Assembly (NCBI RefSeq): GCF_001425025.1
Contig: NZ_LMDE01000003.1
Span: 53,711 to 117,710, forward strand
From: Nocardioides sp. Root122
Lineage (GTDB): Bacteria; Actinomycetota; Actinomycetes; Propionibacteriales; Nocardioidaceae
DNA length: 64,000 nucleotides
Direction: 5' to 3'
Below are positions 1-64,000 of this stretch, piece after piece. A model generated the notes under the pieces. The model saw only the letters and a list, made by a program, of their open reading frames with translations, had not been told where the DNA came from and searched no databases. Numbering within the stretch: the first letter of the stretch is position 1; every line of letters begins with the position of its first letter. A program made the position numbers and the translations under genes.

Positions 1-1377
1 CCCGTCGGCCGGCAGGTAGTCGGCGTAGCGACGCGGCATGCCCTCGACGCCCAGCCAGTGCTGCACCAGGAACGTGGTGTGGAAGCCGATGAACAGGAGC
101 CAGAAGTGGACCTTGCCCAGCCGCTCGTCGAGCATCCGGCCGGTCATCTTCGGCCACCAGTAGTAGAAGCCGGCGAACATCGCGAACACCACGGTGCCGA
201 ACACGACGTAGTGGAAGTGCGCCACCACGAAGTAGGAGTCCGACACGTGGAAGTCCAGCGGCGGGCTGGCCAGGATGACACCGGTGAGACCACCGAACAG
301 GAAGGTCGTCAAGAAGCCGATCGACCACAGCATCGGGGTGTCGAAGGACAGGCTTCCGCCCCACATCGTGCCGATCCAGTTGAAGAACTTCACTCCCGTC
401 GGCACCGCGATCAGGAACGTCATGCCGGAGAAGAACGGCAGGTCGACCGCGCCGGTGACGAACATGTGGTGGGCCCACACCGCGACCGAGAGCATCGCGA
501 TGCCGAGCGTCGCGGCCACCAGGCCGACGTAGCCGAAGATCGGCTTGCGGCTGAAGACCGGGAGGATCTCGGAGATGATGCCGAAGAACGGCAGGGCGAT
601 GATGTAGACCTCGGGGTGCCCGAAGAACCAGAACAGGTGCTGCCACAGGATCGGTCCGCCGTGCGACGGGTCGAACACGTGGGCACCGAGGATCCGGTCG
701 GCCTCCAGCGACAGCAGCGCACCGGCCAGGATCGGGAAGACCATGATCACGAGCATCGAGGTGATCAGGGTGTTCCAGACGAAGATCGGCATCCGGAACA
801 TGGTCATGCCGGGGGCACGCATGCAGATGATCGTGGTGATGAAGTTGACGCCACCGAGGATCGTGCCGAGGCCGGCCATCCAGAGGCCCATGATCCAGAG
901 GTCACCGCCGACGCCCGGGCTGCGGACGGCGTCGGAGAGCGGCGTGTAGGCGAACCACCCGAAGTCCGCGGCGCCCTGAGGCGTCAGGAAGCCGGACGCG
1001 GCGATGAGGCCGCCGAACAGGAACAGCCAGTAGCTGAACATGTTGAGGCGCGGGAAGGCGACGTCGGGGGCGCCGATCTGCAGCGGCATGATCACGTTGG
1101 CGAAGCCGAAGAACAGCGGCGTCGCGAACAGCAGCAGCATGATCGTGCCGTGCATCGTGAAGAGCTGGTTGTAGAGCTGCTCGTTGACGACCTGCTGGCC
1201 GGGGTAGGCGAGCTCCGAGCGGATCAGCATGGCCATCAGGCCGCCGATGAGGAACCACGCGAACGAGGTGCCGAGGTACATCTTGCCGATCAGCTTGTGG
1301 TCGGTCGTGGTCAGCAGGCGGACGAGCTGCTGGCCCAGGGCCTTGCGCTGCGGGACTGCAGCGGATGCGGCACTCAC
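1..1377 (-). CDS. ctaD: Cytochrome c oxidase subunit I, C-terminus cut by window edge
   Basis: Catalytic haem-copper subunit of the aa3-type terminal oxidase; reduces O2 and pumps protons in the cytoplasmic membrane. 459 codons are visible. Family motifs are clear: [11 protein letters not shown] near the N-terminus, the HGTIM haem-ligand helix, [15 protein letters not shown] (CuB ligands and the Tyr cross-link segment) and HFHYVVFG. The chosen start is a GTG at 1377 that shares GTGA with the ctaC stop, so the two are translationally coupled in the order ctaC-ctaD. The extreme C-terminus lies outside the window. Confidence 0.96.
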
Positions 1378-2291
1378 TCCTGGCTCCCTTCCTGGGACTG
1401 GTCTTCGGCCAGGCCCGTCTGAGTCGTGGCGTTGGAGCCACCGAGGACGGGTGCGTCGGCCGTCTGCCCGGCCTGCGCCAGGTCGGCGAGGTAGGCGTCG
1501 TACTCGGACTGGCTGACGACCTTGACGTTGAACAGCATCCGGGAGTGGTAGACGCCGCAGAGCTCGAAGCACTTGCCGGGGTACTCGCCCTCCACCGTGG
1601 GCGTGACCTGCAGCTTGTTCACGCGGCCGGGGATGACGTCCATCTTGACGAGGAACGACGGGACGCCGAAGTCGTGGATCACGTCGGGCGAGTGGAGGTT
1701 GAACTGGATCCGCCGGTCGACGGGGAGCACCAGCGTGGGGATCTCGTTGCCGTCGCCGGAGGTGTAGACGTACTCGCCGTAGGCGAAGTCGTCGTCCTCA
1801 CCGGTCGCGCTCGTGTCCTGGTCGCCGACGCCGTAGTTGAACGTCCACGACCACTGCTGGCCCATCACCTCGACGGTCAGGTCGGGGTTGTCCTCGAGCT
1901 TGACCACCTCGTCCTGCACGCGGACGGTGTGGAAGAAGAACACGACGCACATCAGGACCGGCGCGATCGTGTAGAAGACCTCGAGCGGCAGGTTGTAGCG
2001 CGTCTGGCGCGGGACCTCGTCGTCGCTGCGACGGCGGAACCGGACCACGGCGTAGAAGATCAGGCCCCAGACGATGACGCCGGTGACCATGGCGGCCACC
2101 CAGGCCCACTTCCACAGCTCGTAGGTGTAGGGACCCTGTTCACTCGCACGGTCGGGCATCGCGAGGTTGCGGATCTGGTGCTTGTCGGCCTCGGAACACC
2201 CGGCCAGCACCAGCATCGTCACGCCCAGCAGCGCGACCCTCAGGATGCGCCGGGCCGGCGCGCCTGAAAGCTTGGGGACTTGCAGACCCAC
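1374..2291 (-). CDS. ctaC: Cytochrome c oxidase subunit II (lipoprotein)
   Basis: Electron-entry subunit of the aa3 oxidase, carrying the CuA centre outside the membrane. I start it at the GTG at 2291 because this leaves a normal lipoprotein signal (hydrophobic stretch ending in LAGC, Cys32), with a GAGAGG-like RBS upstream; longer in-frame starts run into the divergent gene's promoter region. Two membrane helices follow (about 65-85 and 104-121). CuA ligands are visible: His206 (VIHDFGVP), Cys241 and Cys245 ([11 protein letters not shown]), His249 and Met252. Length 305 aa is normal. It is divergent from the cysteine desulfurase gene; a weak -10 (TAGTCT) lies near 2329-2334. Confidence 0.95.
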
Positions 2292-2443
2292 TGACGAGCC
2301 TCTCTCTCGGTCCGTTTTCGACGTACAGAGACTATCCCCATCCGGCCGTGCCGTGCGGGGCAGGGTCGGGTGTCGGCGGATCTGGCGCGGTGAGCGCCGC
2401 CCGTCCGGCGTGGACCGTGGCCTGCGTGGCATAAGTTGCCCCT

Positions 2444-3571
2444 GTGACCGGTCCCGTGGCGCGCGAGGGCGACCTCGACAGCGCGTCGTCCGCTCCCCTG
2501 CACCCGGCGGCCCGCGACGTGCTGCTCGCCGCCCTCGACCGCGGGTACGCCGACCCGCGCCGGTTGCACCGCCCGGGGCGGGAGGCGCGGCTCCTGCTCG
2601 ACAACGCCCGCGAGGCCACGGCCGACGCCCTCGGCGTACGGCCGGACGAGGTGACGTTCACGCCCAGCGGCACCCACGCCGTGCACCTCGGCCTGCTCGG
2701 GCTGGTGCGCGGCTCGCGCCGGGGCGACGTGGTGGTCCACTCCGCGGTGGAGCACTCCGCCGTGCGCCATGCCGTCGCGTGGGGAGCCCGTGGCGCCGAG
2801 GTGGGAGTGACGGGCGAGGGCCGCGTGCCCCTGGGCGAGCTCGAGCAGGGCGCCATCGCGCCCGAGGTGGGTGTCGTCGCCCTCCAGACGGCCAACCACG
2901 AGGTCGGCACGGTCCAGGACGTCGGCGGGCTCGACCTCCCCGACGACGTGCCCCTGTTCACCGATGCCTGCGCGTCCATGGGCCGGCTCCCGCTGCCCGA
3001 CGGCTGGGCCGCCGCCGCGGGCTCGGCGCACAAGTGGGGCGGTCCCGCCGGGGTGGGCGTGCTGCTGGTCCGCAAGCGTGCCCGGTGGCGCAGCCCCTTC
3101 CCCGCCGACGACCGGGTCGACGAGCGCTCCACCGGCTTCGAGAACGTCCCGTCCGTCCTCGCGGCGGCGGCCGCGCTGCAGGCGGTGGTGGCCGAGCGCG
3201 AGGAGGTCAACGCGCGCCAGCACGCGCTCGTCGACGTCGTACGCCGCCGGGTGGCCAAGGAGGTCCCCGACGTCGAGGTCGTCGGCGACCCGGACCGGCG
3301 GCTCCCCCACCTGGTGACCTTCTCGTGCCTCTACGTCGACGGCGAGGCCCTCGTCACCGAGCTCGACCGCCGCGGCTTCGGCATCGCCAGCGGGTCGGCG
3401 TGCACCGCCTCGACGCTCACGCCCAGCCACGTGCTGGAAGCGATGGGCGTGCTGACCCACGGCAACGTCCGGCTCTCCGTCCAGCGCGACACCACCCGTG
3501 CCGACGTCGACGCCTTCTGCGACGCCCTGCCCGGGCTGGTCGCCGAGATCAGGGCACGGGTCGGCCTGTGA
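2444..3571 (+). CDS. Cysteine desulfurase (class V aminotransferase family)
   Basis: PLP enzyme removing sulfur from cysteine as a protein persulfide. The PLP lysine is Lys197 in SAHKWGG, the PLP-stacking His is in TANHEVG, and the likely catalytic Cys is Cys320 in ASGSACTAST. 375 aa, normal for the NifS/IscS group. It starts at GTG 2444. The next gene, a TusA-like sulfurtransferase, overlaps by GTGA, so the most likely use of the sulfur is relay through TusA rather than Fe-S assembly; no IscU or SufU gene is adjacent. The exact subfamily (IscS versus NifS-like) is not certain. Confidence 0.9.
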   Translation: MTGPVAREGDLDSASSAPLHPAARDVLLAALDRGYADPRRLHRPGREARLLLDNAREATADALGVRPDEVTFTPSGTHAVHLGLLGLVRGSRRGDVVVHSAVEHSAVRHAVAWGARGAEVGVTGEGRVPLGELEQGAIAPEVGVVALQTANHEVGTVQDVGGLDLPDDVPLFTDACASMGRLPLPDGWAAAAGSAHKWGGPAGVGVLLVRKRARWRSPFPADDRVDERSTGFENVPSVLAAAAALQAVVAEREEVNARQHALVDVVRRRVAKEVPDVEVVGDPDRRLPHLVTFSCLYVDGEALVTELDRRGFGIASGSACTASTLTPSHVLEAMGVLTHGNVRLSVQRDTTRADVDAFCDALPGLVAEIRARVGL

Positions 3572-3810
3572 CGGCGTACGACGTCGCCCTCGAGCTCGAC
3601 TGTCGCGACCTGCCCTGCCCGATGCCGGTCATCGAGCTGGCCCGCCACCTGGGCGACGTCGAGGTGGGCCGGTTGCTCGCGGTCGTCGCGCACGACCCCG
3701 CGGCCGCGGTCGACGTGCCCGCCTGGTGCCGGATGAAGGGCCAGGACTACGTCGGCGCGGACACGGCCGCCGACGGCGCCCCGCGCCACGTCGTACGCCG
3801 CCTCTCCTGA
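3568..3810 (+). CDS. TusA-family sulfurtransferase
   Basis: Small (80 aa) sulfur-carrier protein. The hallmark CPxP motif is present (LPCPMPVIELA, Cys near residue 13), which in TusA accepts persulfide sulfur from a cysteine desulfurase and passes it on, for example for tRNA thiolation or molybdopterin sulfur. The GTG start overlaps the desulfurase stop (GTGA), strongly implying co-translation and a donor-acceptor pair. The C-terminal half is less conserved; the final acceptor cannot be read from the neighbourhood. Confidence 0.85.
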   Translation: MTAYDVALELDCRDLPCPMPVIELARHLGDVEVGRLLAVVAHDPAAAVDVPAWCRMKGQDYVGADTAADGAPRHVVRRLS

Positions 3811-3821
3811 CCTGCCGGAGC

Positions 3822-3884
3822 GGTAGTCCCCTACGTTCTGCACCCGACACGCCGGTGCGGGCGTTCAGAACGTAGGGGACTACC
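3822..3884. repeat. 19-bp perfect inverted repeat, possible bidirectional terminator or mobile palindrome
   Basis: Arms 3822-3840 and 3866-3884 are perfect reverse complements (5' arm begins GGTAGTCCCC and ends CGTTCTG) around a 25-nt loop. It lies between the convergent ends of tusA and the PfkB-kinase gene, which suits a two-way terminator, but there is no T-run and the arm is less GC-rich than other hairpins here, so a REP-like dispersed palindrome is also possible. Confidence 0.75.
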
Positions 3885-3959
3885 CCGGTGGCGGGTGGGC
3901 TTCGCCACGCTCCGTCGCTGCTCGACCACCGACGATCGAGTCCGCTGGCGCGTCCTCGA

Positions 3960-4946
3960 TCAGGGGCGAATCGTCTTGAGGTGCGGCTCGAGGTCGGCGA
4001 CGGCCTCGGCGCCGTAGGTGGCCTCGCAGCGGGCGAGGAACGCGCTGCGCGAGATCTCGTACTCCTGGGTGCCGACCTTCTCCACGACGTAGACGGCGAG
4101 GAGGCAGCCGAGCTGCGCGGCGCGCACGTGGTCGAGCCCCCAGCTGAGCGCGGCCATGAAGCCGGCCCGGAAGGCGTCGCCGACACCGGTCGGCTCGACC
4201 TTCTCGATCTCGGGGACGGCCGGGACGACCACGGACTCCTCGCCCAAGCGGTCGATGCGCACGCCCGCGGGGCCGAGGGTGACGACCCAGGTGCCGACCC
4301 GCGAGAGGACCTCCTCGGCGCTCCATCCGGTCTTCTGGGTGATCAGGCTGGCCTCGTACTCGTTGGAGAAGAGGATCTCCGCGCCGTCGATGAGCGGGCG
4401 GATCAGGTCGCCGTCGCCGAAGGCGAGCTGCTGGGACGGGTCGGCGAGGAAGCGGTAGCCGCGCTGGCGGCACTCCTCGGTGTGGCGCAGCATCCCCTGC
4501 GGGTCGTCGGGGCCGATGATGACGTAGTCGGGCTCGCCGACGCGGTCCACGATCGGCTTCAGCTCGATCTCACGCGACTCGCTCATCGCGCCGGCGTAGA
4601 AGCTCGCGATCTGGGCGTGCGCGTCGTCGTTGGTGCACACGAAGCGGGCGGTGTGCCGGGTCTCGGAGACGTGCACCGAGTCGCAATCGACGTTGTGGCG
4701 CTCGAGCCAGGAGCGGTACTCGGCGAAGTCCTCACCGACCGCCCCGACGAGCACCGGGCGCAGGCCCAGGTTGCCCAGTCCGAAGCAGATATTGGCCGCG
4801 CACCCCCCGCGTCGTACCTCCAGGTCCTCGACGAGGAAGGACACCGAGAGCTTGTCGAGCTGGTCCACGACCAGGCTGTCGGCGAACCTGCCCGGGAAGG
4901 ACATCAGGTGGTCGGTCGCGATGGATCCGGCAACAAGGAGGGACAC
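3960..4946 (-). CDS. PfkB-family carbohydrate kinase
   Basis: Ribokinase/adenosine-kinase-like sugar or nucleoside kinase, 328 aa. The glycine-rich substrate/ATP region (RRGGCAANICFGLG) near the N-terminus and the PfkB signature EPTGVGDAFRAGF near the C-terminus, with the catalytic Asp in GVGDAF, are both present. The start at GTG 4946 (VSLLVAGSIATDH) fits the usual PfkB N-terminus; GTG 4958 four codons upstream is possible. The substrate cannot be assigned. It is divergent from a small hypothetical gene beginning at 5011. Confidence 0.85.
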   Translation of the reverse strand: MSLLVAGSIATDHLMSFPGRFADSLVVDQLDKLSVSFLVEDLEVRRGGCAANICFGLGNLGLRPVLVGAVGEDFAEYRSWLERHNVDCDSVHVSETRHTARFVCTNDDAHAQIASFYAGAMSESREIELKPIVDRVGEPDYVIIGPDDPQGMLRHTEECRQRGYRFLADPSQQLAFGDGDLIRPLIDGAEILFSNEYEASLITQKTGWSAEEVLSRVGTWVVTLGPAGVRIDRLGEESVVVPAVPEIEKVEPTGVGDAFRAGFMAALSWGLDHVRAAQLGCLLAVYVVEKVGTQEYEISRSAFLARCEATYGAEAVADLEPHLKTIRP

Positions 4947-5010
4947 GACGCGGAACACTACCTTCCGGTACAGCTCTGGATACCTCCCAGTAGCCAATAA
5001 CGTCGTGGAC

Positions 5011-5277
5011 ATGACGACTTCGCACGAGGGCCTCGCCCGACCCGCGCACCTGGTCCACGACGAGCTCGGGACCCCCGCCGAGATGGCCGCCGACTGCCGG
5101 GAGACCGGCCGCAACCTCCGGCTGGAGGCGCACCTCGAGCGCGCCGCCCGGGCCGCCGTGGCCGGCCCGCCCAGCATCCGCTTCGAGGACTACCCGGCCG
5201 AGATCGGCAAGCGGGAGATCCGGATCTCCGAGGCTGCCGCCCGGCTGGCCGGCTCGCTACACCTGCACCTCGACTGA
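5011..5277 (+). CDS. Small conserved-looking protein of unknown function (88 aa)
   Basis: ATG at 5011, no recognised domain. The product is acidic at both ends with an amphipathic, Arg-rich middle (RNLRLEAHLERAARAAV) and no signal peptide or membrane helix, so it is probably cytoplasmic. Codon use is typical of the window, with strong third-position G+C. It is followed 23 bases later by a strong hairpin terminator, which supports it being a real transcription unit divergent from the PfkB kinase. No function is proposed. Confidence 0.65.
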   Translation: MTTSHEGLARPAHLVHDELGTPAEMAADCRETGRNLRLEAHLERAARAAVAGPPSIRFEDYPAEIGKREIRISEAAARLAGSLHLHLD

Positions 5278-5300
5278 CCCACGTACGACGAGACGTACGA

Positions 5301-5335
5301 CGAAGGGCCCCAGCCGCATCGGCTGGGGCCCTTCG
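5301..5335. terminator. Bidirectional hairpin terminator
   Basis: Perfect 15-bp GC-rich stem 5301-5315 / 5321-5335 with a 5-nt loop (GCATC). It ends the small plus-strand gene and could also stop transcription arriving from the Fe-S carrier gene on the minus strand. Confidence 0.85.
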
Positions 5336-5429
5336 TGGTGCTGCTGTCGTGTCGGCTGCCCGGTTTCGACGCGGCCGTCGCGACTTCGTTCCTCAGTCGC
5401 GGGCCTCGCTCAACCTGGCCGCTGTCACA

Positions 5430-5789
5430 TCAGTGGAACGAGTCGCCGCAGGCGCAGGAGCCGGTCGCGTTGGGGTTGTCGATCGTGAAGCCCTGCTTCT
5501 CGATCGTGTCGACGAAGTCGATCTCGGCACCGTTGAGGTAGGGGACGCTCATCCGGTCGACCACGACGGTCACGCCGTCGAAGTCGGTGGTCACGTCGCC
5601 GTCGAGCGTGCGCTCGTCGAAGAAGAGCTGGTAGCGCAGGCCCGAGCAGCCACCCGGCTGGACGGAGATGCGCAGGGCCAGGTCGTCACGGCCCTCCTGC
5701 TCGAGGAGGCTCTTGATCTTGCCCGCGGCGACGGCGGACAGGTTGATCTGGTCGGTGCGGCGCTCGGTGGTCTCGACCTGCTCGGTCAT
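5430..5789 (-). CDS. erpA: A-type iron-sulfur carrier (ErpA/IscA family)
   Basis: 119-aa HesB-type protein that delivers Fe-S clusters to target enzymes in the cytoplasm. The three cluster cysteines are visible: Cys48 (GGCSGLRY), Cys112 and Cys114 (GSCACGDSF). It stands alone, without a suf or isc operon, as in many actinobacteria. Upstream (5841-5858) is a short GC-rich dyad. ErpA and IscA cannot be told apart from sequence alone; the symbol is a family-level choice. Confidence 0.92.
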   Translation of the reverse strand: MTEQVETTERRTDQINLSAVAAGKIKSLLEQEGRDDLALRISVQPGGCSGLRYQLFFDERTLDGDVTTDFDGVTVVVDRMSVPYLNGAEIDFVDTIEKQGFTIDNPNATGSCACGDSFH

Positions 5790-5917
5790 CTCATCACTCC
5801 AGAAAAGTCTCGGGGTACTGCTGTCTCCAATGGTCGCACACCGGGGGTTATTCCCCGGCGCCCCGCCCGGATCCGCGTCACCAGCGCCCGGTGTGGGCGT
5901 ACGGGACGCGGGGGCGC

Positions 5918-7000
5918 TCAGCGGGACCAGGTGCGGGCCACGCGGGCGGCGAGGTCGGCGAGGGCCTCGGCGGGGGCCCCGAGGGCGCGGTCCTCGCCCA
6001 CCAGCTCGACGAGGGAGTACGCCGACTCGATGCCGAGGGCGCGCATCTCCCGTGACCCGACGAGCACCTGGCCCGCGAGCGCGATGCAGGGGCGCAGGGC
6101 CTCGGCGGCGACCCCGGCGACGCCGTAGGGCACCTTGCCGGCCCGGCTGGAGAAGTCGAAGGCCCCCTCCCCCGTCACCACCAGGTCGGCGGCCCGGGCC
6201 CGCGACGCCAGCGAGACCGCCGAGGTGACCAGCTCGATGCCGGGCTCGCGGATCGCACCGAGGACGAGCAGCGCGTAGCCGATGCCTCCGGCGGCGCCGG
6301 CGCCCTTCTCCAGCGACGTACGCCGGTCGGTGGCCGCGGCGAACCGCTCGAGCCAGCCGTCGACCTCAGCGATCCGGTCCTCACCGATGCCCTTCTGCGG
6401 ACCGTAGGTCTTGGTCGCACCGAACAGCCCGGTGAGCGGGTTGTCGACGTCGCTGGCGGCCACGAGGGTGACACCGGCGAGCCGGGACCGGGCCTCCGCC
6501 AGGTCGACGGTGGTCACGGACGCGAGCGCTCGGGCCCCTCCGTCGAGCACGCCGTCGGAGGTGACGCCCAGCGCGGCGAGCACGCCGGCGCCGCCGTCGT
6601 TCGTCCCGCTGCCACCCAGTCCGACGACCACGGTCGTCGCGCCGCCGGCGACCGCCGCCAGGACGAGCTCACCCACCCCGCGGCTCGAGGCGGTCTCCGG
6701 GTCGCCGTCGACGAGGTCGAGGCCGGCGGCCTGCGCGCTCTCGACGTACGCCGTCTCCCCCACGCGCAGCACGACGGCCGGCACCGGGGCGCCGTGCGGC
6801 CCGCTGACCGTCACGGCCGAGAGCTCGCCTCCCAGCGCCGCGTGGAGCACGTCCACGAAGCCCGGGCCGCCGTCGGCCATCGGGGCGAGGTCGAGCTCGT
6901 CGTCAGGGGCCCGTCGCCGCCACCCGGCGGCAATGGCGTCGGCGGCCTCGACGGCCGTCAGGGTCCCGGCGAACTTGTCCGGGGCGATCAGCACGCGCAT
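5918..7000 (-). CDS. Glycerate kinase (GckA/GlxK type)
   Basis: Phosphorylates D-glycerate, linking glyoxylate or glycerate breakdown to glycolysis. 360 aa, typical of the PF02595 family: N-terminal RVLIAPDKFAGTLTAVEAA, the GGSGTNDGGAG glycine-rich motif and the C-terminal ADLVVTGEGAFD segment. I chose ATG 7000 because an AAGGA ribosome site lies 8 nt upstream, whereas ATG 7009 would have the site touching the start. Only 42 bp separate it from the divergent SRPBCC gene, so the promoters must overlap. Confidence 0.93.
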   Translation of the reverse strand: MRVLIAPDKFAGTLTAVEAADAIAAGWRRRAPDDELDLAPMADGGPGFVDVLHAALGGELSAVTVSGPHGAPVPAVVLRVGETAYVESAQAAGLDLVDGDPETASSRGVGELVLAAVAGGATTVVVGLGGSGTNDGGAGVLAALGVTSDGVLDGGARALASVTTVDLAEARSRLAGVTLVAASDVDNPLTGLFGATKTYGPQKGIGEDRIAEVDGWLERFAAATDRRTSLEKGAGAAGGIGYALLVLGAIREPGIELVTSAVSLASRARAADLVVTGEGAFDFSSRAGKVPYGVAGVAAEALRPCIALAGQVLVGSREMRALGIESAYSLVELVGEDRALGAPAEALADLAARVARTWSR

Positions 7001-7042
7001 GGCGGCCATCCTTGCAGCGGCACCATCAGGCATGCTGGGCGC

Positions 7043-7486
7043 ATGCCCCCCGCTCCCGACCCCGACGCGGGGCTCGCTCCCATCGTCGCCGAGGTGACCG
7101 TCCCGGTGACCCCCACGGAGGCCTTCGTCGGCTTCACCGCCCAGATGGGCGAGTGGTGGGACCCCATGCTCACCCCCGACCCGCCCTCCTTCTCCAACAT
7201 CGCCATCGACCCCAACGGTCCGGTGGCGATGGTGCACGGCGAGGAGGAGTACGTCTGGGGCCGCGTCATGGAGTGGGATCCGATCGGGCGCTACACGCAG
7301 GAGTTCTGGCTCGGCCACCCCGAGGACGAGGCGACCGTGCTCGACGTGCGCTTCACCGAGGCCGAGGGCGGCGGCAGCCACGTACGCCTGGTGCACAGCG
7401 GCTGGATGCCCGGCACCGAGGAGGTCCGGGCGAAGTTCACCCACTGGGACGACCTGCTCGCCCGGTACGCCACCCACGTCGCGTGA
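7043..7486 (+). CDS. SRPBCC-domain protein (AHSA1-like)
   Basis: 147-aa single-domain START/SRPBCC fold protein. The VPVTPTEAFVGFTAQMGEWW opening and the late KFTHWDDLLARYA helix are typical of the activator-of-Hsp90-like (AHSA1) group, small cytoplasmic proteins binding hydrophobic ligands. The biological role is unknown. Its stop overlaps the GTG of the following GNAT gene by GTGA, so they form a two-gene unit. The start is ATG 7043; no convincing RBS is seen, so it may be leaderless. Confidence 0.8.
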   Translation: MPPAPDPDAGLAPIVAEVTVPVTPTEAFVGFTAQMGEWWDPMLTPDPPSFSNIAIDPNGPVAMVHGEEEYVWGRVMEWDPIGRYTQEFWLGHPEDEATVLDVRFTEAEGGGSHVRLVHSGWMPGTEEVRAKFTHWDDLLARYATHVA

Positions 7487-8370
7487 GCGACGCCCTCGTC
7501 CGGCCGCTGCGTGAGGACGACCTGACGGCGCTGGCCGACATCACGGCCACCAGCTACTACGAGGTCGACGCCCGGACCTACCAGCGTGCCTGGCCCGATC
7601 CCGTGCGCCGCCCTCCCGCCCGCAACGGCGCCTGGATCGCCCGCACCCGCGCGGCACTGACCACCGATCCGGGCGGGTGCTGGGCCGCCGAGGTCGACGG
7701 GCAGGTGGTCGGCGGTGCTGTCTCGCGCGTGCGCGAGCTCATGTGGATCCTCGCGTCCTTCGCCGTGCTTCCCGAGCACCAGGGGAAGGGCATCGGCACG
7801 CAGCTGATGGCGTCGGCGCTGCACCACGGCCGCGGCTGCCTGCGCGGGATGTTCGCCTCCAGCGCCGACCCGGCCGCCGTCCGTCGCTACCGGCTCGCCG
7901 GCTTCGACCTGCACCCGCAGATGATGCTCACCGGCGTCGTCGACCGCAGTGCGATCCCCGTCGTCGAGCGCGTCCGCGAGGGCACCGCAGGTGACGTCGA
8001 CCTGATGAACTCGGTCGACCGCCAGACCCGCGGCGCCGCCCACCTCTCCGACCACGAGCTGCTGCTCGACCAGTTCCGGCTGCTCGTGGTCGACCACAGC
8101 ACGGGCTCCGGCTACGCCTACGTCGACCGCGACGGGTCGCCCCCGCTCGTCGCGGCCACCAACCGGCGTACGGCTGCCGCACTCCTGTGGGAGGCGCTGG
8201 CCTCCTCAGCGCCGGGCGAGCAGGTCTCCGTGCACCACGTCACCGCCGCCAACGCGTGGGCGCTCGACGTCGGGCTGGCGGCCCGGATGTCGGTCCACCA
8301 GAGCGGCTACCTCTGCCTGCGGCAGATGAAGCCGCCCGCGCCCTACCTCCACCACGGCTCGCTGCTGTAG
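7483..8370 (+). CDS. GNAT-family N-acetyltransferase
   Basis: 295 aa. The N-terminal half is a GNAT domain with the acetyl-CoA loop LPEHQGKGIGTQLM (motif A) and a following alpha helix plus RYRLAGF (motif B). The C-terminal half (from about 155) resembles a second, degenerate GNAT-like fold without the Q/RxxGxG/A loop. The acceptor is unknown. It is translationally coupled to the SRPBCC gene and convergent with the GlgC-like gene, leaving only 12 bp between stops. Confidence 0.82.
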   Translation: MSDALVRPLREDDLTALADITATSYYEVDARTYQRAWPDPVRRPPARNGAWIARTRAALTTDPGGCWAAEVDGQVVGGAVSRVRELMWILASFAVLPEHQGKGIGTQLMASALHHGRGCLRGMFASSADPAAVRRYRLAGFDLHPQMMLTGVVDRSAIPVVERVREGTAGDVDLMNSVDRQTRGAAHLSDHELLLDQFRLLVVDHSTGSGYAYVDRDGSPPLVAATNRRTAAALLWEALASSAPGEQVSVHHVTAANAWALDVGLAARMSVHQSGYLCLRQMKPPAPYLHHGSLL

Positions 8371-8382
8371 CGAGGTGTCGGG

Positions 8383-9624
8383 TCAGGCGTCGGACCCCGG
8401 CTCGAGGCGTGCGCCGGACGCCACGTCGGCGGTGACCCGGGATTCCCGGCCGACCAGTACGACGTCCTCGTCCCGCGCGAGCCGGCCGGAGGGCTCCTCA
8501 CCCACCCGCGTCCGCTGCCCGACCTCGCAGCGCTCGTCGAGGACCGTCGTGCGCACCACCGAGCCGGCCCGGATCACGCAGTCCTCCATCACGATGCTGT
8601 CGTGGACCTCGGCGCCCTTCTCGACGACCACGCCCGGTCCGAGGACGCTGCCGACCACGAGGCCGCTCACGTCGGCCCCCGGGGAGAGCAACGAGTCACG
8701 GCACTCCCCCGCTGCGCGCACGCGAGCCGCGGGGCGGTCGGGCCAGTGCGAGATGACGGGACGACCCGGGTGGTCGAAGACGTCGACCCGGCCAGCCAGC
8801 AGGTCGCGGTGGGACTGCAGGTAGAGCCCGGGCTGCCCGACGTCGCGCCAGTAGCCGGCGAGGGGCACGGCGACGACCTTCCCGCCCTCCACGAGCCGCG
8901 GGAGCAGGTGCTCGCCGAAGTCGCCGATCCCGCTGTCGCCCTGCTCGGCGTCCTCCACGTCCTGCTTCCCCGCGAGCTGGGCACGCAGGTCGTGCAGCGT
9001 CTGGACCAGCACGGCGGTGTCGTAGACGAAGACCTCGGTCGCCACGGTGCCTGCAGAGGGCCGGGAAGGCTTGTGCTCGATGCCCGTCACCGTGCCGTCG
9101 CCCCGGGCGAGCACCACGACGTTGTCGGAGGCGTCCTTCTTGCTCACCACGCTGGTCAGCACCGTCGCCGACCGTCCCGCGGCGACGTGCTCCTCGATCA
9201 CGGGCGCGAGGTCCATGTTGAAGACGTGGTCGGCGCTGCAGACCACCAGCGTACGCGCACCGAACGCCTCGAGGTCGGCCGACATCCGCAGCAGCAGGTC
9301 GCCGTTGCCGTGCGCGAAGCCGCTCTCGGTCGCCGGGCCGGTGCCGGTCTGCGGCACGATGCGCCGGAAGCCGCCGCGGTTGCGGTCCAGGCTCCACGGG
9401 CGGCCGCCGGAGAGGTACTCGTCGATCGAGGTGACCTGGTACTCCAGCGACACCCACACGTCCGAGAGGTCGGCGTGCACCAGCCCGGACAGGGCGAAGT
9501 CGATCAGGCGGTGGACACCGCCGTAGGGCAGGGCCGGCTTGGCCCGCTCCCGCGTCAGCACGTCCATGCGGGAGCCCTGACCGCCCGCCTGTACCAGGGC
9601 AAGGACCTCACCGCGTCGTGGCAT
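8383..9624 (-). CDS. GlgC-like glucose-1-phosphate nucleotidyltransferase
   Basis: 413 aa. An N-terminal nucleotidyltransferase domain has the signature VQAGGQGSRM, the activator/substrate segment RAKPALPYGG and RLIDFALS; a C-terminal left-handed beta-helix shows hexapeptide-like repeats (SVLGPGVVVEKGAEVHDSIV). This is the ADP-glucose pyrophosphorylase architecture, the first committed step of glycogen synthesis. It looks more divergent than a classical GlgC, so it may be a paralogue with another sugar phosphate or nucleotide; I leave the symbol empty. The start ATG 9624 is set by the AGGxGxR motif position and is divergent from nadA. Confidence 0.85.
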   Translation of the reverse strand: MPRRGEVLALVQAGGQGSRMDVLTRERAKPALPYGGVHRLIDFALSGLVHADLSDVWVSLEYQVTSIDEYLSGGRPWSLDRNRGGFRRIVPQTGTGPATESGFAHGNGDLLLRMSADLEAFGARTLVVCSADHVFNMDLAPVIEEHVAAGRSATVLTSVVSKKDASDNVVVLARGDGTVTGIEHKPSRPSAGTVATEVFVYDTAVLVQTLHDLRAQLAGKQDVEDAEQGDSGIGDFGEHLLPRLVEGGKVVAVPLAGYWRDVGQPGLYLQSHRDLLAGRVDVFDHPGRPVISHWPDRPAARVRAAGECRDSLLSPGADVSGLVVGSVLGPGVVVEKGAEVHDSIVMEDCVIRAGSVVRTTVLDERCEVGQRTRVGEEPSGRLARDEDVVLVGRESRVTADVASGARLEPGSDA

Positions 9625-9680
9625 GCCGCACAGGGTGCCACGGCGGCGGTGATGTCGCCCTCCCCTCCTAGGATGAGCAC

Positions 9681-10865
9681 ATGAGCCTCGTCGACCTGCC
9701 GCTCCTCCCGCTCGGCAAGGGCCGCGACCTCGACGCCGAGCGCGGCGTGGAGTGCCCCGGTGATCTCCCGGCGGCGTCCGACCCCACGCTGGTCGCCCGG
9801 GCACGCGCGGCCAAGGACGCCCTCGGCGAGCGGGTCTTCGTGCTCGGCCACCACTACCAGCGCGACGAGGTCATCCAGTTCGCCGACGTCACCGGCGACT
9901 CCTTCAAGCTCGCGCGCGACGCGGCCGCGCGTCCCGCAGCGGAGTTCATCGTCTTCTGCGGCGTGCACTTCATGGCCGAGTCGGCCGACATCCTCACCTC
10001 TCCCGCGCAGCAGGTCGTGCTGCCCGACCTGGCGGCCGGCTGCTCGATGGCCGACATGGCGCGCCTGCGCCAGGTCGAGGACGCGTGGGACGCGATGGCC
10101 GACGCCGGCATCCAGGACCTCGTCGTCCCGGTGACCTACATGAACTCCAGCGCCGACATCAAGGCCTTCTGCGGCCGCAACGGCGGCGTGGTGTGCACCT
10201 CCTCCAACGCCGACGTGGCCCTCGACTGGGCGTTCCAGCAGAAGGCCCACGTCGACGGCGACGCCAAGGTCCTCTTCCTGCCCGACCAGCACCTCGGCCG
10301 CAACACCGCGGTGCTCCAGATGGGCATCGCGCTCGACGAGTGCGTCGTGTGGGACCCGCTGCAGCCCGGCGGCGGCCTCACCGCCGAGGAAATGCAGAGG
10401 GCCCGGATGATCCTGTGGAAGGGCCACTGCTCGGTGCACGGCCGCTTCTCCGAGGACGTCGTCGACGAGCTGCGCGCCGCGCACCCCGGCATCAACGTGC
10501 TCGTCCACCCCGAGTGCAAGCACGAGGTCGTGCTCAAGGCCGACCTGGTCGGCTCGACCGAGTTCATCATCAAGACGATCGAGGCGGCCGAGCCCGGCAC
10601 CGTCTGGGCGATCGGCACCGAGCTCAACCTCGTCAAGCGCCTCGCCGACGCCCACCCCGACAAGACGATCGTCTTCCTCGACCGCAACGTCTGCTACTGC
10701 TCGACGATGAACCGCATCGACCTGCCGCACCTGGTCTGGGCGCTGGAGAACCTGGTGGCGGGCGAGGTGGTCAACCGCATCGCGGTCGACCCCGAGACCG
10801 AGGCCGACGCGCTCCTGGCGCTGCAGCGGATGCTCGACCTGCCCGGCAAGTCGCACCGCGACTGA
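9681..10865 (+). CDS. nadA: Quinolinate synthase
   Basis: [4Fe-4S] enzyme condensing iminoaspartate with dihydroxyacetone phosphate to make quinolinate for NAD. 394 aa, the long form. Family motifs: VLGHHYQRDEV, GCSMADM (cluster Cys), PDQHLGRNT, HPECKHEV (cluster Cys), IGTELNLV and NVCYCSTMN (cluster Cys). An AGGATG ribosome site precedes ATG 9681. nadB and nadC are not adjacent, so the pathway is split. An A-type Fe-S carrier gene lies 4 kb away. Confidence 0.97.
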   Translation: MSLVDLPLLPLGKGRDLDAERGVECPGDLPAASDPTLVARARAAKDALGERVFVLGHHYQRDEVIQFADVTGDSFKLARDAAARPAAEFIVFCGVHFMAESADILTSPAQQVVLPDLAAGCSMADMARLRQVEDAWDAMADAGIQDLVVPVTYMNSSADIKAFCGRNGGVVCTSSNADVALDWAFQQKAHVDGDAKVLFLPDQHLGRNTAVLQMGIALDECVVWDPLQPGGGLTAEEMQRARMILWKGHCSVHGRFSEDVVDELRAAHPGINVLVHPECKHEVVLKADLVGSTEFIIKTIEAAEPGTVWAIGTELNLVKRLADAHPDKTIVFLDRNVCYCSTMNRIDLPHLVWALENLVAGEVVNRIAVDPETEADALLALQRMLDLPGKSHRD

Positions 10866-10881
10866 CGCGCACCCCACCACG

Positions 10882-12069
10882 ATGACCTTGCGGCACGTCA
10901 CCGACTCGGAGCGGCGCAGCCGCATCGCCGTACGCCACTGCCTGGCTCCCGCACACCGCAAGGAGCACGTCACGGTCGTCACCCACGCGATGACCGTGCT
11001 CCACGCGACGGAGGCGGCGACGGTCCACCTCGCCCTCGCGGCACGCACGGAGGGCCTGACGCCCGAGGCCATCGACGTCGAGCTCTACGACGCGCGCCAG
11101 GTCGTCAAGCAGCTGGCCATGCGACGCACGCTCTTCGTCTTCCCGCGCGAGATGCTGCCGGCCGCGTGGGGCAGCGCCGCCGCCAGGGTGGCGACCTCCG
11201 AGCGGAAGCGGATCGCGAAGGCGATCGCCGGCGCCGGCATCGCGCCCGACGGCGAGGCCTGGCTCGACGCCGCCCGCGAGGCGACCCTCGCCCGCCTCGC
11301 CGCGGGCCCCGCCACCACGGCGCAGCTGCGGGCCGAGGTGCCGGAGCTCGCCGGCACGGTCGGCGGCGACACCGACAAACGGTGGGACCGCCCCGTCCCG
11401 GTGGCGCCGTGGGTGCTCACCCACCTCGGGCTCGAGGGAAAGACGCTGCGAGGCCGCAACGCCGGGCACTGGCGCCTCAACAAGCCGACGTGGACCACCG
11501 CCGAGGACTGGTTGGGCGTCGTGCCTGACCCCCTGAGCGAGGCGGAGGGGTACTCCACTCTCGTCCGCTCCTGGCTGACCACGTTCGGGCCCGGCACGGC
11601 CGCCGACATCCAGTGGTGGTTGGGCTCCACGAAGACCGCGGTGACCCGCGCGCTGGCGGACGTCGGCGCCGTGCAGGTCACCCTCGACGACGGCTCCGTC
11701 GGGTGGGTGCTGCGGGAGGACGCCGAGGACACCGGTCCGGTCGAGCCCTGGGCCGCGCTGCTGCCGACCCTCGACCCGACCGTCATGGGGTGGAAGCAGC
11801 GCGGGTTCTACCTCGACCCGGCACACGTCCCCTACCTGTTCGACACCAACGGCAACGCCGGCACCACTGCCTGGTGGGACGGCCGGGTCGTCGGCTGCTG
11901 GGTGCAGGACGACGAGGGCGTCGTACGTCTGTCCCTGCTCGAGGACGTCGAGCCGGCTGGCCGTGACGCGCTGGAGCAGGAGGCGCGACGGCTCACCCAC
12001 TGGCTCGACGGCACCGTGATCGGCAGCGTCTACGCCTCGCGGCAGATGAGGCAGGCGAAGCTGCCCTAG
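10882..12069 (+). CDS. Winged-helix DNA-binding protein, AlkZ/YcaQ-like (HTH_42 family)
   Basis: 395 aa with the composition of the AlkZ superfamily: tandem winged helices and a C-terminal beta part ending GTVIGSVYASRQ. Members characterised in other bacteria are DNA glycosylases that repair alkylation or interstrand crosslinks (AlkZ/YcaQ), but many actinobacterial paralogues are untested. I did not find a clear QxQ catalytic motif, so enzymatic activity is uncertain. The TAG stop shares the CTAG of the histidine-kinase stop on the other strand (12066-12069). Confidence 0.75.
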   Translation: MTLRHVTDSERRSRIAVRHCLAPAHRKEHVTVVTHAMTVLHATEAATVHLALAARTEGLTPEAIDVELYDARQVVKQLAMRRTLFVFPREMLPAAWGSAAARVATSERKRIAKAIAGAGIAPDGEAWLDAAREATLARLAAGPATTAQLRAEVPELAGTVGGDTDKRWDRPVPVAPWVLTHLGLEGKTLRGRNAGHWRLNKPTWTTAEDWLGVVPDPLSEAEGYSTLVRSWLTTFGPGTAADIQWWLGSTKTAVTRALADVGAVQVTLDDGSVGWVLREDAEDTGPVEPWAALLPTLDPTVMGWKQRGFYLDPAHVPYLFDTNGNAGTTAWWDGRVVGCWVQDDEGVVRLSLLEDVEPAGRDALEQEARRLTHWLDGTVIGSVYASRQMRQAKLP

Positions 12070-13241
12070 GGCTCGTCGTCGACGGCGGGGAGCGCGAACC
12101 AGAAGACCGAGCCACCGTCCTCGCGGTCGTCGACGCCCATGGTGCCGCCGTGCGCCTCGATGATCCGGCGGCAGGTCGCCAGGCCGATCCCCGAGCCCTC
12201 GACGGTCTTGTCGAGGCGCGCCAGCGGGGCGAAGACGCGCTCGCGCTTGTCGTCGGGGACACCGCGGCCCCGGTCGCGCACCTCGACCCGGTGCCGGCCG
12301 TCGAGCCGCCGGCTGCCCACCTCGACGTCGGGCTGCTCACCCACGAGCGTGAACTTCGCGGCGTTGTCGATGAGGTTCATCAGCACCGAGCGCAGCTGTG
12401 AGGCGTCGCCACGCACCACGGGGAGGGGGTCGGCCCGGACCAGGGGCCGGTCGATCCGACCGGCGAGGTCGTCGAGCGCGGCGTCGAGCTCGATCGACAG
12501 GTCGACCCGCGCGTCACCGGGCGCGTCGCCCTGCGAGGCGAAGTCGAGCAGGTTGCCGATCATGTCGTTCATCCGGTCGACGCCGCGACGGGCGCGCGCG
12601 ACCGTGTCGACCTGGTAGGGGTCGGTCACCTCCATCTCGAGCGCCTCGAGGGAGAGCGAGATCGAGGTCAACGGGTTCTTCAGGTCGTGGCTGACCTGAC
12701 CTGCGAAGTTGGCCAGCCGGTCGTTGGAGGTGCTCAGCCGGGCATTGACCTCGCTGAGCCGCCGCGATGCCAGCTCCAGCTCGAGCACGTCGACCACCCG
12801 GTCGGCGAGGAGCGCCAGGCCCTTGGCGGCCTCCGGGGTCACCGGATGGGCCACCGTGTCGAAGACGCACAGCGTGCCGATGACGACGCCGTCGGGCGTG
12901 CGCAGGGGCTGGGAGCCGTAGTACTTCACGTCCGCGACCTCGCCGGTCGTCCAGGGGTTGTCCCCGAAGCGCGGGTCCTGACTGGCGTCGTCGAGGAGGA
13001 TGGGCTGTCCCGACTCCACGACCTGGCGGCACATGGAGTCGTCACAGGGCGTCGTCGCCCCCTCGAATCCCGTCGTGGCCACCTGGTGCTGGTGCCGGCT
13101 GCTCAGCAGGTTGACCGTGGCGAACGGCACGCCGGCGAGCTGCGCGGCGAGGTCCACGAGCGCGTCGAGCTCGCGGCGCGGCGGCCCGTCGAGGATGTCG
13201 TACGCCGCCAGCGCCCGGTCGCGCTCCACACCTGTGCTCAC
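12066..13241 (-). CDS. GAF-domain sensor histidine kinase, last gene of the psp operon
   Basis: 391 aa, cytoplasmic (no membrane helix). A GAF domain covers about 25-155 (with CDDSMCRQVV and GTLCVFD typical of GAF sensors), followed by a coiled linker, HisKA with phospho-His185 (GQVSHDLKNPL) and a HATPase domain (NLIDNAAKF, DRGRGVPDD, GSGIGLATCRRI). No receiver domain and no response-regulator gene is adjacent, so its partner is elsewhere. The GTG start overlaps the pspAB stop by GTGA, tying it to the PspA envelope-stress operon. Confidence 0.9.
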   Translation of the reverse strand: MSTGVERDRALAAYDILDGPPRRELDALVDLAAQLAGVPFATVNLLSSRHQHQVATTGFEGATTPCDDSMCRQVVESGQPILLDDASQDPRFGDNPWTTGEVADVKYYGSQPLRTPDGVVIGTLCVFDTVAHPVTPEAAKGLALLADRVVDVLELELASRRLSEVNARLSTSNDRLANFAGQVSHDLKNPLTSISLSLEALEMEVTDPYQVDTVARARRGVDRMNDMIGNLLDFASQGDAPGDARVDLSIELDAALDDLAGRIDRPLVRADPLPVVRGDASQLRSVLMNLIDNAAKFTLVGEQPDVEVGSRRLDGRHRVEVRDRGRGVPDDKRERVFAPLARLDKTVEGSGIGLATCRRIIEAHGGTMGVDDREDGGSVFWFALPAVDDEP

Positions 13242-13810
13242 AGCCCGGGAGCCTTCCAGACGGCCAGCCATCGTTGGGTGTCGGGCTCCATCGGCAGCTC
13301 CTTGTCCAAGAGGTCGCGCACGGACAGCTCGAGGAGCGTGTCGCGGGACTGCTCGCCCGTGGGCGCGAAGGGGTAGAAGGTGCCCTGCTTGTAGAGGTAG
13401 GTCAGGCCGAAGGTCTGCCCGGCGGCGCTGCGGAAGGGCACCATGGAGCAGAGCAGCCCGGCCTCGAAGCCGTTGAGCTCGAGCGTGGTGTTGACCGCGT
13501 GCAGGTCGGTGCACAGGCCCGACATGTCGTCCTTGTCGCCCGCGACCACCAGCCAGGTGAACCCGAAGTCGTCCTGGGTGACGCTGACCTCAGGAGCCTC
13601 GTCGTCGTCACGGATGAGGGCCACCACGTCCTCCTGGGTCTGGGCGAAGGCGGCACCCGCGGCAGAGCGGTAGCAGACCGAGCCGGAGCCGGTCGGCTCG
13701 AAGCCCAGGGCCGTCTGCAGCGTGACGGCCGCGCTGGGGACGTGGAACAGTGCGTCGAGGTTGTTGCGCTTGGGCTGCGTCCGCGCGCGCACCGCCTCCC
13801 AGAGGCCCAT
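13238..13810 (-). CDS. PspA-associated protein PspAB
   Basis: 190-aa cytoplasmic protein found in actinobacterial psp loci directly after htpX. Typical features are the opening MGLWEAVRARTQPKRNNLD and the central DDFGFTWLVV segment; the fold resembles small secretion-chaperone/YbjN-like proteins by general appearance only. The function is unproven; by position it modulates PspA or the HtpX protease. It begins 11 nt downstream of the htpX stop and overlaps the histidine kinase gene. Confidence 0.82.
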   Translation of the reverse strand: MGLWEAVRARTQPKRNNLDALFHVPSAAVTLQTALGFEPTGSGSVCYRSAAGAAFAQTQEDVVALIRDDDEAPEVSVTQDDFGFTWLVVAGDKDDMSGLCTDLHAVNTTLELNGFEAGLLCSMVPFRSAAGQTFGLTYLYKQGTFYPFAPTGEQSRDTLLELSVRDLLDKELPMEPDTQRWLAVWKAPGL

Positions 13811-13821
13811 CGATCGTCCCC

Positions 13822-14721
13822 TCAGCCCGTCGGCCTGCTGAGCTCGGCCTGGATGCGGGCCAGCTGCTCGAGCCGCTGCTGGAGGGGCGGGTGGGTCGCC
13901 ATCAGCCCGCCCACGCCGCCGCGCAGCGCCGGCACGATGCACAGCGCGCTGGCGGCGTTCGCGCGGAGGTCGCGCTGCGGGGTGGCGGCCACCTCGCCGC
14001 TGATCTTCTGCAGCGCCGAGGCCAGCGCGGCCGGCTTCATCGTCAGGTAGGCGCCCGACCGGTCGGCGCAGAGCTCGCGGTAGCGCGACAGCAGGCGCAG
14101 CAGCAGGAAGCTGACGGCGTAGACCACGAGGCTGACCAGGAGCGCGACCAGCACGGCCGGCAGGGCGCTGTTGTTGTTGCGACGTCCCATCCCGCCGAAC
14201 TGCGCGAAGCGCATCAGCAGCCCCGCCGCGATGCCGGCCGAGGAGGCGACGGTCATGACCAGCACGTCGCGGTGGGCCACGTGGCTCAGCTCGTGGGCCA
14301 GGACCGCCTCGAGCTCCTCGGCGTCGAGCGTCTGCAGGATGCCGGTGGTCACGCAGACCACGGCCCGGTCCGGCGACCGCCCGGTGGCGAACGCGTTGGC
14401 GACCGCCATGTCGGCGATCCCCACCCGCGGCTTGGGCATGTCGGCCAGCGCGCACAGCCGGTCGATCATTCCGTGCAGCTCCGGCGCCTCCTCGGGGGAG
14501 ACCTCACGGGCGCGCATCGCGCGCATCGCGACCTTGTCGGAGCTCCACCACTGCCAGAACGCCATGCCGATGGCGATCACGGCCACGATCGGCGCGTAGC
14601 CGGACCCGACCACCTGGATGAGCACGACGACGAGGCCGACGAAGAGCCCGCCGAGCAGGAACATGGTCAGGGTCATCCGGGCGGTGAGCCCGCTGTCCTT
14701 GATGAAGCGTGAGGAGGCCAT
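13822..14721 (-). CDS. htpX: Membrane zinc metalloprotease HtpX
   Basis: 299-aa M48 protease for quality control of membrane proteins. Two N-terminal helices (about 16-37 and 43-58), then the zinc motif HELSH at 143-147, two further hydrophobic segments (about 155-172 and 185-212), and RYRELCADRSGA, whose Glu is the probable third zinc ligand. It sits between pspAA and pspAB, linking proteolysis with the PspA membrane-stress response. Confidence 0.95.
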   Translation of the reverse strand: MASSRFIKDSGLTARMTLTMFLLGGLFVGLVVVLIQVVGSGYAPIVAVIAIGMAFWQWWSSDKVAMRAMRAREVSPEEAPELHGMIDRLCALADMPKPRVGIADMAVANAFATGRSPDRAVVCVTTGILQTLDAEELEAVLAHELSHVAHRDVLVMTVASSAGIAAGLLMRFAQFGGMGRRNNNSALPAVLVALLVSLVVYAVSFLLLRLLSRYRELCADRSGAYLTMKPAALASALQKISGEVAATPQRDLRANAASALCIVPALRGGVGGLMATHPPLQQRLEQLARIQAELSRPTG

Positions 14722-14742
14722 GGCCGAAGGTGTGGGCCCGTC

Positions 14743-15021
14743 TCAGCCCGGGATGAGGCCGTCGTCGCCCAGCAGCTCGCGGACCTCGTCGATCGTGGCG
14801 TCCGGCGGCGGCAGGATCAGGTCGGACTCGTCGAGCGAGTCCATCTCGTGGTGCGTCCCGTTGGCGCGCACGGCCGACAGCAGCCCGTGCAGGGCGGTGC
14901 GGAACATCGCCTCGTCGCCGGACTCGACGGCCTGCTCGATCTGGGTGTCGAGGCCGTTGAGGGCGTCGAGCGCGTGGTCCTCGAGGTCGTACTGCCCCTC
15001 GCCGAGGATGCGGACGATCAT
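14743..15021 (-). CDS. PspA-associated protein PspAA
   Basis: 92-aa acidic protein starting IVRILGEGQYDLED, the hallmark of the PspAA domain that accompanies PspA in actinobacteria and other groups. Probably a small regulatory partner of PspA. Its ATG overlaps the pspA stop (ATGA), so it is translated together with PspA. Confidence 0.85.
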   Translation of the reverse strand: MIVRILGEGQYDLEDHALDALNGLDTQIEQAVESGDEAMFRTALHGLLSAVRANGTHHEMDSLDESDLILPPPDATIDEVRELLGDDGLIPG

Positions 15022-15812
15022 GCCTGGCCGCCCTCGTTGGCCTGGCGCTGCGCGGTCTGGCCCTCGGGCTCGGCGTCGAGGATGTCGCCGTCGCCGGCCT
15101 CGATGGCCTGCGGGGCGCTGCCGGCCTTGAGGCGGGCCAGCTCGGCCTCGACGTCGGAGGTGGACGAGAGCGCGTCGAGCTCGCGGGAGATGTCGTCGCC
15201 GGCGTTGATCTGGGAGGCGTCGTCGAGCGCGCCGGAGGCGATCAGCTCGTCGATGGCCTGGCCCCGGGCCTGCATCTGGGCGGTCTTGTCCTCCGCGCGC
15301 TGGATGGCCAGGCCGACGTCGCCCATCTCCTCGCCGATGCCGGACATGGCCTCGCCGATGCGGGTCTGCGCCTCCGCAGCGGTGTAGGTGGCCTTGATCG
15401 TCTCCTTGCGGGTGCGGAAGGCCTCGACCTTGGCCTGCAGCCGCTGCTGCGCGAGGACGAGCTTCTCCTCCTCGCCCTGCAGCGTCGCCTGCTGCTCCTT
15501 GAGGCTGGCGATCTGCGAGGTGAGTCCGGACTTGCGGGTGAGGGCCTCGCGGGCGAGGTCCTCACGACCCGCGCCGATGGCCTTCTCGGCCTGGCCCTGG
15601 AGCTTGGCCGACTGCTGCTCGAGCTGGTTGACCTGCAGCTCGACGCGCTTGCGGCTCGTGGCGACGTCGGCGACGCCGCGGCGTACCTTCGAGAGGAGCT
15701 CGAGCTGCCGCTGGTAGCTGTAGTCGAGGGTCTCCCGGGGGTCCTCCGCCCTGTCCAGGGCCTTGTTCGCCTTGGAGCGGAAGATCAGGCTGATGCGCTT
15801 CATGAGACTCAT
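15018..15812 (-). CDS. pspA: Phage-shock protein A (PspA/IM30/Vipp1 family)
   Basis: 264 aa, almost entirely alpha-helical coiled coil, with the diagnostic N-terminus ISLIFRSKANKALDRAEDP and DVATSRKRVE. PspA is an ESCRT-III-like protein that binds and repairs stressed inner membrane. First gene of the operon pspA-pspAA-htpX-pspAB-kinase. The C-terminal tail (from about 225) is acidic and low-complexity. The start may be at 15812 or at the internal Met4; the context does not decide. Confidence 0.95.
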   Translation of the reverse strand: MSLMKRISLIFRSKANKALDRAEDPRETLDYSYQRQLELLSKVRRGVADVATSRKRVELQVNQLEQQSAKLQGQAEKAIGAGREDLAREALTRKSGLTSQIASLKEQQATLQGEEEKLVLAQQRLQAKVEAFRTRKETIKATYTAAEAQTRIGEAMSGIGEEMGDVGLAIQRAEDKTAQMQARGQAIDELIASGALDDASQINAGDDISRELDALSSTSDVEAELARLKAGSAPQAIEAGDGDILDAEPEGQTAQRQANEGGQA

Positions 15813-15830
15813 CGGGGTACAGACCCTCTC

Positions 15831-15852
15831 TTGGTCATGGCTTGGTCATGGC
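15831..15852. repeat. 11-bp tandem duplication upstream of pspA
   Basis: The 11-mer TTGGTCATGGC occurs twice in succession in the 202-bp intergenic region between pspA and the divergent DUF3043 gene. It lies in the untranslated leader of pspA and could be a regulator site or just a replication slip. Confidence 0.5.
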
Positions 15853-16014
15853 TCGTCCGTGGGGCAGAAACGTTGCCCTCACCCTAGGACCAAACCCCAA
15901 CAGGAGGTAGGGCATTGCCGCCAGCGCGGGCGCCCGGGACGGCGGCAGGCGGCCCGCGTCCCGGACGGCGATAGGCTGGCCCCCAGCATCCGCACCAGGT
16001 GAAGGCAGCACGCG

Positions 16015-16596
16015 TTGTTCCGACGTTCCACCCCCGAGCCCGACGTCCCGGCCACCACCGACAAGGTGGGCGGCAAGGGGCGACCAACGCCGACCCGCAA
16101 GGAGGCGGAGGCCGCCGCGCGGGCACGCGCCAAGGTGCCGCGGACCCGCAAGGAGCAGATGGCCGCCCAGCGCTCCGCGCGAGGCGACACCGCCTCCAAG
16201 ATGCGCCAGGCGATGAAGACCGGCGACGACCGCTACCTCCCCAGCCGTGACCGCGGACCCGTCCGCCGGTTCATCCGTGACTTCGTCGACTCCCGCTTCA
16301 GCTTCATCGAGCTGATGGTGCCGCTGCTGATCGTCTCGATGGTGCTGGGCTACTCCGGCAGCACGACCGCACAGAACCTCGGCAACACGGTGCTGTTCAC
16401 CACGATCCTGGTGATCGTCTTCGACATCGTGATGCTGCGTGTCCGCCTGCGACGCGAGCTCGCTCACCGGTTCCCGGGCGAGTCCACCAAGGGCACGACG
16501 ATGTACGCCGCCATGCGCTCGCTGCAGATGAAGTTCCTGCGCCTGCCCAAGGCCCAGGTGAAGATCGGCGAGAAGCTCCCCGAGACCTATCGATGA
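16015..16596 (+). CDS. DUF3043 membrane protein
   Basis: 193 aa, starting at TTG 16015 (FRRSTPEPD). A long basic, Arg/Lys/Ala-rich cytoplasmic N-terminus (to about 95) precedes two membrane helices (about 98-115 and 122-144), then a basic tail. This layout matches the actinobacterial DUF3043 family, of unknown function. A -10-like TAGGCT lies at 15972-15977. The stop overlaps the next GNAT gene (ATGA). Confidence 0.82.
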   Translation: MFRRSTPEPDVPATTDKVGGKGRPTPTRKEAEAAARARAKVPRTRKEQMAAQRSARGDTASKMRQAMKTGDDRYLPSRDRGPVRRFIRDFVDSRFSFIELMVPLLIVSMVLGYSGSTTAQNLGNTVLFTTILVIVFDIVMLRVRLRRELAHRFPGESTKGTTMYAAMRSLQMKFLRLPKAQVKIGEKLPETYR

Positions 16597-17153
16597 GCCA
16601 CTCGCACTCCGGCGGCCCGACCGCCGACGTCTCCGTGCGCGTGGCATGGGCCGACGACGCCGACGCGATCGCCGGCGTGCAGGTCCGCGCGTGGCCCGCG
16701 CTCTACGCCGGGCTGCTGCCCGCCGAGGTCCTGCCGAGCGACGTCGAGGCGGTCGCCGCCCAGTGGCGCCAGGCCCTGGCGCGCCCGGCGGACGCCCGCC
16801 ACCGCGTGCTGGTCGCCCTCGAGCGCAACCGCGTCGTGGGTTTCGCACTGACGTCGCCGGCCACCGACCCCGACTGCGACCCCGTCGCCGACGGCGAGCT
16901 GGCGGAGGTGACCCTCGACCCGCAGGAGCGCGGCAAGGGGCACGGCTCGCGGCTGCTGCAGGCAGCCGTGGACACGCTTGCTGCCGACCGTTTCAGCCGC
17001 GCGGTGACCTGGGTCAACGCCCCTGACGACGCCCTGCGGACCTTCCTGACCGACGCCGGCTGGGCGCCCGACACGGCGCACCGCGAGCTCGACCTCGACG
17101 GGACGGGCGCCACGACGGTGAAGCAGGTCCGCCTGCACACCGCCATCGGCTGA
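16593..17153 (+). CDS. GNAT-family N-acetyltransferase
   Basis: 186 aa single GNAT domain: an N-terminal VRVAWADDADAIAGVQVRAW, then the acetyl-CoA loop DPQERGKGHGSRLL and the terminal FLTDAGWAPD. The substrate is unknown. Translation is coupled to DUF3043, but this pairing gives no clear functional hint. Confidence 0.85.
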   Translation: MSHSHSGGPTADVSVRVAWADDADAIAGVQVRAWPALYAGLLPAEVLPSDVEAVAAQWRQALARPADARHRVLVALERNRVVGFALTSPATDPDCDPVADGELAEVTLDPQERGKGHGSRLLQAAVDTLAADRFSRAVTWVNAPDDALRTFLTDAGWAPDTAHRELDLDGTGATTVKQVRLHTAIG

Positions 17154-17259
17154 CCCCTCCGGGCCGGCTGAAGTCCACCCCTTCGGATCTTGTTTTTCGG
17201 GTGGCGCGCGTCACCATGGAGGAGCCGGCTACTCCGCCGGCCCAGCACGGGGGTTCGAC

Positions 17260-17499
17260 ATGCTCGGTCCGCTTCCCACACTCCACCGGTTCGCCCTGGT
17301 CCTCGGCGCCCTGCTCGTCTGCGTCGGCATCGGGTTCTGGCTGGGCGCCATGCCCGAGATCCCGCTCAACCTGCGCGCGGGCGTGCTCGCGGGCGTCGGC
17401 GCGGGCGTGGCCGCCGCGTTCGTCCTGGTCCACGACTTCCACCAGGGACTGCACCAGGGACAGGCCCGCCCGGCGCGGGTCCGCCGTCGTACGCACTGA
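17260..17499 (+). CDS. Small two-helix membrane protein (79 aa)
   Basis: Hypothetical protein with two predicted membrane helices (about 9-29 and 40-58) and a basic, Arg-rich C-terminal tail suggesting the tail faces the cytoplasm. The ATG is at 17260. Upstream, 17175-17204, a CCACCC/GGGTGG pair may form a weak hairpin. No family recognised. Confidence 0.65.
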   Translation: MLGPLPTLHRFALVLGALLVCVGIGFWLGAMPEIPLNLRAGVLAGVGAGVAAAFVLVHDFHQGLHQGQARPARVRRRTH

Positions 17500-17521
17500 G
17501 GAGCCGCACTAGCCTCGGGGC

Positions 17522-18250
17522 GTGACCGAGCCCGCCCTCACCCCGAGCGAGCGCTCGGGGATCGTGCGTGACGGTCTCGCGGTCGGCGTCGCCACCGGCG
17601 CCTACGGCATCGGCTTCGGCGCGGTCTCCGTCGCCTCCGGGCTCAGCGTCGCCCAGACCTGCGTGCTCTCGCTGCTGATGTTCACGGGCGCGAGCCAGTT
17701 CGCGCTCGCGGGAGTCGTCGCCGCCGGCGGTGCACCGATGTCCGGAGCGGCGACGGCGCTGCTGCTGGGCACGCGCAACACGCTCTACGGCCTCCGGATG
17801 GCCCCGCTGCTCCGGTGGCGCGGGTGGCGCCGGGCGGCGGCCGCCCACGTGCTCATCGACGAGTCGACGGCGATGTCGGTCAACCGGGAGTCGACCGCCG
17901 CAGCCCGGTTGGGGTTCCTGACCACCGGCGGATCGGTGTTCGTGCTCTGGAACCTCGCCACGGCGGTCGGAGCCTTCGCCGGCGAGGCCGTCGGGGACCC
18001 GCGCACGTTCGGCCTCGACGCCGCCGTCGGGGCCGCGTTCCTCGCCCTGCTGTGGCCACGGCTCAAGGACCGACGCAACGTGCTCGTCGGCGTGCTCGCC
18101 GCCCTGGTGGCGCTCTCCATGGTGCCGATCACTGCGCCCGGCGTGCCGGTGCTCGCCGCCGGCGGTGTCGCCCTGCTGGTCGGGGTGCTGGCCCGCGGCG
18201 AGGACCCGACCGAGATCCCCGGCCCGGGCGACGTGGGAGGTCACCGCTGA
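17522..18250 (+). CDS. azlC: AzlC-family branched-chain amino acid exporter, large subunit
   Basis: 242-aa polytopic membrane protein with the family segments GVATGAYGIGFGAVS, LMFTGASQFA and LLGTRNTLYGLRMAP. AzlC works with the small AzlD subunit to export branched-chain amino acids or analogues. It starts at GTG 17522; its stop overlaps the azlD start (TGATG). Confidence 0.92.
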   Translation: MTEPALTPSERSGIVRDGLAVGVATGAYGIGFGAVSVASGLSVAQTCVLSLLMFTGASQFALAGVVAAGGAPMSGAATALLLGTRNTLYGLRMAPLLRWRGWRRAAAAHVLIDESTAMSVNRESTAAARLGFLTTGGSVFVLWNLATAVGAFAGEAVGDPRTFGLDAAVGAAFLALLWPRLKDRRNVLVGVLAALVALSMVPITAPGVPVLAAGGVALLVGVLARGEDPTEIPGPGDVGGHR

Positions 18251-18546
18251 TGTGGGCCGCGGTGCTGCTGGCCGGGATCGGCTGCTACCTGCTCAAGCTG
18301 GCCGGGCTGTCGCTGCCCGAGCGGGTGCTGAGCCACCCGACGGTGGAGCGCGTCGCCGACCTGATCCCGGTCGCGTTGCTGGCGGCCCTCGTCGCGGTGC
18401 AGGTCGTCGCGGACGGCACGTCGCTCACCCTCGACGCCCGGGTCCTGGGGCTCGCCTTCGCGGTCGTCGCGCTGCTGCTGAGGATGCCGTTCCTCGTCGT
18501 GGTGGTGGGGGCGGCGGTCGTCGCGGCCCTGGCCCGTCTCGTCTGA
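18250..18546 (+). CDS. azlD: AzlD-family small exporter subunit
   Basis: 98 aa with three or four membrane helices (starts MWAAVLLAGIGCYLLKLAG, ends VVVGAAVVAALARLV) and the RVLSHPTVERVADLIPVALLA segment typical of AzlD. The overlap with azlC implies a fixed-ratio complex in the cytoplasmic membrane. A strong hairpin follows three bases after the stop. Confidence 0.9.
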   Translation: MWAAVLLAGIGCYLLKLAGLSLPERVLSHPTVERVADLIPVALLAALVAVQVVADGTSLTLDARVLGLAFAVVALLLRMPFLVVVVGAAVVAALARLV

Positions 18547-18549
18547 CGC

Positions 18550-18586
18550 CCCGGCGCACCTGCACAGCGGGTGCAGGTGCGCCGGG
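18550..18586. terminator. Bidirectional hairpin terminator
   Basis: Perfect 16-bp stem 18550-18565 / 18571-18586 with a 5-nt loop (AGCGG), between the convergent azlD and M4-protease genes. Confidence 0.88.
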
Positions 18587-18610
18587 TCGGGACGGTGTGG
18601 GAGCGGGTGG

Positions 18611-20233
18611 TCAGCCGACGGACACCGCGCTCCACGCGGCGGCCACGGCGGCGTACTGCGTGCTGCCCTGGCCGTAGAGGTCCTTTGCGGCGTTGAGCGT
18701 GGCGGTGCGCGCACCGGCGTACGTCGTGCCGGAGGTCATGTAGACCGTCAGCGCGCGGTACCAGATCTTCGCTGCGGCGTCGCGGCCGATGCCGGTGACC
18801 GTCGAGCCGTTGCAGGTCGTCGAGCTGTGCGCGACGCCGCCGATGGTCTTGGCGCCGCTGCCCTCGGCCAGCAGGTAGAAGAAGTGGTTGCCGATGCCCG
18901 AGGAGTAGTGGACGTCGACGTTCTTGGCACCTGAGCTCCAGCAGTCGAGCGAGCTGCCGTCGGAGGACGGACGGTCCATGCGGCGGAAGCCCAGGTGATT
19001 CTTCAGGTCGAACTCCTCGCCGATGAGGTAGTCCGCCGGGTCGTTGGCGTTGGCGGCGTGGAACTCCACCATCGTGCCGAAGATGTCGGACGTCGCCTCG
19101 TTGAGGCCGCCGGACTCACCGGAGTAGGTCAGGCCGGCGGAGTTCTCGGTGACCCCGTGCGACATCTCGTGACCGGCCACGTCGAGCGAGACGAGCGGGC
19201 CGAAGTCGGCCCCGTCGCCGTCGCCGTAGGTCATCTTGGTGCCGTCCCAGAAGGCGTTGACGTAGCCGTTGCCGTAGTGGGTGCGGTTGTAGGAGCCGCG
19301 GCCGTCGTTCCAGATGCCGTTGCGCCCGTGCGCGGACTTGAAGTAGTCCCACGTGACGTTGGAGCCGTACTGGGCGTCGGCCCCGGCCGAGGCGCGACTG
19401 CTGGTCGAGCCGTTGCCGAAGGTGGTCGTCGTCGACGCGAACGTGGTGCCCGTCTTGCAGCCGCTGCCGAAGATCTGGCAGAAGAAGGAGTCCTCGGCGT
19501 TGCCCATGTCGGTGGTGTAGGTGCCGCCGCGCGTGGCGTCCTTGAGCGTGTACGACGACCCCGAGCCACTGACCTGCAGCGGGACCGTGCCGCTGTAGAG
19601 CGTCTGGCCCTGGCCGTCGACGTTGACGATCTGCTGCACGCTGCGGATCACCATGCCGGTGCGGGCGTCGACGTAGGTCGCGAGGCGCGAGGGGGTGCCG
19701 TCGGCCTGGGTGCCGCCGGTGACGACCTCCCACGCCAGGCGCGGGGCGGCACCGGTGGCGTCGACGACGAGCTCGCTCGCCTCGGCCTTCGCGTCGCCGC
19801 GCACGGCAGCCGTGCGGGCGTTGCGCGCCAGCACGGTGCGCTTGGCCGCCGAGCGGGCGACCGTGGCCTCGGTGGCCAGCGTGAGCGGCTCGCGCAGGGT
19901 CTGGCTGACGCCCTCCCAGCCGCTCGAGGCGTCCTGGTGGACCACCATGTCGCCACCGAGGACCCGCAGGCCGTCGAGGGTGCGGTCGAAGCGGACGTGG
20001 CTGGTGCCGTCGGCGTCGACCACGGACGACCGGGCGACGAAGGCCTGGCCGTCGCTCGCACGAGCCGCGCGGGGGTGGGCGCCGAGGGCGGCGAGCGCCG
20101 CGGCGACGCTGTCGGCGCGCGCTGCGGTCGGCGACGAGCCGGGCGCGCCCTGGGCGCTCGTGGCCGTGGTGAGCGGCAGCGCTGCGGTGGCGGCGACGAC
20201 GGCGAGCGCGGCGAGTCCTGCGGTTCTGCGCAT
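18611..20233 (-). CDS. Secreted M4-family (thermolysin-like) metalloprotease
   Basis: 540-aa prepro-enzyme. A signal peptide (about 1-30, ending in TSAQGA) is followed by an FTP/PepSY-type propeptide (about 60-200) and the catalytic domain. Zinc motif HEMSH at 355-359 with the second glutamate Glu379 in GGLNEATSD; the C-terminal M4 domain contains HYSSGIGNHFFYLLAEG, whose His is the transition-state residue. No extra C-terminal binding domain is present. GGGAAGG-like RBS precedes the ATG. It likely degrades extracellular protein for nutrition. Confidence 0.95.
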   Translation of the reverse strand: MRRTAGLAALAVVAATAALPLTTATSAQGAPGSSPTAARADSVAAALAALGAHPRAARASDGQAFVARSSVVDADGTSHVRFDRTLDGLRVLGGDMVVHQDASSGWEGVSQTLREPLTLATEATVARSAAKRTVLARNARTAAVRGDAKAEASELVVDATGAAPRLAWEVVTGGTQADGTPSRLATYVDARTGMVIRSVQQIVNVDGQGQTLYSGTVPLQVSGSGSSYTLKDATRGGTYTTDMGNAEDSFFCQIFGSGCKTGTTFASTTTTFGNGSTSSRASAGADAQYGSNVTWDYFKSAHGRNGIWNDGRGSYNRTHYGNGYVNAFWDGTKMTYGDGDGADFGPLVSLDVAGHEMSHGVTENSAGLTYSGESGGLNEATSDIFGTMVEFHAANANDPADYLIGEEFDLKNHLGFRRMDRPSSDGSSLDCWSSGAKNVDVHYSSGIGNHFFYLLAEGSGAKTIGGVAHSSTTCNGSTVTGIGRDAAAKIWYRALTVYMTSGTTYAGARTATLNAAKDLYGQGSTQYAAVAAAWSAVSVG

Positions 20234-20330
20234 GGTGGAGCCTTCCCGGTGGGGTGCCGGGGTCCCCGAGTGGACCGCGGCAGCTGACCCTCCAACGAGG
20301 ACGGTCCGCCGGGGTTATCCGTGGGCGTCG

Positions 20331-21119
<789 letters not shown>

Positions 21120-21188
21120 CTAGCGAGTCGGACGCCCTGCGGGTGGCGGTGGCTGACTCGTGAACGCTCGTCTGGCAGGCTGTGGGCC

Positions 21189-21704
21189 ATGCCGACTTCG
21201 ACCATCCCGCCGCGCATCAAGTGGGCCGTCGACCTCATGGACGTCCAGCCGGGCGACCAGGTCCTGGAGATCGGCTGCGGCCCCGGCGCTGGAGCCGAGG
21301 CGATCTGCGCCAGGCTCGAGACCGGCAAGCTGTTCGCGATCGACCGCTCGGAGTCGGGCGTCGACCGCACCAAGCGCCGCAACCAGAAGTACGTCGACGC
21401 CGGCCGGCTCGTCGTGCGCCAGATCGACCTCGCCACGCTGCGCGTCCCGGTCAAGCGGCTCAACAAGGTCTTCGCGTTCAACGTGAACCTGTTCTGGGTG
21501 CGTGAGTGCGACGACGAGGTGGCCCTGCTCCACGAGCGGGTCGTGCCCGGCGGAGCCGTCTACCTCTTCTACGAGGCGAGCCGCCCCGAGCTGGTGCCCA
21601 ACATCGTCAAGAAGGCGTCCGAGAACCTCCAGCGCGGCGGCTTCCGCGTCAGCGTGGTCGAGCAGAAGGCTCCCCCGGTCATCGGCCTGATCGGCCGGCG
21701 CTGA
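21189..21704 (+). CDS. Class I SAM-dependent methyltransferase
   Basis: 171 aa. Motif I is VLEIGCGPGAGAE, followed by an acidic SAM-ribose contact (FAIDRSESG). Short for the family; after motif I it has AFNVNLFWV and a final beta-strand pair, so it is a minimal Rossmann methyltransferase. The acceptor is unknown. ATG 21189, divergent from dapB. Confidence 0.85.
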   Translation: MPTSTIPPRIKWAVDLMDVQPGDQVLEIGCGPGAGAEAICARLETGKLFAIDRSESGVDRTKRRNQKYVDAGRLVVRQIDLATLRVPVKRLNKVFAFNVNLFWVRECDDEVALLHERVVPGGAVYLFYEASRPELVPNIVKKASENLQRGGFRVSVVEQKAPPVIGLIGRR

Positions 21705-21716
21705 CCCTCGCCGGCG

Positions 21717-22619
21717 TCACCCGCGCCGCGGGTCGAAGCCGCTCGCCACGGTGGTGAGCGAGGACAGCACCCGTCGCACGGCCCGGCGCTCGGCCCGGTC
21801 GGGCCGCAGGATCGCGACGACGTGCCGTCCCGACTCGATCGTGGCCAGCGGCCGCAGCACCACCTCGTCGCCCGCCGGCGCGGTGAACCGCGGCAGCACG
21901 GCCACGCACTCGCCTGCCCCCACCAGCGCCTCGGCCAGCCGGTTGTCGCGCACCCGCTGCCGTACGTCGACGCGCGTGCCCGTCGCCTCCTCGACGGCCA
22001 GCCGCACGCTGTCGAACGGGTAGCCCAGCGGCACGCCGATCCACGGCCACGCCACCAGGTCCTGCGGCGTCACCGACCCTCGGGCGGCGAGCGGGTGGTC
22101 GGCGGCCATGGCGATGTCGAGCGGCTCGCGCGCGAGCTCCCGCACCAGCAGGCCCTCGGCATGCGGCGGGATGCGGTGCGCACTGTGCGCGATCACGATG
22201 TCGTGGTCCACGACCTGGCCGGCGTACGCCGCCTCGGCGATGTCGAGGTCGGTGCACACCACCTCGATCGGATCGTCGGCGAGGTCCCGGAGCACGCCGG
22301 GCAGCAGGAACGTCGCCGCGCTGGGCAGCGCCGCGATCGTCACCACCCCCGCCGCGCTGCCCCGGAACTCGTGCCACCGGGCCTCGGCCGCTGCCAGCGC
22401 GACCGCGACGTCCCGCGCGGAGGCGGCGAGCGCCCGGCCGGCGTCGGTCAGCCGGACCCCGCGCCCGTGCGCCTCGACGAGCGTCGCGCCGAACGCGCGC
22501 TCGGCGCTGCGCAGCTGCTGCGACACCGCGGACGGGGTGCGGTGGGTGGCCGCTGCGACCGCCGTCACGCTGCCGCGGTCCTCCAGCTCGCGCAAGAGGT
22601 CGAGGTGCCGGACGTCCAT
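21717..22619 (-). CDS. LysR-family transcriptional regulator
   Basis: 300 aa. N-terminal winged helix (about 1-60; TAVAAATHRTPSAVSQQLRS is the recognition helix) and a periplasmic-binding-like effector domain from about 90. It is divergent from an EamA transporter with 71 bp between starts, the classic arrangement for a LysR regulator controlling its neighbour, probably in response to the transported compound. Confidence 0.92.
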   Translation of the reverse strand: MDVRHLDLLRELEDRGSVTAVAAATHRTPSAVSQQLRSAERAFGATLVEAHGRGVRLTDAGRALAASARDVAVALAAAEARWHEFRGSAAGVVTIAALPSAATFLLPGVLRDLADDPIEVVCTDLDIAEAAYAGQVVDHDIVIAHSAHRIPPHAEGLLVRELAREPLDIAMAADHPLAARGSVTPQDLVAWPWIGVPLGYPFDSVRLAVEEATGTRVDVRQRVRDNRLAEALVGAGECVAVLPRFTAPAGDEVVLRPLATIESGRHVVAILRPDRAERRAVRRVLSSLTTVASGFDPRRG

Positions 22620-22639
22620 GTAGCCAGCCTACAGATCAG

Positions 22640-22667
22640 TTGCAGACCGTTTCACTTGTGCTACATT
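22640..22667 (+). promoter_or_regulatory. Promoter of the EamA transporter gene
   Basis: TTGCAG at 22640-22645 and TACATT at 22662-22667 with a 16-bp spacer, in the LysR/EamA divergent region, giving a short leader before the GTG at 22691. A LysR box would be expected to overlap it, but I see no clear T-N11-A dyad. Confidence 0.5.
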
Positions 22668-22690
22668 GTCCGCGGCACGAGGCTGGGAGG

Positions 22691-23614
22691 GTGCCGACCC
22701 GCCACCGCCTCCTCGCAGCGATCGTCGCGGTCTGCTGGGGGCTGAACTTCCTGGCGATCGACGCCTCGCTCCAGCACTTCCCGCCGTTCTTCCTCGTCGC
22801 CCTGCGCTTCGCGCTGATCGCGGTCCCGACCGTGCTGCTGGTGCCGTTCCCGCGGGTGCCCGTGCGCTGGCTGGTCGGCTACGGCCTCGGGTTCGGGACG
22901 TTCCAGTTCCTGTTCCTCTACTGGGGCATGGCAGCCGGCATGCCCGCAGGGTTGTCGTCGCTGGTGCTCCAGGCCTCGGCACCGTTCACGGTGCTGCTCG
23001 CGGCCGCCCTCCTGCGCAACCCGCTCACCCCGCGTGCCGCCCTGGGCGTGCTCGTCGCCGTGGCCGGCCTCGCCGTGGTCGGCTGGCAGCGCCTCGACGG
23101 GCCGGCCGGGTTCTGGCCCTTCGTCCTGGTGCTGGCCGGAGCGCTCTCGTGGGCCCTCGGCAACCTGTGCACGGCGCAGGCGCGGGCGCCCGAGCCGCTC
23201 CACCTCACGCTCTGGATGTCGGTCGTGCCGCCCCTGCCGATGCTGGCGCTGTCCCTCCTGGTGGAGGGCCCGGACCGGATCGCCGACTCGCTGACCCGGT
23301 GGGACTCCCCCGACGCGTGGCCCGCCGTCCTCGGCCTGGCCTACACGGTCCTGGTCGGGACCGTGCTGGGGTCGGGCATCTGGACGTGGCTGATGGCCCG
23401 GCACCGCGCGGGGACGGTGGCGCCGTTCTCCATGTTGGTGCCGGTCGTCGGGATGAGCGCGGCCTGGCTCGTGCTCGGCGAGACCGTCAGCGCCGGCGAG
23501 TCCGCGGGGGCGGTGCTGGTCGTCGCCGGCGTCCTGGTCGCGACCAGGCCGGCGCGGCCCCCGGCACCGCTCAGCGCGTCGGACCCACGACCGCAAGCAG
23601 CTCGGGCTGGCTGA
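22691..23614 (+). CDS. EamA/DMT-family transporter
   Basis: 307 aa with about ten hydrophobic helices and the two-fold EamA repeat (AVCWGLNFLAID... and ALSWALGNLCTAQA...). Members export or import amino acids, metabolites or drugs; the substrate is open. The GTG at 22691 has GGGAGG touching the start, so initiation may be unusual, but no other start precedes the first helix. Its last 44 bp overlap the end of the convergent M16 peptidase gene. Confidence 0.88.
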   Translation: MPTRHRLLAAIVAVCWGLNFLAIDASLQHFPPFFLVALRFALIAVPTVLLVPFPRVPVRWLVGYGLGFGTFQFLFLYWGMAAGMPAGLSSLVLQASAPFTVLLAAALLRNPLTPRAALGVLVAVAGLAVVGWQRLDGPAGFWPFVLVLAGALSWALGNLCTAQARAPEPLHLTLWMSVVPPLPMLALSLLVEGPDRIADSLTRWDSPDAWPAVLGLAYTVLVGTVLGSGIWTWLMARHRAGTVAPFSMLVPVVGMSAAWLVLGETVSAGESAGAVLVVAGVLVATRPARPPAPLSASDPRPQAARAG

Positions 23615-24878
23615 ACAGCTCGGCGGCCAGGAGGGAGACGTCCTCGAGCGTGACGGCCTCGATGCGGCGGACCACCTCGTCGATGGTGAGCAGCTCGTCG
23701 TAGACCAGCTCGGCCTTGCCGATGCGCGACATGCGTGAGCCCGAGTCCTCGAGGCCGAGCACGAGACCGCCCTTGAGCTGGCCCTTGCCGCGTTCGAGCT
23801 CCTCGGCGGTGATGCCGCTCTCGGCGACCTTCGCGAGCTCGGCACGGACGGTCTCCAGCACGGCGTCGTACTTGCCGGGCAGGCAGCCCACGGACACCCC
23901 GACGACGCCGGCGTCGGCGTGGTGGCTGGCGAAGGAGTAGACGGAGTAGGCCAGGCCGCGCACCTCGCGCACCTCTTGGAACAGCCGCGACGAGGTGCCG
24001 CCTCCGAGGGCCGTGTTGAGCACCCCGAGGGCGTAGCGGCGGGGATCGGTGCGGGTCAGGCCCTTGACGCCGAGGACCAGGTTGACCTGCTCCTGCTGGC
24101 GCACGGTGCGGGCCTCGCCGGGCTGGACCCGGCGTGCCTTCTCGGTCTGCTGCGGCGTCAGCGGGGTGGCCTCGCCCTCGAGGAAGCCCTCTCGGCCGAA
24201 GGCCGCGCGCACCTGCCGCACGACGGCGGCGTGGTCGACGTTGCCGGCGACCGAGACGACCATGTTCTCGGGGCGGTAGTGGCGACGGTAGAACCGGTGG
24301 ATCTGCCCGCGCGTCATCGCGGTGATCGACTCCTCGGTGCCGGCGATCGGGCGGCCGAGGGGGCTGTCGCCCCACGCCTGGTGGGCGAAGAGGTTGTGCA
24401 CCACGTCGTCGGGGTCGTCGTCGTGCATGGCGATCTCGTCGAGGATCACGTCGCGCTCGGCCTCGACGTCGAGCTCGGTGATGGTCGAGGCGGTGACCAT
24501 GTCGCCGAGGACGTCCACGGCCGTGCCGAGGTCCTCGTCGAGGACCCGGGCGTGGAAGACGGTGTACTCCTTGGTGGTGAAGGCGTTGAACTCGCCGCCC
24601 ACCGCGTCGAGCGCGATCGAGATGTCCATCGCCGAGCGCTCGGCGGTGCCCTTGAAGAGCAGGTGCTCGAGGAAGTGCGAGCAGCCGTGGAGCGCCGGGG
24701 TCTCGTCGCGCGAGCCGACGTCGACCCACACGCCGATGCTGGCCGAGCGGGAGCCGGCCATCTGCTCGGTGACGATCCGCAGGCCGCTCGGCAGGACCGT
24801 GCGTCGTACGCGCGAGGTCACGGCCCCGTCGGCGTCCTTGACGGTGTGGAGGGTGCGGGTGGTGCCGTTCTTCTGCAA
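23571..24878 (-). CDS. M16-family zinc peptidase (mitochondrial-processing-peptidase-like)
   Basis: 435 aa. The inverted zinc motif HFLEH (His68, Glu71, His72 in this start) and a downstream Glu in VILDEIAMHDDD form the active site; the C-terminal half is the inactive M16 repeat. In actinobacteria this gene commonly follows pnp. The longest reading frame begins at 24953, but a strong hairpin (24909-24944) lies inside that extension; TTG 24878 has AGAAGGA four to five bases upstream and is my choice. Substrate unknown. Confidence 0.88.
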   Translation of the reverse strand: MQKNGTTRTLHTVKDADGAVTSRVRRTVLPSGLRIVTEQMAGSRSASIGVWVDVGSRDETPALHGCSHFLEHLLFKGTAERSAMDISIALDAVGGEFNAFTTKEYTVFHARVLDEDLGTAVDVLGDMVTASTITELDVEAERDVILDEIAMHDDDPDDVVHNLFAHQAWGDSPLGRPIAGTEESITAMTRGQIHRFYRRHYRPENMVVSVAGNVDHAAVVRQVRAAFGREGFLEGEATPLTPQQTEKARRVQPGEARTVRQQEQVNLVLGVKGLTRTDPRRYALGVLNTALGGGTSSRLFQEVREVRGLAYSVYSFASHHADAGVVGVSVGCLPGKYDAVLETVRAELAKVAESGITAEELERGKGQLKGGLVLGLEDSGSRMSRIGKAELVYDELLTIDEVVRRIEAVTLEDVSLLAAELFSQPELLAVVGPTR

Positions 24879-24908
24879 GGGGTCCTTCTTCTGCTGGGGG
24901 GTGAAGCA

Positions 24909-24944
24909 CCGCGACCGGTCGGCCAGACGGCCGACCGGTCGCGG
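24909..24944. terminator. Hairpin between pnp and the M16 peptidase gene
   Basis: Perfect 16-bp stem 24909-24924 / 24929-24944 with a 4-nt loop. It follows the pnp stop by 33 nt on the minus strand and precedes the peptidase start, so it may end or attenuate pnp transcription or protect its 3' end. Confidence 0.8.
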
Positions 24945-24977
24945 GTGGAGCATCAGGTGCTGGTCACGCGGAGCAGA

Positions 24978-27215
24978 TCACTCGGCGTCGGTGCCCTCGG
25001 GGGCCTCGGACGACTCCTCGGAGCCGCCCTCGGCCTCGTCGACGACGGGGACCAGCGAGAGCTTGCCGCGGTCGTCGATCTCGGCGATCGAGACCTGGAC
25101 CTTCTGGCCCACCGACAGGACGTCCTCGACGGCCTCGACGCGCTTGCCACCGGCCAGGGCGCGGAGCTTGCTGATGTGCAGCAGCCCGTCCTTGCCCGGC
25201 ATCAGCGAGACGAACGCACCGAAGTTCGTCGTCTTCACCACGGTGCCGAGGTAGCGCTCGCCGACCTCGGGCATCGTCGGGTTGGCGATCGCGTTGACCG
25301 CGGCCTTGGCCGCCTCGGCGGCCTCGCCGTTGGTCGCACCGATGTAGACCGTGCCGTCGTCCTCGATGGACAGCGTCGCGCCCGTGTCGTCCTGGATCTG
25401 GTTGATGACCTTGCCCTTGGGACCGATCACCTCGCCGATCTTGTCGACCGGGACCCGGACGGTGATGATGCGCGGCGCGTGGACCGACATCTCCTCGGGG
25501 GCGTCGATGGCCTCGGCCATCACGTCGAGGATCGCCAGGCGCGCGTCGCGGGCCTGGGTCAGCGCGGCAGCCAGGACCTCGGCGGGGATGCCGTCGAGCT
25601 TGGTGTCGAGCTGCAGCGCGGTGACGAACTCCCGCGTGCCGGCGACCTTGAAGTCCATGTCGCCGAAGGCGTCCTCGGCGCCGAGGATGTCGGTCAGCGC
25701 GACGTACTGGGTCTCGCCGTCGACCTCGTCGGAGATGAGGCCCATCGCGATGCCGGCGACGGAGGCCTTGAGCGGCACACCGGCCTGCAGCAGCGACAGG
25801 GTCGAGGCGCAGACCGAGCCCATCGAGGTGGAGCCGTTGGAGCCCATGGCCTCGGAGAGCTGGCGGATCGCGTAGGGGAACTCCTCGCGCGACGGCAGCA
25901 CGGGCAGGAGGGCGCGACGCGCCAGGGCGCCGTGGCCGACCTCGCGGCGCTTGGGCGAGCCCACGCGGCCGGTCTCGCCGGTGGAGAACGGCGGGAAGAC
26001 GTACTTGTGCATGTAGCGACGGTGCTTCTCCGGGGAGAGCGTGTCGAGCTGCTGCTCCATCTTGAGCATGTCGAGGGTGGTGACGCCCAGGATCTGGGTC
26101 TCGCCACGCTCGAACAGCGCCGAGCCGTGCACCCGCGGGATCACGTCGGTCTCGGCGTGCAGCGGACGGATGTCGGCCAGGCCGCGGCCGTCGATGCGGA
26201 TCTTGTCGCGCAGCACGCGCTGGCGCACCAGCGACTTGGTGAGCGAGCGGAACGCCGCGCCGATCTCCTTCTCGCGGCCCTCGAACTGGCCGGAGAGCTC
26301 CTCGAGCAGGCCGGCCTTGATCTCGTCGACCTTGAGCTCGCGCTCCTGCTTGTCGCCGATGGTCATCGCGGCGGCGGTCTCGTCCTTCGCAGCGGCCTCG
26401 ACCGCGGCGTAGACGTCGTCCTCGTAGTCGAGGAAGACCGGGAAGTCCTGGACCGGCTTGGCGGCCTCGGCCGCGAGCTGGGCCTGGGCCTCGACGAGCT
26501 GCTTGATGAAGGGCTTGGCGGCGTCGAGGCCACCGGCCACGACCTCCTCGGTGGGCGCCTGGGCGCCACCCTCGACGAGCGCGATGGTGTCCTCGGGGGC
26601 CTCCGCCTCGACCATCATGATCGCGACGTCACCGGTCTCGGTGACGCGACCGGCGACGACCATGTCGAAGACGGCCGACTCGAGCTGCGAGTGGGTCGGG
26701 AAGGCGACCCAGCGGCCCTCGATGAGGGCGACGCGGACGCCGCCGACGGGGCCGGAGAACGGCAGGCCGGAGAGCTGGGTGGACAGCGACGCGGCGTTGA
26801 TGGCCAGCACGTCGTAGGGCATGTTGGGGTCGAGGGCCATCACGGTGATGACGACCTGGACCTCGTTGCGCAGGCCCTTCTTGAAGGTCGGGCGCAGCGG
26901 GCGGTCGATGAGGCGGCAGGTGAGGATCGCGTCCTCGCCCGGGCGGCCCTCGGACCGGAAGAAGGAGCCGGGGATCTGGCCCACGGCGTACATCCGCTCC
27001 TCGACGTCGATCGTGAGGGGGAAGAAGTCGAAGTGGTCCTTGGGCGTCTTGCCCGCGGTGGTCGCCGACAGGAGCATGGTCTCGTCGTCGAGGTAGGCCG
27101 TCACGGAGCCGGCGGCCTGACGGGCCAGCAGGCCGGTCTCGAACTTGACGGTGCGCTGGCCGAAGGGACCGTTGTCGAGGACGGTCTCGACAGCGGAGAT
27201 GATGGGTTCACTCAT
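24978..27215 (-). CDS. pnp: Polyribonucleotide nucleotidyltransferase
   Basis: 745 aa, start ATG 27215 ([15 protein letters not shown]), consistent with the actinobacterial family. Two RNase PH domains separated by the helical linker; second domain carries [15 protein letters not shown] domain ([15 protein letters not shown]) and an S1 domain ([25 protein letters not shown]) follow, then an acidic Ser/Glu-rich tail. Degrades RNA 3'-5' phosphorolytically and, in actinobacteria, can also add nucleotides (RNA tail synthesis, guanosine pentaphosphate synthetase activity in Streptomyces). A long leader (about 170 nt, from a -10-like TAGTGT at 27396-27401) precedes the ATG. Confidence 0.97.
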
Positions 27216-27438
27216 GGAAGCAGGATCTGCTTTCTCTTCGCGGAGCGATCCGCGACGCCGCATGAGGTGCCGGTCTTCGATCGAGGCCCGCAGGTGTCGT
27301 ACCCGAGTGGGTGGGCACCTGAAGGCCACTACCGAGGACCGAGCCGGGTGCGCGGGTCGCTCCTGGATCTGATGTTGTTCAGTTGTGCCGGGTCGACACT
27401 AGCGCGGCCCGGGCCGGGAACGGGGTCCCGGATGTGAG

Positions 27439-27471
27439 AGGAGCGGCTCCCCGAGGTGGGGAACCGCTCCT
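27439..27471. terminator. Hairpin terminator after rpsO
   Basis: 14-bp stem 27439-27452 / 27458-27471 with one G-U wobble in RNA and a 5-nt loop, seven bases after the rpsO stop. pnp lies downstream on the same strand, so it may allow partial read-through, as in the well-known rpsO-pnp arrangement. Confidence 0.75.
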
Positions 27472-27478
27472 GTCGCGA

Positions 27479-27754
27479 TCAGCGTCGCAGGCCGAGGCGC
27501 TCGACGATCGAGCGGTAGCGCTCGATCTCGGTCTTCTGCAGGTAGTTGAGAAGACGACGGCGCTGGCCGACGAGAAGCAGCAGGCCACGACGGCTGTGGT
27601 GGTCGTGCTTGTGCGTCTTGAGGTGCTCGGTGAGGTGCGAGATGCGGTGGCTGAGCAGCGCGATCTGGACCTCGGGGGAACCGGTGTCGCCCTCGGTCAG
27701 GGCGTACTCGGCGATGATCTTCTTCTTGGTCTCCGCGTCGGTACCGATCGACAT
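27479..27754 (-). CDS. rpsO: 30S ribosomal protein S15
   Basis: 91 aa, full length. Core signature [17 protein letters not shown] and the [22 protein letters not shown] helix that binds the central domain of 16S rRNA. AAGGAG precedes the ATG. It lies upstream of pnp, a conserved order. Confidence 0.98.
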
Positions 27755-27863
27755 GGGGGCTCCTTCGGTTCTCTCGTTGCGCGGCGCGCCCGGGCCTGTT
27801 CACCGGGGCACTCTGGTTCCGCGGCCGTGTGCACGGCGTGTCGTCCGTCCGGACAACCGGGAA

Positions 27864-27893
27864 AGCATATCGAGGCGCGGGGCGCCGGCCCAA
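27864..27893 (-). promoter_or_regulatory. Likely rpsO promoter
   Basis: On the minus strand TTGGGC (27893-27888) and TATGCT (27869-27864) are 18 bp apart, giving a leader of about 100 nt before the rpsO start; that leader could host S15 autoregulation. Confidence 0.55.
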
Positions 27894-27910
27894 TCCCCGT
27901 ACGACGCACC

Positions 27911-27939
27911 GGAGCCCCCACCGGACCGGCGGGGGCTCC
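27911..27939. terminator. Hairpin terminator of the DUF6458 gene
   Basis: 9-bp G/C stem 27911-27919 / 27931-27939 with an 11-nt loop, 17 bases beyond the DUF6458 stop on the minus strand and just upstream of the rpsO promoter. Confidence 0.7.
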
Positions 27940-27956
27940 TGCTGTCGTGCGTGTCG

Positions 27957-28223
27957 TCAGACGGCCGGCGGCGGCGGCGGGTCAGACTCGGTGGTGCGCT
28001 GCGTGGTCGCCTGACGCCCGGCGGCGTCGGTCGTCGTCGCCGTGGTGCTGTGGCGGCGCCGGGTGTTCTGCTGGACCAGCGTGAGCACCAGCCAGAGCGC
28101 ACCGGCCAGGACGAGGATCCAGCCCAAGGTGGTCACCTCGAGGGGTCCCACCTGACGCTCGTTGAACGCCAACGACAGGATCAGACCCACCACGATGAGG
28201 CCGATCGGCCCTCCGAAACCCAT
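27957..28223 (-). CDS. DUF6458 small membrane protein
   Basis: 88 aa. Two membrane helices (about 6-20 and 33-52) linked by a short conserved loop (FNERQVGPLEV), then a Thr/Pro-rich cytoplasmic tail ending in DPPPPPAV. The start ATG 28223 (GFGGPIGLI) has GGAG eight bases upstream; the ATG four codons earlier lacks one. This family is common in actinobacteria; its function is not known. Confidence 0.75.
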   Translation of the reverse strand: MGFGGPIGLIVVGLILSLAFNERQVGPLEVTTLGWILVLAGALWLVLTLVQQNTRRRHSTTATTTDAAGRQATTQRTTESDPPPPPAV

Positions 28224-28351
28224 GACGTGCTCCATTCTGTCGGTGATGCCCGGTGCTGACCGGGCGCCCAGAGTGTGCCCGACCCGCGCCGGTTCCAAAA
28301 CCCCCGTCCGGGTGCCCCGTGCCCGGCGGCCCGACGTGGTTGGATCGGTCC

Positions 28352-29473
28352 GTGGCACATCGGGTGAGGAAGCTGGCCGGCCGGATCCTGCCGGGCAGGC
28401 GCGCTCGTCAGCGGGCCGGGGACCTCGGACGGGAGCTGGCGCGGGTGCGCCGGCGGCTCGGCAGGAGCCAGGAGCGCGTCGCGCGGCTCACCGGGCGGCT
28501 CGAGAAGTCGCGGGCCGCTGCGGCCGCGGCCCGCACCGAGGCACGTACGTCCCGCGCCGACCTGGCCCGCGCGGAGGCCAGGATCGCCCGGCTCGAGACC
28601 GACCTGGGCAACACCCACCTGACGCTCGAGCACTACATGCAGCTCGACCGGGACACCACGGCCCGGGTCGCCGAGGGCCGCGCTGCGCTGTTCGACTACC
28701 CCGTGACCCCGCGCCCCCGGACCTTCGCGCGCCCGGGCAAGGACTTCTTCGGCGACCTGATGCGGGCCAGCGACGAGCGCGTCGCGGCGCTGCTGCGCGA
28801 CATCGGCCCGTCCCTCGCGCCCCTCGCAGCCGTGCCGGAGGACGAGACCGACCCGACGCTGCCGTACTGGTCGAACCCGTGGTTGCCGACCCTCGACGGC
28901 GCGACCCTCTACGGCCTCGTCGCCACCCGACGCCCCTCCCTCTACATGGAGGTGGGGTCGGGCTTCTCGACGAAGTTCGTCCGGCTCGCGATCCGCGACC
29001 ACGGGCTGGATACGAAGATCGTCTCGATCGACCCGCAGCCGCGCGCGGAGGTCGACGCGCTGTGCGACGAGGTCGTGCGCTCGCCCTACGAGGACATCGA
29101 CCTCGACCTGCTCGACCGGCTCGGCCCCGGCGACATGCTCTTCGTCGACAACAGCCACCGCGCCTTCACCAACTCCGACGTGACGGTGTTCTTCACCGAG
29201 TCGCTCCCCTACCTGCGCCCCGGGGTGGTCTACGGGCTCCACGACACGTTCGTCCCCGACGACTACCCCGCCGACTGGAACGACCGGTTCTACGCCGAGC
29301 AGTACCTCCTGATGGCCTACCTCGCCGGCGGTGCCGCGGGTGACGAGGTCCTGCTCGGCACGCACCACGTCGCCACCTCGCCCCACCTCCTCCAGGAGCT
29401 GGCCCCGTTCCTCCCGCCGACCCGCTCGGCGCTGGACGGCGGCGGGTTCTGGATGACCAGGACGCAGCCATGA
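28352..29473 (+). CDS. Class I SAM methyltransferase-like protein with coiled-coil N-terminus
   Basis: 373 aa, GTG 28352. The first about 90 residues are a highly charged Arg/Ala/Glu coiled coil (ARVRRRLGRSQERVARLTGR); the rest resembles the Methyltransf_24 fold, with MEVGSGFSTKFVRLAI as motif I, VSIDPQPR, then DMLFVDNSHRAF and GLHDTF. Similar proteins modify sugars or small molecules in glycan clusters, but the acceptor is unknown. Its stop overlaps the molybdopterin oxidoreductase start (ATGA). Confidence 0.78.
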   Translation: MAHRVRKLAGRILPGRRARQRAGDLGRELARVRRRLGRSQERVARLTGRLEKSRAAAAAARTEARTSRADLARAEARIARLETDLGNTHLTLEHYMQLDRDTTARVAEGRAALFDYPVTPRPRTFARPGKDFFGDLMRASDERVAALLRDIGPSLAPLAAVPEDETDPTLPYWSNPWLPTLDGATLYGLVATRRPSLYMEVGSGFSTKFVRLAIRDHGLDTKIVSIDPQPRAEVDALCDEVVRSPYEDIDLDLLDRLGPGDMLFVDNSHRAFTNSDVTVFFTESLPYLRPGVVYGLHDTFVPDDYPADWNDRFYAEQYLLMAYLAGGAAGDEVLLGTHHVATSPHLLQELAPFLPPTRSALDGGGFWMTRTQP

Positions 29474-31587
29474 GCGAGACCCGCATCGGCGTGTGCAACC
29501 TCTGCGAGGCGATCTGCGGCCTCGAGCTCACCGTCGAGGGGCGCGACGTGCTGTCCGTGCGCGGCAACCGCGCCGACCCGCTCTCGCGCGGCCACATCTG
29601 CCCCAAGGGCGTGGCCATCGCCGACGTCTACGTCGACCCCGACCGGCTGCGGCGTCCGGTCCGGAGGCTGGGCGAAGGTGCCGACGCGACGTGGCAGGAG
29701 ATCGGCTGGGACGAGGCGTTCGACCTCGTCGCCGACAACCTCGCCCGGGTCATCGAGCAGCACGGTGACGACGCCCTGGGCGTCTACCTCGGCAACCCCA
29801 ATGCGCACAGCCTCGGCTCGATGACGCACGGCACGGCGATGTTCAAGTCGTTCCGGACGAAGAACCGCTACTCCGCCACCTCGGTCGACCAGCTCCCCCA
29901 CCAGCTGGTCGCGCACCTGATGTTCGGCCACCAGCTGTTCCTGCCGATCCCCGACATCGACCGCACGTCGTGGTTCCTGGTCATCGGCGCCAACCCGATG
30001 GCGTCCAACGGCTCGCTGATGACGGTCCCCGACTTCCCGCAGCGGGTGCGCGACCTGAAGGCGCGCGGCGGCCGCATGGTCGTGCTCGACCCACGTCGCA
30101 CCGAGACCGCCAAGGTCGCCGACGAGCACCACTTCGTCCGGCCGGGGACCGACGCGTGGGTGCTGCTCGCGATGCTGCACGAGCTCACCACCCGGTCGAC
30201 GCCCACCGTGGCGTCGTACGTCGACGGGCTGGACACGGTCGTCGAGCTGGTCGCCGGGTTCACGCCCGAGCGGGCCGAGGAGATGAGCGGACTGCCGGCG
30301 GAGGAGATCCGGCGGCTGGCCGGGGAGCTGGTCACGGCCGACGGCGGCGTCGTCTACAGCCGGATCGGCGTCTCGGCAGGCCCGTGGGGCACGGTGTGCC
30401 AGTGGGCGGTCAACTGCCTCAACATCCTCAGCGGCAACCTCGACCGCGTGGGCGGCGCCCTGTTCACCACGCCGGCCATCGACGCCGTGGGCACCGGTCT
30501 GATCGGGCGCGGTCACTTCGACGCGTGGCGCTCGCGCGTGCGCGGCCTGCCGGAGACCGCCGGTGAGCTGCCCGTCTCCGCGCTGCGCGAGGAGATCGAG
30601 ACGCCGGGCGAGGGCCAGGTGCGCGCCCTGCTCACCGTGGCGGGCAACCCCGTGCTGTCCACCCCCGACGGCGCGCGGCTCGACACGGCGCTGCGCGACC
30701 TCGACTTCATGGCCGCCGTCGACATCTACGTCAACGAGACGACCCGGCACGCCGACGTGATCCTCCCCCCGACGACCGCGCTCGAGCGCGACCACTACGA
30801 CCTCGTCTTCCACCTGCTGGCGGTGCGCAACACGGCGCGCTTCACCCCGGCGGTGTTCGACAAGGAGGCCGACCAGCGCCACGACTGGCAGATCTTCCGG
30901 GAGATCACGCTGCGCACGGCCGCCCGGCTCAGCCGGAAGGTGCCGTTGAAGAAGCGGCTGGTCCAGCGGGCGCGGCTCACCGCCAGCCCCACCTTCCTGA
31001 TCGGCCAGCTGCTGCGGCGCGGCGACAGCGGCGTGACCCTGTCCAAGCTGCGCGCGCGCCCCGCGGGCATCGACCTCGGCCCGCTCCGGGCCCGCCAGCT
31101 GCCCGACCGGCTGCCGTCGAAGAACAAGCGGATCGACCTGGCACCGGCCGTCGTCGTCGAGGACGTCGCCCGCCTGGCCGCCGTGCCACGACCCGTCGGT
31201 GACGAGCTGCTGCTCATCGGCCGCCGCCACAAGCAGGACTGCAACTCGTGGATGCACAACTCCGAGCGGCTCACCCGCGGCCGCCCACGGCACCAGCTGC
31301 TGATGAACCCCGAGGACCTCGACGCCCGCGCGATCACCGACGGGGCGCGGGTGCGGGTGACCTCGCGGGTCGGCACGGTCGAGGTCGAGGTCGCCGCCTC
31401 CGCCGACCTGATGCCCGGCGTGGTGTCGCTCCCCCACGGCTACGGCCACGCGAAGGACGGCGTCCTGATGAGCCGCAGCCGTGACGTGCCGGGCGTCTCG
31501 ATCAACGACCTCACCGACCCGGAGCTGCTCGACGTGTCGGGCAACGCCGCGCTCAACGGCGTACCGGTCTCGGTCAGCGCCTGCTGA
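29470..31587 (+). CDS. Molybdopterin-dependent oxidoreductase (formate dehydrogenase/nitrate reductase superfamily)
   Basis: 705 aa. N-terminal 4Fe-4S motif with Cys9, Cys12, Cys16 and Cys44 (CNLCEAIC... HICPKG), then the Mo-bisPGD domains (VIGANPMASNG, RRTETAKVADEH, WAVNCLNILSGN, VNETTRHADVILPP) and a C-terminal molydopterin-dinucleotide-binding domain (RVRVTSRVGTVEVEV, LPHGYGH). No Tat signal, so it is cytoplasmic. No electron-transfer partner subunit is nearby, and the Mo-ligand region (SATSVDQLPHQ) has no Cys, so the substrate is uncertain. Confidence 0.88.
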   Translation: MSETRIGVCNLCEAICGLELTVEGRDVLSVRGNRADPLSRGHICPKGVAIADVYVDPDRLRRPVRRLGEGADATWQEIGWDEAFDLVADNLARVIEQHGDDALGVYLGNPNAHSLGSMTHGTAMFKSFRTKNRYSATSVDQLPHQLVAHLMFGHQLFLPIPDIDRTSWFLVIGANPMASNGSLMTVPDFPQRVRDLKARGGRMVVLDPRRTETAKVADEHHFVRPGTDAWVLLAMLHELTTRSTPTVASYVDGLDTVVELVAGFTPERAEEMSGLPAEEIRRLAGELVTADGGVVYSRIGVSAGPWGTVCQWAVNCLNILSGNLDRVGGALFTTPAIDAVGTGLIGRGHFDAWRSRVRGLPETAGELPVSALREEIETPGEGQVRALLTVAGNPVLSTPDGARLDTALRDLDFMAAVDIYVNETTRHADVILPPTTALERDHYDLVFHLLAVRNTARFTPAVFDKEADQRHDWQIFREITLRTAARLSRKVPLKKRLVQRARLTASPTFLIGQLLRRGDSGVTLSKLRARPAGIDLGPLRARQLPDRLPSKNKRIDLAPAVVVEDVARLAAVPRPVGDELLLIGRRHKQDCNSWMHNSERLTRGRPRHQLLMNPEDLDARAITDGARVRVTSRVGTVEVEVAASADLMPGVVSLPHGYGHAKDGVLMSRSRDVPGVSINDLTDPELLDVSGNAALNGVPVSVSAC

Positions 31588-32668
31588 CCCCGCGCCCGTC
31601 CCGGCTGCCGTCGTCGGTCCCGGCCTTCGTGCCGTCCTTCTTGTCCCGGTCGCCGGCCGGGGCCTTCTCGGGCTCGGCCGGCTCGGGGGCGAGGGGGTTG
31701 GTCACCTCCGGCGCGGTGGCCCGGTCCGGAGTCGGGAACGCCGCGCCCGACAGGTCCTCGCGATCGACCGCCCTGCGGGCCGGGTGGTCGCGTACGCCGA
31801 TGGGGAAGACGTTCCAGCGGGTGACGTCGCCGAGCACCCACGGCACCGTGCGGCTCGCCTGGCCGTAGCACCGCACGTCGAGCGGGCGCCCGTCCTGGTC
31901 GAAGAGCTGGACGCCCTGCAACGGCTGGCCGGCAGCGTCGTACGCCGAGATGTTGCAGACCTGGTTGCCGCGGTTGACCACACCCTGCTGGTCGTCGCCC
32001 CGCTGGGCCTCGGCGTAGCCCTGGCTGTAGCGGTTCCACGACTGCTGGTCGAGCTGACCGTTGATCACGGGCACGGCCACCACCGCGGCGACGTTGAGCA
32101 GCAGCAGCGCACCGCGCGCGACGGGCGCGGAGCGACCCCCTGGCCACAGCCTGCCGATCCCGACCAGCGTGCTGCCGACGAGGCAGACGGCGAGGAGGGC
32201 GAGGCCGAGGGCCACGGGGACGCCGGGCAGCCAGGTGAGCCCGTAGTCGTACCAACCCGGCACCAGCCGGGCGACCACGACCGCAGCCGCCCACGCGCGC
32301 ACCGCCCACCACGCCGGCCGCAGCGCTGCGACGACGGTCCACGCCGGGGCCACCCGCGGGTGGGCGAGCAAGGTCTCCCACCGCTGCTGGAGCTCCTCGA
32401 CCCGCTCCGCGACGCTCGCGTCCGAGCGCAGTCGCGGCCGGCGCCGCGCGGTCGGCTCGAAACCCGCGGCCACGCGGAGCTCGCGGGCGTAGGCCTCCGG
32501 GTCGCCGAGCACCTCCCCGCCGTGCTCGGCGACCTGGTCGGTGAGGTCGGCCTCGAGGCCCTCGGTCAGCTCGAGCCGGTCCTCCTCGGAGAGGTCGGCC
32601 AGGCACTCGCGGACGCGGGCGACGAAGGCGGCGACGTCGGGTCGCAGCGGCAGCTCGGTGGTGTTCAT
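31574..32668 (-). CDS. Membrane protein with HAAS-like N-terminus, partner of PadR
   Basis: 364 aa. The N-terminal about 80 residues (VAAFVARVRECLADLSEEDRL, DPEAYARELRVAAG) resemble the HAAS/DUF1700 domain that associates with PadR-type regulators. Three or four hydrophobic stretches follow (about 120-205), then an extracytoplasmic part and a charged Pro/Asp/Lys tail. Its start overlaps the padR stop (ATGA); the two probably form an envelope-sensing regulatory pair. The stop overlaps the convergent oxidoreductase gene by 14 bp. Confidence 0.78.
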   Translation of the reverse strand: MNTTELPLRPDVAAFVARVRECLADLSEEDRLELTEGLEADLTDQVAEHGGEVLGDPEAYARELRVAAGFEPTARRRPRLRSDASVAERVEELQQRWETLLAHPRVAPAWTVVAALRPAWWAVRAWAAAVVVARLVPGWYDYGLTWLPGVPVALGLALLAVCLVGSTLVGIGRLWPGGRSAPVARGALLLLNVAAVVAVPVINGQLDQQSWNRYSQGYAEAQRGDDQQGVVNRGNQVCNISAYDAAGQPLQGVQLFDQDGRPLDVRCYGQASRTVPWVLGDVTRWNVFPIGVRDHPARRAVDREDLSGAAFPTPDRATAPEVTNPLAPEPAEPEKAPAGDRDKKDGTKAGTDDGSRDGRGVSRR

Positions 32669-33018
32669 GCGTTGACCCCCTGGGACGTGGCGCGGGATGC
32701 GGGTCCGTCGAGGAGCCCGTCGAGCGTGGTGGCGAAGGCGTGCCAGTCGTCGCGCTGCCGCTTGAGCTGGTCGCGACCGATCGGCGTGATCCCGTAGTAC
32801 TTGCGGTGCGGCCCGCTCTCCGACGGCACGACGTACGACGTCAGCGCACCGGCCGCGTAGAGCCGGCGCAGCGTGCCGTAGACCGAGGCGTCGCCCACCT
32901 CGGCGAGGCCGCCGTCGCGGAGGCGTCGCACGATGTCGTAGCCGTAGCCGTCCTCACCCCGCACCACCGCGAGGACCGCGAGGTCGAGCACTCCCTTGAG
33001 GAGCTGGGTCTGATCCAT
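32665..33018 (-). CDS. PadR-family transcriptional regulator
   Basis: 117 aa. Winged helix with LLKGVLDLAVLAVVRGEDGYGYDIVRR and the wing segment GPHRKYYGITPIGR, both typical of PadR. The start ATG 33018 is that of MDQTQLLKG; an upstream in-frame ATG gives only a short unconserved extension. First gene of a two-gene operon with the HAAS-like membrane protein; likely autorepressor. Confidence 0.92.
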   Translation of the reverse strand: MDQTQLLKGVLDLAVLAVVRGEDGYGYDIVRRLRDGGLAEVGDASVYGTLRRLYAAGALTSYVVPSESGPHRKYYGITPIGRDQLKRQRDDWHAFATTLDGLLDGPASRATSQGVNA

Positions 33019-33029
33019 GCATCGCAGAC

Positions 33030-33048
33030 TACTACGCACTCCGCAGTA
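33030..33048. promoter_or_regulatory. Possible PadR operator
   Basis: Imperfect 19-bp dyad with symmetric outer TACT...AGTA and inner CG...CG, just upstream of the padR start, where an autorepressor would block transcription. Confidence 0.4.
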
Positions 33049-33105
33049 GCGTGCGACACGAGAGACTCGCGTGTCGGCCGCCGAGGCCGGGGCGGGTCCG
33101 ACGCA

Positions 33106-33140
33106 CAGGTGCCCCCGCCGGAGTCCGGCGGGGGCACCTG
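33106..33140. terminator. Strong bidirectional terminator
   Basis: Perfect 16-bp stem 33106-33121 / 33125-33140 with a 3-nt loop (AGT), 21 bases beyond the stop of the mannitol-type IIA gene on the minus strand. Confidence 0.85.
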
Positions 33141-33161
33141 GCGCGTGCGGGGGCTGGGGGC

Positions 33162-33596
33162 TCAGACGCTGACGTCCCCCAGGACGGCGAGCACGTCGTC
33201 AGGGGTCTGGGCCGCGTCGAGGGCGGCGATCTGGGCGTCGTCGGTGAACGCACCCGCGAGCGCCTGCAGCACCGCGAGGTGGTCGTCGCCGGCGCCGGCG
33301 ATGCCGACGACGTAGGACGCCGGGCTGCCCTTCCAGTCGATGGGCTCGTCGTAGCGGATGAACGAGATGGCCGTGTGGCGGATCAGCGCCTTGGCCTCGT
33401 TGGTGCCGTGCGGGATGGCCAGACCGTTGCCCATGAAGGTGGAGACCGAGGTCTCGCGCTCGTGCATCGCGTCGACGTAGGCCTGGTCCACGGCCCCCGA
33501 CGCCACCAGCAGCTGTCCGGCCTCGGTGATGGCCGCGTCGCGGTCGCGGGCCTGGCCGCCCAGCACGATCGCATCCCGGCTCAGTACGTCGCTCAT
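33162..33596 (-). CDS. PTS mannitol/fructose-type IIA component
   Basis: 144-aa single-domain EIIA of the mannitol/fructose class. Active-site His63 in NGLAIPHGT receives phosphate from HPr and passes it to IIB. Length and motif match MtlF-like proteins. Located after the IICB gene, separated by a hairpin that may tune stoichiometry. Confidence 0.92.
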   Translation of the reverse strand: MSDVLSRDAIVLGGQARDRDAAITEAGQLLVASGAVDQAYVDAMHERETSVSTFMGNGLAIPHGTNEAKALIRHTAISFIRYDEPIDWKGSPASYVVGIAGAGDDHLAVLQALAGAFTDDAQIAALDAAQTPDDVLAVLGDVSV

Positions 33597-33685
33597 CAGC
33601 GCCTCATTCCGTTGGGTGGGTGTCCTGCGTGGTGCCGTGCGGCCATCAGACCACACGGTGGAGGGTGAGTGGAGGTGGTGCGGCA

Positions 33686-33719
33686 GGGCCGGCTCTCCTC
33701 GGGGATGGAGAGCCGGCCC
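33686..33719. terminator. Hairpin between IICB and IIA genes
   Basis: Perfect 13-bp stem 33686-33698 / 33707-33719 with an 8-nt loop, in the 152-bp gap of the mannitol-type operon. It could be a partial terminator or an RNA-stabilising element giving different IICB and IIA levels. Confidence 0.7.
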
Positions 33720-33748
33720 GGGGCTCGCGGAGCCGCCCGAGCGGGTGC

Positions 33749-35272
33749 TCAGGCCCCGTTGTTCTCGTCGACCATGCTCACGATCTCGTCGTAGCGAGGG
33801 CTCGCCATGAAGTTGTCGACCGAGACGTGGACGGCCGACGGACTCTTCTGCCGGGCCCTGTCGGTCAGGTCCTGGTGGGTGACCACCAGGTCCACGTCGT
33901 CCTCGAGGTTGGCGATCGCCTTGTTGACCACCGTCACCTCCGGGTGGCCGGCGTCGTGGATCTTCTTGCGCAGCACCGAGGCGCCCATGGCCGAGGACCC
34001 CATGCCGGCGTCGCAGGCGAACACGATGTTGCGGATCTCGCGGGTGACCGTGGCGGTCGCGGTGCCCGCCGCCGTGGCGGCGCCACCGGTCAGGGTGCTG
34101 GCGACCGACGACTTCTTGCCCTTGGTGGCCTCCATCTGCGCGGTGGCGGCGACCAGGTCGCCGTCCTCCTCGGACTTGTCGAGCTTGAGCAGCACCGCGG
34201 CGATCGCGAAGGTGACCGCAGCCCCGGCGATGACCGACACCGTGACGCCGAGGTAGGAGCCGCTCGCGGTGTTGGCGTACACCGCAAGGATCGATCCGGG
34301 GGCGGCCGGCGCACGGAGGCCGGCGTCGAAGATGACGTTCACGAAGATCTGCGTCATGCCGCCACCGATCATGGCGATGATCAGGATCGGCTTCATGAGG
34401 ACGTAGGGGAAGTAGATCTCGTGGATGCCACCGAAGAAGTGGATGATCGCCGCGCCGGGGGCCGAGGCCTTGGCCATGCCCTTGCCGAAGAACATGTAGG
34501 CCAGCAGCAGGCCGAGCCCGGCCGCGGGGTTGGCCTCGAGCAGGAACAGCACCGACTTGCCGGACGAGGCGGCCTCGTCGAGGCCCAGCGGCGTGAGCAC
34601 GCCGTGGTTGAGGGCGTTGTTGAGGAACAGCACCTTGGCCGGCTCGATGATGACCGAGGTCAGCGGGAGCACGTTGTTGCTGACCAGGAAGTCGACCCCG
34701 TCGCCCAGCCAGCCGGCGACGCGCTCGACCAGGTTGGCCATCACGAAGAAGCCGAAGACGGCCAGGAGGAGGCCCCAGATGCCGGCGGAGAAGTTGTTGA
34801 CCAGCATCTCGAAGCCGGGCTTGATCTTGCCGTCCCACAGGGCGTCGATCTTCTTCATCGACCAGCCGCCGAGCGGGCCCATGACCATGGCGCCCATGAA
34901 CATCGGCACGCCGCCGCCGGCGATGGCACCCATCGTCGCGATCGCGCCGACCACGCCGCCGCGGGTCTTGTAGATGTTGTAGCCGCCGGTGTAGCCGATG
35001 AGGATGGGCAGCAGGTAGGTGATCATCGGGCCGACGATGCCGCCGCCCGCGTAGTCGCCCCAGCCGCCGATGTGGGCGACCCAGCTGTCGGCCGCGTCGC
35101 CGATCCCGAGCTTCGGCAGCCAGCCGACCTCGATGAAGAGGGCGGTGATGAATCCCCACGCGATGAACGCGCCGATGTTGGGCATCACCATGTTGGACAG
35201 GAACGTGCCGAACTTCTGCACGCGGACCCGTGCACCGGTGCCGGTCGCGGGAGTGGTGGTGGTTGTGGCCAT
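33749..35272 (-). CDS. mtlA: PTS mannitol-type transporter IICB
   Basis: 507 aa. A IIC domain (about 18-365) with eight or so membrane segments and the conserved substrate loop GGIHEIYFPY at 281-290; a low-complexity Thr/Ala linker; a IIB domain with phospho-cysteine Cys420 (VFACDAGMGSSAMG). This is the IICB arrangement of Gram-positive MtlA with IIA on a separate gene (33162). Most likely a mannitol or related hexitol carrier; strict specificity cannot be proven from sequence. Confidence 0.92.
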   Translation of the reverse strand: MATTTTTPATGTGARVRVQKFGTFLSNMVMPNIGAFIAWGFITALFIEVGWLPKLGIGDAADSWVAHIGGWGDYAGGGIVGPMITYLLPILIGYTGGYNIYKTRGGVVGAIATMGAIAGGGVPMFMGAMVMGPLGGWSMKKIDALWDGKIKPGFEMLVNNFSAGIWGLLLAVFGFFVMANLVERVAGWLGDGVDFLVSNNVLPLTSVIIEPAKVLFLNNALNHGVLTPLGLDEAASSGKSVLFLLEANPAAGLGLLLAYMFFGKGMAKASAPGAAIIHFFGGIHEIYFPYVLMKPILIIAMIGGGMTQIFVNVIFDAGLRAPAAPGSILAVYANTASGSYLGVTVSVIAGAAVTFAIAAVLLKLDKSEEDGDLVAATAQMEATKGKKSSVASTLTGGAATAAGTATATVTREIRNIVFACDAGMGSSAMGASVLRKKIHDAGHPEVTVVNKAIANLEDDVDLVVTHQDLTDRARQKSPSAVHVSVDNFMASPRYDEIVSMVDENNGA

Positions 35273-35326
35273 GCCGATGTCCTCCAGAAGACGTTCGGGG
35301 GGTGACCCCGATCACATGATGCTGGA

Positions 35327-35382
35327 ATTAAACCTCACGAACGGGCATGTTGCCAAGCATTCGGGCATGAATTCGTGCCCGA
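35327..35382 (-). promoter_or_regulatory. Promoter and palindromic operator of the mannitol-type PTS operon
   Basis: On the minus strand TTGGCA (35356-35351) and TTTAAT (35332-35327) with an 18-bp spacer. Immediately upstream is a near-perfect 22-bp palindrome (35361-35382, TCGGGCAT...GTGCCCGA around GAATTC) and a third half-site CGGGCAT at 35342-35348 inside the spacer. The arrangement suits a cooperative repressor or an activator with an extra site. Confidence 0.7.
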
Positions 35383-35409
35383 CTGTGTGGCTTTACCCGG
35401 CAAGCAGGG

Positions 35410-37152
35410 TCAGCCGCCCAGCTGGCTGTCGAAGAACGCCTTCTCCGCCTCGCTGTTCCACGTGTTGCCCGGCCCCAGCTTCGCGGCGACGTCGGGCAGC
35501 GTGTCCGCCAGCTCGTCGAGCCCGGTGAGGGGGAAGGCGTGGATCTGGGGGAAGACGAGGACCTTGCCGGAGTACGTCGCGTCCACGAGGGCCTGGAGGC
35601 CGTCCTTGGCCGCGCTCATGCCGCCGACGGCACCCACGATGGATCCCGGGGACAGCGCGCCCTGGATGGCGAGGTCGACCACCTGCTGCTGGTCGTGGAT
35701 GGTCAGTCCCGACGTCCCTGTGTACTGCGCGTTGTCCAGGTAGACCGCGCTCAGGTTCATCGGCGCCATGGTGCCGTTGGGGACACCGGCGAAGAAGACC
35801 AGCATGCCGTCGGAACGCATCAGGGTGTCGGCCTCGGCCATCACGGCGCCGATGGGGACGCTGACCACCACGTCGTCGGCCCCGCGGCCGTCGGTGAGCC
35901 CCATGACGAAGTCGTGGAGGGACTGCTCGGCGGTCTGGGAGTTGAACGTGACCAGCTCGCAGCCGTTGCTCTCCGCCAGGTGGGCCAACCGGTCCTCGAG
36001 GGCCTTCAGGCGCTCGTCGCTCACCTCGGTGGCGACGATCGTCCGGGGTCCCCCGGGCTGCTGGATGGCCCGCTGGACGTGCATCAGCCCCATGGGCCCA
36101 CCGGCGCCCACGAAGACGGTGGTGCCCTCCGAGCGCAGGTCGCAGCGGTTGCGCGCCTCGCCGTAGGAGGCGGCGATGTCCGGCCCCCGACCGCCGATGT
36201 AGGCCGTGTAGTCGTAGTGGAGGCGGCCCACGTCGGTGTCCACCAGGCCGTCCAGCTCGGTCTCGCCGACCAGGTTGAGCGTGCCTCGCCGGGCGATGTG
36301 CCTGGCCACGGCACCCACCGTCGCCGCGGACCGCGGGTCGAGCACGACGATGTCGTCGAAGCCGGCACCGTCGGTCAGCTCGTCGACGAGCGCCTGGTAG
36401 TCGTCGGGGCCGAGGCCGTCGCGCACGACCGTGGTGGCGGACGCGCCCTCCACCAGCTGCGCCACCGACGCGGGCACGTCGGTCATCACGATGGTGGCGG
36501 GAGCGTCCAGGCCGGACGAGAAGAGGTAGTCGCGCTCGTCCCCGGGCCGGCCGACGATCCACATGGTCCCGCCGGGCTTCGGCTCGAGGCGGCGACGCTG
36601 GGTGTAGGCGGCCATCACGCAGCCCCAGGGCTCCAGCGTGGAGGCCTCGGCGTACCCCATCGTGTCGGGGAGGGGTAGCAGGCAGGCACCGTCGTCGGTG
36701 TCGAGCATCTCCGCGCCCATCAGGTGGTACTGGATCAGGCCGCCGGGGATGGTGTAGCCGTAGGCGGTGCTCTTGCCGTCCTGGTAGATGTCGGGCTGCA
36801 CGGCCAGTCGCTGGCCTGCGTGGTAGCGGTCCTTGAGGTTGTCCCCGACCTCGATGACGGTGAGGCTCACCTCGTGCCCCAGCCGCGTGGGCTCCTTGGC
36901 CAGGTCGCGGTTGTAGAGCTTCGGGTGGCTGCCGCCCTGGCGCATGATCTTCACGTCGGAGAAGCAGAGTCCCACGCTGTCGATGCGCACCAGCATGTGG
37001 TCGGCGTCGGGCTCGGGGACGGCGACCAGCTCGGGCGCGCCGTCCTTGCCCATGTTCTCCTCGCCCGCACCGTGCAGGTTCCACGCCCAGGCCTGGTCCG
37101 GGAGGTCGAGGTCGAGGTCGGCGGCACGGTAGCGGTCATAGGCAGATGTCAT
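35410..37152 (-). CDS. Large MDR-type (zinc-dependent) dehydrogenase in a PTS operon, candidate polyol-phosphate dehydrogenase
   Basis: 580 aa, far longer than normal MDR enzymes (about 350 aa). A GroES-like domain with the catalytic Cys63 (VGLCFSDVK) and GHE motif at 92-94; no four-Cys structural zinc lobe. After residue 190 there appear to be two nucleotide-binding-like segments: one with GGTMWIVGRPG and RRGTLNLVG, then a second with VFVGAGGPMG at 347-355 and IVATEVS. General resemblance to L-sorbose-1-phosphate reductase (SorE)-type enzymes. Between enzyme I and the mannitol-type IICB, so likely oxidises the imported hexitol phosphate. GGAGGAAAC RBS precedes ATG 37152. Confidence 0.72.
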   Translation of the reverse strand: MTSAYDRYRAADLDLDLPDQAWAWNLHGAGEENMGKDGAPELVAVPEPDADHMLVRIDSVGLCFSDVKIMRQGGSHPKLYNRDLAKEPTRLGHEVSLTVIEVGDNLKDRYHAGQRLAVQPDIYQDGKSTAYGYTIPGGLIQYHLMGAEMLDTDDGACLLPLPDTMGYAEASTLEPWGCVMAAYTQRRRLEPKPGGTMWIVGRPGDERDYLFSSGLDAPATIVMTDVPASVAQLVEGASATTVVRDGLGPDDYQALVDELTDGAGFDDIVVLDPRSAATVGAVARHIARRGTLNLVGETELDGLVDTDVGRLHYDYTAYIGGRGPDIAASYGEARNRCDLRSEGTTVFVGAGGPMGLMHVQRAIQQPGGPRTIVATEVSDERLKALEDRLAHLAESNGCELVTFNSQTAEQSLHDFVMGLTDGRGADDVVVSVPIGAVMAEADTLMRSDGMLVFFAGVPNGTMAPMNLSAVYLDNAQYTGTSGLTIHDQQQVVDLAIQGALSPGSIVGAVGGMSAAKDGLQALVDATYSGKVLVFPQIHAFPLTGLDELADTLPDVAAKLGPGNTWNSEAEKAFFDSQLGG

Positions 37153-37181
37153 GTTTCCTCCGTGGTGAGATGGATGGGGTG

Positions 37182-38858
37182 TCAGTGGCCGAGCAGCGCG
37201 CGCACGGCGGCGCGTGCGGCCATGGGGTCGGGCGCGCCGAGGGCGGCCTCGGCCGCGGCCTCGCAGGTCTCGGACGTGACCCGCGCGAGCTGGGCACCCA
37301 CGGGCCGGACGGCACGGGCGGCCATCGACAGCGACGAGATGCCCATGCCGATGAGGGCGGTCGCCAGGAGCGGGTCGGCCGCGGCCTCGCCGCAGACGCC
37401 CACGGGCTTGCCGGCCTCGGCGCCGGCGTGCGCGGTGATGGCGATCAGCTGGAGCACGGCCGGCTGCCAGGGGTCGGTGAGGTGGGCCAGGTCGGTGGCC
37501 ATCCGGTCCGCGGCCATGGCGTACTGGGTGAGGTCGTTGGTGCCGATGGAGAGGAAGTCGACGACCTCGAGCATCCGGTGCGCGAGCAGCGCGGCGCTCG
37601 GGATCTCCACCATCACGCCCGACCTCAGGCCACGTGAGCGCACCTTCTCGGAGAACTCGGCGGCCTCGGCGACGGTGGCCACCATCGGTGCCATCACCCA
37701 GGTCTCGGTGCCGGTGCGCTCCGCCGCAGCGGCGATCGCGTCGAGCTGGCGGTCCATCAGGCCGGGGTTGCCGAAGCTGAGCCGGAGGCCGCGCACGCCG
37801 AGGGCGGGGTTCTCCTCCCCCTCCTGGGTCGCGAAGGCGATCGGCTTGTCGGAGCCTGCATCGAGGGTGCGCACGACGACGTAGCGGCCGTCGGCGTAGG
37901 GAGCGAGCACGTCGGAGTAGATGTCGGTCTGCTCCTCCACGCTGGGCTCGTCCTTGCGGTTGAGGAAGCACAGCTCGGTGCGGAACAGACCGACGCCCTG
38001 GACCGGCTCGGTGCTCGCGCTCGCCGCGGACGGGCCGTCGGCGACGTTGGCGAGCAGCTTGAGGGGCATCCCGTCGGCGGTGGCGGCCGGACCGGTCCAG
38101 GAGGACAGCTCCTCGCGCAGCCGCCGGCTCTCCTCGACGCGCGCCTGCGCCTCGTCGGGGTCCGCGCCCTGCTCGATGGTGCCCGTCTCGCCGTCGACCA
38201 CCACGAAGGTGCCCTCGGCCAGGCTGGTGATGCCGGCGGCGCCGACCACGCACGGGATGCCGAGCTGGCGCGCGATGATCGCGGTGTGGCTGGTCGCGCC
38301 ACCGCGCTCGGTCACCAGGGCGGTCACCAGCGCGGGGTCGAGGCCGGAGGTGTCGCTGGGCGCGAGGTCCTCGGCCACGAGGATCGAGGGCACGCTCGGC
38401 GTCGGCACACCCGGCGCCGGCTCCCCCACGAGGTGGGCGACGACGCGTCGCTCGATGTCGCGCAGGTCGGTCACCCGCTCGGCCATCAGGCCGCCCATGT
38501 TCGTGAAGATGGTGACGAACTGCTCGACCGCACCCTGCACCGCCGCGACCGGGCCCTGCCCGGCCTGGAGGTTCTTGGCCACACCGGAGCGCAGGCCCTT
38601 GTCCCGCGCGAGGCCGGCGCTGGCGGTGAGGACCTCCGCGGCCGCGCCCTGCGCCGAGGCGGCCTTGTCGGAGAAGGTGGCGGCGACCGCGGCGGCCGCG
38701 TCGTCGTACGCCGCGAGGGCGGCGTCGGCATCGGCGAAGTCGCCCTCGCCGAAGCGGGCGATGGCCTCGGGCGAGACCTCCCCGCGCACGTGGAGGACGG
38801 GGCCGGCGGCGACCCCCGGAACGACCGGGGTCCCGCTCAGGGTGTCGGGTGTGGTCAT
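37182..38858 (-). CDS. ptsI: PTS enzyme I (phosphoenolpyruvate-protein phosphotransferase)
   Basis: 558 aa. Phospho-His191 in GGATSHTAIIARQLG, the PEP-binding DGRYVVVRTLDAGSDKP and GLFRTELCFL, and the C-terminal catalytic Cys in GVCGEAAADP. First enzyme of the phosphorelay, taking phosphate from PEP to HPr. Start ATG 38858. Divergent from the DeoR-fruK-fruA-ptsH arm; unusual in being followed by a dehydrogenase and transporter genes, making the locus self-sufficient. Confidence 0.96.
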   Translation of the reverse strand: MTTPDTLSGTPVVPGVAAGPVLHVRGEVSPEAIARFGEGDFADADAALAAYDDAAAAVAATFSDKAASAQGAAAEVLTASAGLARDKGLRSGVAKNLQAGQGPVAAVQGAVEQFVTIFTNMGGLMAERVTDLRDIERRVVAHLVGEPAPGVPTPSVPSILVAEDLAPSDTSGLDPALVTALVTERGGATSHTAIIARQLGIPCVVGAAGITSLAEGTFVVVDGETGTIEQGADPDEAQARVEESRRLREELSSWTGPAATADGMPLKLLANVADGPSAASASTEPVQGVGLFRTELCFLNRKDEPSVEEQTDIYSDVLAPYADGRYVVVRTLDAGSDKPIAFATQEGEENPALGVRGLRLSFGNPGLMDRQLDAIAAAAERTGTETWVMAPMVATVAEAAEFSEKVRSRGLRSGVMVEIPSAALLAHRMLEVVDFLSIGTNDLTQYAMAADRMATDLAHLTDPWQPAVLQLIAITAHAGAEAGKPVGVCGEAAADPLLATALIGMGISSLSMAARAVRPVGAQLARVTSETCEAAAEAALGAPDPMAARAAVRALLGH

Positions 38859-38883
38859 GGACACACCGTAGAACACGCCATGG

Positions 38884-38919
38884 TTGACAAGCAACACATT
38901 CGGGACTAAAACAACACAT
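38884..38919 (+). promoter_or_regulatory. Promoter of the deoR-fruK-fruA arm with direct repeats
   Basis: TTGACA (38884-38889) and TAAAAC (38907-38912) with a 17-bp spacer. The 8-mer CAACACAT occurs at 38892-38899 (in the spacer) and 38912-38919 (at the -10), 20 bp apart, two DNA turns on the same face: likely DeoR-family operator. The ptsI start lies only 26 bp away, so the same sites probably affect ptsI. Confidence 0.65.
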
Positions 38920-38947
38920 ACACAGATCACGGCCGAAGGGACCACCG

Positions 38948-39715
38948 ATGTACGCCGAAGAGCGCCAGCAGGCGATGGCCCAGCTGATCAGCCGCCGCGG
39001 TCGCCTCTCCGTGGTGCGCCTCGCCGAGGAGTTCGAGGTCACCACCGAGACGGTCCGCAGGGACCTGTCCACGCTGGACCGGATGGGGCTGGTCCGACGG
39101 GTCCACGGCGGCGCCGTGCCGGCTGGCTCGCTCACCGTCATCGAATCAGGCATCGGCGAGCGCGACCAGTCCAACACGCAGGCCAAGGAGGCCATCGCGG
39201 CGGCGGCCGTCGCCCTCCTGCCGCCGCCGGACTCCGTGGTCGTGATCGACGCAGGCACCACGACGGCGCGGTTCGCCGCGGCCCTGCCCCGCGACCACCG
39301 GCTCACCGTCATCACCCACGCCGTCCCGGTGGCCACCCGGCTCGCCGGGCTCCCCCAGATCGAGCTGCACCTGCTCCCCGGACGCGTGCGGCCGACCACG
39401 CACGCCGCGGTCGGCGCCGAGACCGTCGCCGCGCTGGCCGAGCTGCGCGCCGACGTCGCCTTCGTCGCGACCAACGGCCTCACCGTCGGGCACGGCCTCA
39501 CCACGCCCGACGCGGACGAGGCCTCGACCAAGCGCGCGGTCATCGCCTGCGCACGACGCACCGTGGTGCTCGCGGACTCCACCAAGCTCGGGGTGGAGAC
39601 TGCCGTCAGGTTCGCGACGCTCGACAGCATCGACGCGCTCGTGACCGACGACGGCATCGAGCCCGCCGATCGCCGGGCGCTGGAACAAGCCGGAATCGAG
39701 GTGGTGATCGCATGA
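38948..39715 (+). CDS. DeoR-family regulator of the fructose PTS operon
   Basis: 255 aa. N-terminal HTH with LSVVRLAEEFEVTTETVRRDL (DeoR recognition helix), then the sugar-phosphate-sensing DeoRC domain (VVVIDAGTTTARFA, ATNGLTVGHGLTTPD, VLADSTKLG). FruR-like repressors respond to fructose-1-phosphate or fructose-1,6-bisphosphate. It shares ATGA with fruK. Confidence 0.93.
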   Translation: MYAEERQQAMAQLISRRGRLSVVRLAEEFEVTTETVRRDLSTLDRMGLVRRVHGGAVPAGSLTVIESGIGERDQSNTQAKEAIAAAAVALLPPPDSVVVIDAGTTTARFAAALPRDHRLTVITHAVPVATRLAGLPQIELHLLPGRVRPTTHAAVGAETVAALAELRADVAFVATNGLTVGHGLTTPDADEASTKRAVIACARRTVVLADSTKLGVETAVRFATLDSIDALVTDDGIEPADRRALEQAGIEVVIA

Positions 39716-40665
39716 TCCTGACCCTGACCCCCAACCCGAGCATCGACCGCACGGTGTCGCTCGACGGCGAGCTGGTGCGCGGCCAGGTCCACCGGGTCGC
39801 CTCGGTGACCTCGCAGGCCGGCGGCAAGGGTGTGAACATCTCGCGCGCCGCCGTCAGCGCCGGCATCCCCAGCATCGCCGTCGTACCAGCTGCCAAGGAG
39901 GACCCGTTCGTCCTCGAGCTGCTCGGCGCGGGCATCGACTGCCGCCCCGTCACGCCCGCCGGCGACGTGCGCGTCAACCTCACGATCACCGAGCCCGACG
40001 GCACGACCACCAAGCTCAACTCGCCGGGCGCCGACGTGCTGCCGCTGCACCTCGAGCTGATGGCCCAGGCGGTCCTCGTCCGGGCCTCTGGCGCGGACTG
40101 GACCGTGCTGGCAGGCTCACTTCCTGTGGGCGCCCACGCCGGGTTCTACGCCGACCTCGTACGACGACTCCGCGAGGTGGGCGGCCACGTCGCGGTCGAC
40201 ACCAGCGAGGCTCCGCTCCAGGCCCTCGTCGAGGCCCTTCCCGAGGCGGCACCCGACCTGATGAAGCCCAACGGCGAGGAGCTGGCCTCCTTCACCGGGG
40301 GCGACGCCGAGGAGCTCGAGGCGGACCCCGCGGCCACCGCCGCAGCGGCTCGACAGCTCATCGACCGTGGCGTCGGGGCTGTCCTCGCCACCCTCGGCGG
40401 CAACGGCGCGGTCCTCGTCACCAGCGAGGGTGCCTGGCACGCCACCCCACCCCCCACCACTGTGGTCAGCACGGTCGGGGCGGGTGACTCCAGTCTCTTC
40501 GGCTACCTGCTCGGCGACATCCGGGGGCTGCCCGCCCCCGAGCGCCTGGCCCTCGCAGTCGCCTACGGCAGCGCCGCCGCAGGCCTTCCCGGCACCACCA
40601 TCCCCCAGCCCTCGCACCTCCGTACGGAGCTCGTGGGCGTCACCGCCCTGGGAGGCACCGCATGA
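39712..40665 (+). CDS. fruK: 1-phosphofructokinase
   Basis: 317 aa PfkB/LacC-type kinase. N-terminal LTLTPNPSIDRTV, QAGGKGVNISRAA substrate motif and the C-terminal STVGAGDSSLFGYL with the catalytic Asp. Converts fructose-1-phosphate from FruA into fructose-1,6-bisphosphate. Coupled by ATGA overlaps to the upstream regulator and downstream fruA. Confidence 0.95.
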   Translation: MILTLTPNPSIDRTVSLDGELVRGQVHRVASVTSQAGGKGVNISRAAVSAGIPSIAVVPAAKEDPFVLELLGAGIDCRPVTPAGDVRVNLTITEPDGTTTKLNSPGADVLPLHLELMAQAVLVRASGADWTVLAGSLPVGAHAGFYADLVRRLREVGGHVAVDTSEAPLQALVEALPEAAPDLMKPNGEELASFTGGDAEELEADPAATAAAARQLIDRGVGAVLATLGGNGAVLVTSEGAWHATPPPTTVVSTVGAGDSSLFGYLLGDIRGLPAPERLALAVAYGSAAAGLPGTTIPQPSHLRTELVGVTALGGTA

Positions 40666-42791
40666 CCGACCTGATCACCACCGACCTCGTGCGGCTCGGC
40701 GCCGACTGGGGCGCCGACAAGCAGGACGTGATCCGCGCCCTGGCCGCCGTCGTCGACGACGCCGGGCGCGCGAGCAGCAAGGACCAGCTCATCGAGGACG
40801 CGTTCGCCCGTGAGGCGACCTCGGCCACCGGGCTGCCCGGCGGCATCGCGATACCCCACTGCCGGACCACCGGGGTCGACGAGCCGACCCTCGCCTTCGC
40901 CCGTCTCGACCCGCCTGTCGACTTCGGGGCCAAGGACGGCCCGGCCGACATCGCGTTCCTCATCGCCGCACCTGCCGGCGGCGACGCCGACCACCTCACC
41001 ATCCTCACCAAGCTCGCCCGCGCGCTGGTGAAGCCCGCCTTCACCGATGCGCTGCGCTCGGCGGAGTCCGTCGAGGAGGTCGTCGACCTGGTCGCCCACG
41101 AGCTCGGCGAGCCTGCGGCCGCCAAGCCCGCGCCCGCCTCGGGCGCCCCCTCCGGTGCGGCCACCCCGAGCGGCGGCCCGACCACGGTGCCGGAAGGGGC
41201 CGACGCGGCGGCACCGACCGCGACCGCTGCCGCCGGCGGCAAGCCCTCGCTCGTCGCCGTCACCGCCTGCCCGACCGGCATCGCGCACACCTACATGGCC
41301 GCGGAGGCCCTGGAGGCCGCCGCCGAGCGCGCCGGCGTCGAGCTGCAGGTCGAGACCCAGGGATCTGCAGGGTCGACGCCCCTGCCCCCCGACACGATCG
41401 CGCGTGCCGGCGCGGTGATCTTCGCCGTCGACGTGGGCGTGCGCGACCGGTCCCGCTTCGCGGGCAAGCCGATGGTCACCTCCGGGGTGAAGCGCCCCAT
41501 CGACGACGCCGACGCGATGATCGCCGAGGCGCTGCGCTACGCCGCCGACCCGGCCGGCTCCCCGAGGGTCGAGGGCGAGGCAGGCGCCGCGGACGCGGGC
41601 GTCACCGGCCAGGAGACCTGGGGTGGACGCGCGCGCCGCGTGCTCATGACCGGTGTCTCCTACATGATCCCGTTCGTCGCCGCGGGCGGTCTGCTGATCG
41701 CCCTGAGCTTCCTCCTCGGCGGCTACGAGATCGTCGGCCCCTACGGCGACATCGCCGTGTCGCACACGATCTTCGACCTGCCCGACCCGGCCGCGTACGG
41801 CCTCGACCACGCACTGCTCGGCTCGGGCTTCCTGGCCTACGTCGGCGCCCTGTTCTTCATCATCGGCAAAACGGCGTTCGCGCTGTTCATCCCGGCGTTC
41901 GCCGGCTACATCGCCTACGCGATCGCCGACCGCCCGGGCATCGCCCCGGGATTCGTCCTGGGCGGCCTCGCCGCCAACCTGTTCGGCGTGAAGACCTCGG
42001 GCGACAGCCCCATCGACTTCCCGGCGACGGGATTCCTGGGCGCCATCGTCGGCGGCGTGCTCGCCGGCCTGATCGCGCACTGGCTGGCGCAGCGCAAGGT
42101 GCCCGCCTGGGCCCGCGGGCTGATGCCCGTGCTGGTGATCCCGCTGGTGACCTCGATCGTCGCCGGGCTCATCATGATCATCGTCCTCGGCAAGCCGATC
42201 AACTGGCTGATGACCCAGCTCACCGACGGCCTCAACTCGATGACGGGCAGCAGTGCGGTCATCCTCGGCGTCATCCTCGGCCTGATGATGGCCTTCGACA
42301 TGGGCGGCCCGCTCAACAAGGTCGCCTACAGCTTCGCCGCGGTCGGCGTCGGTGGCGCGGCCCTGGCCTCGGACGCCCCGGAGCTGCGGATCATGGCCGC
42401 GGTCATGCTCGCCGGCATGGTGCCGCCCATCGCCCTGGCCCTGGCCACCGTGGTGCGGCCCGGGCTGTTCAACGCACCCGAGCGGGAGAACGGCAAGGCC
42501 GGTTGGCTGCTGGGGGCCTCGTTCATCACCGAGGGAGCGATCCCCTTCGCGGCGGCCGACCCGATCCGCGTCATCCCGGCCATCATGGCGGGCAGCGCGG
42601 TGACCGGAGGCCTCTCGATGGCCATGGACGTCGCGGTGCGCGCGCCGCACGGCGGGATCTTCGTCCTGTTCGCCGTCGACGGGAAGCTCGGCTACTTCAT
42701 CGCGCTGGCGGCGGGCGTCCTCGTGGGCGCTGCCCTCGTCGTCCTGCTGAAGAGCTTCGGCAAGTCGGACGCCGACGTCGCCACCGTCTGA
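40662..42791 (+). CDS. fruA: PTS fructose transporter IIABC
   Basis: 709 aa. IIA domain with phospho-His66 (GGIAIPHCR), an Ala/Pro-rich linker (about 150-195), IIB domain with phospho-Cys203 (VTACPTGIAHTYMAAEAL) and a IIC membrane domain from about 325 with some eight helices (PFVAAGGLLIALSFLLGGY, FITEGAIPFAAADP). Imports fructose as fructose-1-phosphate. Start ATG overlaps the fruK stop. Confidence 0.96.
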   Translation: MTDLITTDLVRLGADWGADKQDVIRALAAVVDDAGRASSKDQLIEDAFAREATSATGLPGGIAIPHCRTTGVDEPTLAFARLDPPVDFGAKDGPADIAFLIAAPAGGDADHLTILTKLARALVKPAFTDALRSAESVEEVVDLVAHELGEPAAAKPAPASGAPSGAATPSGGPTTVPEGADAAAPTATAAAGGKPSLVAVTACPTGIAHTYMAAEALEAAAERAGVELQVETQGSAGSTPLPPDTIARAGAVIFAVDVGVRDRSRFAGKPMVTSGVKRPIDDADAMIAEALRYAADPAGSPRVEGEAGAADAGVTGQETWGGRARRVLMTGVSYMIPFVAAGGLLIALSFLLGGYEIVGPYGDIAVSHTIFDLPDPAAYGLDHALLGSGFLAYVGALFFIIGKTAFALFIPAFAGYIAYAIADRPGIAPGFVLGGLAANLFGVKTSGDSPIDFPATGFLGAIVGGVLAGLIAHWLAQRKVPAWARGLMPVLVIPLVTSIVAGLIMIIVLGKPINWLMTQLTDGLNSMTGSSAVILGVILGLMMAFDMGGPLNKVAYSFAAVGVGGAALASDAPELRIMAAVMLAGMVPPIALALATVVRPGLFNAPERENGKAGWLLGASFITEGAIPFAAADPIRVIPAIMAGSAVTGGLSMAMDVAVRAPHGGIFVLFAVDGKLGYFIALAAGVLVGAALVVLLKSFGKSDADVATV

Positions 42792-42837
42792 TCCACCCAC
42801 CCAGACCCACCACCAGATTCCCGACCCAAGGAGAACC

Positions 42838-43080
42838 ATGCCCAGCAAGTCCGTCGTCGTCGGCTCCGCCGTCGGCCTCCACGCCCGTCCCGCCGCGATC
42901 ATCGCCGAGAAGGCCGCCGAGCTCGGCTCGGAGGTCACCATCAACGGTGTCGACGCCAGCTCCTCGCTGATGATCATGACCCTCGGCGCCGGCAACGGCG
43001 ACACGGTCGAGGTGGCCGGCGACGACCAGGCTGCTGTCGACACGATCGCCGCCCTGGTCGAGCAGGACCTCGACGCCTGA
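42838..43080 (+). CDS. ptsH: PTS phosphocarrier HPr
   Basis: 80 aa. Phospho-His15 in AVGLHARPAA; a Ser in the DASSSLMIMTLGAG helix corresponds to the regulatory serine region. Carries phosphate between enzyme I (on the divergent arm) and the IIA domains. AAGGAGAACC RBS precedes the ATG. Confidence 0.96.
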   Translation: MPSKSVVVGSAVGLHARPAAIIAEKAAELGSEVTINGVDASSSLMIMTLGAGNGDTVEVAGDDQAAVDTIAALVEQDLDA

Positions 43081-43106
43081 GGTCACTCCCACCCCGACCA
43101 CGCCGG

Positions 43107-43129
43107 CCCGCCAGGCACGTCCTGGCGGG
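43107..43129. terminator. Bidirectional terminator after ptsH
   Basis: 9-bp GC stem 43107-43115 / 43121-43129 with a 5-nt loop (CACGT), between the convergent ptsH and the six-helix membrane protein gene. Confidence 0.72.
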
Positions 43130-44104
43130 TCAGCGTGCCTTCAGGGCGAGGTAGACCGCCCGCATGCCGACGGCCCGCTCGAGCTGGCTCTCGACCACCG
43201 AGAAGAACTGGCGGCGGTAGGTCTCGTCGGTGACGGCGGACACGGTGAAGTAGAAGCCGCTGAAGGACGCCAGGAACAGCGAGACCTTGAGCAGCGAGAA
43301 GGTCACGTGCGAGAGGTGCGGGACGTTCTGGAGCGTGTCGAGCTGGGTCCAGGCCAGCTGGGTCTCGGCCTCCATGACCAGCGAGCCGAACAGCATGAAG
43401 AACACGAAGACCGTGAGCGAGAGCAGCAGCACCTGGATGGTCTGGATCACCACCAGCACCAGGATCAGGTTCCACTTCTCGAACCCGGCCACCTGGGCGA
43501 AGTCCTGCGGGTCCACCGCCGGGTCGTCGGCCACCTCCCGCGCAGCCGCCTCGAGCGGGGTGCCCGCGCAGGCCCGGACGATGAACGCGTCGTCGACGGC
43601 GTCGTCGACCCGGTCCACCTCCTCCGGCAACCGCACCAGCAGGAACAGCACGGCCAGGCCGAGCATCAGCAGCGCGGTGAACCACAGCACCCCGAACGGC
43701 AGGTTGCTCGTCATCTGCCACGCCTCGGCGTTGACGAAGAGGAACGTCACGAACACCAGCAGCAGCGGCAGCGCCCGCGAGGCCATCGGCACCAGGTAGC
43801 GCACGCTGCCCAGCGTCCGGGAGAGGGCGAAGGCGAGGATCGGCCGCCCCCGCAGCACCGTCGCGCCGTAGGCGAGCAGGCCCAGGAACGTGATCGACAG
43901 CCACAACGCCGGTCCCGCGGCGTACTGCTCGGAGAACCACGCCAGCAGGCCGGCGCCGGCAGCGACCACGAGCAGTGCGAGGACGAGCACGGCCAGCCGG
44001 CGGGCACGCAGCCCGGCGCGGGCGGCGTCACGCTCCTCGGGGACGAAGTACGGCAGCCCGTGGTCGAGGAACCAGGTCTCGACGTCCGCCCGGGGGGCGG
44101 TCAC
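43130..44104 (-). CDS. Integral membrane protein of unknown function
   Basis: 324 aa, GTG start overlapping the ribF stop (GTGA). Six or seven hydrophobic helices (about 36-57, 66-84, 108-125, 133-155, 212-240, 270-290). A cytoplasmic N-terminal stretch (DVETWFLDHGLPYFVPEER) is distinctive and recurs in actinobacterial homologues. Role unknown; the coupling to ribF is probably conserved positional linkage rather than function. Confidence 0.7.
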   Translation of the reverse strand: MTAPRADVETWFLDHGLPYFVPEERDAARAGLRARRLAVLVLALLVVAAGAGLLAWFSEQYAAGPALWLSITFLGLLAYGATVLRGRPILAFALSRTLGSVRYLVPMASRALPLLLVFVTFLFVNAEAWQMTSNLPFGVLWFTALLMLGLAVLFLLVRLPEEVDRVDDAVDDAFIVRACAGTPLEAAAREVADDPAVDPQDFAQVAGFEKWNLILVLVVIQTIQVLLLSLTVFVFFMLFGSLVMEAETQLAWTQLDTLQNVPHLSHVTFSLLKVSLFLASFSGFYFTVSAVTDETYRRQFFSVVESQLERAVGMRAVYLALKAR

Positions 44105-45036
44105 GCCAGCAGCTCGCGCGCCCGGCGTACGTCGTCGCTCATGGTCTCGATGAGCGCCTCGATGCCCTCGAACTTCACCATGCCGCGCAGGCGGTCGACG
44201 AAGGCCACCTCGACCTCGACGCCGTAGAGCTCGAGGTCGTCGCGGTCGAGGACGTAGGACTCGACGCGGCGGTCGCGCTCGCCGTCGAACGTCGGGTTGG
44301 TGCCGACGGAGATCGCCGCGGGATAGCGCTCGTCGGTGTCGAGGCGGGTCAGCCAGCCGGCGTAGACGCCGTCGGCCGGTGCCGCGTCGACCGGCGGGAT
44401 CGGCACGTTGGCGGTCGGGTAGCCGAGCTCGCGGCCCCGCTTGTCGCCCTCGACGACCGTGCCGCGCACGGTGAAGGGCCGGCCGAGCGCCTCGGCGGCA
44501 CCGGCGACGTCACCGGTGGCCAGGCACTGCCGGACGTAGGTGGAGCTCCACACCTGCGGACCGCCGTCGAGCGGCACCCCGACGGTCTCGAAGCCGCGCG
44601 AGGAGCCGACCTCGACGAGCGTGGCCACCTCCCCGGCCGCCTTGGCACCGAAGCGGAAGTTCGAGCCCACCACGACGGCGCCTGCGTGGAGCGTGTCGAC
44701 GAGGACCCGGTCGATGAACTCCTCCGGCGACCAGCCGGCGATCTCGCGGTCGAAGCCGACCACGAGGATCGCGTCGACGCCGGCCGCGTCGAGGAGCCGC
44801 GCCCGGGTCGCGATGGAGGTCAGCGTGGGCGGAGCGTGCTCGGGCCGCAGCACCGCCATCGGGTGCGGGTCGAAGGTGACTGCGACGACCGTGTCGATGC
44901 CGAGCCGGTGCCCGGTCTGGCGCGCCTCGCGCAGCACGTGGGCGTGGCCGAGGTGCACGCCGTCGAAGTTGCCGATGCTCACGACCGTGCGGCCGAGGTC
45001 GGCCGGCACATCGTCGACGTCTCGCCAGATCTGCAC
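44101..45036 (-). CDS. ribF: Bifunctional riboflavin kinase / FAD synthetase
   Basis: 311 aa. N-terminal FAD-synthetase (nucleotidyltransferase) domain with SIGNFDGVHLGH and GSNFRFG...; C-terminal riboflavin kinase domain with GDKRGRELGYPTANV and the FDG/VESYVLD segment. Makes FMN then FAD from riboflavin. Conserved position downstream of truB. Confidence 0.97.
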   Translation of the reverse strand: MQIWRDVDDVPADLGRTVVSIGNFDGVHLGHAHVLREARQTGHRLGIDTVVAVTFDPHPMAVLRPEHAPPTLTSIATRARLLDAAGVDAILVVGFDREIAGWSPEEFIDRVLVDTLHAGAVVVGSNFRFGAKAAGEVATLVEVGSSRGFETVGVPLDGGPQVWSSTYVRQCLATGDVAGAAEALGRPFTVRGTVVEGDKRGRELGYPTANVPIPPVDAAPADGVYAGWLTRLDTDERYPAAISVGTNPTFDGERDRRVESYVLDRDDLELYGVEVEVAFVDRLRGMVKFEGIEALIETMSDDVRRARELLA

Positions 45037-45109
45037 GGCGGCAGCCTACTGGCGCGGCCTGCCCGTCCCGCCGACCTCCCCCCGTGCTCGCACCGGGCGC
45101 TTGCTTGCG

Positions 45110-45967
45110 CTAGACGAAGACCGCGACCGGGCGGGCCTGCTCGCCGCGCCGCTCGTAGAGGGCGAGGAACGTGCCGTCGGGTGCGAAGACGGCGTGCGGC
45201 CCGTCGCCGGGCAGTGCCAGGTCGAGGGCGCGCCCGAACCGCACGTCCGCTGCCTGCTCCTCGTCGAGGTCGATCGCGGGGAAGGTCGACCGCGCGGCGT
45301 CGGCGATCGGCAGCACCGCGAAGTCCTCGGACAGCGTCTCGAGCGTGCGGGCCACGGAGAGGTCGAAGGCGCCGACGGCCGTCCGCCGCAGTGCCGTCAG
45401 GTGGCCACCGACGCCGAGCGCGCGGCCGAGGTCGCGTGCGATCGCGCGGATGTAGGTGCCTGAGGAGCACCGGACCGAGAGGCGCACGTCGGGCAGCGCC
45501 ACGTCGTGCACGACGAGCTCGTGGATCGTCACCGGCCGCGCCTTCAGCTCGACCTGCTCCCCCGCGCGCACCCGCGCATACGCGCGCTGGCCGTCGACCT
45601 TGATGGCCGAGACGGCGGTCGGCACCTGCTCGATGTCGCCGACGAACCGCGCCAGCTCACGGCGTACGTCGTCCTCCGTCACGCCCACGACCGGGTGGGT
45701 CTCCACGACCTGACCCTCGGCGTCGTCGGTGGTCGTCGCCACCCCGAGCCGGATGGTGGCGTCGTAGGCCTTCTCGGTCAGCATCAGGTGGCCGAGCAGC
45801 CGGGTCGCACGGTCGACGCCGAGGACCAGGACGCCTGTGGCCATCGGGTCCAGCGTGCCGGCGTGCCCGACCTTGCGGGTGCCGGCGAGGCGCCGGACCC
45901 GGGCCACGACGTCGTGCGAGGTCATGCCCGGGGCCTTGTCGACGACGACCAGACCGGGGTCGACCAT
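45110..45967 (-). CDS. truB: tRNA pseudouridine(55) synthase
   Basis: 285 aa. Catalytic Asp40 in HAGTLDPMATG and the KAPGMTSHDVV opening. Converts U55 to pseudouridine in the T-loop of tRNAs. Its ATG shares one base with the rbfA stop (TGATG). Confidence 0.97.
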   Translation of the reverse strand: MVDPGLVVVDKAPGMTSHDVVARVRRLAGTRKVGHAGTLDPMATGVLVLGVDRATRLLGHLMLTEKAYDATIRLGVATTTDDAEGQVVETHPVVGVTEDDVRRELARFVGDIEQVPTAVSAIKVDGQRAYARVRAGEQVELKARPVTIHELVVHDVALPDVRLSVRCSSGTYIRAIARDLGRALGVGGHLTALRRTAVGAFDLSVARTLETLSEDFAVLPIADAARSTFPAIDLDEEQAADVRFGRALDLALPGDGPHAVFAPDGTFLALYERRGEQARPVAVFV

Positions 45968-46494
45968 CAGGCGCGGTCGTCCTCGTCGCGGTGGTCCTCA
46001 TCCAGGGCGAGGTCGGAGCCGTCGCCGAGCGTGTCCTGCTCACCGAGGGCGTCGTCCAGGTCGACCTCGGCCACGCGCGGCTTCTTGTAGGGGTCGGCCT
46101 CGCCGGCGTAGGCCTCCACACGGCGTGCGGCGACCTCCTCGTCGAGCTGACGGGCCCGCTCGAGCACCTCGTCGAGGGCGCGGGCGTTCTCGGGCAGCGC
46201 GTCGGGGATGAACGTCAGCGACGGCACGATGCGCATCCCGAGCTGCTTGGCGACCTCGGAGCGGATCACGCCCTTGGCCGACTCGAGCGCCGCGGCCGTG
46301 CTGGCCAGCTCCTCCTCGGTGCCGAGGACGGTGTAGAAGACCGAGGCCTGCTGCGAGTCGCCGGTCACGCGGACGTCGGTGACCGTCACGAAGCCGAGGC
46401 GGGGGTCCTTGATCCGCCGCTCGAGCATCTCGGCGACGATCACCTGGATGCGGTCGGCGATCTTGCGGACGCGTGGGTTGCTCATGTGGCTCAC
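45967..46494 (-). CDS. rbfA: Ribosome-binding factor A
   Basis: 175 aa. KH-like core with [17 protein letters not shown]; needed for 16S rRNA 5'-end maturation. The acidic C-terminal tail ([10 protein letters not shown]) is longer than in E. coli but normal for actinobacteria. Two palindromes lie upstream, between it and infB. Confidence 0.95.
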
Positions 46495-46508
46495 TCTCTC
46501 AGAAGCGT

Positions 46509-46544
46509 CTTCAGCGATCCCCGGCTGACCGGGGATCGCTGAAG
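46509..46544. repeat. Palindrome A between infB and rbfA
   Basis: Perfect 16-bp inverted repeat 46509-46524 / 46529-46544, loop CTGA. Nearly identical to palindrome B 62 bp away, with paired substitutions that keep the stem intact. Confidence 0.9.
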
Positions 46545-46570
46545 TTGTCAGGCTGTGCAGCGCCCGACAT

Positions 46571-46606
46571 GTTCAGTGATCCCCGGCTGACCGGGGATCA
46601 CTGAAC
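46571..46606. repeat. Palindrome B between infB and rbfA
   Basis: Perfect 16-bp inverted repeat 46571-46586 / 46591-46606, loop CTGA. It differs from palindrome A at the outermost pair (G-C instead of C-G) and at an inner pair (T-A instead of C-G), both compensated, so base pairing has been preserved. Either one acts as the infB terminator or attenuator; a duplicated one is unusual. Confidence 0.9.
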
Positions 46607-46633
46607 GGAGCCGAACCTGCGACGGGTGGTGCG

Positions 46634-49447
46634 TCAGCTGCGCGGGATCTCGCGCATCTCGAAGGCCTCCACGACATCGCCGATCTTGATGTCCTGGAAG
46701 TTGCGGAGCACCAGACCGCACTCGAAGCCCTCGCGGACCTCGGAGGCGTCGTCCTTCTCGCGGCGCAGCGAGGCGAGGTCGAGGTTGTCGGCCACCACCG
46801 CTCCGTCGCGCAGGACCCGCACCTTGGCGTTGCGGCGGAGCAGGCCCGAGGTGACCATGCAGCCCGCGATGTTGCCGGCCTTGGACGAGCGGAAGATCTC
46901 GCGGATCTCCGCCTGGCCGAGGGTCGACTCCTCGTAGACGGGCTTGAGCATGCCCTTGAGCGCCGCCTCGATCTCCTCGATCGCCTGGTAGATGACCGAG
47001 TAGTAGCGGATCTCGACACCTTCCTTGTCGGCCATCTGGCTCGCCTTGCCCTGCGGGCGGACGTTGAAGCCGATGATGATGGCGTCGGAGGCGGCCGCGA
47101 GGTCGACGTTGGTCTCGGTGATGGCACCGACACCGCGGTCGATCACGCGGAGGGAGACCTCGTCGCCGACATCGATCTGCGACAGGGCGTCCTCGAGCGC
47201 CTCGACCGAACCGGACACGTCGCCCTTGAGGATGAGGTTGAGCTCCTGGCTCTCGCCCTTCTCCATGGAGGCCATGAAGTCCTCGAGGCTGCGGCGCACG
47301 CGGCGCTTGGCCTGCATGGCCGCCCGCTCGCGCGCCTCGCGCTTCTCGGCGATCTGACGGGCCATGCGGTCGTCCTCGACCACGATGAAGTTCTGGCCCG
47401 CACCCGGCACCGCCGAGAGACCCAGCACCATCGCCGGACGCGACGGGTCGGCCTCGGCGATCTCGTTGCCGTGCTCGTCGAGCATCGCGCGGACACGGCC
47501 GTGGGCCGGACCGGCGACGATCGAGTCGCCCACGCGGAGCGTGCCGCGCTGGACCAGCACCGTGGCGACCGGACCGCGACCGCGGTCGAGGTGCGCCTCG
47601 ACCACGAGGCCCTGGGCGTCCTGGTCGGGGTTGGCCCGCAGGTCGAGCGAGGCGTCGGCGGTGAGGACGACGGCCTCGAGCAGCTTGTCGAGGTTGAGCC
47701 CGGCCTTGGCCGAGACGTCGACGAACATCGCGTCGCCGCCGTACTCCTCGGGGATCAGGCCGTACTCGGTGAGCTGGCCGCGGACCTTGGTGGAGTCGGC
47801 CTCCGGCTTGTCGATCTTGTTGACCGCGACCACGATCGGCACGTTGGCCGCCTTGGCGTGGTTGAGCGCCTCGACCGTCTGCGGCATGACACCGTCGTCG
47901 GCCGCGACGACCAGGATCGCGATGTCGGTGGCCTGGGCACCACGGGCACGCATGGCGGTGAACGCCTCGTGACCCGGGGTGTCGATGAGGGTGATGCGAC
48001 GGTCGTCGCCGTCGACCTCGGTGTGGACCTGGTAGGCACCGATGTGCTGGGTGATGCCACCGGCCTCCTTGTCGACAACGTTCGCGTCACGCAGCGCGTC
48101 GAGGAGCTTGGTCTTTCCGTGGTCGACGTGACCCATGACGGTCACGACCGGCGGGCGGATGACGAGGTCGGACTCGTCGCCCTCGTCGGCACCGAACTCG
48201 AGGTCGAACGTCTCGAGCAGCTCGCGGTCCTCGTCCTCGGGAGAGACGATCTGCACGACGTAGTTGAGCTCCTCGGCGAGCAGCTCGAACGTCTCGTCAC
48301 CCACGGACTGGGTCGAGGTGACCATCTCGCCGAGCGAGAACAGCATCTGCACGAGGGCAGCTGCGTCCACGTTGATGCGCTCGGCGAAGTCGGTCAGCGA
48401 GGCGCCACGCGGGAGACGGACGGTCTCGCCGTTGCCCTTGCGGACGCGCACGCCACCCAGGGTCGGGGCATCCATGGCCTCGAACTCCTGGCGACGGGCG
48501 CGCTTGCTCTTGCGTCCACGACGCGACGGACCACCGGGGCGACCGAAGGCACCTTGGGTCTGGCCGCGCTGGCCGGGACGACCGCCACCGGGGCGACCGC
48601 CACCGGACGGTCCGAAGCCTCCGGGACGACCCGGGGCACCGCCCGGAGCACCGGCACCGGCGCCGGGACGACCCGGAGCACCGCCGCGGCCGGGGGCACC
48701 CGGACGACCGGGACCGCCACCGGGACCACCGCGGGCCGGACGGCCGCCGGGACCGGCGCCGAACGCGGCCGGGGACTTCGGCATCATCGCCGGGTTCGGG
48801 CGCGGCATGCCGGGACGGGCGTCGCCGCCGCCGGCGGGCGGGCGCGGCGGACGGGTGTCGTCGCCGGGCGTGCGGGGCGCCGGGCGCTGGCCCATGCCCT
48901 GGCTCGGCGCGAACGGGTTGTTGCCGGGGCGCGGTGCGCCGGGACGACCCACGGGACGCGGCGCGGGCGCCGCGGACTTGGCCGCCGGGGCGGCCGGCGC
49001 CTCGGGCTCGGCTGCCGGTGCCTCGGGCTCGGCGGCAGGGGCCTTCGGACCCGGCCTGGGGCCGGGGCGGGCGGCCGGAGCAGCCTCGGCGGGCGCTGCG
49101 GCCGGAGCCTCAGCGGCTGCCTCGACGGCTGCCTGGGCGGGAGCCTCGACGGGCGCCTCGGTCGGCGTCTCGGCCGGGACCTCGGCGACGGGCGCGGGCT
49201 TGGGGCCGGGCTTGGGGCCGGCCTTCTTGGCGGCCGGCTTCTCGGCCGGCGCCTCGGCGGCGGGAGCGGCGGCCGCAGCGGCCTTCAGCTCGTCGCCGTA
49301 CTGCTTCTTGAAGCGCATCTCGACGGGAGGCTCGACAGTCGACGATGCCGACTTGACGAACTCCCCCATCTCCTTGAGCTTCTCGAGAACGAACTTGCTC
49401 TCGACTCCGAACTCCTTGGCGAGTTCGTGGACTCGGGTCTTTGCCAC
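46634..49447 (-). CDS. infB: Translation initiation factor IF-2
   Basis: 937 aa, GTG start with AAGGAGAAG upstream. N-terminal IF2_N domain ([19 protein letters not shown]), a long Ala/Pro then Gly/Arg-rich disordered region (about 60-320), a second IF2_N, the GTPase domain ([24 protein letters not shown]) and the C-terminal fMet-tRNA-binding domains. The low-complexity region is enlarged as in other high-GC actinobacteria. Confidence 0.97.
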
Positions 49448-49544
49448 GGTTGGTTACTTCTCCTTCTGGTCCGTGACCCCAGAAGGAGGGGAAACGGAAC
49501 AGCTAGTGGGTGTGCACACTCATTACGAGTTACTCATCGAGTGC

Positions 49545-49883
49545 TCATGAGCTGCGTGCTCCAGTTTCTGGTCGGTGCTGCTGTGAATCGGACTGGTGCG
49601 CGGCGAGGTGTTCCTCCACCGCCGCGCCGCTGAGGGTGTCGCCCGAGCGGAGGGCCCGGGGAAACGCTCGGCGTCGCACGGCGAGCTGCCAACACTCCAG
49701 CGTGGGGTGGACGTGCGCCCCACGGCCGGGTGCCCGGCGGTCCGGATCGGGCACCAGGGCCGGTCGGCCCAAGGCGTCCGAGCCTGCAACCACCCGGAGC
49801 AGCTCGCTCGCAGCGGCCCTGGTCCGGCAACCCACACAGGTCCGGACAGGTCCGGGCGCAGGGGTGTCAGACGTGATGGCCAC
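49545..49883 (-). CDS. ylxR: YlxR-family RNA-binding protein (DUF448)
   Basis: 112 aa. YlxR signature PVRTCVGCRTRA and GRGAHVHPTLECWQLA. Small nucleic-acid-binding protein (RNase P modulator in Bacillus and others) in the nusA-infB locus. The gene spacing to nusA is abnormally large because a hydrolase gene lies between. Confidence 0.92.
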   Translation of the reverse strand: MAITSDTPAPGPVRTCVGCRTRAAASELLRVVAGSDALGRPALVPDPDRRAPGRGAHVHPTLECWQLAVRRRAFPRALRSGDTLSGAAVEEHLAAHQSDSQQHRPETGARSS

Positions 49884-49947
49884 TGCTCACCACTCTACTG
49901 CGTGGGGCCAGTGGTTTGCGAACCGGCGCAGGGGGCACCCTGCGCCT

Positions 49948-50691
49948 GTGCACCTGCTCGCCCCGCTCACCCGGCGTCTCTACTACCCCGGTGCCGCGAC
50001 GCGGCACTCGTCCGCATCGACGACGTACGCCCTGCGCCGGGGCGCGGTGACGCTCCGCGGTCGGACCGCGGGATCCGGCCCCGACGCGCTGGTCTGGTTC
50101 GGCGGCAACGCCGAGGACGTGGGCGCCCGGGCGGAACGGCTGGCGTCGACGCTCCCAGGCCGGACGTCCTACCTCGTGGCCTACCGCGGGTACGGCGCCT
50201 CCGACGGCCTCCCGTCCGAGCGCGCACTGGTCGCCGACGGCCTGGCCCTGGTCCGCGAGGTGGCCACGAGGCACCCCCGGGTGGCGGTCGTCGGCCGGAG
50301 CCTCGGCAGCGGCGTGGCCGTGCAGGTCGCGAGCCGGCTCAGCGGCGACCCGGCCACGCGCGACCTGGTCGACGCCCTGGTCCTGGTGACGCCGTTCGAC
50401 TCCGTGCGGAGCATCGTGCGGCACCACGCCCGCGGGCTGCCCTTGGACGTGCTCCTCGGCGACCACTTCCGCTCCGACCTCCACGTCGGCGCGGTCACCG
50501 CCCCGGTGACGGTCGTGCGCGCCGGGCGTGACGTGGTCGTCCCGCCGGCGTCGACCGACCGGCTGGTGCGGCTGCTCCCGCCGGGCGCCCGGGTCGTGGA
50601 TCTTCCCGAGCGCGACCACGCGGACGTCATCGCTGCGGACGAGACGTGGGACGCGATCGCCCGGGCCGTCGACGGCGTCGACCGGACCTAG
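49948..50691 (+). CDS. Alpha/beta hydrolase on the opposite strand within the nusA-infB locus
   Basis: 247 aa, GTG 49948 (VHLLAPLTRRLYYPG). Nucleophile Ser in VVGRSLGSGVAV, likely acid Asp in RAGRDVVVPP and His in PERDHADVI; an oxyanion-type WFGGNAEDV segment resembles the BEM46/ABHD13-like group. No signal peptide. An in-frame ATG at 49876 would overlap the ylxR start, so it is less likely. A GACCGG/CCGGTC dyad at 50680-50698 spans its stop. Function unknown; probably esterase or thioesterase. Confidence 0.82.
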   Translation: MHLLAPLTRRLYYPGAATRHSSASTTYALRRGAVTLRGRTAGSGPDALVWFGGNAEDVGARAERLASTLPGRTSYLVAYRGYGASDGLPSERALVADGLALVREVATRHPRVAVVGRSLGSGVAVQVASRLSGDPATRDLVDALVLVTPFDSVRSIVRHHARGLPLDVLLGDHFRSDLHVGAVTAPVTVVRAGRDVVVPPASTDRLVRLLPPGARVVDLPERDHADVIAADETWDAIARAVDGVDRT

Positions 50692-50793
50692 GCCGGTCGG
50701 CGGCACGGGACCGGTCGACCGCCATGGACGCTGGACGCACGGCATGCTGGGCGTCGAGCGGCCGTAGGTCCGCTCGAGAGAGCCCGTCGACGG

Positions 50794-51777
50794 TCAGTCC
50801 TCGGGCGCCGGCGCCTCGTCGGAGCGGATGTCGATCCGCCACCCGGTGAGCCGGGCGGCGAGGCGGGCGTTCTGGCCCTCCTTGCCGATCGCCAGGGAGA
50901 GCTGGAAGTCGGGCACGACGACGCGGCACGACCGCGTGGCGAGGTCGACGATCTCCACGGAGGTGACCCGGGCCGGCGAGAGGGCGTGGGCGACGAGCTC
51001 GGCGGGGTCCTCGGCCCAGTCGACGATGTCGATCTTCTCGCCGTGCAGCTCGCTCATCACGTTGCGCACGCGCTGGCCGAGCGGGCCGATGCAGGCGCCC
51101 TTGGCGTTGACGCCGGGCACGGTGGAGTGCACGGCGACCTTGGTGCGGTGACCGGCCTCGCGGGCGATCGCGGCCACCTCGACGGTGCCGTCGGCGATCT
51201 CGGGGACCTCGAGCGCGAAGAGCTTCTTGACCAGCGTGGGATGCGAGCGCGACAGGGTGATCTGCGGACCGCGCATGCCCTTGCGGACCGAGGTCACCAG
51301 GCACTTGATGCGCTCGCCGTGGACGTACTTCTCCCCCGGCACCCGCTCGCTGATCGGCAGGATCGCCTCGAGCTTGCCGAGGTCGACCATCACGTCGTCG
51401 GGGTTGCGGCCCTGCTGGATGATGCCCGAGATGATGTCGCCCTCCTTGCCGGAGAACTCACCGAACGTCTTCTCGTCCTCGGCGTCGCGCAGCCGCTGCA
51501 GCATGACCTGCTTGGCGGTGGTGGCGGCGATGCGGCCGAAGCCCTCGGGGGTGTCGTCGTACTCCGGGCCGGCGGAGCCGTCCTCCTCGACCTCGCGGGC
51601 CCACACGGTCACGTGGCCGGTCTTGCGGTCGAGCTCGACACGCGCGGGGCGGTGGTGCGACTCGGTGGCCCGCTGGTAGGCCGTCAGCAGGGCCTGCTCG
51701 ATGGCCTCGGCCAGCACCTCGAAGGAGATCTCCTTCTCGCGCTCCAGCATCCGCAGGATGCTCAGATCGATGTCCAT
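50794..51777 (-). CDS. nusA: Transcription termination/antitermination factor NusA
   Basis: 327 aa, the short actinobacterial form: N-terminal RNAP-binding domain, S1 domain ([22 protein letters not shown]) and two KH domains ([33 protein letters not shown]); the C-terminal acidic repeats of E. coli NusA are absent. Shares TGATG with rimP. Confidence 0.96.
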
Positions 51778-52274
51778 CAGTCGTCCTTCTTCTCGTGCTT
51801 GTCGCTCTTGCGGTTGAACTCGATCTGCACGAGGGCCTTCGCCACGTCGGCGTAGGCGACCTCACGCTGCGTGCCGTCGACGTCGAGGGTGACCGACTCC
51901 TCGGTCGAGGCGAGGACGCGGCCGGTGACGGCGGACCCGTCGGCCAGCGTGGCCTTGACGAGACGGTCCTCGTTGCGGCGCCAGTGGCGCGGGAGGGTCA
52001 GCGGCCGGTCGACGCCACGGGAGGTCACTTCGAGCGTGTAGGGCATCTCGCCCATCACGTCCGACTCGTCGAGCACGCGGGAGACCTCGCGCGTCGCGTC
52101 GGCCACGTCGTCGAGCGTCACGCCGCCGTCCTTGTCGACCGCGACGCGCAGCACGCGCCGCTTGCCGGCGGGGGTGACCTCGACGGCCTCGACGTCGAGG
52201 CCCATCGCGCTCAAGGGGTCGACCAGCTCCGCTTCGATGCGGTCCCGGGTGGCGTCCTGGTGGGGGGTACTCAT
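51777..52274 (-). CDS. rimP: Ribosome maturation factor RimP
   Basis: 165 aa. Typical RimP segments [29 protein letters not shown] and [15 protein letters not shown]; assists 30S assembly. First gene of the nusA block; AAGGAGG RBS 10 nt upstream of ATG 52274 and a -10-like TAGGGT (52316-52311). Confidence 0.95.
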
Positions 52275-52310
52275 GAGGATGCGACCTCCTTGTGCTGTTG
52301 TCGAAGGAAC

Positions 52311-52383
52311 ACCCTACCGGGCCGCCTAGCGACCCCGTGCGCCAGCGCCGACCGGTCCGTACCGGCGACGCCGATGGGTAGGG
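52311..52383. promoter_or_regulatory. Divergent promoter region between rimP and the lipoprotein gene
   Basis: Two TAGGGT -10-like hexamers face away from each other: 52316-52311 on the minus strand, for rimP, and 52378-52383 on the plus strand, seven bases before the lipoprotein GTG (52391), implying a leaderless transcript for the latter. Confidence 0.45.
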
Positions 52384-52390
52384 TTCGGGC

Positions 52391-52894
52391 GTGCCCGGAC
52401 GCCCGCTCTCCCGTCGTACGACGCTGGGCTCGGCGCTCGCCGCCCCGCTCGTCCTGGCCGCCTGCGACATCGATCCGCCCTCCGACAAGACCGGCTCCCC
52501 CGCGTCGGCACCGGCTCCGCCCGAGGACTCCGAGCTCGTGGCCACGGTCGTCGCAGCGCTCGTCGACGCGGGCGCGGTGCTGGCCGCCGCGACCGCAGCG
52601 GTGCCCGCGCTCGACGCCCAGCTCGAGCCGCTGGTCGCCGCCCACACCGCTCACCAGGAGCTCCTCGCGGGCGCGGTGCCGGACGCCGGGCTGCCGACCG
52701 CCACGCCCGCTACAGTCCCGGCCCGGGCCGAGCCGGCCCTGCGTGCGGTCCGCCGCTCGGAGCAGCAGCTGCTGCGCGTCCTGCGCGACGGCTGCCTGGG
52801 CGCCGCGAGCGGCGACCTGGCCCGGGTGCTGGCGAGCATGGCCGCGTCCACGTCCCAGCACAACGCACGCCTCGGCGCCGGGGGCGCGGCATGA
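52391..52894 (+). CDS. Small lipoprotein with twin-Arg-like signal
   Basis: 167 aa. SRRTTLGSALAAPLVLAAC has adjacent arginines (Tat-like), a hydrophobic stretch and a LAAC lipobox, so it is exported and lipid-anchored. Mature part is Ala-rich and helical (VATVVAALVDAGAVLAAAT). No known domain. Coupled by ATGA to the DUF4439 gene, which looks helical too, so the two may associate. Confidence 0.75.
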   Translation: MPGRPLSRRTTLGSALAAPLVLAACDIDPPSDKTGSPASAPAPPEDSELVATVVAALVDAGAVLAAATAAVPALDAQLEPLVAAHTAHQELLAGAVPDAGLPTATPATVPARAEPALRAVRRSEQQLLRVLRDGCLGAASGDLARVLASMAASTSQHNARLGAGGAA

Positions 52895-53319
52895 CCGTCC
52901 TCGACGCCCTCCAGACGACGCTCGCCGACGAGCACGCCGCGCTCTACGCCTACGGCGTGCTGGGTGCGCGCACCTCCCAGGCGTCCGCGCCGCTGCTCTA
53001 CGACGCCCTGACCACGGCCTACCGCCGGCACCGGTCACGGCGCGACCAGCTCCGGACCATGGTGGCCGAGGCGGGCGGGCAGCCGGTCGCGGCGGCGGCG
53101 GCGTACGACGTCGAGCTGCCCGTGCAGGGCGACGACCGGATCCGCACAGCCGCCCTGGCGCTCGAGGTCGACGGCACGGAGACGCTCACCGCGCTGGTGG
53201 CGCAGTCGTCGGGCAGCGTGCGCGCGTGGGCGCTCACCGAGGTGGTCTGGTCGGCCACCTGGCAGCTCGAGCTCGGCGGCGAGCCGGAGACCTGGCCGGG
53301 AGCACCCGAGCTGTACTGA
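52891..53319 (+). CDS. DUF4439 ferritin-like protein
   Basis: 142 aa helical protein. LADEHAALYAYGVLGARTSQ and TAYRRHRSRRDQLR give the ExxxxY and H/E pattern of ferritin-like (DUF4439) proteins; metal binding is plausible but not proven. Overlaps the lipoprotein gene by ATGA. The tandem repeats begin 19 bp after its stop. Confidence 0.78.
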   Translation: MTVLDALQTTLADEHAALYAYGVLGARTSQASAPLLYDALTTAYRRHRSRRDQLRTMVAEAGGQPVAAAAAYDVELPVQGDDRIRTAALALEVDGTETLTALVAQSSGSVRAWALTEVVWSATWQLELGGEPETWPGAPELY

Positions 53320-53338
53320 AGGGTTCGTGACGGTCGCT

Positions 53339-53466
53339 GCGCGACCTCCTCGACCAACGGCGGTCGAGCTGCGCGACCTCCTCGACCAACGGGGGTCGAG
53401 CTGCGCGACCTCCTCAACCAACGCGGGTCGAGCTGCGCGGCCGCCTCAGCCACCGCGCTCGGCGCC
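53339..53466. repeat. 32-bp tandem repeat array (three good units and one decayed)
   Basis: Units at 53339-53370, 53371-53402 and 53403-53434 differ at only a few positions (consensus core CGACCTCCTCGACCAAC); 53435-53466 is a degenerate fourth. It lies downstream of the DUF4439 gene and abuts the IS110 element. Together with the IS 5' end this is the content of the gene-free stretch 53320-53739. Confidence 0.85.
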
Positions 53467-53484
53467 CGACGTCGTCTGGACTGA
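53444..53484. repeat. 41-bp dispersed repeat, copy 1 (left flank of the IS110 element)
   Basis: Exactly matches 58870-58910. It contains the degenerate fourth tandem unit and ends in CGTCTGGACTGA, next to the presumed left end of the IS110 element. Confidence 0.85.
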
Positions 53485-53739
53485 CTGTGAGGATTCCCTT
53501 CGCAGCCTGATGGTGCTGGGCTGTGACCAGTGACTGCGGGCGTGACCCTTGGACTGACTGGCTTCGTGCCTTTCGCTCGACTTGTCCACTCGTGGTTGCT
53601 GGCCCGGCCCGGCCGGAGCAGCTGGCCTGATCAGGAGCTTGACCGACCGGTGTTAGCGCACCGGCCGTGTCCCATCACAGTCCTGCCGATTCTCCGCCCG
53701 GACCGGAACCACATCCGCTCCCAGGCAAGGAGAGAACGC
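53485..53739 (+). ncRNA. Candidate IS110 bridge RNA region
   Basis: The 255-bp non-coding region upstream of an IS110 recombinase is where bridge RNAs are encoded in the IS110 group (IS621 studies). An 11-mer TGGACTGACTG occurs both at the presumed left junction (53477-53487) and inside this region (53550-53560), as expected if the RNA guides target or donor recognition. RNA structure was not computed. Confidence 0.35.
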
Positions 53740-54801
53740 ATGACAAGTGTGACCGATCTACGCGAGGTGGTCGATGTGGTCATCGGCGTCGACACCCACG
53801 TCCACACCCACTCCGCCGCTGCGGTCGACGCACGCACTGGCGGTGTGCTCGACGAGATCACCGTCGAAGCAAGCGCCGATGGCTACGCCCGGCTGGTGGA
53901 GTTCGCCAACGAGCACGCAGCGCTGCGGGCATGGGCGATTGAGGGCACCGGCGGTCACGGCGCCGGCCTGACCCGGCACCTGGCACGCCGCGAGGAGGTC
54001 GTCGTGGAGCTCGACCGTCCCCAGCGGCCCAGGCGGCGCAACGGCGCCAAGTCCGACCCACTCGACGCGATCCGTGCTGCACGCGAGGCCCTGTCCCGCG
54101 CGAAGTTCGGCAGCCCGCGAGGCAGTGGTGACCGACAAGCACTGTCAGTGCTGCTCGCAGCGCGCCGTTCGGCCGTCAACGCCTCGACCGACGCTCAGCG
54201 ACAGGTGTTCAGTCTCGTCATCGCCGCACCAGAGCCGATCCGTGAGCGGTTCCGCGGTCAGAAGCTCCCCGTGATGATCCGCACCGCCGCGAGCATGCGC
54301 CTGAACTCGGCGTGGGACACCGAAACCACCACGACCGTCGTAGTGCTGCGTTCCCTCGCCCGCCGTGCCCGCATGCTCGCTGAGGAAGCAGCCCAGCACG
54401 AGAAGGCCATACGGGTCATCGTGCGGGCCTGGCGACCTGACCTCCTCGCCCAACCCGGCATCGGGCCGATCGTGGCCGCCACGGTGCTGTGCGCGTGGTC
54501 CCACCCGGGCCGGGTCCACTCCGAGGCAGCATTCGCGATGCTCGCCGGTGCCGCACCGATCCCGGCCAGCAGCGGCCAAGTGACCAACCGCCATCGACTG
54601 AATCGCTACGGCGACCGCCAACTCAACCGCGCCCTGCACACCATCGTGCTGTCACGGATCCGCTACGACCAAGCCACCCAGACCTATGTGGCCCGCAGAA
54701 CCACCGAAGGCAAAACCACCCGCGAGATCAAACGCTGCCTCAAGCGGTACATCGCCCGAGACCTCTTCCGGCTACTCGAACACCAACACACGACGGCTTG
54801 A
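53740..54801 (+). CDS. IS110-family transposase (recombinase)
   Basis: 353 aa, ATG 53740, AAGGAGAG RBS. N-terminal RuvC-like DEDD domain: Asp18 in VVIGVDTHVHTH, AIEGTGGHGAG, and KSDPLDAIRAA; C-terminal Tnp_20 domain with LAQPGIGPIVAATVL, AAPIPASSG (catalytic Ser) and NRYGDRQLNRALH. Complete, with no frameshift, so potentially active. Confidence 0.92.
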   Translation: MTSVTDLREVVDVVIGVDTHVHTHSAAAVDARTGGVLDEITVEASADGYARLVEFANEHAALRAWAIEGTGGHGAGLTRHLARREEVVVELDRPQRPRRRNGAKSDPLDAIRAAREALSRAKFGSPRGSGDRQALSVLLAARRSAVNASTDAQRQVFSLVIAAPEPIRERFRGQKLPVMIRTAASMRLNSAWDTETTTTVVVLRSLARRARMLAEEAAQHEKAIRVIVRAWRPDLLAQPGIGPIVAATVLCAWSHPGRVHSEAAFAMLAGAAPIPASSGQVTNRHRLNRYGDRQLNRALHTIVLSRIRYDQATQTYVARRTTEGKTTREIKRCLKRYIARDLFRLLEHQHTTA

Positions 54802-55176
54802 CGATCCATAGGAGCGTCGAGCGAGCGAGTGCGACGAGCGCAGCTCGGGAGCGAGGAGGGAAGACGACGTCTTCAGGGGCGCCGAGCACGCGCGAGCGGA
54901 GCGAGCGCAAAAAGAACGGCCCGCGGCCTCAACCATTGGGAAAGTCCCGAGATCCTTCCCAATGGCCGAGGACGCGGACCGCCTTGTGGGGTTGGTCAGC
55001 ATCACCCGTTGTGGCCCCTCCTGTGGGGGTGGTGGAACCACATGCACAATCATGCATTCGATCGGGGTGGAGTGAAACGATAAGGCCGTTGCATGTTCGT
55101 GCAACGCACAAAGTTGCAGGTGATCCACACCCGGGCCACAACCGGGGAAACCCGGGCGGCGGCCGCGCGGCAGCCT
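54802..55176. other. Intergenic region between IS110 and the HAD gene
   Basis: 375 bp without a gene I can support. It holds GAGCGAGCG-rich sequence (54810-54905), a 10-bp inverted repeat 54933-54942 / 54956-54965, and a small hairpin 55088-55105 (GTTGCA/TGCAAC). The transposase and the HAD gene converge here, so terminators are expected; a CCCGGG pair at 55131/55152 is a weak candidate. Confidence 0.5.
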
Positions 55177-55893
55177 TCAGCGGGCGTCGAGCGCGCGCAC
55201 CGCGGCGGGGACCTCCGCCAGGGAGCGGACCGTCGCGTCGGGCTCACCCTCGGTGTGCCCCACCTGCGACGGAGGGATGTTGCTGTGGGGGACGTGGATC
55301 GCGTGGAGACCGGCGTTGCGGGCGCCCCAGACGTCGTCGAACAGGCGGTCCCCCACGTAGACGCACGCAGCGGGGTCCGCGACGCCGACCGCCTCCATCG
55401 CGGCGGCGAACGCACGCTCGGACGGCTTCGTCCACGGGATCTCGCTGGAGTAGACGTCGCCGTCGATGAGGTCGTGCACGCCGTCGCGCTCGAAGAACCC
55501 GACATGCCAGGCGCGAGGCCAGATGGTGTTGGACAGGACACCCACCTTCAGCCCGGCGGCACGCAGCTCCTCGAACATCGGCCGCACCTCGGGGTCGGTG
55601 AGGGTGTGGGGCTCCCAGAAGTCGTAGTAGGCCTGAAGCAGGTCGGGGTCGTGGTCCAGACCGGCCTCGGCGAACAGGTCGGCGATCGTGGCGCTCTGCT
55701 GGCGGTCGCGGCTACGACCCCAGATCACGTCACCGGCGCGGTGGAGGCGCGCGGCGTGCGCGTGGTGGTCGTCCTCGGGGGTCGGCGTACGACGTACGGC
55801 CTCGGCGAGCGCCAGCGACTCGGCGTGGAAGTCGATGTCGTGCCAGCGGGTCAGGGTGCCGCCCCAGTCGAAGATCACTGCCTCGATGCTCAT
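55177..55893 (-). CDS. HAD-family hydrolase-like protein with altered motif I
   Basis: 238 aa. Motif I is FDWGGTLT: the nucleophile Asp9 is present but the usual second Asp (general acid) at +2 is Gly11. Motif II is GVLSNT, motif III Lys in WTKPSERAF and motif IV VGDRLFDDVWGARNAG. Closest in style to haloacid-dehalogenase-like/phosphoglycolate phosphatase groups; the missing acid suggests altered chemistry or loss of phosphatase activity. Confidence 0.85.
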   Translation of the reverse strand: MSIEAVIFDWGGTLTRWHDIDFHAESLALAEAVRRTPTPEDDHHAHAARLHRAGDVIWGRSRDRQQSATIADLFAEAGLDHDPDLLQAYYDFWEPHTLTDPEVRPMFEELRAAGLKVGVLSNTIWPRAWHVGFFERDGVHDLIDGDVYSSEIPWTKPSERAFAAAMEAVGVADPAACVYVGDRLFDDVWGARNAGLHAIHVPHSNIPPSQVGHTEGEPDATVRSLAEVPAAVRALDAR

Positions 55894-55980
55894 GGGCGCG
55901 AACCTATCGGCGCGACAGCGTGGAGCCCCCGAGCCACCCAGTGGCTCGGCGGCTCCACGATCAGCTGCTGACCGGGTCGA

Positions 55981-57759
55981 TCAGCTGCGGACGATGTCGA
56001 CGATGTGCGTGGCGGCGCGCTCGACCGCGACCTCCTCGCGCTCCCCGGACCTGCGGTCACGGACCTCGACCGTGCCGTCGACCAGGCCGCGGCCGACGGT
56101 CACGATCGTCGGCACACCGATGAGCTCGGCGTCCTTGAACTTCACTCCGGGGCTCACCTTGCCGACGCGGTCGTCGAGGAGCACCTCGAGGCCGGCCTCC
56201 TTGAGGTCGCGGGAGAGCTGCTCTGCTGCGGCCAGGATCGCCTCGTCCTTGCCGGCCGCGACCACGTGGACGTCGGCGGGCGCGACGTTGCGCGGCCAGC
56301 AGAGCCCGATCTCGTCGAGGGTGCCTTCGGCGATGGCCGCCACGGCGCGCGACGGACCGATGCCGTAGGAGCCCATCGTGACGGTGACCAGCTTGCCGTT
56401 CTCGTCGAGCACCTGCAGCCCGAGCGCCTCGGCATAGCTGCGGCCGAGCTGGAAGATGTGACCCATCTCGATGCCGCGGGCGGACTCGAGGCTGCCCTCC
56501 TCGCAGTTGGGGCAGGCATCGCCGTCGCGCACGTCGGCGGCCTCGATCGTGCCGTCGGGCGTGAAGTCGCGTCCGACGACCATGTCGACGACGTGGGAGC
56601 CGTGCACGTTGGCACCGGTCACCCAGCGCGTGCCCTCGGAGATGCGGGGGTCGACGACGAACCGGATCCCGGACTTCGACTCCTCCCCCAGGACCTCCGG
56701 GCCGATGTAGCCCTTCACGAGCGCGGGGTGCTTGGCCATCTCGGCCTCGTCCATGGGCTCGACCTCGATCGGCTCGAGCTGGCCCTCGAGCCGCTTCTGG
56801 TCGACCTCGCGGTCGCCGGGGACGCCGATGGCGAGGGGCTCGCGGGTGCCGTCGGGGTGCTTCAGCACGACGAGCACGTTCTTGAGCGTGTCACCGGCCG
56901 CCCAGGGACGGTCGTCACGGGGGAAGGTCGCGTTGAGGTGGTCGACCAGGGTGTCGATGGTCGGCGTGTCGGGGGTGTCCTCGGCGTGCGCGGCGGGCAC
57001 GCCGTCGTACGACACGGGGGCAGGCGCACGGACGGCGACGGCCTCGACGTTGGCGGCGTAGTCGCAGTGGGTGCAGCGGACGTAGGTGTCCTCACCGACC
57101 GAGGCCTTGGCGAGGAACTCCTCGCTGGCCGAGCCGCCCATCGCGCCGGAGGTGGCCTTGACGATGACGTACTCGAAGCCGAGCCGGTCGAAGATCCGGA
57201 TATAGGCGTCGCGGTGCTTCTGGTAGGACTCCGCGAGCCCGGCGTCGTCGATGTCGAAGGAGTAGGAGTCCTTCATGACGAACTCACGACCGCGCAGGAG
57301 GCCGGCACGCGGGCGCGCCTCGTCGCGGTACTTGTTCTGGATCTGGTAGATCGAGAGCGGCAGGTCCTTGTAGGAGGAGTAGAGGTCCTTCACCACGAGG
57401 GTGAACATCTCCTCGTGGGTGGGGCCGAGCAGGTAGTCGGCGCCCTTGCGGTCCTGGAGCCGGAAGATGTTGTCGCCGTAGTCGGTCCACCGGTGGGTCG
57501 CCTCGTAGGGCTCCTTGGGCAGCAGCGCCGGGAACACCAGCTCCTGCGCGCCGATGTCGTCCATCTCCTCGCGGATGATGGCCTCGATCTTGCGGAGCAC
57601 CTTCAGGCCGAGGGGCAGCCAGGTGTAGATGCCCGGCGCGTTGCGGCGGATGTAGCCCGCACGGACCAGGAGCCTGTGGCTCGGCACCTCGGCGTCGTTG
57701 GGGTCGTCGCGCAAGGTGCGCACGAACAGGGTCGACATGCGGAGGAGGCGGCCAGTCAT
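55981..57759 (-). CDS. proS: Prolyl-tRNA synthetase (bacterial type)
   Basis: 592 aa class II synthetase: motif 1 region [20 protein letters not shown]..., motif 2 [27 protein letters not shown], the editing INS domain (about 225-400) and the anticodon-binding domain at the C-terminus. I choose ATG 57759 because a -10 (TATCCT) lies exactly seven bases upstream, giving a leaderless start; the internal Met eight codons later has no RBS. Confidence 0.95.
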
Positions 57760-57766
57760 GGGCGCA

Positions 57767-57772
57767 AGGATA
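57767..57772 (-). promoter_or_regulatory. -10 element for leaderless proS
   Basis: Minus-strand TATCCT seven bases upstream of ATG 57759; the transcript would start at the A of the ATG. Confidence 0.45.
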
Positions 57773-57880
57773 GGTGCGGGCCTTCGGCCACCGCGAACCA
57801 GATTGCCCGCCGGTCGCAGGCAACCTCGCCACGCCCCACGACGTCTCCCTGACGACACCGCACACTCCAGGGGGAACACG

Positions 57881-58849
57881 ATGCGTCACGCACGCACTGC
57901 CGGCCTCGTGCTGGCCACCATCACCACCGCGCTCACGCTCGCGGCACCGGCGCAGGCGGCCGCACAGATCGTCGAGCTCCAGCCGCAGCGCCTGGCCCGC
58001 GGCGCCGACGTCGCGGTCCCCCACATCGAGGACGGCGACTTCGTCGACGGCGCGCGCCGGGTCGAGCTGCCCGGCACGGTCGCGCGGGTCATCGGTCGGT
58101 CCGGCGACGCGTGGCTGGTCGGCACCAACAACATCGACGTCAAGCGCAACCGGCGCGTCGTACGCGTCGAGGCGGACCGGGAGGTCGTCGACGTGCTGCG
58201 CAACATCGACCCCTCCACGGTGGTCCTCAGCGCCGACGGCAGCACGCTCGCGTGGCAGGGCTTCACCGGCCGCGGACGCAAGGTCACGACGTACGCCGCC
58301 TCGGCGACCGACGGCACGCTGCTCGGCAGCAGGGGGCCGGGCCGGTACGTCGACCTGCTCGACGTGGACGCCGACCGGGTGGTGCTGAGCAACGACAGCC
58401 GCGTCCTCCAGTGGCGGATCCGCAGCGGTCGCACCAGGACGATCGTGCGGAAGCACGGCGGGATGGCGGACATCGAGCACGACCTGCTGACCATCTGGAC
58501 CAAGGGCCCCTACCGCGGCGGCTGCACGAAGCTGGTCCGGCTGAGCGCACCCCGGATGAAGCACTGGACGTCGTGCCGCGACCGCGTGGCCGCGGTCTCC
58601 CCCGACGGGACCCAGGTGCTCACCTTCCACAAGCTCACCGACGGCGTCGGCCCGGGCGACATCCGCCTCCGCACCCTCGACGGCACGAGGCTCGCGACCT
58701 ACCGGACCAGCTGGTTCAGCGGCTGGGGCTGGGAGTCGCCGGGCACGCTGCTGCTCGACGTCAACGGCACCGTCAAGTCGTCCACTGTCCGCTGCACGCT
58801 CGACGCCTGCGAGAACGCCACCGACCCGGTGAGGGCCGCGACTCCCTGA
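57881..58849 (+). CDS. Secreted beta-propeller-like protein of unknown function
   Basis: 322 aa. Signal peptide (about 1-26, ends APAQAAA). The mature part has regularly spaced Asp/Gly beta-strand motifs ([25 protein letters not shown]) typical of TolB/WD40-like blades. Four Cys residues, in pairs (GCTKLV, SCRD and RCTLDACEN), may form disulfides. GGGG eight bases before ATG. No enzymatic motif; its job is unknown. Confidence 0.72.
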
Positions 58850-58869
58850 GGCTCAGATCGCCCCATCTC

Positions 58870-58910
58870 CCTCAGCCACCGCGCTCGGCGCCCGACGTCG
58901 TCTGGACTGA
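58870..58910. repeat. 41-bp dispersed repeat, copy 2
   Basis: Exact copy of 53444-53484. Here it is followed by GGAGCGAGCG rather than IS sequence and sits between the secreted protein gene and the CHAT gene; possibly an unoccupied target of the same kind. Confidence 0.85.
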
Positions 58911-58938
58911 GGAGCGAGCGCCAACAACACGGCGACGG

Positions 58939-61530
58939 TCATATCCCCAGCACGGTGAACGACGCCGCGGTGGCCGCGAGGACCTGGTCGCCGGCGGCCA
59001 CCTCACGGGCGGCGAGCATGGCCTCGCCGAGCCCGTGCCCGCGGCGCAGGGCGGCGTGGAGGGCGACCATCACCTGGACCGTCGCGGCGTCGTCGACCTC
59101 GCCGAGGCTGGAGACGATGCCGGCGGTGCCCATCGACAGGAGGGCGGCGGAGAGGCCGAGCAGCTCCTGGGCCCCGACCGGGGCGAGGCCCCCCGACTCG
59201 CACGCCGACAGCACGACGCGGTGCGGCGGCCGCGTGAGCTGCTGGAGGTCGTGCACGAGCAGCGGCCCGTCGGCCATCACGAGCGAGGAGAAGAGCGGGC
59301 TGTCCTCGCGGAAGTGGCCGTGGGCCGCGACGTGCGCGAGGGCGGCGCCGTCCAGCGCGGCCAGCGAGGCATCGACGGTCGCGTCGTCCCCGTCGAGCAC
59401 CACGGCGGACGGGTCGTGGGCCACGACGGCCGGCACCTCGGCACCGCCGCTGTCGAGCCCGGGGCCGACGAGCATGACCCGCCGGTCGGGCTCGGCGGCG
59501 GACGCCTGCCGCGCCCGGAGCCACAGCCGCGCGGACGGGACGCTGGTGACGGGACGGCCGGCGAGCCCGGGGACGAGGCCCCACGGGACACCCTGGAGCG
59601 CGCTGGTCCCCGACACGACCACGCGGGACTCCCCCACGTGGTCGAGCGCGGACCCGAGCAGCGCCCGCTGGAGCCGGTCGCCGGCCAGGCCGAGCTGGGA
59701 CCGGCGCCCGCGCGCCGCCCCGCGCAGGGCGAAGAGTGCAAAGTCCACTGCAGCTGAAGCAGCGTCCGCCGCCCCGACGTCGAGGCGTCGTACGCGGCCG
59801 TGCCCCACCACGAGGGCGTGGAGGTGGCGGTCGATCTCGGTGAGCTCGACGAGCACGGTCCCGTCCTCGGCGAGGGCGTCCAGCAGCGCGGCCACGTCGA
59901 GCGACTGCGGCGCGACCCCGGAGCCGCGCAGGTGGAACATCCGCTGACGGACGGACTGCTCGAGCCGGGCGGCGCGCGCCTGGAGCCGGTCGGTCGGAGC
60001 CCCCTCGGCGCGGGCGTCGGCGATGCGCCGGTGCTGGGCGCGCAGCGCGGCCAGGTCGGCGGTGGTCTCCGGGTCGCGCTGGTCGTAGGCCGGCGGGATC
60101 GTCAGCGAGTTGGCACGCCACCGCTCGGACCAGCGCAGCAGCTGGCGCGGGTCCCCCGACTCGAGGGCGGTGCGGGTCCCGAGCTCGGCGAGCCGTGCGC
60201 CATGGCCGGACGAGACGGCACGCAGCTCCTGGCTGCCCAGGGTGGCGCGGTGCTCGTCGAGCGCCTTCAGGCCAGCGTCGCAGGCGCGCAGGACGCCGCG
60301 GAGGTCGTCCTCGAGTGCCCGGCGCTGCGCGAGCGCGAGCCAGCCCAGCACGCGGATCCGTCCGTTGGTGGCCCTGCGGAAGGTGGCCGCCTCGTCGAGC
60401 CAGGCGGCCTGGAGCGCGGCGGCGCGGGGTGAGCGGACCTCCCCCGCCAGGCGCGCCCCGAGCAACAGGGCCTGCGGGAGCTCCGTGGCCTGCACCTCGC
60501 AGGTGCGGGCGACGAGGCGCTCGGTCCGCCTCAGCAGTGGCGCCGCCGGCAGGCCGGCCTCGGTGCGGGCGGTGAGCGCCAGGAGGTCGGCCTGCAGACG
60601 CGGGATGTGCCGCGACTGGCGCCGCAGCAGTCGGCTGGCATCGTCCGCCGCGGTCGTGGCGCGCGCCCAGTCCCCTGCCGCGAGCGCTGCCTCGGCGACG
60701 GCCAGCAGAAGGTCGGCCTCTTCGCGCGGGAGCAGCGGCCGCACGACCAGTGCTCGCTCCACGACCTCGAGCGCATCGGTCGCCAGACCAGCGGCGAGGT
60801 AGGCCAGGCACCGGTCGTAGACGAGGTCCACGTTGGTTAGGTTCATCGCGTCGTAGCGCGCGTTCGCATCGGCGTAGAGCCTCAGGGCCAGTGGCAGGTC
60901 GCCGCGCACGTAGCCGAGCCAGCCGGTGTTGTGCTGGGCGAGCCCGACCTCGAACTCGTCGCCCTGCGCGGCGGCGAGGTCGCGGTAGGAGGCGAACGCC
61001 GTGGCAGCCGCGTCGAGGTCCCCCAGCCCGACGTCGGCCAGGCCCTCGAGGTTGAGCGCACGACGCTCCCAGACGTGGTCGCCGGCGCCGGCGAAGAGCC
61101 GTCTGGCCTCCTTGAGGTCGGCCGCGCTCTCCTCGAACAGCGCGAGCAGGTGTCCGGTCACGTACGCACGGCGCACCAGCGCGCGCCCGAGGGGTACGCC
61201 GGTCAGCAGGGCCGCCGCCTGGTCCAGCCGTCGCATGCCCTCCGGCAGCCAGCCGGCGATGCACAGTGTGGAGCCCAGGGTCGCGAGCGCGTCACCGCGT
61301 CGCTCGTCGTCGCCCGACCGGCGGGCCAGGCGTAGCGCCGTACGCAGCTCCGCCAGCGCGGCATCGGTCTGCCCGAGCTCGCGCAGTGCGATCCCGATGA
61401 TCTGGTGCCCGATCGAGGCCAGGGCGGGGTCGGGGTCGTGGATGAGCTCGTCCTCCGCGCGCTTGCGCGCCAGATCGAGGTCGCCGAAGAGCGTGCGCAG
61501 CAGCTCCTCGGCCTCGCCCCTGGTCATCAT
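58939..61530 (-). CDS. TPR-CHAT (caspase-like) protease
   Basis: 863 aa, no signal peptide. Residues about 1-520 are alpha-helical repeats of TPR type (ALASIGHQIIGIALRELGQT, AHNTGWLGYVRGDLPLALRL etc.). The C-terminal CHAT domain has catalytic His737 (HVAAHGHFRE) and Cys777 (VVLSACESGG), both in their correct contexts, with SALQGVPWGLVPGLAG upstream. CHAT proteins are clan CD cysteine proteases related to separase and caspases; bacterial examples act in Craspase-type and gasdermin systems. Divergent from the subtilisin gene. Start may be 61530 or 61527. Confidence 0.9.
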   Translation of the reverse strand: MMTRGEAEELLRTLFGDLDLARKRAEDELIHDPDPALASIGHQIIGIALRELGQTDAALAELRTALRLARRSGDDERRGDALATLGSTLCIAGWLPEGMRRLDQAAALLTGVPLGRALVRRAYVTGHLLALFEESAADLKEARRLFAGAGDHVWERRALNLEGLADVGLGDLDAAATAFASYRDLAAAQGDEFEVGLAQHNTGWLGYVRGDLPLALRLYADANARYDAMNLTNVDLVYDRCLAYLAAGLATDALEVVERALVVRPLLPREEADLLLAVAEAALAAGDWARATTAADDASRLLRRQSRHIPRLQADLLALTARTEAGLPAAPLLRRTERLVARTCEVQATELPQALLLGARLAGEVRSPRAAALQAAWLDEAATFRRATNGRIRVLGWLALAQRRALEDDLRGVLRACDAGLKALDEHRATLGSQELRAVSSGHGARLAELGTRTALESGDPRQLLRWSERWRANSLTIPPAYDQRDPETTADLAALRAQHRRIADARAEGAPTDRLQARAARLEQSVRQRMFHLRGSGVAPQSLDVAALLDALAEDGTVLVELTEIDRHLHALVVGHGRVRRLDVGAADAASAAVDFALFALRGAARGRRSQLGLAGDRLQRALLGSALDHVGESRVVVSGTSALQGVPWGLVPGLAGRPVTSVPSARLWLRARQASAAEPDRRVMLVGPGLDSGGAEVPAVVAHDPSAVVLDGDDATVDASLAALDGAALAHVAAHGHFREDSPLFSSLVMADGPLLVHDLQQLTRPPHRVVLSACESGGLAPVGAQELLGLSAALLSMGTAGIVSSLGEVDDAATVQVMVALHAALRRGHGLGEAMLAAREVAAGDQVLAATAASFTVLGI

Positions 61531-61602
61531 GGTCCGGCCATCCTCGCGGATCGGCGGGTCAAGATGTCACGAAAACTCTCGTCAGGGTCGTCTTGGCGGC
61601 AC

Positions 61603-61608
61603 TAGCGT
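61603..61608 (+). promoter_or_regulatory. -10 element for leaderless protease gene
   Basis: TAGCGT six bases before ATG 61615, with TTGGCG in the preceding bases too close to be a standard -35; the protease transcript is probably leaderless. The neighbouring sigma factor may recognise a non-standard -35 here. Confidence 0.4.
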
Positions 61609-61614
61609 CGGACC

Positions 61615-62895
61615 ATGAGCGACTGGATGATCGGCGACGACCGGCGGCGACGCACCACCGACCAGCTCCGCGCGTTCCGGAGGGCCAACCCGGAGCAGGT
61701 CGCCTGGAACACCGAGGCACCGGCCGACTTCACCTACCTGTACCACCCCGATCGGGTGCTGGTCCGCCGTGCGGACGTCGACGAGTTCGAGGAGACCGCC
61801 CGCCAGGTCGGGGACCGCCTGCTGAAGGGTCAGCCGCAGCGCGACGAGACGACCCTCCTCGGCGGCGCGCTCGTGCGTTACCTGCTACCGGAGCGAACCA
61901 GCGGCGAGTCGGTGCCCGAGGTGCTCGACCAGCTCGAGGCGGCGGGACTCACCCGCGGCCGCGCGACACCCGACCACTGGGTGCACGTGTCCCCCGGCGG
62001 ACCGGGTGGCAGCCTCTGCCCCGCGATCGAGCCGCAGGAGACGGGGCTCAAGGAGCCGTGGCCGCCCCAAGCCCCGGACACCACCGACAAGCGCCACGAC
62101 GTCCGCGTCGTGGTCGTCGACACCGGGTGGAACCCGACCTCGGCGACGGACGGCCGCACCCCCTGGCTCGACGGTGTCACCGGCGACGACGAGCAGAACG
62201 GCGCCAGGCTGCGCAGGTACGCCGGCCACGGGACGTTCATCGCCGGCGTCATCCGGTGCCTCGTCCCCCACGCCACGGTCCACGTCGACGGCTTCTGCAT
62301 CGGCGGCGTCGGAGGGGGAGGCATCCTCGAGTCCGACATGGTCGACCAGCTCGAGGAGGCGATGAAGCGCGACCCCCAGGTCATCAACCTCTCGGCGGGC
62401 TGCCGCACCCGCATGGACTACCCGTCCGTTGCCTTCCAGACCTTCTACGACGAGCACCTCGAGGGCAGGGACTGCGTGCTCGTGGCCGCCGCCGGGAACG
62501 ACTCAACCGCAGCGCCGTTCTGGCCGGCCGCCTTCGACTGGGCCGTCGGTGTCGGGTCCCTCGACCGCAACGGCCGGATCTCGGACTTCTCCAACTACGG
62601 GGTGTCGGCCGACGTCTACGCCCTCGGCCGCAACCACGTGAACGCGTTCCCCGACGGCAGCTACAAGTGCCGGGAGACACCCGACAAGGGCGACATCCGG
62701 GAGTTCCGCACCGGCATGGCCCGTTGGAGCGGTACGTCGTTCGCCGCACCGATCGTGGCCGGTCTGATCGCCCGGGAGATCGCCGAGCACGGGATCCCCG
62801 CAGCCGACGCGCGGGACCACGTGCTCGCCCGCGCGGTCTACGACTCCGACCCCACCGTCGGCCCCCACATGGAGCTGCGGCACCCGCACGCGTGA
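61615..62895 (+). CDS. Cytoplasmic S8 (subtilisin-like) serine protease
   Basis: 426 aa. Complete catalytic set: Asp169 (VVVVDTGWN), His205 (AGHGTFIAGVI), oxyanion Asn295 (VAAAGND) and Ser375 (SGTSFAAPIVAG). The 160-residue N-terminal part has no signal peptide or membrane helix; it is charged and may be an inhibitory or partner-binding domain. Thus it probably acts inside the cell. Divergent from the CHAT gene and convergent with the 150-aa gene. Confidence 0.92.
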   Translation: MSDWMIGDDRRRRTTDQLRAFRRANPEQVAWNTEAPADFTYLYHPDRVLVRRADVDEFEETARQVGDRLLKGQPQRDETTLLGGALVRYLLPERTSGESVPEVLDQLEAAGLTRGRATPDHWVHVSPGGPGGSLCPAIEPQETGLKEPWPPQAPDTTDKRHDVRVVVVDTGWNPTSATDGRTPWLDGVTGDDEQNGARLRRYAGHGTFIAGVIRCLVPHATVHVDGFCIGGVGGGGILESDMVDQLEEAMKRDPQVINLSAGCRTRMDYPSVAFQTFYDEHLEGRDCVLVAAAGNDSTAAPFWPAAFDWAVGVGSLDRNGRISDFSNYGVSADVYALGRNHVNAFPDGSYKCRETPDKGDIREFRTGMARWSGTSFAAPIVAGLIAREIAEHGIPAADARDHVLARAVYDSDPTVGPHMELRHPHA

Positions 62896-62898
62896 GGC

Positions 62899-63351
62899 TC
62901 AGACCTCGATCCAGCGGCTGCTGGCGCTCCCGGTGCCGTTGCTGACGGTGAAGCGGATCTCGCCACTCACCTCGGCGGTGATCGCGAAGAAGCCGACCTC
63001 GTCGAGGCCGGACGTCACGCTCTCACCGTCGCGGGCCTCCACCGCGACCTCGACGGACCCCATGTCCCCGTCGAAGTCCAGCAGCTGACCCCGCACCTGG
63101 TCGCCGTCGATCTCGGCGTCGAGGGACCAGCCCTCGGCGGCGGTGAAGTAGAGGATGCGGGCCGAGGCGAGGCCGCGCACCTGCGCGGCTGGCTCGTCGG
63201 CGGAGTCGCGGACCAGGACGAGGAGCTCCCACTCGCTGTCGAGGTCGGCGGCGGCGACGGTCGCGATCATGCCGGCCGCCAGTCCCGGAGGAGGCGGGTC
63301 GGCCAGGAGCCACATCTCGCGCAGGTCGTCGAGCAGGCTGTCGTCCTTCAT
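62899..63351 (-). CDS. 150-aa protein of unknown function in the CHAT-protease cluster
   Basis: Starts MKDDSLLDDLREMW; a short acidic helix, then a mostly beta-strand domain (WELLVLVRDSADEPAAQVRG, ILYFTAAEGWSLDAEIDGDQVRGQLLDFDG) ending in SSRWIEV. No signal or transmembrane segment. The beta architecture and its coupling (ATGA) to a sigma factor suggest a sensor, anti-sigma-like or substrate/inhibitor role; none is demonstrated. Confidence 0.78.
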   Translation of the reverse strand: MKDDSLLDDLREMWLLADPPPPGLAAGMIATVAAADLDSEWELLVLVRDSADEPAAQVRGLASARILYFTAAEGWSLDAEIDGDQVRGQLLDFDGDMGSVEVAVEARDGESVTSGLDEVGFFAITAEVSGEIRFTVSNGTGSASSRWIEV

Positions 63352-63953
63352 CGTCCCCCTCCTTCGTTCGTCAGTGCGGTCCTCACCTTGGCCAGGCAGC
63401 GGGCCCGGGTGGGTCCGATGCTGCCCACGGGCATGTCGAGCTCCTGGCTCAGCGACTGGTAGTCGGGTCGTTCCATGAAGGCGATGACACGCAGCAGCTT
63501 GCGGCACCTCTCGTCCACGCTGGCGACGGCCCGCCACAACCGGGCGGCGTCGTCGTCGAGCACGGCGAGGGCCTCCGCCGACTCCTCGTCGGGGAGCACT
63601 GCGGCGAGCTTCTCGTCCTCCACCGGGGAGGCACGGCGTGCCTTCCTGGCGTGTTCGGCGGCGCCGCGCCTGGCTGAGGTGATCAGCCAGGCCGCGACGG
63701 CCCTGGGGTCCTGGATGGTGTGGTGCAGACGCACGAAGCCGAGCCACGTCGTCGCGACGACGTCCTCCGCCGACTGACGGTCGTGCCCGTAGGCCCTCAC
63801 CACGTGCCAGAGCACCGGCGTCATCGCGGTGACCAGATCATCCACGGCTGCGGCGTCCCCTGCCCGCCACGCCGTGAACGCCCCACTGGCTGTTTCCCAC
63901 GGTGACTGTTCGAGCTCCCCCTCAGCTCTTCGGTGATCCGACATGGTGACCAT
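63348..63953 (-). CDS. Sigma-70-family RNA polymerase sigma factor (ECF-like)
   Basis: About 201 aa. Region 2 (DLVTAMTPVLWHVVRAYGHDRQSAEDVVATTWLGFV) and region 4 (ERCRKLLRVIAFMERPDYQSLSQELDMPVGSIGPTRARCLAKV) are present, region 3 absent, as in ECF factors. No adjacent classical anti-sigma gene is seen; the 150-aa product overlapping downstream could fill that role. Starts at 63962, 63953 or 63944 are possible; 63953 has the better RBS spacing. Confidence 0.88.
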   Translation of the reverse strand: MVTMSDHRRAEGELEQSPWETASGAFTAWRAGDAAAVDDLVTAMTPVLWHVVRAYGHDRQSAEDVVATTWLGFVRLHHTIQDPRAVAAWLITSARRGAAEHARKARRASPVEDEKLAAVLPDEESAEALAVLDDDAARLWRAVASVDERCRKLLRVIAFMERPDYQSLSQELDMPVGSIGPTRARCLAKVRTALTNEGGGR

Positions 63954-64000
63954 TGTCCCCATGTCCTCTCAGGTAGGAGCGAGCGCCATGCTGATACGTC

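Follow-up and report, generated by a model that had tools for sequence, protein, structure and literature searches.

The window analyzed here, a 64,000-nucleotide stretch of DNA, carries neighboring genes for a TPR-CHAT protein, an S8 subtilisin-like protease, a 150-aa protein that we term SML, and an ECF sigma factor (Table 1). A previous reading made from the DNA letters alone (the sequence-only reading) had reported these four open reading frames, and we found each of them to be real and at the position given. The CHAT and S8 genes are divergently oriented, and the SML gene shares 4 bases with the sigma gene at the sigma stop codon. The sigma factor scores 59 bits against the NCBIfam sigma70-ECF model (cut-off 42.9), matches ECF structures, and carries a GSIGPTRxR motif in region 4. 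The earlier description of both proteases as catalytically intact, and of the S8 protease as signal-less, agrees with our observations: the CHAT His737 and Cys777 are kept in 61 of 61 CHAT loci (numbered 736 and 776 in that alignment, which starts 1 residue later), the S8 residues Asp169, His205, Asn295, and Ser375 are kept in 57 of 57 S8 loci (165, 201, 291, and 371 in an alignment starting 4 residues later), both sets including our own locus, and no N-terminal hydrophobic stretch was seen in the S8 protease by eye.

Table 1. Genes, candidate functional residues, and predicted promoter of the locus, in positions of the 64,000-nucleotide window.
Feature	Position	Strand	Basis
TPR-CHAT protein, 863 aa	58939..61530	-	ORF; PF12770 (CHAT) E 7.5e-24, residues 620-847
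Asp814 codon of CHAT, candidate S1-pocket acid	59089..59091	-	D in 122/125 unique ungapped sequences
Catalytic Cys777 codon of CHAT	59200..59202	-	C in 125/125 unique ungapped sequences (5/130 gapped)
Catalytic His737 codon of CHAT	59320..59322	-	H in 125/125 unique ungapped sequences (5/130 gapped)
S8 subtilisin-like protease, 426 aa	61615..62895	+	ORF; PF00082 E 6.5e-25
SML, 150-aa protein	62899..63351	-	ORF; helices 3-17 and 24-34, strands from 56
Codon for SML Arg59, putative cut site	63175..63177	-	R in 131/131 unique sequences
ECF sigma factor, 204 aa	63348..63962	-	ORF; Sigma70_r2 E 1.4e-10
Predicted sigma promoter, GTATCA-N16-TACCT	63971..63997 (contig 117681-117707)	-	Motif search

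The sequence-only reading had treated the four genes as one module, to be judged by whether their homologues lie together in other genomes, and a gene-order comparison bears this out: across Actinobacteria the four families stay together far beyond chance, and loci carrying the complete set show eight different gene orders. In 61 CHAT-seeded loci, from which matches weaker than E 5.4e-15 were left out, we found S8 in 57, sigma in 56, and SML in 56; profiles built from these loci were used to scan 80 sigma-seeded loci, where SML was present within 8 kb in all 80 and CHAT and S8 in 74 each, with the second module copy of genome G017 (C8) kept outside the counts. SML lies directly downstream of sigma on the same strand in every one of the 136 loci with both genes (56 + 80), 48 of them with the 4-base overlap, and because some of these loci are the same place met twice (e.g., L106 and L124), they yield 131 unique SML sequences. 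Exceptions to the full set are few. Five CHAT loci lack sigma and SML, three at contig ends (L085, L097, L100) and two not (L080, L090). Sigma and SML stand without a nearby protease despite full flanks at L175, whose genome has a CHAT relative elsewhere, and at L197; a search of the L136 genome found no CHAT relative, and the contigs of L136, L162, L177, and L182 measure 3.0-7.8 kb. Within a phylum sample of 149 genomes, SML (E up to 1e-5) occurs in 13 and CHAT (E up to 1e-20) in 17; all 13 SML genomes encode a CHAT protein, with the two far apart on one contig in a single genome (G213), and 4 of the 17 CHAT genomes have no SML match.

The novelty of the gene set did not survive comparison with the literature, since the accessible parts of a review (PMC8999054, citing Huang 2015 and Casas-Pastor 2021) already describe the ECF54 group with carboxypeptidase, subtilase, and CHAT neighbors. 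The locus resembles that group in having the same kinds of protein in one neighborhood with an ECF sigma factor, and no difference from the group is evident in those parts of the review: its CHAT and S8 proteins exceed their Pfam cut-offs, and the carboxypeptidase-like component is represented through the relatives of SML. Judged by its gene neighbors, we therefore consider the locus an ECF54-type set rather than a new one, to which the present analysis adds a candidate promoter motif, an invariant arginine, a regulatory-like SML, and extra genes.

The TPR part of the CHAT protein falls under the Pfam cut-off (TPR_12, 21.6 bits against 30.1) and appears as a helical repeat in the AlphaFold2 model (pLDDT 88.5). 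Structure searches with this model returned Csx29 (Z 28.7), separase (Z 24.0, 3.2 Å over 309 residues; in all, 3.1-3.2 Å over about 300 residues), and DdvA (Z 20.4-20.7 over 624-631 residues); because that structure list also contains the protease-free TPR proteins LGN and Rap at Z 20-22, it is the length of the DdvA match that gives it weight. Comparing the CHAT profile with PDB sequences gave TPR proteins among the best 60 of 190 matches. The modeled CHAT fold is like those of Csx29, separase, and DdvA, a likeness that is new as far as we searched. Separase also joins a TPR superhelix to a CHAT-like protease, but is eukaryotic and cuts cohesin. Its cleavage is Arg-directed, and Asp814 of the CHAT protein may correspond to the separase S1 Asp. 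Given that the catalytic His and Cys never vary, CHAT catalysis is probably selected for.

Even with E values up to 1 allowed, Pfam yields no match for the 150-aa protein of our locus. Among 71 SML relatives, 27 match CarboxypepD_reg with an E of 0.01 or less, the best at 5.9e-6; our own SML does not, and the Pfam cut-off of this domain was reached by none of the eight relatives examined closely. A structure search returned weak Ig/FnIII-like matches only (best E 0.016), and no PDB sequence match fell below E 0.013. From these profile matches, SML is probably the "carboxypeptidase" described for ECF54, in the form of a regulatory-like domain. Its predicted structure places a segment with pLDDT under 50 (residues 39-54) between the N-terminal helices and the strands. 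A [VATIL]R[GSAT] pattern is present in 125 of 131 SML linkers (shuffled: mean 50, maximum 62), and the invariant arginine, Arg59 in our protein, lies in surroundings of variable length, 7-16 residues from the preceding and 5-16 from the following conserved column. Arg59 may be structural, as it sits inside the predicted first strand (56-61), a region of low confidence. As far as open-access main texts were searched, the invariant arginine is new.

A GTATCA-N16/17-CTCCT-like motif heads 66 of 96 sigma-first operons and is absent from the other 30 (shuffled mean 0; reversed pattern 3/96), a count that is partly circular because the consensus came from the same sigma upstream regions. Where S8 or CHAT precedes sigma, the motif stands before sigma in 1 of 22 cases; near-identical upstream regions were merged before both counts. 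Within 900 bases upstream of S8 we observed it in 9 of 14 S8-first operons, with 5 lacking it, versus 0 of 115 otherwise, the former count not de-duplicated and the latter including the S8-first locus L187; with a shorter upstream region the S8-first count is only 1 of 13, because S8 starts assigned by profile lie too far downstream. At divergent CHAT/S8 pairs it was found within 300 bases in 0 of 44 CHAT-first and 0 of 52 S8-first cases, and our own pair has no copy. The sigma control proposed in the sequence-only reading thus gains support from the motif for the sigma operon, but not for the proteases in this genome. Dyad analysis for a motif shared by the CHAT/S8 pair gave strong dyads upstream of CHAT, which probably stem from S8 coding sequence located there in many loci.

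Since the motif precedes the first gene of the sigma operon, sigma likely activates its own operon, and the motif would be its promoter. This placement of the motif is new as far as open-access main texts were searched, the motif string itself lying outside those searches. Our genome has 3 matches to the pattern, and the reversed control has 2, so that a single site there means nothing without conservation. By a stricter pattern, 29 of 32 module genomes have a site among the matches listed, and G042, G014, and G033 have none; we do not read genome-wide sites as a regulon, because several of the large g3 genomes have roughly as many reversed-control matches as sites (sites versus control 11 versus 11 in G093, 6 versus 9 in G068). 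A conserved ORF of 39-49 aa, located away from the module, has the motif upstream in all nine carriers in this clade, and its profile (E<1e-4) matches exactly 9 of 59 genus genomes, namely those with a close version of the module, including G022 and G012, which were outside the seed. Such lineage-specific extra genes behind the motif are new as far as searched.

We favor, tentatively and with a probability of about 0.42, a reading in which SML serves as an anti-sigma factor and is cleaved at Arg59, most likely by CHAT, as part of an ECF54-type regulatory switch. Sigma and SML would be made from one message, and SML would act as a cytoplasmic anti-sigma factor whose N-terminal helical part binds sigma and whose beta domain provides a handle or a sensor. 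The CHAT protease would be activated when its TPR part reads a signal, and would cut SML after Arg59, between the two parts of SML. The freed sigma would then drive its own operon from GTATCA-N16/17-CTCCT-like promoters, together with lineage-specific extra genes, here the 39-49 aa ORF, and S8 may finish SML or mature another component. We infer each of sigma binding by SML, its cutting by CHAT, the signal, and the role of S8. CHAT is favored over S8 as the SML-cutting protease because S8 is missing beside sigma, SML, and CHAT in three loci (L102, L194, L199; scored at the locus), and S8 without CHAT occurs on short contigs only (L162, L182).

The accessible text on ECF54 proposes, from gene context, proteolysis with no anti-sigma factor (PMC8999054 section 3.3, Table 2); the proteases would degrade sigma itself and keep it low, with SML as an accessory or substrate-delivery protein. 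We consider this unlikely, as the review offers it as a gene-context proposal and it leaves the strict coupling of sigma and SML (136/136) and the invariant linker arginine unexplained. The TPR-CHAT protein could also be the anti-sigma factor itself, with SML and S8 modulating it, much as DdvA is the cognate anti-sigma factor of DdvS in Myxococcus (PMC4374960), where an antiphage island is under the control of DdvS (PMC12288465), according to the accessible parts of both sources. By fold, the two systems share a TPR-CHAT-like protein tied to an ECF sigma factor, and the long DdvA alignment agrees with this; however, similar Z scores are common among TPR proteins, the PDB title describes DdvA as a transmembrane anti-sigma factor, whereas our CHAT protein keeps its protease residues, both invariant, and it is SML, a separate small partner, that is coupled to sigma. 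This makes the idea rather improbable.

The invariance of Arg59 and the motif at the head of the sigma-SML operon would equally suit an SML that is an effector or signal released by cleavage, with sigma only boosting its production. Among the relatives of SML, Pfam (E up to 0.01) recognized neither a signal domain nor a toxin domain, and a sigma-first, partner-second order is typical of sigma/anti-sigma pairs, which leaves this account quite improbable. CHAT proteases act in conflict systems elsewhere, and the sequence-only reading had accordingly proposed a sigma-controlled two-protease conflict cascade, anti-phage or cell-death. PADLOC yielded partial IetS-type matches to S8 of 33 bits or less and none for CHAT, SML, or sigma, and the S8 protease scores 20.7 bits against the NCBIfam cut-off of 900 for full-length IetS (IetAS defense). 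Moreover, a proS-like gene adjoins the locus in 9 of 9 genomes with a close module version, so that the locus looks vertically inherited, and we regard a conflict role as highly improbable. For a cascade between CHAT and S8, the analysis yielded evidence neither for nor against.

With SML as a CHAT-cut anti-sigma factor, the switch would resemble type III-E CRISPR (Craspase), which also unites a TPR-CHAT protease of matching fold, an ECF sigma factor, and a partner protein. There, in the accessible parts of the report, Csx30 inhibits an ECF sigma factor and is cut by Csx29 at residues 427-429 of a protein that reaches residue 565 (PMC10028731). The present locus differs in having an S8 protease and a partner of only 150 aa, and its CHAT protein scores 20 bits against the NCBIfam cut-off of 300 for Csx29. 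We know of no Arg at the Csx29 cut site. If CHAT cuts SML, sigma control by CHAT proteases would belong to general bacterial signaling and not be a CRISPR specialty. ECF54 has so far been defined by gene neighborhood, with a mechanism proposal that names neither partner nor promoter in the accessible text (PMC8999054); the motif, the invariant arginine, and the conserved short ORF make that mechanism directly testable. A more specific version, which we hold to be doubtful, is a CRISPR-free counterpart of Craspase: a separase-like TPR-CHAT protease would cut a small anti-sigma factor at an invariant Arg on an unspecified signal and free an ECF sigma with a tiny regulon, comprising the operon and a short peptide or chagasin-like inhibitor gene, and type III-E would be one branch of a wider protease/sigma theme.

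Accessory proteins gave one chance-level Pfam match and otherwise none, and the sequence following a motif 3' of CHAT in L091, L094, L095, L096, and L099 was not recognized among the matches listed. A PDB sequence search with the chagasin-like set, encoded after CHAT in relatives, returned nothing useful. One of its eight members passes the Pfam I42 cut-off (L159, 55.6 bits), and a profile built without L159 recovers it at E 1.2e-6 among 25,261 ORFs.

The sequence-only reading had described a CHAT protease, a subtilisin-like protease (S8), a 150-aa protein (SML) and an ECF sigma factor, and open reading frames and domain searches of the window recovered all four genes as described. The window covers G000:C3:53711-117710 in a genome of 4.49 Mb. 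Among the matches listed, the sigma gene's 12 closest relatives with a name all belong to Nocardioides (80-82% identity). By eye, a GGAGG-type sequence precedes the SML gene, which overlaps the sigma stop codon by four bases.

With CHAT as seed, a match at E up to 1e-3 was present in 64 of the 96 related genomes; we collected 60 regions, none longer than 20 kb, and added the window's own locus; these 61 loci contain S8 in 57, sigma in 56 and SML in 56. A profile search of genome contigs with an alignment of 24 sigma proteins found relatives encoded in at least 587 of at least 593 stretches, and within 8 kb of sigma in the best 80 of these, SML was present in 80/80, CHAT in 74/80 and S8 in 74/80. 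With the window's SML as query, matches fell in 42 of the 96 related genomes (45 rows), and 42 of the 45 had a CHAT match no more than 5 kb away, the exceptions being G004:C445, G008:C1 and G084. In a phylum sample of 149 genomes, all 13 with SML were among the 17 with CHAT; the two genes lie within 5 kb of each other in 10 of the 13, on separate contigs in two (G181, G137) and far apart on one contig in G213. The four genes are kept together across genomes, in eight orders where all four are present and in eleven classes once incomplete loci are included (136 loci). SML adjoins sigma on the same strand in all 136, with a four-base overlap in 48. Multiple module copies close together within one locus were seen in L187, from a Nitriliruptorales MAG, and in genome contig G192:C7.

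Features in the window and elsewhere in the own genome (G000)
Feature	Location	Strand	Remark
CHAT	window 58939-61530	-	TPR-CHAT protein, 863 aa
S8	window 61615-62895	+	subtilisin-like protease
SML	window 62899-63351	-	150-aa protein
Sigma	window 63348-63962	-	ECF sigma factor
proS-like gene	window 55981-57879	-	prolyl-tRNA synthetase, by eye; beside module
ORF resembling IS110-type transposase	window 53530-54801	+	by eye
Short ORF, MIR[VI]G[AS]V...[VIL]PR[PQ]R	G000:C1:242664-242780	+	39 aa; outside window
Motif before short ORF	G000:C1:242501-242527		outside window

The module is real, conserved and already known as a neighbourhood: the four genes fit that of the sigma group ECF54, for which passages of PMC8999054 report a proposal that proteases exert the control and no anti-sigma factor takes part, on the basis of carboxypeptidase-, subtilase- and CHAT-domain proteins conserved in its context. 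Caspase-type conflict systems are described in passages of PMC7159879 and PMC8195603, the latter mentioning EACC2 caspases with genes for ECF sigma factors and TPR proteins nearby; our gene set does not appear among the systems in those passages, and nothing found in this analysis supports the conflict role suggested earlier.

The reading we favour, in which SML would be an anti-sigma factor cleaved at Arg59 by CHAT, has as a whole chain a probability of roughly 0.4, and the conservation of the module stands on firmer ground. Across 131 unique SML sequences only Arg59 and Gly120 are invariant, and Gly120 belongs to a turn in the beta domain with the pattern DxxGxF. The residue before Arg59 is Val, Ala or Thr in 126 sequences and the one after it Gly, Ser, Ala or Thr in 128, and the spacing of Arg59 to the neighbouring conserved columns varies (7-16 and 5-16 residues); such surroundings would look like those expected of a recognition or cleavage site, and Arg59 could still be a structural arginine. 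The AlphaFold2 model of SML (mean pLDDT 78.3) has helices at 3-17 and 24-34, a stretch below 50 at 39-54 and strands from 56. CarboxypepD_reg matches 27 of 71 SML relatives at E up to 0.01, a threshold at which our own SML gave no match; in 7 of 8 relatives inspected closely the match, under Pfam's cut-off, begins no earlier than residue 87 and therefore lies after the arginine.

On the protease side, Glu698, His733, His737 and Cys777 are invariant among CHAT sequences ungapped at those positions, and the only segment of the CHAT model (pLDDT 88.5) below 50 is the loop 779-790 just after Cys777. Fold comparison of this model gave Z 24.0 over 309 residues (3.2 Å) for separase (5fby), 28.7 over 599 (9.6 Å) for Csx29 in Craspase and 20.7 over 624 (5.9 Å) for DdvA (8rw5), and Foldseek placed all three among its first 13 matches; a Z near 20 means little by itself, because LGN, a plain TPR protein, already scores 21.8 over about 330 residues. 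In separase the P1 Arg is held by an Asp located after the catalytic Cys, and Asp814 of CHAT, kept in 122 of 125 sequences ungapped there, is by analogy a candidate counterpart. Csx29 cleaves Csx30, an inhibitor of CASP-sigma, according to passages of PMC10028731, and DdvA is described as a transmembrane anti-sigma factor in its PDB title (see also passages of PMC4374960 and PMC12288465).

That the sigma factor controls its own operon is likewise a firmer reading than the full SML-cleavage chain. Upstream of sigma, the dyad TATC-17-CTCC occurs in 43 of 105 sequences versus about 0.4 expected, and GTATCA alone in 101 of 136. Where sigma is the first gene, the predicted promoter GTATCA-N15-17-[ACT][TA]C[CT]T was found in 66 of 96 unique upstreams (spacer 16 in 55, 17 in 11), a count that is partly circular since the motif was derived from the same sequences; shuffled controls averaged 0.0, the reversed pattern gave 3/96, and only 1 of 22 upstreams had it where S8 or CHAT precedes sigma. 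Free of this circularity are the upstream regions of S8, where 9 of 14 operons beginning with S8 then sigma have the motif against 0 of the 115 remaining cases, and a short ORF elsewhere in the genome.

Our own genome has three motif sites versus two for the reversed control, one at sigma and one before this 39-aa ORF. Seven ORFs of this kind (39-49 aa), each identified behind the motif, were aligned, and their profile matched at E below 1e-4 in exactly 9 of 59 genus genomes, two of them outside the seed. These are the carriers of the close module, and upstream of the ORF all nine show GTATCA-N16 with a second half that fits. Codons of conserved residues differ synonymously, which speaks for a protein-coding ORF. 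Common descent is a possible explanation of the co-occurrence, the nine genomes being mostly nearest relatives by ProRS identity; G021, at 88% ProRS identity as near as G052, carries no module but a distant one (CHAT 41%) and gave no short-ORF match below E 0.04.

Among relatives, 24 of 123 loci also have a motif site no more than 400 bases downstream of CHAT, and 13 of 134 have one divergent from sigma. In five loci (L091, L094, L095, L096, L099) it lies 0.3-1.6 kb downstream of CHAT with no recognisable gene behind it. A family of ~100-aa chagasin-like (I42-related) proteins follows CHAT in 18 of 141 loci scanned (e.g. L143, L147, L151, L160, L165, L169), with GTATCA preceding the gene in several. 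By Pfam the L159 member belongs to the chagasin family (I42) of inhibitors (E 6.5e-15), the one protein over the cut-off among eight scanned, and a family profile built without L159 and L166 recovers both (E 1.2e-6 and 6.6e-5) among 25,261 ORFs. Because chagasins inhibit cysteine proteases, it is a fair guess that this protein may inhibit CHAT. A second family, MTWNETHxRTRIIREVEAA..., lies beside sigma in nine loci (L063, L064, L065, L067, L071, L074, L119, L120, L122), eight with the motif before the gene. The neighbourhood of the module and the proS-like gene is kept in the 9 genomes with the close module.
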